IMG/VR virus record: IMGVR_UViG_3300032311_000329
Coordinates: 1 to 39,121 of that record
Length of the DNA stretch: 39,121 nucleotides
Direction: 5' to 3' (one strand)
From: a virus
Shown: positions 1 to 39,121 of the stretch, one piece after another
Layout: every line of letters starts with the position of its first letter
How positions within the stretch are numbered: the stretch's first letter is position 1
Position numbers and translations under genes: made by a program
The notes under the pieces: generated by a model
The model's input: the letters and a program-made list of their open reading frames with translations, nothing else
What the model was told of the DNA's origin: nothing
Databases searched by the model: none

Positions 1-306
1 CCAGCTGGTTTCAAACAGTATGCTGAGTATCCAATCAACAAGGTTATTGACACAAACGTTAGTATATCCTCAAGTAAAGTTACTTCAGTTTCTGGCACAG
101 TCAATGTCAATAGTTCTATCCACGTAACGGGCACTTTGACCAAATTTGTTACGGCCAACAGTCGTGGCATCCTAACAGTTGGTTCAAACATCTCTGTAAA
201 TAACCAAATCAGAACAGTTAATGCTATTACAAGTAATACATCTTTAACTGTATCCAGTGCATTTACAACCAATGCCAACACACAATCTTTGATAATTGTA
301 ACATAA
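1..306 (+). CDS. C-terminal end of a baseplate-region protein (5' end outside window)
   Basis: The frame is open from the first base and ends at TAA 304-306, giving 101 residues of a truncated gene. It begins PAGFKQYAEYPINKVID. From about base 91 it holds a small beta module with the pattern G-T-V, V-T-G-T, T-K-F, then I-R-T-V-N-A-I. The same pattern occurs in three other proteins of this window. The gene lies directly upstream of the gp8 homologue, where T4 carries gp6 and gp7, so a baseplate wedge role is likely from position alone. I do not recognise the visible part as gp6, gp7 or gp53. The stop codon overlaps a CATAAATA motif that lies just before the gp8 start. Confidence 0.7.
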   Translation, partial: PAGFKQYAEYPINKVIDTNVSISSSKVTSVSGTVNVNSSIHVTGTLTKFVTANSRGILTVGSNISVNNQIRTVNAITSNTSLTVSSAFTTNANTQSLIIVT

Positions 307-309
307 ATA
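302..309 (+). promoter_or_regulatory. Possible late promoter (CATAAATA) upstream of gp8
   Basis: CATAAATA differs at one base from the T4 late consensus TATAAATA read by the gp55 sigma factor. It overlaps the stop of the upstream gene and leaves only six bases before the gp8 ATG, so a transcript from it would be nearly leaderless. The same octamer occurs inside genes (for example 1498-1505), so chance is a real alternative. Confidence 0.25.
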
Positions 310-315
310 TAGTTC

Positions 316-1881
316 ATGGCAACAAATTACACATCAAAAAAATTACCTTTGAATAGTGCTGAGAGATTTAAAAACTCTTTTAGCGATACTAATCCATCAA
401 TTGAATACGTCTTCATTGGTGGCCATTTGGCATATGCTAATGAGGCATCTCCAAATTCAATCGTAGAAACCATCTCAAATGAAAAAACAGTTTGGGACAA
501 TATGTTTGCAGCTAAAAAGATTACTGCAAATGACGTAGAACATGTCATTCCAAGAGTTAATTGGACGGCAAATACAAAGTACCGCCAATATGACGATACT
601 ATCGATTTGGGAGATTTGATTACATCTAATGTAAGTCAGAATCTAAAGCCAATGTATGTTATTACCACGGCCAAAAATGTTTACAAGTGTCTGTCAAATA
701 ATTCAACGGCTAACTCCACGATTGAACCAACAGGTGATTACACCACTTCAAATGGTGTTATTTCAACTGCCGACAGTTATATTTGGAAGTACATGTTTAA
801 TGTGCGTTCTTCCAACAAGTTTTTAACTAACGATTGGATTCCAACACCAACAAGGTCTGAAACTGCAAGCACATTGTCTGACTATAGTTTAGATGATACA
901 GGTGTGGTTGCTGGTGAAGTAACAACCGTGGTTATTCAAACTGGCGGTACAGGTTATTACCATAACGTTATTACTTGTTCTGCTTTTGGAACAGGTTGCA
1001 CAATTCTAACATTGGCCAATACAACTAATGTTTCTGCTAACATGTCTGTTGCGGGAACAGGTATTCCAGTTGGCGCATTTATCTCCAACTTAGATTCACC
1101 AAACAATAAGATTACATTGTCTTCTGCCACTACGGCTAATGGCGGTGGTGCCGCATCAGCAAACAATTTGTCTATCTCTACAAGAATTTACTTTGACGGA
1201 GATGGCACTTTGGCAGCTGCATCAGCAACTGTCTCTAATGGTGCAATTAATAAGATTACAGTAACTACGATTGGTGCTGGTTATACGTATGCTAACGCCA
1301 TCATCTTTGGTTCTGGAACTAATGCAACTGCTCGTTGTATCATTGCACCAAAATATGGCCATGCAAAAAATCCAGTTAAAGATTTGCTTGCTACTAATGT
1401 TATGGTTGCAAGTAAAATTGGAGAAGTTGATTCTACAGAAAGTGGTTTAATTTCTGTTGATACGGCTTTCAGACAATTTGGTTTGCTTAGGAACCCACAT
1501 AAATATGGCGTTACATCAGTAGCAAATAATTCAACAGCAAATGCTGTTATTTCACAGGCAAGAACTATTACATTGACTGCGGGTTCATCATATTCTCTTA
1601 ATGAATATGTTTACCAAGGTGCTTCAGTAAATACAGCAACAGCATATGGTTATGTTTATTCTCAGACCTCTACATCAGTTAAAATGACAAACACACACGG
1701 AACATTTGTGGTTGGTGCTTCTTTAACTGGAACAAATTCAGGTGTATCGAGAACAATCGTTTCACAAACAAATCCAGAATTCGAACCGTATTCTGGTGAC
1801 ATTCTCTATGTTGAGAATGCGGCCAAAACTGATAGAGCAGATGGCCAAGCAGAAAATATTAAATTTGTAATACAGTTTTAA
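316..1881 (+). CDS. gp8: Baseplate wedge subunit, T4 gp8 homologue, enlarged
   Basis: A 521-residue homologue of T4 gp8, which forms part of each wedge of the contractile-tail baseplate. Visible T4-like landmarks are VIPRVNW at 77-83 (T4 VIPRRDW), YIWKYMF at 155-161 (T4 YVWEYLF), GDILYVEN at 494-501 (T4 GEMIYMEN) and the C-terminus AENIKFVIQF (T4 EEINILFTF). It is much longer than T4 gp8 (334 residues). The extra length is in the middle. It includes two V-x-x-x-G-x-GY beta repeats (TGGTGYY, TIGAGYT) and, around residues 229-280, a module of the type N-V-x-x-x-M-x-V-x-GTGIP common in phage tail proteins. It is followed after nine bases by the DUF4815 gene. The start is the first ATG after the upstream stop. 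Confidence 0.93.
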   Translation: MATNYTSKKLPLNSAERFKNSFSDTNPSIEYVFIGGHLAYANEASPNSIVETISNEKTVWDNMFAAKKITANDVEHVIPRVNWTANTKYRQYDDTIDLGDLITSNVSQNLKPMYVITTAKNVYKCLSNNSTANSTIEPTGDYTTSNGVISTADSYIWKYMFNVRSSNKFLTNDWIPTPTRSETASTLSDYSLDDTGVVAGEVTTVVIQTGGTGYYHNVITCSAFGTGCTILTLANTTNVSANMSVAGTGIPVGAFISNLDSPNNKITLSSATTANGGGAASANNLSISTRIYFDGDGTLAAASATVSNGAINKITVTTIGAGYTYANAIIFGSGTNATARCIIAPKYGHAKNPVKDLLATNVMVASKIGEVDSTESGLISVDTAFRQFGLLRNPHKYGVTSVANNSTANAVISQARTITLTAGSSYSLNEYVYQGASVNTATAYGYVYSQTSTSVKMTNTHGTFVVGASLTGTNSGVSRTIVSQTNPEFEPYSGDILYVENAAKTDRADGQAENIKFVIQF

Positions 1882-1890
1882 AGGCAATTT

Positions 1891-4800
1891 ATGGCGCAGA
1901 ACTATAATGTTAATCCGTACTATGACGATTACGATGAAACCAAACAGTTTTATCGTATCCTGTTTAGACCAGGTCGTGCAGTCCAGGCTCGTGAATTAAC
2001 ACAGTTACAAACATCACTACAAAAACAAATTGAGCGTTTCGGTAAAAGTATCTATAAAGAAGGTTCAATTGTTGTTCCTGGTGGCCAAGCGGTTGATAAC
2101 AAATACAATTATGTAAAATTGACTGCATCATATGGCGCTAATACTTCCGACATTAAGATTGCTTCGTTGATTAATGAAACGATTACAGGTTTAACATCAA
2201 ATGTAAAAGCTATTGTCGTTAACTCTACGACTTCAACATCTGGTGGTGACCCATCAACCATTTACGTAAAATACACAGCGTCACAACCATACACTGGTGG
2301 TTCTAATACAGTATTCCAGGCTGGTGAGTTAATTACCACACAATCAGGTAATGTGACATTACAAGTTGCAGCTACTACACCAACTGGCGTAGCTACTGCG
2401 TTTTCTGTATCATCTGGTGTTGTATTCACTAAAGGTGTGTTTGCTTACTTTGATAGTCAAACATTGGTGGCAGAAAAGTATGCTTTGGCCAATAATACTA
2501 TCATTGGTTTCCAAGTAACAGAATCAACTGCTACATCCTCACAAGACACTTCATTACTTGACCCTGCTGTTGGTGCAAGTAACTATATTGCGCCTGGTGC
2601 TGACCGATATAAAATTGCATTGGACTTGGCAACACGTCCAACCACATTTGATCCTAATGACGACCCTAACTTTATTCAATTGGTTAAAATTGAAGATGGT
2701 GAAGTTATTTCTCAGAACTTGAATCCAGAATATAGCATTTTGGGTGATACATTTGCTAGAAGAACATATGATGAATCAGGCAACTACATTGTAAAACCTT
2801 ACACCTTGAACATTATTAACCACTTGAAGACAAGCAATGTCTCAAGTAATGGTTACTATGAGGCTGCAAATGGCGGTGATGATAATAAGTTGATGACTAT
2901 CATTCAGCCAGGAAAAGCATATGTTCGTGGTTATGAAGTTGAAAACATCCGAACAAAATACACAATTGGTAACAAAGCAAGAAATTATGCTAACGTTAAC
3001 AATGGTGTGATTAGCACAACAATCGGTAACTACATTTACGTTACTGGGTTAAGTTCAATTCCTGATTTGTCATTGTTACCATCTGTAACATTCTATGACC
3101 GTTATACAGCAACTGCTGGTTCAGCAAGTGGCACAGCAATCGGTACTGGTAAAATCAGAGCCATGGAATTCAGTTCTGGCACAGCAGGCACTACAACTGC
3201 AATTTACAAGTGCTGGTTGTTTGACGTTTCTATGACAGCTGGTTATGTGTTTGAACGTGACGTTAAACAATTATTTGTTGACAATACTGGTTATGCAGAT
3301 TTCACTGCTAACATTTCACCAACACAAATTGCATTATCTGGTTCTGTTTCAACAACCAATGGCAGTAACGTAATTACTGGCGCAGCCACATTGTTCTCTA
3401 ATGAAGTAACAAGTGGTGATTATATTTCAATTAACAGTTTAGCATATAGGATTACTTCCGTTACAAATGCAGTTAGTTTGGTGGTAGCTACTGCACCAAC
3501 AGCAAATCAAACGGGTATTATTGCTTACTACGATACAGCTGCATACAATGAAACTCAATACTTGTCACACTTGTTTGAGTTGCCATATTCAACAATCAAA
3601 ACAGTTGACCCAACAAACTTAGAAACTTCTTATGACGTTAAGCGTTCATATGCAAGAACATTGTCTTCAAACAGCGTAACAATTTCCGCTGGTACTGATG
3701 AGACATTTGATAGTATCTCCACTACATCTTACATTTTAGTTGTTAAGAGTGGTGCAAACGATGGTCAATATTTGAATCCAACAACATATATGACAAGAGC
3801 ATCTGGCGGAACTTCAGTTACCATCAATTTAGCTGCATTGTCAAATTCACCAGCCAATGTGTCAGCATATGCTACTGCTGACGTAGCACTTATTGGTAAA
3901 CTTACCAAGACAAATACTGCGGCAGACAAGAAGACCAAAACTCTTGTGACTGGTGCCACAATTGATTATACCGATGCGAATACTGCCCAGGCAACTGTTG
4001 TATCGATGGGTAAGGCCGATATTTACAAACTAACATCTGTAATGATGTCTCCAGATGCGTTTGGAACTGCGTATAACACGACAGGAGACATTGACATTAC
4101 TGACAGATATGAATTAGACAATGGCCAAAAATTAACGTATTATGGCCTTGGTAAAATTAGATTGAAGGCAGGTTCCCCAAAACCGACTAACCCAATTCGT
4201 ATCACCTTTGATTACTTCACCCATGGTTCTGGTGATTACTTCTCGGTAAACTCATATACTGGAATTGCCTATAAAGACATTCCTACATTTACCGATAATA
4301 GGAAAACTTATCAACTAAGAGATTGCTTGGACTTTAGGCCAAGAATCAATGACGCTGGCACAGGATTCACTGGCGCTGGTGCTGTCGTAAACGACTTTAT
4401 TGATCCAGCTAGCGATGTTCTAACTGATTACTCTTATTACTTGCCAAGAACTGACAAGATTGTCCTTGATAAGAATGGTATATTCTCTATCGTTGAAGGC
4501 ATTAGCTCTTTAAATCCTAAAGAACCTGATGCGTCTTCTGATACAATGCCTTTGTTTGTAATTAAACAAAAACCATATGTGTTTGATATTGCTTCTGATA
4601 TTGAAGTGATTACAGTTGACAATCGTAGATACACAATGCGTGATATTGGTCGTATTGAAAATCGTGTTAAGAACCTTGAATACTACACAACATTAAATTT
4701 GTTGGAGAAAGACACACAGTCATTACAGATTCAAGATTCGAACGGTTTTGACCGATTCAAAAATGGTTTTGTTGTAGATAACTTTACTGGTCATGGAGTT

Positions 4801-7800
4801 GGTGATGTTTATAACCGTGACTATGGTGTTGCTATTGATTATACAAAGAAAGAATTAAGACCACTTGCTAAGACACAATTTGTTCCATTGCAAGAAATCA
4901 ACTCAACAACACCTGCTAGAACTGCAAACAATTATGTTCTAACTAACGATGTAATTACTTTGCCATTTACTGATGTTTCATATATTAAGAACGAGAAAGC
5001 AAGTAAGACGGAAAATCTAAACCCATTTAGTGTTATCACATGGACTGGTTCTATTAAAATGGATCCACCATCTGATATTTGGTTTAGTGAAGAAGAATTG
5101 CCAATGGTTGCCAGAAATGAAAATGGCAATTATGACCAATTCGGTGCTACGACACAATCAAAAGGAACATATGGTTCTGTTTGGGGTGGTTGGAGAACTA
5201 ATTACTTTGGCAGCCAAAGAACAGACGAAAGAACAGGTATTGACTACTCTGTTTCTGAAGGACAAGATACTAAAACTAATGATGATTTGGTATCAAATTC
5301 ATCTCTTGTTCCAAAGATGCGTTCTATAAAGATTACGTTTACTGCTGAAGGTATGAAGCCTAAGACGAGAGTTAACGCATTCTTTGATAACATCAACGTA
5401 ACAAACTATTGCAATAGCATCAATACAAATCCTATTGGTGCTAACTCTGCAATGGCAGCCGCAGCTACTGCAAACTCCTCAAACTTGATTACTGATGAAA
5501 CTGGTAAACTTGTTGGTGAGTTCCATTATTTGGCTGATTTGTTCAATTTGCCAACTGGTGAGTCAACATTTGTTTTGACAGATTCTACAGCTGGTGGTAC
5601 TGACTTCGAAACTTTTGCCGTAGCAAAATTTACTTCTGATGGCCAGTTGGTTAAGAAACCTATTCCAACTCCACAAGCTGTTTTGCAACCGCCACCAGTT
5701 TATGTTGAAAATTCTTATGTTCCACAATATGTTGAACCAACTCCAGCTCCAGCTCCTGTGCCACCAACGCCAGATTACCTTGATGTGGTTTATCGTTACG
5801 CCTTTGGACGTAATCCTGAACCTGCGGGTAAACAATATTGGTATGACTCTCTGACTAAACAAGTCACATCACAAGGTTATTCCAGTATCAATGATTTGAT
5901 TAGTCAATCGAGTGTTAATGGTGGTGCTTTTGTTGACGTTGGTGCTATTGATCCTAGTACAATTGTGGTTGGTGATTACAACAAAGCCGCAGCTGATTTG
6001 TATGCTATTACAAAACAAATTACTGATGCGGGTATTAACAATAAAGAATATGCCGCAGTAGGTGTTAATGGCATCACGGAAATCCATTTAAACAATGGTG
6101 GATCAAAAGAAGTAGCTTCTGATTTTACTGCTAAACAAATTACATACGCTATTGCAGCTATAAACAATGCTATACCTGAAGCAACTAATACAAGTAATTA
6201 TTGGAAAGGTGATGCTCAATCAGCTATACTAACACCAGTTAAACCAACTCCAACCGCAGGTTATTCTTATGGTGCAAACTGTTTGTCTGCTGGCGGTATG
6301 GATCCATTAGCACAATCATTCTTCATCAATACACCAATCTACTTGTCTAAACTTGATGTTTATTTCTCAAGTAAAGATGATGTTATTCCAATGCGTGTTC
6401 AAATTCGCAAAATGGTAAACGGTGTTCCTGGTGATTTCATTCTACCATCTTCTGAAGTGGTTGTGTATCCTGCTGACATTAACGTATCAACTGATGGTAG
6501 TACAGCAACATCAATTAACTTTACAAACCCAGTATTCTTAGATTCTGGTGAATATGCGTTTGTTCTTCTATCCGATTCTTTGAATTATAGAGTTTGGATT
6601 GGCCAAGTTGGTGAGTATGACATTCTGACTAATGCTTTGATTGCAGAACAGCCATATATTGGTGTGTTGTTCAAATCACAAAATGCTTCTACATGGCAAG
6701 CTGACCAGTTCCAAGATATGAAGTTTAATTTGTATCGTGCATCATTTAATACTGCTGTAACTGGTGTCGTTGAGTTTAAAGTCGATGATACTAGGTATGA
6801 CCAAATTTCATTGGGTATTGACCCATTTGAAGTTTACGCAAACTCGAACATCATGCGTGTGATTCATCCAGCACATGGCCAAACTACAGGTTCATCAATC
6901 AAACTTAATGGTTTCCCATTAAATGGTAATCTGATTAATTCATCGGCTAATTCTAAGTTCTTTGGTATCAATGTAAGTTCGTTGAATTCTCAAACATTCA
7001 CAATTAATAATGTAACATTAGATTCATACACAATCACATTGCCATCTAATGTGTCGAATGCTATTACGCAAACAACACGTACTGGTGGTGCTAGTATCCA
7101 AGTCACAACAGATTTTGCATATACAACTTATTATCCTGCAATCTCTGCCGTTGTTCCATCTGGTACAACATTGACTAATAAGATTAAGACAACTGATGCA
7201 ACAACATATGCGGTTGATTCTGCATTTACAACAATTGCATTGACTGATGTTGACTTCAATACACCAAAAACATTGGCAAGTAATGTGAATAAACAAGTTG
7301 CAATGAGCAATACTAATCCGTTCATTCACAGGATTGAATTCTCAACAGCATCAAGCTTTGTTTCTCCAGTTATTGATACTAAGTTGCTTGGCGGTGTGTT
7401 TGCTCGTAACTTGATTAACAACCCAACTTATAGCACACAAAATAAAGTCTCTGCAAATGATATTGTTACTATTGCTAATGCTAATAACATTATCTTTACT
7501 CAAGTGTCTGGTGCTCAAGGCCTGATTACACTATCAGGTTCACAAGACAAGATTAATGCTACATCAATTATTAAGGGTACATACATTAATGTTACCGCTA
7601 ATAACGGTGTAAATGCTGGTCAATACCGAGTGATTGATGTTACAGATGCTGGTGCAAACATCTCCATCTATAATGTAAGTACACAAAATGTATCCACAAA
7701 TGCAACTGCAACATACACTATCACAAATGGTAGAAACTTCATTGCAGAAGAAGCCGCATATGACGGATCAGCCTACTCTAAATACATTACAAGAGAAATC

Positions 7801-8106
7801 GACTTTACCAACCCATCTACTGCGTTTAAGTTCTACGTAGATGTGGCCAAACCAACAAACGCTAATATCAAGTTCTATTACAAGATTAGTGAAGTTGGCG
7901 ATACAGTTGATTTGAGAGAAAAAGAATATACTGAAGTTACCGGTGTAACTGTTCAAGATTCTCTTGGTGGTGAATTTAATGAAGTAGAAAAATTGGTAGA
8001 TAACCTTCCACAGTTTGATGCAATCGTATTTAAGATTGTATTCTTGTCTGATGATAGTTCTCAGATACCAAAATGTAAAAACCTACGTTTAGTTGCATTG
8101 GCATAA
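1891..8106 (+). CDS. Giant DUF4815 baseplate/tail structural protein with DUF4214 insert
   Basis: A 2071-residue protein in the slot after gp8 where T4 has gp9 and gp10. Residues 1-70 (YYDDYDETKQFYRILFRPGR, then QARELTQLQ) match the DUF4815 family of large virion proteins. YTMRDIGRIENRVKNLEYYT near 914-933 is a conserved core motif. A beta module lies at about 479-550. A proline-rich linker at about 1257-1294 leads into a DUF4214 domain at about 1295-1350 (DVVYRYAFGRNPEPAG). DPLAQSFFI at 1471-1479 starts a second conserved virion domain. An HG-G-type beta module (AHGQTTG) is near 1660. AAGG lies six bases before the ATG. By family and position it is a baseplate or proximal tail protein; equating it with gp10 is inference. 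Confidence 0.85.
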   Translation: MAQNYNVNPYYDDYDETKQFYRILFRPGRAVQARELTQLQTSLQKQIERFGKSIYKEGSIVVPGGQAVDNKYNYVKLTASYGANTSDIKIASLINETITGLTSNVKAIVVNSTTSTSGGDPSTIYVKYTASQPYTGGSNTVFQAGELITTQSGNVTLQVAATTPTGVATAFSVSSGVVFTKGVFAYFDSQTLVAEKYALANNTIIGFQVTESTATSSQDTSLLDPAVGASNYIAPGADRYKIALDLATRPTTFDPNDDPNFIQLVKIEDGEVISQNLNPEYSILGDTFARRTYDESGNYIVKPYTLNIINHLKTSNVSSNGYYEAANGGDDNKLMTIIQPGKAYVRGYEVENIRTKYTIGNKARNYANVNNGVISTTIGNYIYVTGLSSIPDLSLLPSVTFYDRYTATAGSASGTAIGTGKIRAMEFSSGTAGTTTAIYKCWLFDVSMTAGYVFERDVKQLFVDNTGYADFTANISPTQIALSGSVSTTNGSNVITGAATLFSNEVTSGDYISINSLAYRITSVTNAVSLVVATAPTANQTGIIAYYDTAAYNETQYLSHLFELPYSTIKTVDPTNLETSYDVKRSYARTLSSNSVTISAGTDETFDSISTTSYILVVKSGANDGQYLNPTTYMTRASGGTSVTINLAALSNSPANVSAYATADVALIGKLTKTNTAADKKTKTLVTGATIDYTDANTAQATVVSMGKADIYKLTSVMMSPDAFGTAYNTTGDIDITDRYELDNGQKLTYYGLGKIRLKAGSPKPTNPIRITFDYFTHGSGDYFSVNSYTGIAYKDIPTFTDNRKTYQLRDCLDFRPRINDAGTGFTGAGAVVNDFIDPASDVLTDYSYYLPRTDKIVLDKNGIFSIVEGISSLNPKEPDASSDTMPLFVIKQKPYVFDIASDIEVITVDNRRYTMRDIGRIENRVKNLEYYTTLNLLEKDTQSLQIQDSNGFDRFKNGFVVDNFTGHGVGDVYNRDYGVAIDYTKKELRPLAKTQFVPLQEINSTTPARTANNYVLTNDVITLPFTDVSYIKNEKASKTENLNPFSVITWTGSIKMDPPSDIWFSEEELPMVARNENGNYDQFGATTQSKGTYGSVWGGWRTNYFGSQRTDERTGIDYSVSEGQDTKTNDDLVSNSSLVPKMRSIKITFTAEGMKPKTRVNAFFDNINVTNYCNSINTNPIGANSAMAAAATANSSNLITDETGKLVGEFHYLADLFNLPTGESTFVLTDSTAGGTDFETFAVAKFTSDGQLVKKPIPTPQAVLQPPPVYVENSYVPQYVEPTPAPAPVPPTPDYLDVVYRYAFGRNPEPAGKQYWYDSLTKQVTSQGYSSINDLISQSSVNGGAFVDVGAIDPSTIVVGDYNKAAADLYAITKQITDAGINNKEYAAVGVNGITEIHLNNGGSKEVASDFTAKQITYAIAAINNAIPEATNTSNYWKGDAQSAILTPVKPTPTAGYSYGANCLSAGGMDPLAQSFFINTPIYLSKLDVYFSSKDDVIPMRVQIRKMVNGVPGDFILPSSEVVVYPADINVSTDGSTATSINFTNPVFLDSGEYAFVLLSDSLNYRVWIGQVGEYDILTNALIAEQPYIGVLFKSQNASTWQADQFQDMKFNLYRASFNTAVTGVVEFKVDDTRYDQISLGIDPFEVYANSNIMRVIHPAHGQTTGSSIKLNGFPLNGNLINSSANSKFFGINVSSLNSQTFTINNVTLDSYTITLPSNVSNAITQTTRTGGASIQVTTDFAYTTYYPAISAVVPSGTTLTNKIKTTDATTYAVDSAFTTIALTDVDFNTPKTLASNVNKQVAMSNTNPFIHRIEFSTASSFVSPVIDTKLLGGVFARNLINNPTYSTQNKVSANDIVTIANANNIIFTQVSGAQGLITLSGSQDKINATSIIKGTYINVTANNGVNAGQYRVIDVTDAGANISIYNVSTQNVSTNATATYTITNGRNFIAEEAAYDGSAYSKYITREIDFTNPSTAFKFYVDVAKPTNANIKFYYKISEVGDTVDLREKEYTEVTGVTVQDSLGGEFNEVEKLVDNLPQFDAIVFKIVFLSDDSSQIPKCKNLRLVALA

Positions 8107-8107
8107 T

Positions 8108-8320
8108 ATGGAATACAAAGTAGAAGGCCACCCTGACCTAGTCAGGGATTCTAAAAGCAAAGCGATTATTAATATCAATCGTGGTGCTATGATGGAACAT
8201 AAGTATAAAAAAGATATGAAAACAACTGTCGAATCCTTATCTGATGAAATAGCATCAATAAAAGATGAATTCAGAGAAATCAAATCTCTGTTACAACAGA
8301 TTGCGTCTAAGGGACAATAA
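8108..8320 (+). CDS. Small coiled-coil virion-region protein (70 aa)
   Basis: The product starts MEYKVEGHPDLVRD and ends in a charged, probably coiled-coil helix (residues ~38-66, SLSDEIASIKDEFREIKSLL). The ATG at 8108 begins one base after the previous stop. An upstream ATG at 8093 lies inside the preceding gene and would add only MHWHN, so 8108 is preferred. Small proteins beginning YKVEGHPDL are familiar from T4-like marine phages next to structural genes, but their function is unknown. The stop shares one base with the next ATG (TAATG), which implies translational coupling. Confidence 0.75.
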   Translation: MEYKVEGHPDLVRDSKSKAIININRGAMMEHKYKKDMKTTVESLSDEIASIKDEFREIKSLLQQIASKGQ

Positions 8321-8580
8321 TGGCAATTAATCAACTAACCACGGCAAATACATTCCAACAATGGTTGGGTGCTTCACAGTCTTTAATCACTACGACCAAC
8401 AACCTAACAGATGGTGGTAACTCAGCAACATTCTATGCCAACACAAATGTGACAATTGGTGGCAATTTAAATGTTACACAGCTTTCAGGTTCTGCTAATA
8501 CAGCAATTTACGCCAACATTGCGAATGCGGCAACAGTATCAACTGGCGACAGTCTTGCCTTTGCAATAGCATTAGGCTAA
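8320..8580 (+). CDS. Short fibre-like protein (86 aa)
   Basis: The start overlaps the previous stop by one base. The N-terminal part (MAINQLTTANTFQQWLGAS) is followed by the fibre motif TNVTIGGNLNVT (residues ~43-54), a G-N-L-x-V-x beta repeat also abundant in the long fibres downstream. The C-terminus LAFAIALG resembles the LALSIALG terminus of the 1219-residue fibre ending at 37820, so both may share a terminal docking motif. It is probably a small fibre or connector subunit; the exact role is unknown. Confidence 0.65.
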   Translation: MAINQLTTANTFQQWLGASQSLITTTNNLTDGGNSATFYANTNVTIGGNLNVTQLSGSANTAIYANIANAATVSTGDSLAFAIALG

Positions 8581-8588
8581 TATAAATA
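8581..8588 (+). promoter_or_regulatory. Late promoter, perfect TATAAATA
   Basis: An exact copy of the T4 late-promoter octamer in the 29-base gap before the gene at 8610. The spacing leaves room for a transcript leader with AAGGA (8596-8600), nine bases before the ATG. This is the best-placed late-promoter candidate outside the hairpin near 19550. Confidence 0.6.
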
Positions 8589-8609
8589 CGGCATTAAGGA
8601 TATCAAAAC

Positions 8610-8930
8610 ATGGCCAATTCTTTTAAAAATTATCACGTTAAAAATGCAAACACAACTGCACAGACTATATTTACTGCTGGCGCTGGTGTTCAAGCAACAG
8701 TCATTGGCATGAGTATTGCTAATATGACTACAGCACCAATTAGCGCTAACGTATTCATTACAGTTAGTGGCACAGACTATTTTATGGTTAAAGAAGCAAC
8801 TATTGCAGTTGGTGGTGCTTTAGTTCCAATTGGTGGAGACCAAAAATTGGTACTAGAAGCAACTGATGCAATTAAGGTTTCAGCAACCGCCAACGCAGAC
8901 GTTATTTTATCGGTGCTGGAGATTAGTTAA
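8610..8930 (+). CDS. Small beta-sandwich virion protein (106 aa)
   Basis: A 106-residue, strand-rich protein starting MANSFKNYHVKNANTTAQT with the pattern ATVIGMSIAN, V-x-I-T-V-S-G-x-DYFMVK, VGGALVPIGGDQKLVLEATD and a terminal VLSVLEIS-like strand (VILSVLEIS). This is a common small virion-associated fold in phages of environmental bacteria, seen next to tail-fibre genes. No enzymatic motif is present. It has its own candidate late promoter (8581) and Shine-Dalgarno sequence. Its stop overlaps the next ATG by one base (TTAATG). Confidence 0.7.
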   Translation: MANSFKNYHVKNANTTAQTIFTAGAGVQATVIGMSIANMTTAPISANVFITVSGTDYFMVKEATIAVGGALVPIGGDQKLVLEATDAIKVSATANADVILSVLEIS

Positions 8931-9793
8931 TGTATATCGGTAATACACCATCCACATCAGCTTTCGTATCATTGACCGAAAGGTTTAATGGTGATAATAC
9001 GACAACAAATTTTACATTATCACGAACAGTTTATGCTACTGGTGATATTGAAGTTATCGTTAACAATGTCCAACAAGACCCATTTACGGCTTATACTGTA
9101 AGTGGAACAACACTTACATTTGACGGTGCTCCATCGTCTGGTACTGGTAACATTATTGTTACATATAGAAACAGCATCATAAGTAAATTTGTACCTAGTG
9201 ATGGTACAGTTGTAACAGCATCTATTGCCGATGGTGCAATCACTGGTGCCAAAATTGCAGCCTATACAATTCCATCTTCTGATTTAAGTAATACTGGTGT
9301 GACATTCGGTTCTTATGGTGGCGCAACACAGATTCCAGTTGTTACAGTCGGCATAGATGGTCGTGTGACCTATGCAGCTAACGTAGCGTTTAGTGCGGTA
9401 CCAACATACTCAAGTGGACCATTTGCGGTTGGTAACACATCTGGTGCAATTGCCAATACCTCATTAGATGTATATGGTGGTGTTGCTATGAACGTAGTAA
9501 CATTGGCAACTTCAAGTAATACGATTAACGTAGCACTTGCAAATTACTTTGTTGTAAATCCAGCAGGAACAACAGCATTTGTATTCACTGGTGCTCCTGT
9601 CGCAAGAGATAGTTCTTTTGTTATTGAGTTGGCAAATGGCGGTGCATATACTGTTACATTCCCAGCAGCTGTTAGGTGGCCAGCCAATACTGCACCAACA
9701 CTCACATCTTCAGGTAAAGACTTACTAATTTTCTCAACAGCTAATACTGGAACTACATGGCGTGGTTCTTCATTGATTGGTTACACAGCATAA
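8930..9793 (+). CDS. Short tail fibre, YIGN-type (287 aa)
   Basis: The N-terminus MYIGNTPS followed by F-N-G-D-N-T-T-T-N-FTL, IEVIVNNVQQ and L-T-F-D-G-A-P is the attachment domain of many marine phage fibres (residues 1-85). SDGTVVTASIADGAITGAKI (about 91-112) is a fibre shaft linker. SNTGVTFGSYGGATQIPVVT (about 120-142) followed by G-R-V-T is a widespread fibre motif. The C-terminal domain (about 190-287; VTFPAAVRWPANTAPTLTS, then TTWRGSS) matches the end of the 163-residue fibre at 12279. It is paralogous in its N-terminal half to the fibre at 14771. It is probably an adhesin or a linker for the DUF7483-type protein immediately downstream. Confidence 0.8.
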   Translation: MYIGNTPSTSAFVSLTERFNGDNTTTNFTLSRTVYATGDIEVIVNNVQQDPFTAYTVSGTTLTFDGAPSSGTGNIIVTYRNSIISKFVPSDGTVVTASIADGAITGAKIAAYTIPSSDLSNTGVTFGSYGGATQIPVVTVGIDGRVTYAANVAFSAVPTYSSGPFAVGNTSGAIANTSLDVYGGVAMNVVTLATSSNTINVALANYFVVNPAGTTAFVFTGAPVARDSSFVIELANGGAYTVTFPAAVRWPANTAPTLTSSGKDLLIFSTANTGTTWRGSSLIGYTA

Positions 9794-9796
9794 TCT

Positions 9797-11707
9797 ATGT
9801 CATTAACTCCTAAATTATTGCAGCAAGGCGCAGCTGGTTCTGCGAGGCCAGTTTATATTGAAGATGTGTTTAGCACGTATCTTTATACAGGAAATGCAGG
9901 TACACAAACCATTACGAATGACATTGATTTATCGGGTAAGGGTGGATTGGTTTGGGCTAAGTTAAGAAACGCTGTTAATAATCATGCACTAATAGATACA
10001 GTCCGACCAATTGATAGAGTCTTGGATACGTCTTCCACAAGCGGCCAAAGTTTTAACGCATCAGCACTGACTAGTTTTAATAATAATGGTTTTACATTAG
10101 GCGGGACTAATGCAACAAACGGCTCTGGCTACACCTACGCCTCATGGACATTCCGAGAGCAAGCAAAGTTTTTTGATATTGTGACTTTGACCGCAGACGG
10201 TTCAGGTAATGCCACGTTTAGCCACAATCTTGGAACAACTCCCGGTTGTGTGATTTTAAAAAGAACAGACGGCATTAGTTCTTGGTATGTTTGGCACAGG
10301 TCACTTACATCAACCAATTATTCAATCAACCTTCACCAAACCGGCACACAGATGGATAACGGTTTTGCCTGGATTACGCCGAGTGCGTCCACCATATCAA
10401 TCAACGGCGGTTATTTGGGCGCAAGCACTCAATGGGTTGCCTACTTATTTGCCCACAACGCTGGAGGTTTTGGCCTGACGGGTTCGGACAACGTGATTTC
10501 GTGTGGGTCTTATGCAGGCGGCGCAGGTACAACCTTTGTTACACTCGGGTACGAGCCACAATTTATTTTGAAAAAGAATATAACCAGTTCTGGAAATTGG
10601 GTTATTTGCGACAACATGAGGGGGATGCCAACAGGAGGCAACAGTACATCTGATTTGTTCCCTAACACTGCTGGCGCCGAAACAGTTGCATCAGATGCAG
10701 ATGGCTATTTGTTTCCTACTGCTACTGGTTTTGGTGACGCAAACGCAAATAGCGGTCAAACATATATCTACATAGCCATCCGCAAAGGCCCGATGAAAGT
10801 GCCTACGGATGCGACTAAGGTTTACAAGCCTATCAACCGTATTGGCACAGGTGACGCCACTACGGTTAGCGGAGTTGGTTTTCCTCCAGATTTGCTTATT
10901 GCTGGATGCAGAACAAATACAGAATCAGCAATTTTAAATGATAGACTGAGGGGTAAAGGTCTTCCTTTTTATACAGATTCGGATGTTGTTGAACGTGCGG
11001 GTCAAAATTTAACTTTAACTCAGGATGGATGGAATACAACCTCATACACTGGTTATGACGCCAACCAAGGCACAGTAAATTACGTTAACTGGTTTTTCCG
11101 CCGGGCCCCCAGTTTCTTCGATATAGTTTGCTATACGGGAACGGGCAGCGGAACGCAAACTATTTCACACAACTTGGGTGTTACGCCAGAGTTGACTATC
11201 AACAAATCCAGAAGCGGTACAAGAGGTTGGACTGTTTATTACAACAACACAACATTTTTGCGTCTAAATCAAACCAATGCTGGAGCGGCTGAGTCTTTAC
11301 TTAGCCCCACATCCACAACTTTTAATGCTGCTTTGGGTGCTGGATTTGGTATGAATGCTGCGGAAACGTATGTAACATTCCTATTTGCCTCTTGTCCTGG
11401 TGTTTCCAAAGTTGGTTCATATACAGGTAATGGTTCAACACAAACAATCGATTGTGGCTTTGCGGCTGGTGCTAGGTTTATTCTCATCAAACGTACTAAT
11501 GCTTCTGGTGATTGGTATGTGTTTGATAGTATTCGAGGTATTGTTTCTGGAAATGATCCATTCTTAAAATTAAACACTAATGGTTTTGATACTTCATCTT
11601 ATGATGCTGTTGATCCAGCTAACTCTGGTTTTATTGTCAATAATGATGACACAAATTTTCCAATTAATGTAGCATCCGCCACATACATCTTTTTAGCAAT
11701 CGCATAA
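9797..11707 (+). CDS. Six-repeat DUF7483-like adhesin A (636 aa)
   Basis: The protein is almost entirely six tandem ~100-residue repeats, starting near residues 26, 127, 237, 349, 442 and 538. Each has the pattern Y-T-G-N-G..Q-T-I..H-N-L-G-x-x-P, then a K-R-T/K-S-R strand, W-x-V, a variable segment and a closing Y-x-x-F-L-F-A/YIFLAIA strand. This matches DUF7483-like concanavalin-type repeats of marine phage fibres. It is a paralogue of the 654-residue gene at 12770, with IEDVFSTYLYTGN near both N-termini and near-identical last repeats. Some internal repeats are clearly richer in G+C than neighbouring genes (57% at 11101-11160, counted by hand), suggesting imported repeats. A host-surface binding role is inferred. 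Confidence 0.8.
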   Translation: MSLTPKLLQQGAAGSARPVYIEDVFSTYLYTGNAGTQTITNDIDLSGKGGLVWAKLRNAVNNHALIDTVRPIDRVLDTSSTSGQSFNASALTSFNNNGFTLGGTNATNGSGYTYASWTFREQAKFFDIVTLTADGSGNATFSHNLGTTPGCVILKRTDGISSWYVWHRSLTSTNYSINLHQTGTQMDNGFAWITPSASTISINGGYLGASTQWVAYLFAHNAGGFGLTGSDNVISCGSYAGGAGTTFVTLGYEPQFILKKNITSSGNWVICDNMRGMPTGGNSTSDLFPNTAGAETVASDADGYLFPTATGFGDANANSGQTYIYIAIRKGPMKVPTDATKVYKPINRIGTGDATTVSGVGFPPDLLIAGCRTNTESAILNDRLRGKGLPFYTDSDVVERAGQNLTLTQDGWNTTSYTGYDANQGTVNYVNWFFRRAPSFFDIVCYTGTGSGTQTISHNLGVTPELTINKSRSGTRGWTVYYNNTTFLRLNQTNAGAAESLLSPTSTTFNAALGAGFGMNAAETYVTFLFASCPGVSKVGSYTGNGSTQTIDCGFAAGARFILIKRTNASGDWYVFDSIRGIVSGNDPFLKLNTNGFDTSSYDAVDPANSGFIVNNDDTNFPINVASATYIFLAIA

Positions 11708-11737
11708 ATAATACAGTTAGAGAATATCAATCTAACT
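11703..11737 (+). promoter_or_regulatory. Late-promoter-like CATAAATA with downstream 7-bp hairpin
   Basis: CATAAATA at 11703-11710 overlaps the stop of adhesin A and lies 49 bases before the ATG at 11760. Just downstream AGTTAGA (11715-11721) can pair with TCTAACT (11731-11737) around a nine-base loop, so a transcript from here would carry a small stem in its leader. There is no U-run, so it does not look like an intrinsic terminator. AAGGA (11749-11753) is six bases before the ATG and is not in the stem. Confidence 0.4.
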
Positions 11738-11759
11738 ATCCAAACATCAAGGAATAAAA

Positions 11760-12266
11760 ATGTCAGACTATAGAATCAGAGAAACAGGCCAAGTTTTAAG
11801 CCAAGGCGAAGTAAGACGCCTACATTGGAACACATCTTTCCCAGCAGTATGGGATGCATCTGTTTGTGAGTTTATTGGAATTGATCCAGTTCTACAAGCA
11901 CCACAACCAACTAATACAGACCCATTGAAAACAGTCCGTTTGAATGGTACTGTACAAGATAACTTAGGCAATTGGGTACAAAACTGGGAAGTAGTAGACC
12001 TGTTTGCAGACACCACAGTAGAAGGTGTAACAACAACTAAGGCTCAGCATGAAGAAGCTTTCATGGCCAAACGTAATACTGACCAATGGACACAAGTCCG
12101 TTCACAGAGAGATTCTTTGTTGAAAGATACAGATTGGTTATCCATCCGTGCCGCAGATACAGTTACTCCAATGCCAACAGAATGGTCTACATATCGCCAA
12201 GCATTAAGAGATGTTACAGAACAGTCTGACCCATTCAATATTGTGTGGCCAACTAAACCAGAATAA
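11760..12266 (+). CDS. Tail assembly chaperone-like protein (168 aa)
   Basis: The C-terminal part carries the signature of the phage tail assembly chaperone family (Phage_tail_APC): WTQVRSQRDSLLKDTDWL at about 116-133, then P-T-E-WSTYRQALRDV and a terminal IVWPTKPE. The N-terminal part (MSDYRIRETGQVLSQGEVRR) with VWDASVCEFIGIDPV resembles proteins encoded next to fibre genes that help fold or attach them. It sits directly after six-repeat adhesin A and before its paralogue, so these are its likely clients. It is expected to act in the cytoplasm during assembly and not to be in the virion. Confidence 0.78.
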   Translation: MSDYRIRETGQVLSQGEVRRLHWNTSFPAVWDASVCEFIGIDPVLQAPQPTNTDPLKTVRLNGTVQDNLGNWVQNWEVVDLFADTTVEGVTTTKAQHEEAFMAKRNTDQWTQVRSQRDSLLKDTDWLSIRAADTVTPMPTEWSTYRQALRDVTEQSDPFNIVWPTKPE

Positions 12267-12278
12267 GAGAATAAAAAA

Positions 12279-12770
12279 ATGGCTTTAACCAGAGTTAGTG
12301 GTAATTTAATTTCAAGTGGTACCGTAACTGGCACTCAATTAGCAACAAGTTTATCGACCGGTGGTCCTCTTACTGTTGGTGGTGCATTAACAGCGCCGAC
12401 AATAACTAGTAATGTAAATATTAGCGGCAACGTTAAAGCACAAACATACCAAGAAACATTCTCTAACGTTTCTATTGCATCTGGTAACATCACTTGCAAC
12501 TTGGCTAGTGCAACAATTTTTAAAACTGTAGTGACCTCTGCGGCCAATGTTATCTTTACTAGCCCACCACCTAGTCTGACAGGATTTAGTTTCTTAATTC
12601 AGTTGTCACAAACTGGAAGTTATGCTATCACATGGCCATCTAGTATTCAATGGCCATTAAACACAGCACCAACATTATCCACAACTGCTGGTTATGTTGA
12701 TACGATTGCTCTATACACTATTGATGGTGGAACAAACTATTACGGCACTTCAGTTCTAGGACAATTTTAA
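12279..12770 (+). CDS. Short tail fibre (163 aa)
   Basis: The N-terminus MALTRVSGNLISSGTVTGTQ with LATSLSTGGPLTVGG is a fibre shaft type. Residues ~70-163 form the same C-terminal domain as the fibre at 8930: F-L-I-Q-L, YAITWPSSIQWPLNTAPTLS and Y-Y-G-T-S-VLGQF. It lacks the YIGN attachment domain of that relative, so it looks like the same tip carried on a different N-terminus. Its stop overlaps the start of the second six-repeat adhesin by one base, mirroring the order fibre then six-repeat protein at 8930-11707. Confidence 0.77.
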   Translation: MALTRVSGNLISSGTVTGTQLATSLSTGGPLTVGGALTAPTITSNVNISGNVKAQTYQETFSNVSIASGNITCNLASATIFKTVVTSAANVIFTSPPPSLTGFSFLIQLSQTGSYAITWPSSIQWPLNTAPTLSTTAGYVDTIALYTIDGGTNYYGTSVLGQF

Positions 12771-14734
12771 TGAGTAAAGCTGCTTATAATGTTTATGCGG
12801 CCGGTGGTGCAGCAACGCCAACATATATTGAAGATGTGTTCAGTACGTACCTTTACACAGGTAATGGAGGCACACAAACTATTACCAATGGTATTGACTT
12901 GTCTACCAAGGGTGGTTTAGTTTGGACAAAATGTAGAAATGTTAATAGTTATCATGGTTTAATTGATACAGCTCGTGGAGTAAACAACGCTATTTATTCT
13001 AATGTAACAACAGAACAACAAGGTATTGGTGGAATAACTGCGTTTAATACTAATGGCTATTCATTAGATAATCAAAATATCTTTAATGATAATAGTTTAA
13101 GTCAAATTTACGCCTCATGGACATTCCGCAAGCAACCAAAGTTCTTTGATATTGTGACTTATACGGGGAATTCGACAGCAAGCCGCCAGATTTCGCACAA
13201 TCTTGGGAGCACCCCCGGTTGCATTATCATCAAGTCAACCACAGGGGGAACTGCTGGTTATCCTTGGATTGTTTGGCACACAAGTTTGTCAGTAAATACT
13301 TATTTGCAACTCAACGCCACTGACGCAGCGCAAAGTTCTTCGGCATATGTGAGCGCAGTATCAAGCACCACGTTCACAATCAATTCAAGTCAGGCTGCAA
13401 ACTTGACTGGCGATTCTTATGTAGCCTACCTATTCGCCCACAACGCAGGAGGCTTTGGTCTGACTGGATCAGACAATGTAATTTCGTGTGGGTCTTATAC
13501 AGGAAATGGTGCGGCTAGTAATCCAATAACACTTGGCTATGAACCGCAATGGGTTCTATTAAAACGTACAGATATTACTGGTGATTGGGGTATTCTTGAC
13601 ACAATGCGTGGATGGAGTTATGGCGATGAAGGCGTTTTAAAACCTAATACATCGGGTGCTACAGATAATGGGAATACCGAGGGAAATCCAACTGCTACTG
13701 GCTTTGATATTGGTAACGGAAATTACAACATCAATACCCGAACCTACATCTACGTAGCCATCCGCCGTGGCCCGATGAAAACTCCTACGACTGGTACAAG
13801 TGTGTTTTATCCTACAACTTATACTGGTAATTCAGCGCAATCTCAAAATGTTGGTTTTAATGGAGATTTATTATTCATTAAACAAAGACAATCTGCTGGA
13901 GACCGTTCTGTGTTTGTTGACAGACCACGAGGCCTTCGTTTGTTGGATGGTGCAAATTCCACAGCTGAATATACACCATCTGATTTTGGACTTTCAGATA
14001 GTCAATTTCCAAGTTTTACTAAATCTAACAATATAAGTAATTATGCTTATATTCCTGTAGGTGATGCAGGTTGGAACGGATCAACTAACACATATTTCAA
14101 TTATGTATTCCGAAGAGCTCCAGGATTTTTTGATATAGTTTGTTATTCTGGTTCAGGTTCCACTTCAGCTGTTTCACACAATCTTGGAGTTCAACCTGAA
14201 TTGATTTTTTACAAATCTCGCACAAACAATGCAAACTGGATTGTGCATACCCCAGATTTAATTTCACAAACTAAATTTTTGAGACTTAATTCAACTGATG
14301 CAGCTGCACTAAATTCAACTCAAGCTTATACAAATAGTGGTACACCAACAAGTACAACTATTACTCCAGGTAGTTATCAATTAAATACAACATCATGGAC
14401 ATATGTTGCTTATCTTTTTGCCACCTGTCCTGGTGTTTCCAAAGTAGGAACATATACAGGTAATGGTTCATCACAAACTATCGACTGTGGTTTTGCAGCT
14501 GGTGCTAGATTTATTCTCATCAAACGCACAGATAATACTGGTTATTGGTATGTGTTTGATACTGCTCGTGGCATTGTTTCAGGAAATGATCCATTTTCAT
14601 TGAATCTCGCATCAACAGAAACTACAGGATATGACCTTATTGATCCAGCAAACTCAGGTTTCATTGTGAATGATGATGCTACGTATCCAATCAATGCTAG
14701 TGGCGGCACCTACATCTTCCTTGCAATTGCATGA
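12770..14734 (+). CDS. Six-repeat DUF7483-like adhesin B (654 aa)
   Basis: A paralogue of the gene at 9797 with the same architecture. Six repeats start near residues 26, 127, 241, 350, 455 and 558, each built on YTGN-type strands, I-S-HNLG-x-x-P or GFAAGARFILIKRT, and a closing strand ending Y-V-A-YLFA or YIFLAIA. Repeats 2 and 6 are closest to adhesin A (NAGGFGLTGSDN and CGFAAGARFILIKRT in both), while repeats 1, 3 and 4 differ more, as expected if recognition surfaces vary. The gene starts on the last base of the preceding stop. No catalytic motif is visible; receptor binding is inferred from family and neighbours. Confidence 0.8.
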   Translation: MSKAAYNVYAAGGAATPTYIEDVFSTYLYTGNGGTQTITNGIDLSTKGGLVWTKCRNVNSYHGLIDTARGVNNAIYSNVTTEQQGIGGITAFNTNGYSLDNQNIFNDNSLSQIYASWTFRKQPKFFDIVTYTGNSTASRQISHNLGSTPGCIIIKSTTGGTAGYPWIVWHTSLSVNTYLQLNATDAAQSSSAYVSAVSSTTFTINSSQAANLTGDSYVAYLFAHNAGGFGLTGSDNVISCGSYTGNGAASNPITLGYEPQWVLLKRTDITGDWGILDTMRGWSYGDEGVLKPNTSGATDNGNTEGNPTATGFDIGNGNYNINTRTYIYVAIRRGPMKTPTTGTSVFYPTTYTGNSAQSQNVGFNGDLLFIKQRQSAGDRSVFVDRPRGLRLLDGANSTAEYTPSDFGLSDSQFPSFTKSNNISNYAYIPVGDAGWNGSTNTYFNYVFRRAPGFFDIVCYSGSGSTSAVSHNLGVQPELIFYKSRTNNANWIVHTPDLISQTKFLRLNSTDAAALNSTQAYTNSGTPTSTTITPGSYQLNTTSWTYVAYLFATCPGVSKVGTYTGNGSSQTIDCGFAAGARFILIKRTDNTGYWYVFDTARGIVSGNDPFSLNLASTETTGYDLIDPANSGFIVNDDATYPINASGGTYIFLAIA

Positions 14735-14763
14735 TAAATAGAATAAACCCAACAACATAAATA
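14733..14763 (+). promoter_or_regulatory. Two late-promoter-like octamers upstream of fibre 14771
   Basis: GATAAATA at 14733-14740 overlaps the stop of adhesin B, and CATAAATA lies at 14756-14763. Both are one base from the T4 late consensus. The first leaves a 30-base leader before the ATG at 14771; the second only seven bases. This gap is one of few in the window where two such octamers occur together. Confidence 0.4.
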
Positions 14764-14770
14764 AAGAATT

Positions 14771-15628
14771 ATGGCTTACATCGGAAATTCTCCCAGTTCA
14801 GCAACATTTGCTATTGACACCTTTAGTGGTGACAATACAACTGTTAACTTCACCTTACGTCAAGCACCATTAGCAACAAGTTCTATTATAGTGTTTGTTG
14901 GTGGTATTCGTCAACAAACAGACTCATATAGTCTTAGCAGTACAACACTTGTATTCTCTGAAGCTCCTCCGTTGGGAACAAATAACGTTGAGGTATTATT
15001 CTTAGGTTTGGGTGCAAGCGCTTCTATTCCATCCGATGGTTCTGTAACAACAATAAAGATTCTTCCTGGTGCAGTAACCGGTGATAAGTTGGGTTTAACA
15101 GCAATTAACGCTAATAACATTGTTGATGGCTCAATTACTGGTAATAAACTAGGCCTGACTTCTATTAACGCTAATAACATTGTTGATGCCTCAATTACTG
15201 GTGCTAAGTTATCATCTACACTTACAACAGGAAACATAAACTTTGTCGGTGCAACTAGTTTCTTGAGCACCGTGTATGAGACTGCAAACGTTTCTACATT
15301 GATGGGTTCAACAACAACTATCAATGTATCTCAACCACTCTTAGTGTTTACTGCCAACTCATCAGCAAACTCAACTGTTAACTTTGTTGGACTTGGTGGT
15401 ATGCCAGTTGGTAATACTGCATCGTTTGTGATTATCAATCCAAACAGTTCAACACCAAAATACATAAGTGGATTCCAAATTGATGGAAGTTCTATTACTC
15501 CAAAATGGGCAGGCGGTGCACCAGCTTCTATTACTCCTGCGAACACAGACATTTACACAGTAACAGTTATTAAAACTGCTGCAACTCCAACATATAACGT
15601 TTTTGCATCTGTACAAAGTTTCTATTAA
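14771..15628 (+). CDS. Short tail fibre, YIGN-type (285 aa)
   Basis: The N-terminal attachment domain (MAYIGNSPSSATFAIDTFSG, N-F-T-L-R-Q-A-P, IIVFVGGIRQQ, L-V-F-S-E-A-PP; residues 1-80) is paralogous to the fibre at 8930. A shaft follows with a 20-residue unit, INANNIVDxSITGxKLG-type, in two full copies and one part (15069-15210). The C-terminal beta domain (about 170-285) includes ANSSANSTVNFVGLGGMPVG. It precedes the first glycine-rich adhesin by two bases and could carry it or alternate with it. Confidence 0.78.
   Translation: MAYIGNSPSSATFAIDTFSGDNTTVNFTLRQAPLATSSIIVFVGGIRQQTDSYSLSSTTLVFSEAPPLGTNNVEVLFLGLGASASIPSDGSVTTIKILPGAVTGDKLGLTAINANNIVDGSITGNKLGLTSINANNIVDASITGAKLSSTLTTGNINFVGATSFLSTVYETANVSTLMGSTTTINVSQPLLVFTANSSANSTVNFVGLGGMPVGNTASFVIINPNSSTPKYISGFQIDGSSITPKWAGGAPASITPANTDIYTVTVIKTAATPTYNVFASVQSFY
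15069..15210 (+). repeat. 60-bp tandem repeat in fibre shaft
   Basis: The sequence repeats with an exact 60-base period, encoding a 20-residue fibre unit. A block of 25 bases (15104-15128) recurs without change at 15164-15188. A third, partial copy follows. Substitutions elsewhere in the unit are partly silent, so the duplication is not brand new. Confidence 0.8.
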
Positions 15629-15630
15629 TT

Positions 15631-16572
15631 ATGCCTTTACAAAGAAAATTTACTGGTTCCATAAGAACGACCTTTAAGAAAGGTGGCGGCCTAAGATTTA
15701 TAGGACAACAAGCTTACAATAGTTCTGGTACATTCACATGGGTTGCACCTCCAGGCATTACTTCAGTTTCTGCTGTAGTGGTAGGCGGAGGAGGCGGCGC
15801 CGGTGGTAATGGATTCAATTGTTGTAGTAGTTATTTGTCAGGTAGCGCAGGCGGTGGAGGAAACTTACGTTATGTGAATAATATTACTGTAGTACCAGGA
15901 AATTCATATTGTGTTGTTGTTGGAGCTGGAGGCAATCCTGGCGGTGCATCATATTGGACAGGTTATGGGGCAGATGGCCAAGTTGGCAATTTTGGTTATG
16001 GAAGTTCTTTTGCTGGCGTTGTTGGCGCTAAAGGTGGAGGTGGAGGTGCCGGAGGTACTATCTATGCAGGCGGTGGCGGAACAGGCGGCGCTGGATCAGG
16101 AACAAATATAGGTACTGGTGGTACTGGTGGTAATGGTGGTTCTGGTCAATGTGGAAATTTTTGGACTGCGGCTGGTGGCGGCGGTGCTGGAGGTTATTCA
16201 GGTAATGGTGGTAATGGCATAACTGGTTCATATGTTGCTTATGCTGGTTCAGGTGGTGGTGGCGGCGGCGGCGGAAGTATGCCAAGCACTAGTAGTGGTT
16301 CAGCTGGCGGCGGCGGCGGTGTAGGATTACTTGGTGAAGGTACCAGTGGATTTGCTGGTGGAAGTCAAGGTTGTAATTATTATGCCGGTGGCCGAGGTGG
16401 TGGAGGTTCAGGCGGAACTGGCGGTGGATATACTGGCGGCGGCGGAGCTGCAGGCGGTGGTGGTGGAGGTACGGGAAGATGTGCCGGCAACGGTGGAGCT
16501 GCAGGCGGTGTTCGTATTATTTGGCCAGGAACTACTAGACAATTTCCTTCAACTAACACTGGCGATTTATAA
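15631..16572 (+). CDS. Glycine-rich adhesin A (313 aa)
   Basis: A short basic N-terminus (MPLQRKFTGSIRTTFKKGGG) and a beta segment (SSGTFTWVAPPGITSVSAVV, about 31-51) lead into about 245 residues dominated by glycine in GGGGG, GGTGG and GGAGG runs. The end is GVRIIWPGTTRQF. This is the glycine-rich phage tip type (compare the gp38 adhesin of T2/T6-like phages, whose tip folds as a packed polyglycine-II sandwich); the segment after the first GGGGG differs from adhesin B. It is followed by a chaperone-like gene. The proline-rich reading frame on the other strand is an artefact of the glycine codons. Confidence 0.78.
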   Translation: MPLQRKFTGSIRTTFKKGGGLRFIGQQAYNSSGTFTWVAPPGITSVSAVVVGGGGGAGGNGFNCCSSYLSGSAGGGGNLRYVNNITVVPGNSYCVVVGAGGNPGGASYWTGYGADGQVGNFGYGSSFAGVVGAKGGGGGAGGTIYAGGGGTGGAGSGTNIGTGGTGGNGGSGQCGNFWTAAGGGGAGGYSGNGGNGITGSYVAYAGSGGGGGGGGSMPSTSSGSAGGGGGVGLLGEGTSGFAGGSQGCNYYAGGRGGGGSGGTGGGYTGGGGAAGGGGGGTGRCAGNGGAAGGVRIIWPGTTRQFPSTNTGDL

Positions 16573-16581
16573 GGATTCATT

Positions 16582-17073
16582 ATGAGACTTTTTATTCAAA
16601 TAAGAGACGGACAACCTTTCAAACATCCAATTTTTGAAGATAATTTTGTAGAAGCTTTTCCTGATGTAGATATTGATAATTTACCTCCAGAGTTTTGTGA
16701 GTTCATAAGAGTTGAAAAACCTTCTCTCGGTGTATATGAAGTTATGGAAGCAGAAACACCAACATACGAATTAATTGATGGTGTGTACACAGACGTTTGG
16801 CATAAACGAAACATGACTGATGAAGAAAAGTCTGCTAAACAACAAGAAGTTAAAGATAGATGGGATTTATCACCAATTAAAGATAATTTTTCAGCATGGA
16901 CATTTAACGAAGAAACCTGTTCTTATCAACCGCCCATTTCTTATCCTGATGATGAAAATAAATACTTCTGGCAAGGAACAACTTCATCGTGGGTTCTGTT
17001 GCCTACATATCCAGACGATGGAAAAAAATACAAATTGAATTTTTCCTCTGCTACTTGGGTAGAAGTAACATAA
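16582..17073 (+). CDS. Fibre chaperone-like protein (163 aa)
   Basis: The product starts MRLFIQIRDGQPFKHPIFED and contains EFIRVEKPSLGVYEVMEAE (about 47-65), VYTDVWHKRNMTDEEK (about 74-89), and two YPDD(E/G) turns in the C-terminal half. Proteins of this plan, with a V-x-D-V-W..R-x-MT-x-EEK stretch, occur after fibre genes in T4-like cyanophages and related viruses; an assembly role is inferred. AAGGA (16571-16575) overlapping the previous stop is six bases before the ATG, so translation is probably coupled to glycine-rich adhesin A. Confidence 0.65.
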   Translation: MRLFIQIRDGQPFKHPIFEDNFVEAFPDVDIDNLPPEFCEFIRVEKPSLGVYEVMEAETPTYELIDGVYTDVWHKRNMTDEEKSAKQQEVKDRWDLSPIKDNFSAWTFNEETCSYQPPISYPDDENKYFWQGTTSSWVLLPTYPDDGKKYKLNFSSATWVEVT

Positions 17074-17091
17074 CATTTTCAGAATTATATT

Positions 17092-17778
17092 ATGACAAAA
17101 ATGACAACTAAAAAGAAAAATAAATCTAAAAAAGAAGGTATACTTGAAGTTTCTGTACATTTTCCGTGTGCTGTTTACTTGATTGAAAAACCAGAATTTT
17201 TAGAAACAGTTAATAAAATTTCTGAAGAAGGCCTTGAGGCCTCTAGAAAAAACCAAGAAATTGACGAGATTTATCCAGTTGTAATGAGTGGTAATTTTTA
17301 TAATGATTCACGATTGGATGAATTTGCTGAGTTCATCGGTTCAACTGCTTGGAATATCCTAAATGAACAGGGATATGATATGCAAAACCTATCGGTTGGA
17401 TTGTCAGAAATGTGGACACAAGAACACCATAAACATTCATCTATGGAACAACACGTTCATGGAGCAGGTTTGCAAATTATTGGATTCTATTTTTTGGAAA
17501 CACCAGAAAACTGTTCGAAGGTTGTATTCCATGACCCCAGACCAGGCAAAGTACAAATTGATTTACCTGAACAGAATATGTACAATGTTACTCAAGCCAG
17601 TAAGATGGTCAATTTCCAACCAAAACCTGGTTTATTGATATTTGCTAATTCATGGTTACCACATTCATTTAGTAAGCATGCTTCGGATGAACCTATCAAG
17701 TTCGTACATTTCAACTTAACTGTGGTTCCTGCTCAACAAAACTATTGCGACACACCTCCTCAAGCTGAGGTTATATGA
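17092..17778 (+). CDS. 2OG-Fe(II) oxygenase-like protein (228 aa)
   Basis: A lysine-rich start is followed by a jelly-roll oxygenase pattern of the 2OG-FeII_Oxy_5 type: EQHVHG with H121 and H123, GFYFLETPE, FHDPR at 146-150, KPGLLIFANSWLPHSF with H191, and K203 before FVHFN near 203-208. H121/H123 and H191 are the likely iron ligands, and K203 stands where an arginine usually contacts 2-oxoglutarate. The family hydroxylates proteins or small molecules and is frequent in T4-like phages of marine bacteria. It lies between the two glycine-rich adhesins, so a virion protein is a possible substrate (inference). The start overlaps no neighbour. The next gene begins within its stop (ATGA). Confidence 0.8.
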   Translation: MTKMTTKKKNKSKKEGILEVSVHFPCAVYLIEKPEFLETVNKISEEGLEASRKNQEIDEIYPVVMSGNFYNDSRLDEFAEFIGSTAWNILNEQGYDMQNLSVGLSEMWTQEHHKHSSMEQHVHGAGLQIIGFYFLETPENCSKVVFHDPRPGKVQIDLPEQNMYNVTQASKMVNFQPKPGLLIFANSWLPHSFSKHASDEPIKFVHFNLTVVPAQQNYCDTPPQAEVI

Positions 17779-18023
17779 ACACTTATCAAATTAGGTTTAA
17801 TAAAAGTCGTGGACAATCTGGACGTGGAACAATAGACCATGTTTGGCGTGTGTTTGAGAATGGTAAAGAATACTTGTTTAAGAATTTAGATATTACTGCA
17901 CCTGTTAAGAGTGAGAAGGATGCAAATGGAGTGGATTATAATGTAACTTGCCAAGGCTATATGTCAATTGATAGGATTAATTCAACTGCCATCATTACAC
18001 CAAGCCAGCAAAAAGATAAATAA
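17775..18023 (+). CDS. Conserved small phage protein (82 aa)
   Basis: The ATG overlaps the oxygenase stop (ATGA), so the two are translationally coupled. The sequence begins MNTYQIRFNKSRGQSGRGT and contains DHVWRVFENGKEYLFK (about 21-36). I recognise this plan from T4-like marine phages, often close to oxygenase or fibre genes, but no function is known to me. The N-terminus is basic and the rest looks like a small beta fold. Coupling suggests it may work with the oxygenase, which is inference. Confidence 0.65.
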   Translation: MNTYQIRFNKSRGQSGRGTIDHVWRVFENGKEYLFKNLDITAPVKSEKDANGVDYNVTCQGYMSIDRINSTAIITPSQQKDK

Positions 18024-18040
18024 GCACTACAGACTAAATA
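18015..18040 (+). promoter_or_regulatory. Late-promoter-like motifs upstream of glycine-rich adhesin B
   Basis: GATAAATA at 18015-18022 and ACTAAATA at 18033-18040 precede the ATG at 18058. The second is embedded in GACTAAATAGG, an 11-base string repeated exactly at 19542-19552 inside the hairpin loop before the gene at 19573. The shared flanks make GACTAAATAGG a better promoter candidate than the octamer alone. Confidence 0.45.
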
Positions 18041-18057
18041 GGTAAAAAGAAAAAACT

Positions 18058-19260
18058 ATGCCAATCTCAAGAATTACAGCTAATAGTATTACAGCAAACA
18101 CGATTACATCTGCAGCTCTTGCTACCAGTTCAATTACCGGTGATAAGATTACTGCATACACGATTGGTTCTTCCAATTTAAGTAACACTGGTGTAACAGC
18201 AGGTGTTTACGGAGGCTCAACATCTATTCCAGTTATCACAGTTGATGCTTCTGGACGAATATCAAATACAACTAATGTATCGGTATCAAGTGCTAGTATG
18301 GCAGTTTTTTCCGCAAGTGGAACATGGACTAAACCAGCTGGCGCTACATTTGTTATGGTTGAATTATGGGGTGCAGGCGGCGGCGGTGGTTCTGGAGCAC
18401 GGCAACCTTCTGGAAATCCAAGAGCCGGCGGAGCTGGAGGCGGCGGTGGCGCTCGTGGTACTAGGATGTTTAATGCTGCTAACTTAACATCCACAGTTAC
18501 AGTAACTGTTGGAGCTGGAGGCACTAGCGGTGCATCAAAAACTAGTAATGGAAATGGTGATAGTGGCGGAGTAGGTGGTACAACATCTTTTGGAACATAT
18601 TTTTATATGTATGGTGGTGGGGGTGGCCGAGGTGGTGACAATACTCCTGGTTCACCACCTGGCGGCGGAGGCGGAGGAGGTACAGGTGGATCTGGAAGTA
18701 CCAGTACGAGTAGTGCCTCTTCAGGGGGATACCCTAGAAATTCTTATTTTGGCTCTACTGGCGGTGGTGCTTCCTATTCTGTAGGTGGCGGTGGAGCAGG
18801 TTATCCAGGCGGATCAGGCGGCGGTGTGGCCAGTCCCGGTGGATTAGCTGAATGGGGTGGCGCATCAGGTGGTGGAGGTGCTATAGATGTTACTGCTGGA
18901 GAAGGGGGTGGATCATTATATGGATCTGGCGGTGGCGGTGGCGCTGGCAGCCTTGATGCTAGTGATTTTGCTTACCAATCTGCTGCTGGTGGTACCAGTA
19001 ATTCTTACGCTTCTGGAGGTGGCGGTGCTCGAGGTGTTGGTGACGGTGGTAACGCAACAAGCGGTACAATGGTAGCATCGACCAGTTCAGGATCAGGTGG
19101 TGGCGGCGGAATGAGTGGGAAAAACGTAGATGCAGGCACAGGTGGTAACGGAGGCCAAGGCGGTGGCGGAGGAGGAGGGGGAGGAGCATCTCAAACTCCT
19201 TATAACTCTGGAGCTGGCGGCACAGGCGGTGCAGGTTATGTTCGTATCTACACTTGGTAA
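18058..19260 (+). CDS. Glycine-rich adhesin B (400 aa)
   Basis: Residues 1-85 are a fibre stem: MPISRITANSITANTITSAA, TGDKITAYTIGSSNLSNTGV and YGGSTSIPVITVDASGR, the motif also seen in the fibre at 8930. Residues ~86-105 (GTWTKPAGATFVMVELWGAG) start the tip, followed by about 290 residues rich in GGGGG, SGGGG and GGAGG runs, ending AGYVRIYTW. The last strand parallels GVRIIW of glycine-rich adhesin A, so the two tips share start and end strands but differ in the loops between. This is consistent with glycine-rich receptor-binding tips; the exact receptor cannot be inferred. A chaperone-like gene follows. Confidence 0.8.
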   Translation: MPISRITANSITANTITSAALATSSITGDKITAYTIGSSNLSNTGVTAGVYGGSTSIPVITVDASGRISNTTNVSVSSASMAVFSASGTWTKPAGATFVMVELWGAGGGGGSGARQPSGNPRAGGAGGGGGARGTRMFNAANLTSTVTVTVGAGGTSGASKTSNGNGDSGGVGGTTSFGTYFYMYGGGGGRGGDNTPGSPPGGGGGGGTGGSGSTSTSSASSGGYPRNSYFGSTGGGASYSVGGGGAGYPGGSGGGVASPGGLAEWGGASGGGGAIDVTAGEGGGSLYGSGGGGGAGSLDASDFAYQSAAGGTSNSYASGGGGARGVGDGGNATSGTMVASTSSGSGGGGGMSGKNVDAGTGGNGGQGGGGGGGGGASQTPYNSGAGGTGGAGYVRIYTW

Positions 19261-19285
19261 AAAACATTAAACACGAGAAAATAAT

Positions 19286-19519
19286 ATGAGATATGCAATA
19301 ATTAAAAATGGTGTAGTCGATAATGTAGTTCTTGCTGATGCGGAGTTTGCAGTTGAACAAGGATGGGTTGAATGTCCTGATGCTAGTCCAGGATGGAATT
19401 ATGATGGCACAAATTTTATTAAACCTGATCCAATTCCAGAAATTGTTCCTCAAGTAACAAAAGAAGAATTGTTGGCTCAACTTCAAGCACTTACTGCTAA
19501 AATCGAAGCATTAGAATAA
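19286..19519 (+). CDS. Small fibre assembly-like protein (77 aa)
   Basis: The pattern MRYAIIKNGVVDNVVLAD, EQGWVECPDASPGWNYDG and a C-terminal helix (EELLAQLQALTAKIEALE) is a common small protein encoded next to phage tail fibres, related in plan to fibre assembly chaperones. Residues 1-48 form a small beta unit and 57-77 a leucine-rich helix suited to coiled-coil contact with a fibre trimer. It follows glycine-rich adhesin B directly, which is its likely client. Its stop lies ten bases before the regulatory hairpin. Confidence 0.7.
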   Translation: MRYAIIKNGVVDNVVLADAEFAVEQGWVECPDASPGWNYDGTNFIKPDPIPEIVPQVTKEELLAQLQALTAKIEALE

Positions 19520-19528
19520 CACAGTTCC

Positions 19529-19570
19529 AAACTCCCAGTTTGACTAAATAGGCAGATAAATTGGGAGTTT
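19529..19570 (+). promoter_or_regulatory. Hairpin masking a ribosome binding site, with late-promoter motif in its loop
   Basis: AAACTCCCAGTTT (19529-19541) pairs with AAATTGGGAGTTT (19558-19570): 13 consecutive pairs, one of them G-U. The 16-nt loop is GACTAAATAGGCAGAT and contains ACTAAATA (19543-19550), close to the T4 late consensus TATAAATA. The 3' arm contains GGGAG (19563-19567), the only Shine-Dalgarno sequence for the ATG at 19573. Read-through RNA would bury the ribosome site; RNA started from the loop promoter (about 19556) would lack the 5' arm. T4 genes e and soc use this logic. Confidence 0.7.
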
Positions 19571-19572
19571 AA

Positions 19573-19908
19573 ATGGCCGCTTATTCCGAGATAACGATTG
19601 AACAATACGCATCTTTCTCCTCTACAATCAATGTAGAAGATACTGCTGGTGATGCTATTAATCTATATGGTTATAGCGCATCATCACAACTGCGTAAATC
19701 GTTCTATTCAACAACAGCAACTAATTTCACCGCTTCTGTCACAGGCACAGCAAATGGTGAAGTAACTATTTCCATGACCTCGGCTAATACAGCCAACTTA
19801 ACTCCTGGTCGTTATATGTACGATGTTATTATTACTTCTCCGCAATCTGTGACAACCAGAGTAGTTGAAGGAATTGTGGTAGTATCACCTGGAGTAACAC
19901 ACGTATAA
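19573..19908 (+). CDS. Small Ig-like tail protein (111 aa)
   Basis: A beta-rich 111-residue protein: ITIEQYASFSSTINVEDTAG, L-Y-G-Y-S-A-S-SQLRKS, GEVTISMTSANTANLTPGRY, MYDVII and VVEGIVVVSPGVTHV. This resembles the small N-terminal baseplate/tail domains (BppU-like) found at the base of fibres in many phages. Its ribosome binding site is inside the 3' arm of the upstream hairpin, so its expression is likely gated. The stop overlaps the next ATG by one base (TAATG). It is probably an adaptor between baseplate and fibres (inference). Confidence 0.72.
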   Translation: MAAYSEITIEQYASFSSTINVEDTAGDAINLYGYSASSQLRKSFYSTTATNFTASVTGTANGEVTISMTSANTANLTPGRYMYDVIITSPQSVTTRVVEGIVVVSPGVTHV

Positions 19909-20165
19909 TGGCTATAATAGCTAAAATCAATACAACAGGTTCTATTGGAAGAACAACACTCAACCAGTCAAATAAGACTACGATTGTTTCCAATAATTTC
20001 CGACCAAGACCAAACGTATCTATTAATGAAGTTGGTGGAGTTTCGACAGCGGGTGTGGCGAATGGTTACACTTTTGTTTTTAACTCAACAACAAACACTT
20101 TCGAGGTTCAACCAACAACAGACCTCACAGGCACAATAACAATAATAACTGGGGGCACCTTCTAA
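19908..20165 (+). CDS. Small tail-associated protein (85 aa)
   Basis: The product has MAIIAKINTTGSIGRTTLNQ, SNNFRPRPNVSINEVGGVST and TFVFNSTTNTFEVQPTTDL, and ends TGGTF. The terminal GGTF recurs at the end of the fibre encoded immediately downstream (LQGGTF), hinting at a shared docking or trimer-end motif. Small proteins with this N-x-x-R-P-R plan are seen before fibre genes of T4-like environmental phages; no function is known. Start overlaps the previous stop by one base; the next ATG is the base after its stop. Confidence 0.65.
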   Translation: MAIIAKINTTGSIGRTTLNQSNKTTIVSNNFRPRPNVSINEVGGVSTAGVANGYTFVFNSTTNTFEVQPTTDLTGTITIITGGTF

Positions 20166-21545
20166 ATGGCCAATACTGTAATTCAACTTAAATTTTCCAC
20201 GGTAACCGCAGCGCCTACAACGCTAAACGTTGCAGAACCAGCGTATTCTTATACAAGTAATACGTTATTCATTGGTTCTCCAGCAGGTACCGGTGCAATT
20301 GCTATTGGTGGTAAATTCTACCTTGACCAACAAGCAAACATCTTCAACTTAGTTAACGCTGCGTTTACAACTGCTAATGCGGCAGGAACTTCAACGTTTG
20401 CACAAGACGGTTACACTAAGGCCAACAATGCATTCCATCAGGCAAATGCTGCCTTTGCAGTTGCTAATGCAACTGTATTGATTGATGTTACACAGAACAA
20501 TAGTATTACAGCTGCATTTACACAGGCCAACCTTGCTATATCAAATGCAGGTAGCGCTTCAATTTATGCTAACGGTGCCTTTGCGGCAGCCAATCAAAGT
20601 TTAGCAGTTGACGTTACACAAAACAATTCTATAACGGCTGCATTCACCCGTGCTAATAACTCTATTAGTGCTAACGCAGGCGGTACGATTACTGGCGACT
20701 TGGTAATTACTGGTAACTTTACAGTTAGTGGCGCAACTACTTACGCTAATACAACCAACGTTCAACTTGGTGATAACATTATCACATTGAATGCTGACCT
20801 TCCAGTTTCAGTTGCACCTTCAGAGAACGCTGGTTTCGAAATCAATCGTGGTAATGCATTAGCGAATGCTTCTTTTCTATGGGTTGAAGCTTCTGGTAAA
20901 TGGCAAGCCAACAGCGGTGCTGCAACAGGCGCATACTTTATTGGTTCTGAGTCGAATGGTGTTTATGCTAACGGTGCTTTCATTCAGGCTAATGCCGCAT
21001 TTACAACTGCTAATACGGCTGTTGCAAATGCTGGTGGTGCTTCAATCTATGCAAATGGTGCCTTCGCACAGGCGAATACTGCGGTAGCAAATGCTGGTAA
21101 TGCTTCAATCTACGCAAATGGTGCCTTTGCTGCGGCCAATACTGCTTCGATTTACGCTAACGGTGCTTTTGCAGCTGCTAATAGTGCTTCAATCTATGCT
21201 AACGGTGCATTTGCTAAGGCTAACACAGACTTTACAAACATCGCTATTGCAGCCGCTGATTACGGTTCCGCATCTTCTGTTGCATCATTTAAACTTGAGG
21301 CAAACGGTCGTATCAGTACCGCCAACTCAACTGCTATTGCAATTTCTGCCGCTGCTATTACTTCTGGTACATTAGGTGTTGCTCGAGGCGGTACAGGTGC
21401 TACCACATTCACAACAAACGGTGTCTTGTTAGGTCAAGGTACTGGTGCAGTTTCCACAGCATCGTCTTCAACAGAAGGCCATGTATTGACTATAAATAAT
21501 TCAGGTGTTCCAACCTTCTCTCATTTACAAGGTGGAACATTTTAA
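20166..21545 (+). CDS. Repeat-rich tail fibre A (459 aa)
   Basis: The start MANTVIQLKFSTVTAAPTTL is a fibre attachment type also seen at 22102. The shaft is made of A-F-x-x-AN repeats: TQNNSITAAFTQAN twice (T109, T151) and ASIYANGAFAAAN-type 14-residue units (about 292-354). Between them lies a ~99-residue domain (TITGDL to YANGAF, about 172-270) nearly identical to one in the 1219-residue fibre. The distal part has F-K-L-E-A-NGRIS, GVARGGTGATTFTTNGVLLG and G-Q-G-T-G-AV, a classic phage fibre motif. Periodic small hydrophobics suggest a trimeric shaft. No intramolecular chaperone domain is visible. Confidence 0.82.
   Translation: MANTVIQLKFSTVTAAPTTLNVAEPAYSYTSNTLFIGSPAGTGAIAIGGKFYLDQQANIFNLVNAAFTTANAAGTSTFAQDGYTKANNAFHQANAAFAVANATVLIDVTQNNSITAAFTQANLAISNAGSASIYANGAFAAANQSLAVDVTQNNSITAAFTRANNSISANAGGTITGDLVITGNFTVSGATTYANTTNVQLGDNIITLNADLPVSVAPSENAGFEINRGNALANASFLWVEASGKWQANSGAATGAYFIGSESNGVYANGAFIQANAAFTTANTAVANAGGASIYANGAFAQANTAVANAGNASIYANGAFAAANTASIYANGAFAAANSASIYANGAFAKANTDFTNIAIAAADYGSASSVASFKLEANGRISTANSTAIAISAAAITSGTLGVARGGTGATTFTTNGVLLGQGTGAVSTASSSTEGHVLTINNSGVPTFSHLQGGTF
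21039..21227 (+). repeat. Tandem 42/63-bp repeats encoding YANGAF units
   Basis: Units beginning GCTTCAATCTA(C/T)GC or close variants start at 21039, 21102, 21144 and 21186. The first spans 63 bases and the others 42, encoding ASIYANGAFAxAN with or without a seven-residue insert (AVANAGN). Unit length changes are multiples of 21 bases, so shaft length can change without loss of frame. Confidence 0.78.
21491..21498 (+). promoter_or_regulatory. TATAAATA inside the end of fibre A
   Basis: A perfect late octamer 70 bases before the ATG at 21569, but inside coding sequence where it encodes part of LTINN. It could drive the coiled-coil gene, yet coding constraint and AT-richness could also produce it. 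Confidence 0.3.
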
Positions 21546-21568
21546 TATTATTATGAAAAGGAGTTGTT

Positions 21569-22102
21569 ATGAGTGTGGAATTTTCAAACACTTATCAGGA
21601 GATTTTGCTTGACAATTTAATGTCAATCATCAAGCAGAATTTCATGTTTCAAACTCAACTAAAAATGGTTGAGGACACTGGTACACAGAAGGCAGAATTA
21701 GAGGCAAAGTTGGCTGAAGCTCAAAATCAATACAATGCTATTCGTCCATTGGTCGAGGAAATAGAATTGTATAAACAAAGAGCTTTACAGAATACTTCAG
21801 CACATCAGGAAAAAGATAGAATACAATCTGCGCTAAATGATTACATGCGTAAACATTCAGATTTAGAGATTGTACTTGGTCAAAAAGATTCAGAAATTGT
21901 AAAAATCAAATCTGAAAAAGATAGTGAAATTAGCAAGCTTAAAGAATACATTGATAAACTTGAGCAAGCAGTTCCTATTTCTAAATTGAAGAAGATTAAT
22001 CCTGACAAGAAGTTTGAAGAACCAACACCAGCGCCTGTACTTTTAATTGAAGAACCACCAGTCATCAAAAAACAAGAAGTAAAAGACGGTAGTTCGTTCT
22101 AA
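21569..22102 (+). CDS. Coiled-coil protein between two fibres (177 aa)
   Basis: A highly charged helical protein. Residues ~1-40 (EILLDNLMSIIKQNFMFQTQ) are followed by about 100 residues of predicted coiled coil (KAELEAKLAEAQNQY, KDSEIVKIKSEKDSEISKLK) and a proline-rich tail (EEPTPAPVLLIEEPPV). It has the strongest Shine-Dalgarno sequence seen here, AAAAGGAG at 21556-21563, five bases before the ATG. An ATG at 21553 is out of frame. Similar coiled-coil proteins are encoded between fibres in marine T4-like phages. A scaffold, chaperone or ruler role for fibre assembly is plausible but not shown. Stop and next ATG share one base. Confidence 0.65.
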   Translation: MSVEFSNTYQEILLDNLMSIIKQNFMFQTQLKMVEDTGTQKAELEAKLAEAQNQYNAIRPLVEEIELYKQRALQNTSAHQEKDRIQSALNDYMRKHSDLEIVLGQKDSEIVKIKSEKDSEISKLKEYIDKLEQAVPISKLKKINPDKKFEEPTPAPVLLIEEPPVIKKQEVKDGSSF

Positions 22103-23997
22103 TGGCAAATACAACAATTCAGATTAAGCACTCAACGGTTGCAGGTAATGTTCCTGCATCGTTGGCCAATGGTGAGATTTCCATCAACTCAGCTGATGGT
22201 AAGATTTTCTATGCGAAACCCAATGGTGCAATTTATTTTATAACAACAGATACCACAACTGGTCCTGCTGGTCTGAATGGTGAAGTTCAATTTAATGATT
22301 CAGGTGTTCTAGGTTCAACTGCAAACCTTTCTATCATAAAGGCCAATGGTACAGTTACAATTGGTGGTTCTGTTAGAGTTGCTGGTTCTCCTGGTGATGC
22401 TGCATTCGTAACAAGAGGAACAAATGGAAAAGGCGGTGCAGGTTATCATGGTTTCTTAGAAGCCAATAATACAACCGCAACAAATGGTGCTAAACACTTC
22501 CGTATCAACAGCACTGGTGGTATGGAAATTGTCAATAGTGGTTACACCTCTACTATTCTTACTTTAACAGATGCAGGCGTTTTAAGTACACCTGCACTTG
22601 CAACAACTGGTTATGTTCAGTTCTCCGATGGCACAAGACAATATACTGCCAATGCTGGTTCAGGTGGTGGTACAGTAACATCTGTTGGTGGTGTATCTGG
22701 TGCAATCTCAAATACACAGCTTGTAGGTTTCATTACCTCAGTTCCAGGTGCTATAACATTTGATTCTGTTATCACGTCCAATAACGGTAACGCCACTAAC
22801 TTCCGTGTTGGTGATGATGCATGGATTGGAGATTACAATGCTGCAAACTCTATCAGAATCAAAGGTCTACAAGATCCTGCCAACGCATATATTTCTTTTG
22901 GTACAGGTGATTCAACAGCACTTGGTCGTGCAGGCACAGGACCATTAACATATGGTGGTCAAACAGTTTGGCATGCTGGTAACGATGGTGCAGGTTCTGG
23001 CCTTGATGCTGACTTATTGGATGGTTTAAACAGCACATCATTTGCAAACACAGCAACTACTGATGCAATTAATGTTACACAAAACAACAGTATCACGGCC
23101 TCTTTCACGCAGGCCAATCTTGCTGTTGTCAATGCATTATCCGCAAGTAACTATGCTAATGGTGCTTTTGCAGTTGCTAACCAAAGCTTAGCAATTGACC
23201 TTACACAAAACAACAGCATTACAGCTGTGTTTGCTCAGGCTAATGCCGCATACACAAGAGCAAACAATAGTCTGAATGCTAACACTGGTGGCACAATCAC
23301 CGGTAACGTTATCATATCAAGCAATGTAACAATTACTGGTAATGGTACATCATTAACGATCCAGTCTAATACTGCATTCGTAAGTCCAAATACACAGAAC
23401 ACCATCACCATGAGAATGTTGAATGGTGGAACATTGTCGTTCTCAGGTAATGCTGGCGAGTTGTTCTCTATTACCGACAGCATGGCTGCAGGTAGTATTT
23501 TCTCAGTTAATGACATTTCTGGTTTGCCTGTTATTGATGTTGATGCCAATGGATGGATTTCCATGGCACAGTATGGCGGTAACGTCCACATCTACAATGC
23601 AGCCACCTCTGTATCTAACTCTACAGGCGCATTGGTTGTCGATGGAGGCGTTGGGGTAAGAGGGAACGTATATTCAGATGGTGTTTACGATACAAACGTT
23701 AGGATCATCTCTTTTGCCAATGCAGCTTTCAATACTGCAAATGCCGCATTTATTTCTGCCAACTTAATTAATGGCATAGATGTAACTCAGAACAACAGTA
23801 TTACTGCGGCTTTCACACGAGCAAACAATTCTTTAAGTGCCAATACGGGTGGCACAATTACTGGTAATGTCTCAATTACTGGTAACCTAACTATAAGTTA
23901 CAACAGTTCTATATCATATGCGAATTCAAATGGTGTTGTTTCAGTCTATCAGGTATACAATCAATCGACTAACAGTCTTGATACGGTGTTCGTGTAA
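22102..23997 (+). CDS. Repeat-rich tail fibre B (631 aa)
   Basis: The start MANTTIQIKHSTVAGNVPAS with SLANGEISINSADGKIFYA is a common phage fibre attachment domain (1-50). GLNGEVQFNDSGVLGS (about 58-73) and VWHAGNDGAGSGLDADLLDG (about 290-309) are well-known fibre motifs. Three TQNNSITA(A/S/V)F units alternate with A-N-rich shaft. STGALVVDGGVGVRGN (about 510-525) is one copy of a unit repeated eight times in the 1219-residue fibre. The gene ends in NQSTNSLDTVFV. It overlaps neighbours on both sides by one base. It shares modules with fibres at 20166 and 34161, pointing to recombination among the three. Confidence 0.82.
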   Translation: MANTTIQIKHSTVAGNVPASLANGEISINSADGKIFYAKPNGAIYFITTDTTTGPAGLNGEVQFNDSGVLGSTANLSIIKANGTVTIGGSVRVAGSPGDAAFVTRGTNGKGGAGYHGFLEANNTTATNGAKHFRINSTGGMEIVNSGYTSTILTLTDAGVLSTPALATTGYVQFSDGTRQYTANAGSGGGTVTSVGGVSGAISNTQLVGFITSVPGAITFDSVITSNNGNATNFRVGDDAWIGDYNAANSIRIKGLQDPANAYISFGTGDSTALGRAGTGPLTYGGQTVWHAGNDGAGSGLDADLLDGLNSTSFANTATTDAINVTQNNSITASFTQANLAVVNALSASNYANGAFAVANQSLAIDLTQNNSITAVFAQANAAYTRANNSLNANTGGTITGNVIISSNVTITGNGTSLTIQSNTAFVSPNTQNTITMRMLNGGTLSFSGNAGELFSITDSMAAGSIFSVNDISGLPVIDVDANGWISMAQYGGNVHIYNAATSVSNSTGALVVDGGVGVRGNVYSDGVYDTNVRIISFANAAFNTANAAFISANLINGIDVTQNNSITAAFTRANNSLSANTGGTITGNVSITGNLTISYNSSISYANSNGVVSVYQVYNQSTNSLDTVFV

Positions 23998-26183
23998 TGC
24001 CTAATACCGCAGTAAGAATATACTCAACAGGAGTATTGTCATCCAATGGTGAGTTCGATGAAGTCTCTAGAATATCTACAACTGGACTACTATTATATTA
24101 TGATGGTGCCAAAAGTTATTCTAGAGGTGGAAATACAGTATATGATTTAAGTTCCAGTAATAATAATGGAATTCTAGTTGGGACTTCAACTTATACAACA
24201 GCCAATTCTGGTTACTTCATCCAAAATGGCGGTGTAGGCTACATCACATCAACAACTCAATATAATAATCTTACTGAGTTTAGTATTGGTGCTTGGTTTA
24301 AAACATCTACAACATCCAGAGCAAGCAAACTAATTGGTTTCAGTAATGGTTTTGCTGGCAGTAATTATCTTGGTGCAAGTGATTCACTACCTTTCGAGAC
24401 CAGTTATGATAGACATTTGTATATTGGTTCAGACAATAAAGTGTATTTTGGAATATATCCAGGCCAAGTAGTAACTATTAACACAACACCAACATATACA
24501 GATAATGTTTGGCACTATGCGGTAGGAACTTTCTCAGGTTCACAATCTTCAATGAGATTGTATGTTGATGGTGTTTTACAGGCTTCAAATACACAATTTT
24601 CTACGGCTCAGGCATATCCAGGAAGATGGAAAATTGGTGCTGGTAGTTTAGGCGGTTGGCCAGCTAGCACTCAGCCTAGTATATTTTATGATGGTTCATT
24701 AGGCCCTGCAACAGTTTATAACCGTGCTTTGCCAGCAACAGAAGTTCTACAAAATTATAATTTGGATGCAGCACGTTTTGGAAGAACTTTTAATGCATAC
24801 ACAGCCTCAAAAACGTCATTAACATCGTTATCTGTGGCGGGAGAATTTGATGAAGTAACTTATAATACAACCACACCAATTATAAAGAATTTATTTTCTT
24901 ACTCTGAAGAATATGATAATGGTGCTTGGATAAATTCAAACATTACACTTTCACCTAATTCCGCTTTAGCACCAGACGGCACATTAACTGCGGATACTTT
25001 TACTGCAACCAATGGTGATCCCTACATCAGACAACAAATTACAATTACTGCTGGATTAACTTACACAGCTTCATTTTATATTAAAGGCGCTGCTAATAGT
25101 TCTGGTAAAACTGGATTTATTTGGCCTTGGTATCTATTAACTGCTACAGGAACAAATTATTATGGATCAAAGTTGTATACTATTACAACTGAATGGCAGA
25201 GAGTATTTTTTACATTTACAGCTGAATCAACAGGAACAGCCACAATACGTGTAGACCTTGCCGAGCCAGCTGCAGTTGGTGATACTTTTTATTTGTGGGG
25301 CGCTCAATTTGAAGTTAGTCCAAATCCAACAGATTATCAAGGCGTTAGAGCGGCCAACACTTTAATTCCTCCAAGATTTAGAAACAGAATAACATCCAAT
25401 GGTAACAATTATGTAATTGGAAGTTATGATGAAAGAAGTGGTATTCCTGTATCAGAAGGTTTAATTGTATACCTTGATGCATCTTTGGATCCAAGTTACA
25501 ATGGTTCTGGTACAAACTGGACAGGTATCAGTAGTAATAAAGCTAACGCATCAATTACATCATCAAGTGGTGGTGTAACAACCAGTTATGGTTTCAACAA
25601 AGCATTTGATACAATTACTTTGAATGATGGAAATTTAATTGATGGACAAATAAGAATTACTGGTGTAGATTTTAATACTTTGGCTCAGAGTAATAACTTT
25701 ACTGTTATGTTTGCAGCTAAAAAAGATTATTATGGCCCGGCTGGTAACTTGGTTGGCAATTCTGAATTTTTTCAAGCTGTTAATAATGGTTATGGTAGTG
25801 GTTGGAGAATTGTTGAAGAAAATCAGGGACCACTTGGAAGACCTTTTACAGGAACACATTATTGGGGTTTATCTATGAGTCCTGCAGCCACGCCAGCAGG
25901 ATGGGGTTTAGGTGTAGGTGACACATCAACAAATAGAATGTGTATTGTTGCGTTCTCCGTATCACCTACAACTGTTTATGGATTCTGTAATGGAAATACC
26001 ACAACAACTACGAATCCAGGAACTTATGCTGGTTCTACAAGTCGAGGTTGGATAAGTTTTACAGGTGCTGGTGCTGGTTCATTTAACGGCCAAATTGGTT
26101 TCTTTATGGTATACAACCGAGCACTTTCATTAGTTGAAATGACACAGAATTATAATGCGTTCCGTAGAAGATATAACTTATAA
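23997..26183 (+). CDS. Double LamG-like adhesin (728 aa)
   Basis: Three beta domains are joined by short repeated linkers (SNGEFDEV near 18, VAGEFDEV near 279, IGSYDE near 477). Domain 1 (about 30-255) is a LamG/concanavalin-like fold: GLLLYYDGAKSY, LTEFSIGAWFKTS, VWHYAVGTFSGSQSSMRLYV and YNRALPATEVLQNYN. Domain 2 (about 297-455) starts LFSYSEEYDNGAW and looks like the carbohydrate-binding-like domain often found in phage fibres. Domain 3 (about 486-728) is a second LamG-like fold ending FMVYNRALSLVEMTQNYN. Such domains bind sugars, so a surface-glycan receptor is likely. No hydrolase motif is seen. It starts on the last base of the preceding stop. Confidence 0.8.
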   Translation: MPNTAVRIYSTGVLSSNGEFDEVSRISTTGLLLYYDGAKSYSRGGNTVYDLSSSNNNGILVGTSTYTTANSGYFIQNGGVGYITSTTQYNNLTEFSIGAWFKTSTTSRASKLIGFSNGFAGSNYLGASDSLPFETSYDRHLYIGSDNKVYFGIYPGQVVTINTTPTYTDNVWHYAVGTFSGSQSSMRLYVDGVLQASNTQFSTAQAYPGRWKIGAGSLGGWPASTQPSIFYDGSLGPATVYNRALPATEVLQNYNLDAARFGRTFNAYTASKTSLTSLSVAGEFDEVTYNTTTPIIKNLFSYSEEYDNGAWINSNITLSPNSALAPDGTLTADTFTATNGDPYIRQQITITAGLTYTASFYIKGAANSSGKTGFIWPWYLLTATGTNYYGSKLYTITTEWQRVFFTFTAESTGTATIRVDLAEPAAVGDTFYLWGAQFEVSPNPTDYQGVRAANTLIPPRFRNRITSNGNNYVIGSYDERSGIPVSEGLIVYLDASLDPSYNGSGTNWTGISSNKANASITSSSGGVTTSYGFNKAFDTITLNDGNLIDGQIRITGVDFNTLAQSNNFTVMFAAKKDYYGPAGNLVGNSEFFQAVNNGYGSGWRIVEENQGPLGRPFTGTHYWGLSMSPAATPAGWGLGVGDTSTNRMCIVAFSVSPTTVYGFCNGNTTTTTNPGTYAGSTSRGWISFTGAGAGSFNGQIGFFMVYNRALSLVEMTQNYNAFRRRYNL

Positions 26184-26187
26184 GTGG

Positions 26188-26195
26188 AATAAATA
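26188..26195 (+). promoter_or_regulatory. AATAAATA before the gene at 26200
   Basis: One base from the T4 late octamer and located in a 16-base gap, but only four bases before the ATG, so a transcript from it could not include a leader. Probably chance, or an element serving genes further downstream. Confidence 0.2.
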
Positions 26196-26199
26196 GCAC

Positions 26200-26664
26200 A
26201 TGGCAAAACTACTATCAGGAACACGAATATACGGCTCTGCTAACGTTGATACATCGTTAGCGGTTGGCAACACAGTATTTGCAGATAAAATTACGACTAC
26301 CAGTATACCACTGGTATTGAATGACATTTCCAATCAGTTTGATGGATTGAAAGCAGTTTTTTCATTAAAAACTGACCAGACAGCTGTAACAAACACAAGC
26401 ATTACCGATTCTAAAAACCTTGAGGTTATTGTAAATGGGAGAAGATTGTCTCCTTATGTTAAAGAACTTCCATATCCATGGTTAAATACATATGATTCTT
26501 TTAAAGGTTATCGTGTTGTAGCAACTAGTAATAGTTCAAACGTTATTATTTACAATGCACCAGAATCTGGAGACCAAGCGGTTTTAACCATCATAAATAG
26601 TTCATTAACTATTCAAACAAGAAAATACCCATATTCAGCTGCTACAATAGCACTAGGAGATTAA
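26200..26664 (+). CDS. Conserved virion protein (154 aa)
   Basis: The central motif LNDISNQFDGLKAVFSLKTD, then S-K-NLEVIVNGRRLSPYV and PYPWLNTYD, is characteristic of a structural family in T4-like cyanophages and relatives. The core resembles the V-x-VNG attachment domain of the YIGN fibres. The N-terminus (LLSGTRIYGSANVDTSLAVG) resembles fibre beta repeats. The end SAATIALGD recalls the IALG termini at 8580 and 37820. It probably attaches or caps fibres; the role is inferred from family and neighbours. Confidence 0.72.
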   Translation: MAKLLSGTRIYGSANVDTSLAVGNTVFADKITTTSIPLVLNDISNQFDGLKAVFSLKTDQTAVTNTSITDSKNLEVIVNGRRLSPYVKELPYPWLNTYDSFKGYRVVATSNSSNVIIYNAPESGDQAVLTIINSSLTIQTRKYPYSAATIALGD

Positions 26665-26668
26665 TTAA

Positions 26669-29536
26669 ATGGCAAAGCACGTTATACTAGAGAGTTACAC
26701 ATTTACGCCAGCGACAAGAACTGTTGCTATTACTGGTAAAAATATTCGTAGAGAACAACTATTGTTAATTACAAATACAACAACCGGCACCGTAATTTAT
26801 AACTTCTCAGACCCTTCGTTAGGTGCAACAAGTTATACTAACTCAGCTAACACAGTAACAGGTCAAGAAACCACAACTGTTGTTCTTTCATATGCTACAG
26901 CAGCAATGAACTCAACAGATAAGTTGTCTATTCTCACAGAAGAAACTTATAGTGAAATGGTTCCTGCTGAAGTATTCCGAGACCCTGTGGATAAACTTCG
27001 TGTTTCTACACCACAGGCTTTGATTGATACCGACTTTGAATATGGTCCACAACCAACCAAGTGGGAATCAATTACACTTTTGAATAATCGTCCTTCTGCG
27101 TTCTATGATTCGACACAAGGTATTTCAAACGTTTCTTCCAATTTAACGTTCTCAAATGCTTCAGTTGGTACAGCATATACGATGACAAGTGCAACTGCTT
27201 CAACTAAAACAGTTACAATCGGTCTAACAAACACAGTAGGTATCACAGTTGGTCTTCCAATCTTTATTCAGGGTACATTAGATAATGCTAATACTGACGG
27301 ATGGTGGCAAGTTGAAAGTGTTTCTACAAACACCAATATCACTTTTACAGTAACAAATACACCTGCAGCTGCATTATTTGATGCTAGTAAAACTATTTTG
27401 TTTATTGGTTCTTGGTATACTGGTGCTGCAATTCCTGCTGGTACTTCTGCTATCTCCTTGAGTGGTTCTGTAGCAACTGTTACTACAACTAATGCTCACG
27501 GATTAAGAGTTGGTGATGGTGTATACATTGTTGGTGCAACGGGTATGACGGGCCTATTGAATAGTAGTTGGACCGTAGCAACAACACCAACAGTTAATAC
27601 ATTTACTTTTACATGTACGGCAACCGGTACAATTACAACAACATTAAACGGATCAATTTATGCACGACCATTGGGTTATGTGCAACATAGACCATTCGAT
27701 GGTGGTGTTCAATTTAGTAACGTATCACCATATCACGGCTATCAAGTTATTCGCCAGACACGCCGTCAGTTCCGCTATCAATCTGGTAAAGGTATTCAAT
27801 TCTCAACTGGCTCTATTTTAAAACCAGCTTTGTCTGTTGACAACATTACAAGTTCAGGCACAACAGTTACAGTTGCAACTAAATTTGCTCATGGTATTTT
27901 ACCTGGTTCATACATCACAGTAAGTGGTTGTAATGAAACCGCTTATAACGGAACATTTCTTGTTGCAACTGCTCCAACACCATTAACAATCACATATACC
28001 GCTTTAACTGCTCCGTCTGCTTCGCCTGCAACAGGATTCCCATTAACAGTTAGCCCAAGTTCATGGTATGGTTCTGCTAATCGTGTAGGCATGTTTGACT
28101 CACAAAACGGATTCTTCTTTGAATTTGATGGTCAAACATTGTATGCTGTTAAACGTTCAAGTACAGCTCAACTATCTGGTGTAGCCGCTGTTACTGTCAA
28201 CTCTAATTCTGTTGTTGGCACAAGTACAAAGTTTAGTTCACAATTAAAACCCGGCGATAACGTGGTTATTCGTGGCCAATCATATCTTGTACAAACAATT
28301 ACATCAGATACACAGATGTATATTTACCCTGAGTATCGTGGCGTAACTGCGGCGGCTTGTCAAGTTAGTAAAACGATTGATACAAAATTTCCACAAAGTG
28401 CATGGAATATTGACAAGTGTGACGGTACAGGAGCATCTTTGTATAACCTTGATTTAACTAAGATGCAGATGTTCTATGCAGACTATACATGGTATGGTGC
28501 TGGTGCAATTCGTTTTGGCTTCAAGAACAACCGTGGTGAAGTTATTTACTGCCATCGTATTCCAAATAATAACGTAAATACAGAAGCTTACATGCGTTCT
28601 GGTAACTTACCTGCACGTTATGAAACTAACACATTACCAGTTAGAACATTCTTAACCGCTACATTAGCAAGTGGTTCAACAGGACCATTGACTGTTAATG
28701 ATACAACTTTCTTCCCATCAACAGGCACTTTATTAATCTCTGCGGCTGGTGATACAAGTTCTGCAATTGAATATATTACCTACACAGGTAAAACTGCAAC
28801 TACATTTACAGGTTTGACACGTAATGCAACAGGCGGTACAGGTTCTGCAACCACATTTACGTATTCTGCAACTGCCCCAATTAACATTGAATCATACTCA
28901 CCAGGCCAAGCATCAACAGTTAGCCATTGGGGTTCTTCTGTTATTATGGATGGTCGTTACGATGATGATAAATCATTCGTGTTCGTTGCTGGTATGAGTA
29001 GAACTCAAACTATCAATAACGTTGCTCAAGATGCTACTGTTCCACTATTGAGTATTCGTTTGTCTCCGTCAGTTGATAATGGTTTAAGTGGTGTTTTAGG
29101 ACAACGTGAAATTATTAATCGTATGCAGTTGGTTCTCCGCTCAATGGCAATTCAAACAACTGGTGCTGCAGCAGTGTTCTTGGTCACATTACGTTTGAAT
29201 GGTCGTGTAAACGGCGGTACATTCCAGGCAGTTGGTGGTTCATCACTAGCACAGATTGCTTATCACGGTACTGGCGCAGGAACATCAATTGCTGGTGGTG
29301 AAAACATCTTCGGTTTCTATGTTTACACTCCAGGTGTTCTTTCTGAAGACTTGTTCTTGGTTCGTGATATTGGTAACAGTATCTTGGGCGGTGGTACAAA
29401 CAATAACGTTCCCAATACTGTTAATAACATTTATCCGGATGGTCCAGATATTATTACAGTTTGTGCAACAAACGTTACCGCAATTACGACCAACTCAATT
29501 AATACACGAGTAAGTTGGACTGAGGCTCAGGCTTAA
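26669..29536 (+). CDS. Large conserved structural protein of marine T4-like phages (955 aa)
   Basis: The N-terminal domain (MAKHVILESYTFTPATRTVA) is followed by FRDPVDKLRVSTPQALIDTD (about 109-128) and N-N-R-PSAFYDSTQG near 140. RPFDGGVQF with RQTRRQFRYQSGKGIQFSTG (about 341-380) is a signature I know from virion proteins of marine T4-like phages. Two HG-type beta modules interrupt the core (AHGLRVGD near 275; FAHGILPGS near 406), and a further beta module with VVGTSTKF occupies about 502-570. The C-terminal half has VIYCHRIPNNN and MDGRYDDDKSFVFVAG. AGGAG (26655-26659) inside the previous gene is nine bases before the ATG. It is likely a baseplate-peripheral or fibre-base protein. Confidence 0.8.
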   Translation: MAKHVILESYTFTPATRTVAITGKNIRREQLLLITNTTTGTVIYNFSDPSLGATSYTNSANTVTGQETTTVVLSYATAAMNSTDKLSILTEETYSEMVPAEVFRDPVDKLRVSTPQALIDTDFEYGPQPTKWESITLLNNRPSAFYDSTQGISNVSSNLTFSNASVGTAYTMTSATASTKTVTIGLTNTVGITVGLPIFIQGTLDNANTDGWWQVESVSTNTNITFTVTNTPAAALFDASKTILFIGSWYTGAAIPAGTSAISLSGSVATVTTTNAHGLRVGDGVYIVGATGMTGLLNSSWTVATTPTVNTFTFTCTATGTITTTLNGSIYARPLGYVQHRPFDGGVQFSNVSPYHGYQVIRQTRRQFRYQSGKGIQFSTGSILKPALSVDNITSSGTTVTVATKFAHGILPGSYITVSGCNETAYNGTFLVATAPTPLTITYTALTAPSASPATGFPLTVSPSSWYGSANRVGMFDSQNGFFFEFDGQTLYAVKRSSTAQLSGVAAVTVNSNSVVGTSTKFSSQLKPGDNVVIRGQSYLVQTITSDTQMYIYPEYRGVTAAACQVSKTIDTKFPQSAWNIDKCDGTGASLYNLDLTKMQMFYADYTWYGAGAIRFGFKNNRGEVIYCHRIPNNNVNTEAYMRSGNLPARYETNTLPVRTFLTATLASGSTGPLTVNDTTFFPSTGTLLISAAGDTSSAIEYITYTGKTATTFTGLTRNATGGTGSATTFTYSATAPINIESYSPGQASTVSHWGSSVIMDGRYDDDKSFVFVAGMSRTQTINNVAQDATVPLLSIRLSPSVDNGLSGVLGQREIINRMQLVLRSMAIQTTGAAAVFLVTLRLNGRVNGGTFQAVGGSSLAQIAYHGTGAGTSIAGGENIFGFYVYTPGVLSEDLFLVRDIGNSILGGGTNNNVPNTVNNIYPDGPDIITVCATNVTAITTNSINTRVSWTEAQA

Positions 29537-29550
29537 TAGAGGACTGAAAT

Positions 29551-29949
29551 ATGGCCTCTAGGGATTATTTAAGACACCTAGTATCTAATACCGCACCGGT
29601 TGGCACAAGGGCCGGTGACGAGTATTATGATCCTATTTCCAATAAACTATATAAGACATTAGTAGTTAATGGAACAACCGTATCACAAGTTGAGGTGTTA
29701 TTAACTCCAACTGGTGGTACTGCAAGTTATGCCAACACTTTAACAGTAAAGGCTGCAACAAATTCTGTATTGAACATCCCAGCTAACTATACTTTGGCAT
29801 CGGCCGATGGTAGACTTAACTTGGATGTTTTTGTTGATGGTTATAAAATGGTTAAAGGTCTTGATTACAATGAGAGAACTGCCAATACAATCACAACATT
29901 AATATCAATACCTGCTGGCTCAACAATTGAATATAAGATATTAAGATGA
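29551..29949 (+). CDS. Small virion protein with fibre attachment-like domain (132 aa)
   Basis: The N-terminal part (MASRDYLRHLVSNTAPVGTR, GDEYYDPISNKLYK) resembles sequences in which phages describe a G-D-E-x-Y-x-x-x-x-N-x-L-Y turn near fibre bases. The C-terminal part (RLNLDVFVDGYKMVKGLDYN, ending PAGSTIEYKILR) is again the V-x-V-D/N-G..Y beta unit of the YIGN fibres. AGAGGA (29538-29543) lies seven bases before the ATG. It is probably structural; no enzyme motif is present. The stop overlaps the next start (ATGA). Confidence 0.68.
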   Translation: MASRDYLRHLVSNTAPVGTRAGDEYYDPISNKLYKTLVVNGTTVSQVEVLLTPTGGTASYANTLTVKAATNSVLNIPANYTLASADGRLNLDVFVDGYKMVKGLDYNERTANTITTLISIPAGSTIEYKILR

Positions 29950-30230
29950 TAGATAAAATTAATCCAAACATTCGTAGCATCATTCACATTTTAAATAATT
30001 GGAATTTTACATATGATGGACAGTATGTAACGGCAAATTTAAATATTCATATTACAAAAGATGAATTGATTGCCACTAGAGATGCTTTGCAAGAAGAATT
30101 AAAACAAAAACAAAATACGGCTGAATCAACTATTACAGATGAAGAAGTCCGTGATTATATGGAAGCCATCTACGATTTGAATTTTGCTTTAAACGAATTG
30201 GATAAGAGTAATGGCATCAATATCGAGTAA
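29946..30230 (+). CDS. Unknown small acidic helical protein (94 aa)
   Basis: Starts within the previous stop (ATGA), implying coupled translation. The sequence (MIDKINPNIRSIIHILNNWN, TKDELIATRDALQEELKQKQ, EEVRDYMEAIYDLNFALNEL) is mostly charged helix. Its 3' end overlaps the next gene by 20 bases. I do not recognise a family. The position between two structural genes suggests a morphogenesis or chaperone role, which is inference. Confidence 0.6.
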   Translation: MIDKINPNIRSIIHILNNWNFTYDGQYVTANLNIHITKDELIATRDALQEELKQKQNTAESTITDEEVRDYMEAIYDLNFALNELDKSNGINIE

Positions 30231-33200
30231 TACAGGTTCAGCATTAACCAGCCCAAGAATGTTATGGGCAGATACTCTATCATGGGTTGGCCAAGCTGTT
30301 CCTGGTAATTTAGATGATGTTACAATTTCTGGTTTTAGAACCACGATTAACCAAGGTAACATTTCAAAATGGTCTGGTACCATTACGATTACTGTAGCAT
30401 CAACATCTGGATTTCCTACAACAGGATATTTTTACACATACACCAACTTTGGTGATTATGTAAAAGTGTTATACACTGGTTTAACTGGAACAACATTTAC
30501 TGGTTGTTCAATTGATTATACCGACCCACTCTGTAATTGGAAATATTCAACTGTAACCCAAACACTTTCAACTAACTATTACAATTATGGTTCAGTAATT
30601 GGTAATGGTTATTATGTTTATAGTCCTGCTCCTCTAATAACAATTCCTAATAATTATCAGGCCAATGTTTCTACACTTACTATCAGTAATGGTGGTATTC
30701 TTAACATTGAACCAGGTGGAAGATTAACTGCTAATAATTTTATCACAATACGTGATGGTAGATTTATTGGTAGAGCAAATACAACAAACAACTCCATCAT
30801 TTCTATTAACAGAACAGAAGCAAGTGGTGTTGGTTATTTGCAGACAGAAAATTATCCAATGTCTATCTTGGATGTAGATGGTGATGAAACAAGAAGTTAC
30901 GGCACAACAAATACTGCAATTGCCGTTGGTGATGCAATCATTAACATTACTCCTGTATTAGGAAGTTTTGCAGTTGGTGATGAAATTGCCATTTATGACA
31001 CATCGTATGCTAACACACGGGTATCTTATTATCCATTCCGAGATGTGTCTAATGATTGGCGTTTAGTTAGAGATGAAGGCTTTGATGTTGCTGGTGTAGT
31101 AGGCAATCAAATTGCATTAGCAAGACGCAATGGTGCTCGTGGTAGAATTAAAGGTGTTGCAACGTCCGGTTCACAGAAAGTTTTAACAGTTGATAAAGAT
31201 GAATTTATTAACCAAATGAACTTTAAACCTGGTGATATTGTTGTAATCAATAACACCAAATACACATTAGCGGATGTTAAAGAATCAGAATTAGATTTGG
31301 CTGCATATGATTTCCAAACAGGTTCTACACTAGCTGATTTCTTAACTGATTATGCATCGTCAACAGGCCCTTGGGCAATCGATTCATATGGTGCTTATCC
31401 TACAACAAACAATTATAACACAATTGTACATAAACAAATCTTTCGCCGTGACGTAATCGTTGAAGCTGAAATTAGTCCCTTGAATCAATACTTCACAGGT
31501 TCAAGAGGCACAGACCAATTTGGTTTGTTGTTTAGTTACGACCCAGCATTTAGAAACGGAACAAGAAGTCCACAAGACGTCACAATGACCGGTCGTTTTA
31601 GTGGTAAAGATGCAGGCGCAACACCTTATCTAACACTTGGTGCCAAATATTCTGGTCCTGGCACAGACAACTGGACCGACTTGTCAATTGATCCAACATT
31701 TAGAACCGTGATGCAAGGACCTCATACAGAAAGAGTTGAGTTGCGTAATGGTATTTTAAAAGCGTTTATCAATGGTGAACAAATTGGAGAACGTTTTGAA
31801 GAATCTGGTGGCCATCGTGGTTTAGTTGGTTGGTATTCTTGGAATAATACATCTACCCGTGTTAAATCTTTTAGAGTTAAAGCAACAACAGTAGATTTGT
31901 ATATTACGACTACTGATAATTTTACAATTAATGATATTGCATATGAGTCTGGTGCAGAATATGCTCACACATCTGGCCAAAGAATTCTAAAAATTGCAAG
32001 TAAGGTTACAAGTCCTGGTACACATGATGATTTATCATTTAATTACCGTGGTTTGTATTCTGCTAATTCTTGGCCAATGTGTATAAACTATAATGGTGGA
32101 ACTACTAGTAACTATTTGTGGAATTTAAATACTCATACGTTCACATATGCTCACGAAGTGTATATGGATTTGGGTACAGCAGCTAACTGTAGTATTACAG
32201 TTGACTTAGCACAATCACAAACATTTACACATGTATCTTTGACACCTCGTATGGATGATGCTGGTTCTGCAACTGGTGCTGGTTTTAGAGGCGTTCAAGT
32301 TTTAGGTTCAAATGATAATAGTAACTTTACATTATTATATGGACCAACTGATGATGTAAAACGTTATTGTAATCCGCAAAGTGATTCTTATCCATGGTAT
32401 CAACAAATGGGTCACTACTATACCGGTTCACAGACATATCGGTATGTTAAAGTTATTATGAACGGACATAATGGTTCAGCCAATCCAACATTAAATCGTT
32501 TGATTGGAGTAGGTGTTTATAACTTTGCATCCAACAATTATACCATTGTTGTTAATAATGCTTCTGATTTTGCCAATGGTGATGTGATTACAGTATTGGG
32601 TCACGCTAACTACATCAGTAATGATGATTACCACCATTATCAAGCAGTTAAGGCTGGCCAGAATCCAGACACATATTTCTACACATCCAATACACACTCA
32701 ACTATTGTAAATAAAGTTGGTAACACTTTATATTTGGACAGACCAATCAACTATGGTTATGTTGAAGGCCGTGAGTCAGTAGTTAAAATTAATCGAAACT
32801 TTAAGATGTTAGGTTACTATGATGTTAATGGTGGAACTAAATTCCAAAAACCGTACTTTAAAGTTAACCAAGGTAGTAATTTTTGCCAAATTAGGTTGAT
32901 AAAAAACTGGCAATTCTATAACGTTGGTTCAAGTAGAACATCAGGTTCAAGTTTTAACAGAGGCGTTGATATAGCAAACCAAGATAACTGGAACCCATCT
33001 GTTATTGATGGTATTTCAATTATTGGTTATAACAACTCTGATGCAAATGGTCTAACGATGCAAAACGGTTCTGCTATTTGTAGGAATGGTTATGTTGGTA
33101 ATGTAAGAGATTTTAGGCCTTACTACTGCACATCTCGCCAAGGTGTTGCAACTTATAACATGAAAATGAATAGTCTTTATAGGTTTAGACCTGAAAGTTT

Positions 33201-34164
33201 GCAGAATAAAGTTACAAATTATAATGAATGTGCTGGTGCAAGACATTGGGATGTAATGGTTGTTTATGATTCTGACTTTTGGACTTCTCCAGTTCCTGTA
33301 GAATTTAGAAGAAATAATCTTCATGGCATATATCAAATTCCTGGTTATATTGCAGGGTCAGGAACACTAGCTGGTGATTTTTGTGGTCAACCTCTTAAAA
33401 ATGAATACAATTTAATGTATTCAACAAATTGGGCCGCATTTAATTCCGGTGTATCTGCATCTGCTTGGGCACCAGTTGGAATGGATATTCATGCTGACCA
33501 TCCAGGCACTAGAGTTAGTTGGCAAAGAAATGAATCTTATATTGGTTGGTATAATACGGCTTCAGATTCTTCAGCTCCTTTATATCTTTTAAAAGATTTT
33601 ATGAGAGCTGGTTATGACCACTCACAATTAGTTTATGATAGTGTAATTAAGAAAAACGGAACTGATTTTATTAGGTATTATAGGCGGGTTGACGACTCGT
33701 ATTTACCAAGGATGCAATTTACTGTTTATGCTAAGGCTGCTGTTTCTTTCCAAATTTATGTTGAGTTTCAGTATAGATTGCCATTTAAACTTGACCGTTT
33801 AGGTGCTTCTCCTGTTAACAATAGTAGAATATATTTGTCGGCTGTACAGAATGGTGGTTTCATTTCTGGTTATCCGATTTTACTTACGATTCCACCTGAT
33901 GGTGGTTGGATTACATATTCAACCACGATTACAACATTTGCTTCAGCTGAAGGTGCCGCATTTGTTTCGTTATCTGGCCGTGCTATGCAACAGACTGTTG
34001 ACTTTAGATATGCTCGTGCTTTTGTGAAGACAAATAATCCTAATGATGTGATTACTTTAGGTAACACTTTTGATGTGAATAAATACCACAATGTTACTGG
34101 TGATGTTAAAAATATAACACCAATAGCAACGCAAGCAAATATACTAAAAGGCATTAAGCTTTGA
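30211..34164 (+). CDS. Giant multidomain adhesin: G8-like, LamG-like and discoidin-like (1317 aa)
   Basis: The N-terminal segment (about 14-190) resembles a G8 domain: S-W then VPGNLDDVTISG, and STLTISNGGILNIEPGGRLT. Beta repeats with GDEIAIYDT (about 257) and KPGDIVVINNTKYTLADV (about 339) follow. A LamG or DUF1080-like domain lies at about 371-555 (RVELRNGILKAFINGEQIGE; GLVGWYSWNN). A discoidin (F5/8C)-like domain lies at about 605-770 (FRGVQVLGSNDNSNFTLLY; YRYVKVIMNG). The scaffold resumes with NGDVITVLGHA (about 790), then a probable beta-helix and a C-terminal beta domain. The plan suits glycan binding or a depolymerase, but no catalytic residues could be assigned. The ATG lies within the preceding gene. 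Confidence 0.72.
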   Translation: MASISSNTGSALTSPRMLWADTLSWVGQAVPGNLDDVTISGFRTTINQGNISKWSGTITITVASTSGFPTTGYFYTYTNFGDYVKVLYTGLTGTTFTGCSIDYTDPLCNWKYSTVTQTLSTNYYNYGSVIGNGYYVYSPAPLITIPNNYQANVSTLTISNGGILNIEPGGRLTANNFITIRDGRFIGRANTTNNSIISINRTEASGVGYLQTENYPMSILDVDGDETRSYGTTNTAIAVGDAIINITPVLGSFAVGDEIAIYDTSYANTRVSYYPFRDVSNDWRLVRDEGFDVAGVVGNQIALARRNGARGRIKGVATSGSQKVLTVDKDEFINQMNFKPGDIVVINNTKYTLADVKESELDLAAYDFQTGSTLADFLTDYASSTGPWAIDSYGAYPTTNNYNTIVHKQIFRRDVIVEAEISPLNQYFTGSRGTDQFGLLFSYDPAFRNGTRSPQDVTMTGRFSGKDAGATPYLTLGAKYSGPGTDNWTDLSIDPTFRTVMQGPHTERVELRNGILKAFINGEQIGERFEESGGHRGLVGWYSWNNTSTRVKSFRVKATTVDLYITTTDNFTINDIAYESGAEYAHTSGQRILKIASKVTSPGTHDDLSFNYRGLYSANSWPMCINYNGGTTSNYLWNLNTHTFTYAHEVYMDLGTAANCSITVDLAQSQTFTHVSLTPRMDDAGSATGAGFRGVQVLGSNDNSNFTLLYGPTDDVKRYCNPQSDSYPWYQQMGHYYTGSQTYRYVKVIMNGHNGSANPTLNRLIGVGVYNFASNNYTIVVNNASDFANGDVITVLGHANYISNDDYHHYQAVKAGQNPDTYFYTSNTHSTIVNKVGNTLYLDRPINYGYVEGRESVVKINRNFKMLGYYDVNGGTKFQKPYFKVNQGSNFCQIRLIKNWQFYNVGSSRTSGSSFNRGVDIANQDNWNPSVIDGISIIGYNNSDANGLTMQNGSAICRNGYVGNVRDFRPYYCTSRQGVATYNMKMNSLYRFRPESLQNKVTNYNECAGARHWDVMVVYDSDFWTSPVPVEFRRNNLHGIYQIPGYIAGSGTLAGDFCGQPLKNEYNLMYSTNWAAFNSGVSASAWAPVGMDIHADHPGTRVSWQRNESYIGWYNTASDSSAPLYLLKDFMRAGYDHSQLVYDSVIKKNGTDFIRYYRRVDDSYLPRMQFTVYAKAAVSFQIYVEFQYRLPFKLDRLGASPVNNSRIYLSAVQNGGFISGYPILLTIPPDGGWITYSTTITTFASAEGAAFVSLSGRAMQQTVDFRYARAFVKTNNPNDVITLGNTFDVNKYHNVTGDVKNITPIATQANILKGIKL

Positions 34165-37100
34165 AATATCGTATTCTACACAATAATCCGTTACAGTTTT
34201 ATGATACTAACGCAGAGTTGGTAGGTACAATCACAGCAAACGGAAGTAACTTAAAGATTTCTTCGAATAGTGGTATTATTGAATTAGGTAATACTGCTTC
34301 TGATATTCAAGTTGGTACATTAGGTACTCCAATTACTTGGACTTTCTTAGGTGGTGGCACGATTGGTGCTGGTGGTATTGGTACCATCAACATGGGCCAA
34401 TCAGGCGACACCATCAATATGAACGTTGCTGGTGTAACGTATCAATATCCAGCCAGTTTCTTACGTTTCAATGAAATTACTGCAACAAATAATAAGATTA
34501 ATATTACGACTCAGGTTCCTGGCTCAGTAGTATTAAGTTTACCACAAAGACCTGTTGTTGGTCAATTACAATTAACCGATGCGGTTCCATCAACCAGTAA
34601 TTTAACGGGTGCTTTGACTGTTGCTGGCGGTGTTGGTATTGCAGGTAACCTTAGTGTTACAAACGCCACAGTTAATGGCCAATTGGGAATTTCTGCACCA
34701 AATGACTCAGCAGCTAGATTAAAAATTACTGCTACTGCATCTGGCGCTGTATTCAACCATGCAGATAACTCTAATATTTTCTTTCAGACACAAGGTGTAA
34801 ATCGTCTTACTATTGCTGATGCAACAGGCAATGGAACTCTGCAAGGAAATCTGACTGTTCAAGGTACTTCTACTTCGGTTAGCAATACAACTGGTGCTTT
34901 GACTGTTGCTGGTGGTGCTGGTATTAGAGGTAACTTGTATGCTGATTCTATTACATTACCTCCAAATCCAACAGGCACATCATATGGTGCTCAAACATAT
35001 CCACAATTTTATATTGGTGGTGTAGTTGCTGATAGTGATTCTTGGAAAATTTATGCTGAAGCACCAGTAACAAATGAAGGTCGATTAGTATTTCAAGTTG
35101 AAGATGATATAACCGAATCTTTCGTGTGGAGAGCTCACCAGTTTTATACAGCAGGTGGCACAAAAGATTTAGCCACATTGAACACAGCTATTTTTAGTGT
35201 ATCAAGTAACGTTGCCAATTTTAGAATTCGTAACACAACAGGTTCAACTTCAACATCATCTGGTGCCGCAATTATCGATGGTGGTCTTGGTGTTGCAGGT
35301 AACGTTTATTCTGGTGGTGTTTATGACACTGGTATCAACATTATTGGTTTTGCAGGCAGAGCATACAATCATGCCAATGCGGCATTTACTTCTGCTAATA
35401 CAATTGATGGTATAAACACTACACAGAATAATAGTATCACGGCTGCCTTTACACAGGCCAATACTGCGGTAACAAATGCTGGTAGTGCTTCTATTTACGC
35501 TAATGGTGCTTTCTTAGCAGCCAATTCAGCGGCTACATTATCAGCTGCAACTGATTTAACACAGAATAATAGTATTACGGCTGCCTTCACTAGAGCCAAT
35601 AACTCTATCAGTGCTAATGCAGGTGGCACAATTACTGGTGATTTAGTTGTTACTGGTAATTTGACAATTAGTGGTCAAACAACGTATGCAAACACCATAA
35701 ATGTCCAACTTGGTGACAACATCATTACGCTGAATGCTGAACTCCCAGTTTCAGTAACACCATCTGAAAATGCTGGTTTTGAAATTAACAGAGGCAACAC
35801 ACTAGCAAATGCATCTCTATTATGGATAGAATCTGCTGGTAAGTGGCAAGCAAATAGTGGTTCAGCAACTGGTGCATATTTTATTGGCTCAGAGTCGGCT
35901 GGCATTTATGCTAACGGTGCTTTTGCAGCAGCTAATGCAGCTACTGCTACCGACACTACTCAGAACAATAGTATTACAGCCTCATTCACACAGGCTAACC
36001 TTGCTGTTGTGAATGCACTAGCGGCTTCAAATTATGCTAATGCGGCCTTCTTAATAGCTAACGCATCTTTATTAATTGATACAACTCAAAACAATAGTAT
36101 CACAGCAGCATTTACCGCAGCCAATAACCGAGTATTAAAAACTGGCGATACGATGACTGGCAACTTGGTCATCACATCAGGCCAAGCTCCTACTACTAAT
36201 ACTACAGGTTCTTTAGTATTAAATGGTGGTGCTGGTATAGGCGGCAACTTCTATAATACTGGCGGTTCAGCACTTTATATTTCTGCTAATACTTTTGGTG
36301 ATGGTGGCACAAGTTCTGGTGCAAATGCATTAGTTTATATCAATCAAACAAATAGTTGGGGTGGAAATCAACCTTGGTCATTATTTGTTAATGGATATTC
36401 AAACTTATCAGGGTTAAGAATAAACGGTTCTGATACTCCTAGAGCTCTCCATAAAACAACAGCAGGTAATTTAGGATTCAGTTTATCCGATGGCACAAGT
36501 GTTATTTCATTTGGACCACAAAACGGAACATTTGCATTTACAGTTGCACCTCCATATAATACAGGCGTATCTGCTAATAACTATATTCAAGTTAGACCAG
36601 GAAATACTGGTGTAAATGCTAACGGTGTTTTCATTACTGTTGAAGGTGTTGACGCTAACTCAGACATTAACATTGTACCAAAAGGTATTAATGGTAAAGT
36701 AAACATTTACTCCACAGTTGCATCGACTTCGAACACCACTGGTTCTCTTGTACTGAATGGTGGCTTAGGCGTAACAGGTAACCTGTTCATGTCCTCTGCA
36801 AACAATTTTACAGGTTCAGGTAGTGGTAGTTCTTATCGATTAGGTTGGACTGATAACTATTTTCATAGAAGCAATCAATTTGGTGGTGTTCAGTTCACTG
36901 GAACATATCTGTCTCTATTAACCAATACATATGTTGAAACTGGTTATAACTTAGTAATAAGAGGCCAAATTTATAATGATTCTGGTGATTTACGTGTCTT
37001 TTTTAATGCAGCATCAGGTGTTAATGTTGCCAACGTTCAAGCTGCCACCACAAACACATCAGGTTCTTTAATCGTATATGGTGGCGCTGGTATTAGAGGC

Positions 37101-37820
37101 AACATCTATAGTGGCGGTATCTATATTACTGGTGCTTCAAGTAATGGTATTACATTTACTGATGGTACAACACAGACAACATCATTTACGGCTGCAGGAC
37201 AATACGCTAATGCGGCCTTTGCGGCAGCTAATGCAGCTATTGCTACCGATATCACACAAAACAATAGTATTACAGCAGCGTTCACCGCAGCCAATAACCG
37301 AGTATTAAAAACTGGTGATACAATGACCGGTAACCTGGTTATAACATCATCACAAGCATCTTCAAATAATACAACTGGTGCTTTAGTTGTAACTGGAGGT
37401 GTAGGCGTAGGTGGTAGAATTTACGGCAGTTCTGACGTTTATCTAGGTGACGGAACAGGTAATCAAAATGGTTCTTCCTTGGTTTGGAATGGCAGTTTCC
37501 CAACTTTTATTCAAGGTAGTTCTGGTGTTGGTGCTTCTGGATATTTAAGATCCGTTGTAGGAAATTCAGGAGTTGTTGGTTTCGGAATCGAAGGATCAGG
37601 AAATTATACTCGTATAGATTATTCAACTGTTGCTACATCAACTACCACAGGTGCATTACGAATAATAGGTGGTGTAGGTATTGGAGGTAACGTCTATAGT
37701 GGCGGCATCTATCTCACTGGTGCTTCAAGTAATGGTATTACATTCGTAGATGGCACAAAACAAACATCAGCTGGTGCAGGAATTGCTGATGTATTAGCAC
37801 TATCAATCGCTTTAGGATAA
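34161..37820 (+). CDS. Giant repetitive tail fibre C (1219 aa), TTG start
   Basis: The start is TTG at 34161 overlapping the previous TGA (TTGA), with AAAAGG at 34146-34151, nine bases upstream. The first residues are MKYRILHNNPLQFYDTNAEL. The protein is built from two repeat types: eight TGAL-x-V-x-GG-x-GI-x-GN units (for example TGALTVAGGVGIAGN) and five TQNNSITA(A/S)F units. A ~99-residue domain is shared with fibre A. GDTMTGNLVITS occurs twice. The end is FVDGTKQTSAG and LALSIALG. It occupies the slot of T4 wac, just before gp13, but shows no fibritin-type coiled coil. It is most likely a long trimeric fibre. Confidence 0.8.
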   Translation: MKYRILHNNPLQFYDTNAELVGTITANGSNLKISSNSGIIELGNTASDIQVGTLGTPITWTFLGGGTIGAGGIGTINMGQSGDTINMNVAGVTYQYPASFLRFNEITATNNKINITTQVPGSVVLSLPQRPVVGQLQLTDAVPSTSNLTGALTVAGGVGIAGNLSVTNATVNGQLGISAPNDSAARLKITATASGAVFNHADNSNIFFQTQGVNRLTIADATGNGTLQGNLTVQGTSTSVSNTTGALTVAGGAGIRGNLYADSITLPPNPTGTSYGAQTYPQFYIGGVVADSDSWKIYAEAPVTNEGRLVFQVEDDITESFVWRAHQFYTAGGTKDLATLNTAIFSVSSNVANFRIRNTTGSTSTSSGAAIIDGGLGVAGNVYSGGVYDTGINIIGFAGRAYNHANAAFTSANTIDGINTTQNNSITAAFTQANTAVTNAGSASIYANGAFLAANSAATLSAATDLTQNNSITAAFTRANNSISANAGGTITGDLVVTGNLTISGQTTYANTINVQLGDNIITLNAELPVSVTPSENAGFEINRGNTLANASLLWIESAGKWQANSGSATGAYFIGSESAGIYANGAFAAANAATATDTTQNNSITASFTQANLAVVNALAASNYANAAFLIANASLLIDTTQNNSITAAFTAANNRVLKTGDTMTGNLVITSGQAPTTNTTGSLVLNGGAGIGGNFYNTGGSALYISANTFGDGGTSSGANALVYINQTNSWGGNQPWSLFVNGYSNLSGLRINGSDTPRALHKTTAGNLGFSLSDGTSVISFGPQNGTFAFTVAPPYNTGVSANNYIQVRPGNTGVNANGVFITVEGVDANSDINIVPKGINGKVNIYSTVASTSNTTGSLVLNGGLGVTGNLFMSSANNFTGSGSGSSYRLGWTDNYFHRSNQFGGVQFTGTYLSLLTNTYVETGYNLVIRGQIYNDSGDLRVFFNAASGVNVANVQAATTNTSGSLIVYGGAGIRGNIYSGGIYITGASSNGITFTDGTTQTTSFTAAGQYANAAFAAANAAIATDITQNNSITAAFTAANNRVLKTGDTMTGNLVITSSQASSNNTTGALVVTGGVGVGGRIYGSSDVYLGDGTGNQNGSSLVWNGSFPTFIQGSSGVGASGYLRSVVGNSGVVGFGIEGSGNYTRIDYSTVATSTTTGALRIIGGVGIGGNVYSGGIYLTGASSNGITFVDGTKQTSAGAGIADVLALSIALG
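36114..37315 (+). repeat. Exact 32-bp direct repeat within fibre C
   Basis: A 32-base string is identical at 36114-36145 and 37284-37315, both encoding TAANNRVLKTG. Flanking bases diverge by silent changes. A second pair, 29 bases, is identical at 37128-37156 and 37716-37744 (encoding TGASSNGIT). These are footprints of internal duplication or gene conversion; recombination between copies would shorten the fibre in frame. Confidence 0.75.
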
Positions 37821-37823
37821 AAA

Positions 37824-38777
37824 ATGGCAAAACCTACAACACGAAAACTATTCAAAGATTATTGCCTGCGCCGACTTGGTTGGCCAGTGATTGACATTAA
37901 CGTTGATGATGACCAAATTGAGGATCGGATTGATGATGCTTTACAGTTCTTCCATGACTATCACTTTGATGGTTGTGAGAAGATTTTTATGAAGCACAGA
38001 ATTACGGCAGAAGATATTGAACGCCGCTGGATTTATTGTCCAGATTCGGTCATCTTTGTTACAAAAGTTTTACCATTTGATGATTCTAATTCATCAATCA
38101 ATATGTTCGACTTGCGTTACCAGTTGCGTCTGCACGACCTATATGACTTCACATCGGTATCGTATGTGTCATATGAGATTACGATGCAACACATTCAGAC
38201 ATTGAATATGTTGTTCTCTGGTACTCCACAGTTTAGATTTAATCGCCACCAAAACAAACTATTCCTTGACATTGATTGGTCAAGAGATAGAGAAGTTGGT
38301 GAATATGTTATTGTTGAATGCTACCGTTCATTGGTGCCAGATACAATCACACTAACTGGTACACTAACAGGTAATGCCACTTCTAATACAGTTACAGGAA
38401 CTGGTACAATCTTTGACCAAGAAATCCTTGAGAACGACATTATCACAATTGGTGGTGTTGAGAAACAAGTGAGACACATTAAGAACCCAACTGAGATTGA
38501 ATTGATGAGTCCATTGGGCTCAAATTTAACTAATGTATCCGCCACTAAGATTGGCGTATCAGATGTTTGGAACGATAGGTTCTTGAAGCAGTATGCAACA
38601 GCCAAAATCAAATATCAATGGGGTTCAAACCTAAGTAAGTTTGCTGGCATTCAATTGCCAGGTGGTGTTACACTTGATGGTCCAAGAATCATGGCAGAAG
38701 CACAAACAGAAATCGATAAGATTGAAGAAGAAATGCAATCTTACAATGTACTTCCAGGCGAGATGTTTATTGGTTAA
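37824..38777 (+). CDS. gp13: Neck protein, T4 gp13 homologue with inserted beta module
   Basis: A homologue of T4 gp13, which with gp14 closes the head after DNA packaging and joins it to the tail. Landmarks are RRLGWPVIDINVDDDQIED (about 16-35; T4 RRLGAPIINVELTPDQI), FHDYHFDG, VWNDRFLKQYATAKIK (T4 YNNRWVKDYATALAK) and QLPGGVTLDG at 277-286 (T4 MLPGGVTIDG). Residues ~174-245 (TITLTGTLTG; VTGTGTIF; ENDIITIGG) are an extra beta module absent from T4 gp13, placed just before VWNDR. AGGA at 37814-37817 is six bases before the ATG. gp14 follows directly. Confidence 0.93.
   Translation: MAKPTTRKLFKDYCLRRLGWPVIDINVDDDQIEDRIDDALQFFHDYHFDGCEKIFMKHRITAEDIERRWIYCPDSVIFVTKVLPFDDSNSSINMFDLRYQLRLHDLYDFTSVSYVSYEITMQHIQTLNMLFSGTPQFRFNRHQNKLFLDIDWSRDREVGEYVIVECYRSLVPDTITLTGTLTGNATSNTVTGTGTIFDQEILENDIITIGGVEKQVRHIKNPTEIELMSPLGSNLTNVSATKIGVSDVWNDRFLKQYATAKIKYQWGSNLSKFAGIQLPGGVTLDGPRIMAEAQTEIDKIEEEMQSYNVLPGEMFIG
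38340..38555 (+). other. Mobile-looking beta module inside gp13
   Basis: Encodes about 70 residues following the pattern G-T-L-T-G-N-x-x-S-N-T-VTGTGTIF, L-E-N-DIITIGG, V-R-H-I-K-N-P-T-E-I-E-L. The same pattern is in the protein ending at 306, in the DUF4815 protein (3331-3540) and in the 955-residue protein (about 28172-28380). Its boundaries in gp13 fall cleanly between segments that are contiguous in T4. Confidence 0.7.
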
Positions 38778-38780
38778 AAC

Positions 38781-39121
38781 ATGGCAACTAATCTATACTT
38801 TAATAATTTTCCAACTCAGATTACTTCTGAGCAATTGCTGGTTGAAGACCTCTTAATTGAGGCCTTAAAAATCAATGGCATGGATGTATTCTACTTACCA
38901 AGGTCTAGTCGTGACCAAGTAGATTATATCTATGGTGAAGATACACTCAAACAGTATACCGAAGCGTATGCTATTGAATTGTATTTGGAAAACGTTACAG
39001 GTATGGATGGTGAGGGCGACTTTATCTCTAAGTTTGGTTTAGAAATCAGAGATGAAGTTACTCTATTAGTTTCACGCAGAAGGTTTAAATCTACAGTTCC
39101 ACAACCTAGACCTTTTGAAGG
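38781..39121 (+). CDS. gp14: Neck protein, T4 gp14 homologue (3' end outside window)
   Basis: An open frame of 113 codons runs to the window end. Matches to T4 gp14 include LIEALKINGMDVFYLPR (about 25-41; T4 has a hydrophobic helix then RGVECYYVPR), IYGED at 50-54 (T4 IFGED) and FGLEIRDEVTLLV at 85-97 (T4 FGMQVQDEVTLSI). With gp13 it forms the head-completion neck. The ATG follows the gp13 stop after three bases (TAAAACATGG), so the two are co-translated in the T4 order. In T4 the next gene is 15, the tail terminator. Confidence 0.9.
   Translation, partial: MATNLYFNNFPTQITSEQLLVEDLLIEALKINGMDVFYLPRSSRDQVDYIYGEDTLKQYTEAYAIELYLENVTGMDGEGDFISKFGLEIRDEVTLLVSRRRFKSTVPQPRPFE

Follow-up and report, generated by a model that had tools for sequence, protein, structure and literature searches.

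In phage T4, the Shine-Dalgarno sequence of gene e lies in a helix on long RNA, a late promoter is situated within the 5′ strand of this helix, and late RNA lacks that strand. A limited number of genes in T4 and its closer relatives are known to use this switch. T4-type phages also contain PeSL cassettes, in which a promoter and a stem-loop are found at a module boundary, but their promoter is an early one and their stem-loop is not known to be a lock on a ribosome site. Early transcripts reach gene e, where the switch guards against early lysis (PMC3014915). Hairpins that contain a late promoter and conceal the ribosome binding site (RBS) are also described for I-TevI, I-TevII, I-TevIII and segB of T4 and for mobE of phage Aeh1, and RBS sequestration is noted for T4 genes 25 and 26 as well (PMC2988022). 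The late promoter sequence is TATAAATA in T4 and NATAAATA in S-PM2 (PMC2984593).

The window analysed here (39,121 nucleotides, a 39-kb IMG/VR virus record) is tail-region DNA of a T4-like phage, and its neck protein has its closest counterparts in Methylophilales and Pelagibacter phages (Kyanoviridae). A hairpin reading AAACTCCCAGTTTG ACTAAATA GGCAGA TAAATTGGGAGTTT (19529–19570) is found between an ORF of 77 aa and one of 111 aa (Table 1). A sequence-only reading of this DNA had described 13 consecutive pairs, one of them G-U, between 19529–19541 and 19558–19570, a late promoter in the loop, and the GGGAG Shine-Dalgarno of the 111-aa ORF in the 3′ arm. We confirm this description in each part and add a 14th pair, so that AAACTCCCAGTTTG and TAAATTGGGAGTTT form 14 pairs of which two are G-U (19538–19561 and 19542–19557). 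The GGGAG sits five bases 5′ of the ATG. For the 42-base hairpin in isolation the folding energy is −16.5 kcal/mol (z −5.1; equalled by 0 of 200 shuffles), and its 121-nt context gives a z of −2.4. The folding energies of sense and antisense RNA did not distinguish the strands, and a tally of G-U and A-C combinations in relatives was used in their place. The hairpin lacks the U tract that an intrinsic terminator has after its GC-rich stem, and this reading was rejected. Rfam gave no match up to E 1 for 18900–20300, and no further copies of the element were found elsewhere in the same genomes.

Table 1. Features of the locus in window coordinates
Feature	Position	Strand	Basis or remark
Exposed late promoter ACTAAATAGG, without hairpin	18033..18040	+	before the gene at 18058
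77-aa ORF upstream of hairpin	19286..19519		
5′ arm (anti-Shine-Dalgarno), in read-through RNA only	19529..19542	+	sequence, fold, covariation with 3′ arm in relatives
ACTAAATA, variant T4-type late promoter in hairpin loop	19543..19550	+	unchanged in 12 aligned relatives, whose arms vary
Predicted late transcription start	19554..19558	+	from T4 promoter geometry
3′ arm of hairpin	19557..19570	+	sequence, fold, covariation
Shine-Dalgarno GGGAG inside 3′ arm	19563..19567	+	unpaired probability 0.0 at 5/5 bases in long RNA
111-aa Ig-like tail protein, PHROG "L-shaped tail fiber protein assembly"	19573..19908	+	phrog_3304, E 1e-25
85-aa ORF, start overlapping preceding stop (TAATG)	19908..20165	+	
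459-aa repeat-rich ORF, immediately after preceding stop	20166..21545	+	

The 111-aa protein gave a confident Ig-like AlphaFold model (pLDDT 92.5; the input being the window and IMG/VR sequences only), which resembles tail-tip chains of T5 and DT57C (Foldseek: 8hqz_T, E 1e-7; 7qg9_L, E 3e-7) and supports the earlier assignment as a small Ig-like protein. Judged from the spacing of the genes, the 85-aa ORF is likely to be translationally coupled to it, and the 459-aa ORF possibly belongs to the same translational unit. In a near relative (L001:3594–4208) an ORF of 204 aa, absent from the window, lies between these two, and by its sequence it is probably a GIY-YIG homing endonuclease. The tail region of the window also carries a 2OG-Fe(II) oxygenase gene (17092–17778).

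To quantify the lock, we calculated how much energy is needed to open the start codon and the 15 bases that precede it, for RNA with and without the bases 5′ of the expected late start, and the difference was taken as a switch score. A fold with and without the upstream bases had been proposed by the sequence-only reading. Opening the site costs 12.4 kcal/mol in the long RNA, which has the upstream arm, vs 3.0 kcal/mol in the short one, the difference of 9.35 kcal/mol having a p of about 0.01 against shuffled upstream sequence. The score was stable for assumed starts from 19554 to 19559 and insensitive to the length of upstream RNA included. In the short RNA (65 nt; whole fold −5.5 kcal/mol) the Shine-Dalgarno still pairs weakly with early coding sequence, the unpaired probability being near 0.1 at 4 of 5 bases. 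Among the homologues, which are related and do not give independent counts, 29 of 66 score above 5 kcal/mol.

The loop sequence ACTAAATA differs from the late promoters of both T4 and S-PM2, and its standing was judged in relatives. In the 157-kb relative G001, all nine forward copies of ACTAAATA fall outside ORF cores, in sequence that makes up only 22% of the genome, and the coding-rich strand has 19 copies of CTAAATA vs one on the opposite strand. Homologues of gp55, the phage late sigma factor, are present in the relatives G001, G011, G013 and Melnitz-1 (E about 1e-20). From this location bias and these homologues we take ACTAAATA to be a genuine late promoter. It is placed between the two arms, so RNA from the predicted start would lack the 5′ arm. 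The exposed copy at 18033–18040 shares a downstream GG with the hairpin promoter.

A profile search yielded 596 related stretches, of which 80 loci were used. In nine IMG/VR relatives the element is nearly identical letter for letter, with a different upstream gene in several of them. Among about 70 homologous genes, many share the layout with differing arm sequences, and in seven loci the arms are unrelated to those of the window (L066, AACTCCTGTTTT/AAAACGGGAGTT; L069, CTCCTGTTT/AAACAGGAG; L096, TTAATTCCCCTTTT/AAAAGGGGAATTAA; L111 and its group, CACAC.TTTCCTT/AAGGAGA.GTGTG; and L104, L125 and L139). The 3′ arm of L096 and L125 covers the Shine-Dalgarno as well as the start codon. The L080/L087 group has a stem, CCAAGATTG/CAATCTTGG, that covers a TTG start codon instead of the Shine-Dalgarno. 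A related layout is found in the cultured Melnitz phages of Methylophilales. The hairpin is absent from L010, L065, L075, several cyanophage isolates and many distant homologues.

Where the element is present, the arms change together. In 12 relatives aligned in register, pair 6 is A-U in five, G-U in one, G-C in four and C-G in two; pair 5 occurs as G-U, A-U, U-A and U-G; and pairs 7, 9 and 11 exchange too. Pairs 1–13 of this alignment, whose register was picked for maximal pairing, contain 16 G-U cells and no A-C cell, and a comparison of own with foreign arms served as control: the own arm outdoes foreign arms in most hairpin-bearing sequences and not in hairpin-less ones, and no foreign partner equals it for the window, L061, L096, L125, L104 and L053. 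The covariation, together with G-U in the absence of A-C, shows that selection acts on pairing in the sense RNA. Broken stems, which the sequence-only reading had named as a way to refute it, are thus not what the element-bearing relatives contain, and as pairing is kept despite sequence change we regard the lock as real.

As a control, 81 promoter/start pairs across nine genomes were scanned blind. In T4, e, I-TevII, 26, 49, segB and 51 ranked high, of which e, I-TevII, 49, segB and 26 are cases described in PMC3014915 and PMC2988022, while the known case soc (taken to be the 80-aa ORF at 15573) gave no score. T4 genes 51 and 24 (L175; T4 record 116479 and 107323) also score and are not among the known cases in the available parts of the same two sources. 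The homologue of the 111-aa ORF ranks first in seven of seven environmental genomes, a result that reflects gene specificity and not frequency, since five of them (G011–G015) were chosen mainly for structure at this homologue; other late genes in the seven genomes seldom score. A 346-aa gene of Melnitz-1 (L174:612; record 75111), just 5′ of the baseplate hub/tail lysozyme gene and 3′ of a tRNA, likewise carries a late promoter within a structure that strongly hides its RBS (13.3 kcal/mol).

The switch score of T4 e is 14.5 kcal/mol vs 9.35 for the window. The window differs from e in that its gene is a tail gene inside an apparently late region and its promoter is ACTAAATA; it differs from the I-Tev, segB and mobE cases in that these are homing endonuclease genes, mostly in early or middle units, and not structural proteins. 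The T4 genes 26 and 51 (baseplate hub) resemble it as tail-assembly genes with a promoter-in-structure leader (scores 12.4 and 9.2), but they encode different proteins, and no sequence relation to the hairpin element was found. Taken together, the anatomy, the conserved pairing and the T4 controls give strong support, as regards structure, to a mechanism of the e/soc kind, with its function predicted. RNA entering from upstream would carry both arms, which would pair and bury the Shine-Dalgarno. The late sigma factor would start RNA inside the loop, and on this RNA, without the 5′ arm, the ribosome site would be much more open. The 111-aa tail protein, probably along with the two coupled ORFs, would then be made only from its own late promoter, and the lock probably keeps read-through RNA from making it. 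We consider it likely that the lock limits translation of the tail protein to transcripts from its own promoter; its likeliest purpose would be to insulate a dosage-sensitive gene from upstream transcription.

The strongest competitor, which we think unlikely but deserving of real weight, is that the same switch serves timing alone as in T4 e, early and middle RNA being silent and late RNA translated. This is how the sequence-only reading had understood it, and the anatomy is indeed that of e, soc, 49 and the I-Tev genes as described in PMC3014915 and PMC2988022. The early/late contrast is the weaker part of that claim. The genes upstream of the hairpin are tail genes with late-type promoters of their own, which makes timing alone a weaker account: the exposed promoter at 18033–18040, for example, is a likely source of late read-through RNA, and with such promoters upstream the read-through RNA that reaches the hairpin should be largely late. 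In the sequence, an uncertain guide to early promoters, sigma70-like sites are at chance level and give no sign of them.

A further point against timing is that a terminator takes the place of the hairpin in many homologues. A usable promoter is present in 63 homologues; of these, 17 have only a Shine-Dalgarno hairpin, 19 only an intrinsic terminator, one both and 26 neither. At intergenic loci the two almost exclude each other (Fisher p 0.001, the homologues being related and the counts not independent), and where the upstream ORF abuts, neither is found in any of 13. On the protein tree the hairpin label requires at least eight changes, and hairpin rows stand beside terminator rows (L104 with L093/L094; L096/L125 with L097/L101); an independent-pairs test of the exclusion, short of power because so few pairs were at hand, gave p 0.25–1. 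In L080, L082, L084, L087, L090, L092, L095 and L102 a stem that hides the start codon is preceded, at a distance of about 50 bases, by a strong intrinsic terminator. Start codons are another feature of this gene. Starts other than ATG are found in 29 of 39 genes with a hairpin or terminator vs 10 of 34 others (Fisher p 0.0002, uncorrected for relatedness). The weak starts include TTG, GTG and even an apparent ATC (L069:300, L073:1501, L086:966) or ATT (L100:1501), each preceded by a good Shine-Dalgarno; in these four no ATG, GTG or TTG was found in frame between the ATC or ATT and the upstream stop. The downstream neighbour gene, in contrast, starts with ATG in 72 of 72.

That hairpin and terminator alternate points to a general device for insulation against read-through, the frequent weak start codons suggest dosage control, and together they suggest a low-dose tail gene isolated from upstream transcription. 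We therefore favor insulation and dosage over timing as the purpose of the lock, which would shield a dosage-sensitive tail gene, located where a swapping module borders on its neighbours, from late as well as early upstream transcription. The sequence-only reading had extended the silencing to the coupled genes, and this is plausible as the 85-aa and 459-aa ORFs overlap or abut the preceding gene, but insulation from any upstream transcript fits the alternation better than a switch in time.

It is improbable that the main role of the hairpin concerns the upstream transcript, whose 3′ end it would form or protect as a terminator or RNase barrier, with the overlap of the ribosome site being incidental. 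The hairpin directly follows the upstream stop codon, and true terminators occupy a similar place in other homologues; on the other hand neither the window nor its relatives have a U tract after the stem (GTTTAAATGG, GTTAATTTTGG, GTTCAAACGTGG), a terminator scan omits the hairpin, and the 3′ arm spans the Shine-Dalgarno, the start codon (L080/L087 group) or both (L096/L125). About as improbable is a DNA element, be it an inverted repeat around a promoter to which a dimeric protein binds, or a hot spot of recombination for swaps of upstream modules, comparable to the PeSL cassettes. The upstream gene content does switch at the hairpin edge in several relatives (in L001, L005, L007, L008/L009 and L011, where the upstream genes differ, homology to the window starts 0–11 bases 5′ of the hairpin base), and the hairpin may have a side role in recombination. 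However, the departures from Watson-Crick pairing are G-T and never A-C, as expected of sense RNA only, and the arm sequences vary among relatives, which argues against a fixed protein site. A chance hairpin in AT-rich DNA is a negligible prospect, for while dinucleotide shuffles of the window yield stems of at least 12 pairs about 0.5 times per 39 kb, the placement over promoter and ribosome site, the conservation and mainly the covariation in relatives exclude it.

In searches of published papers with open access, no report of the hairpin element in these phages came up. A design known from T4 is here associated with a single tail gene in a large family of phages from fresh and marine waters, with varied sequences in several lineages and in alternation with terminators. 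Tentatively, and with clearly less assurance than we attach to the lock itself, we propose that this is a widespread insulator in T4-like environmental phages: a dosage-sensitive Ig-like tail gene at the boundary of a swapping module may be translated only from its own promoter, by means, depending on the lineage, of a Shine-Dalgarno hairpin, a start-codon hairpin or an upstream terminator, and in addition of weak starts (TTG, GTG, AUC, AUU), in the service of insulation and dosage and not of timing. The cultured Melnitz-group phages of Methylophilales make direct tests possible. If the insulation reading is true, the element would show how a low-dose structural gene stays stable while neighbouring modules exchange, and it would constitute a compact translation lock gated by a promoter.
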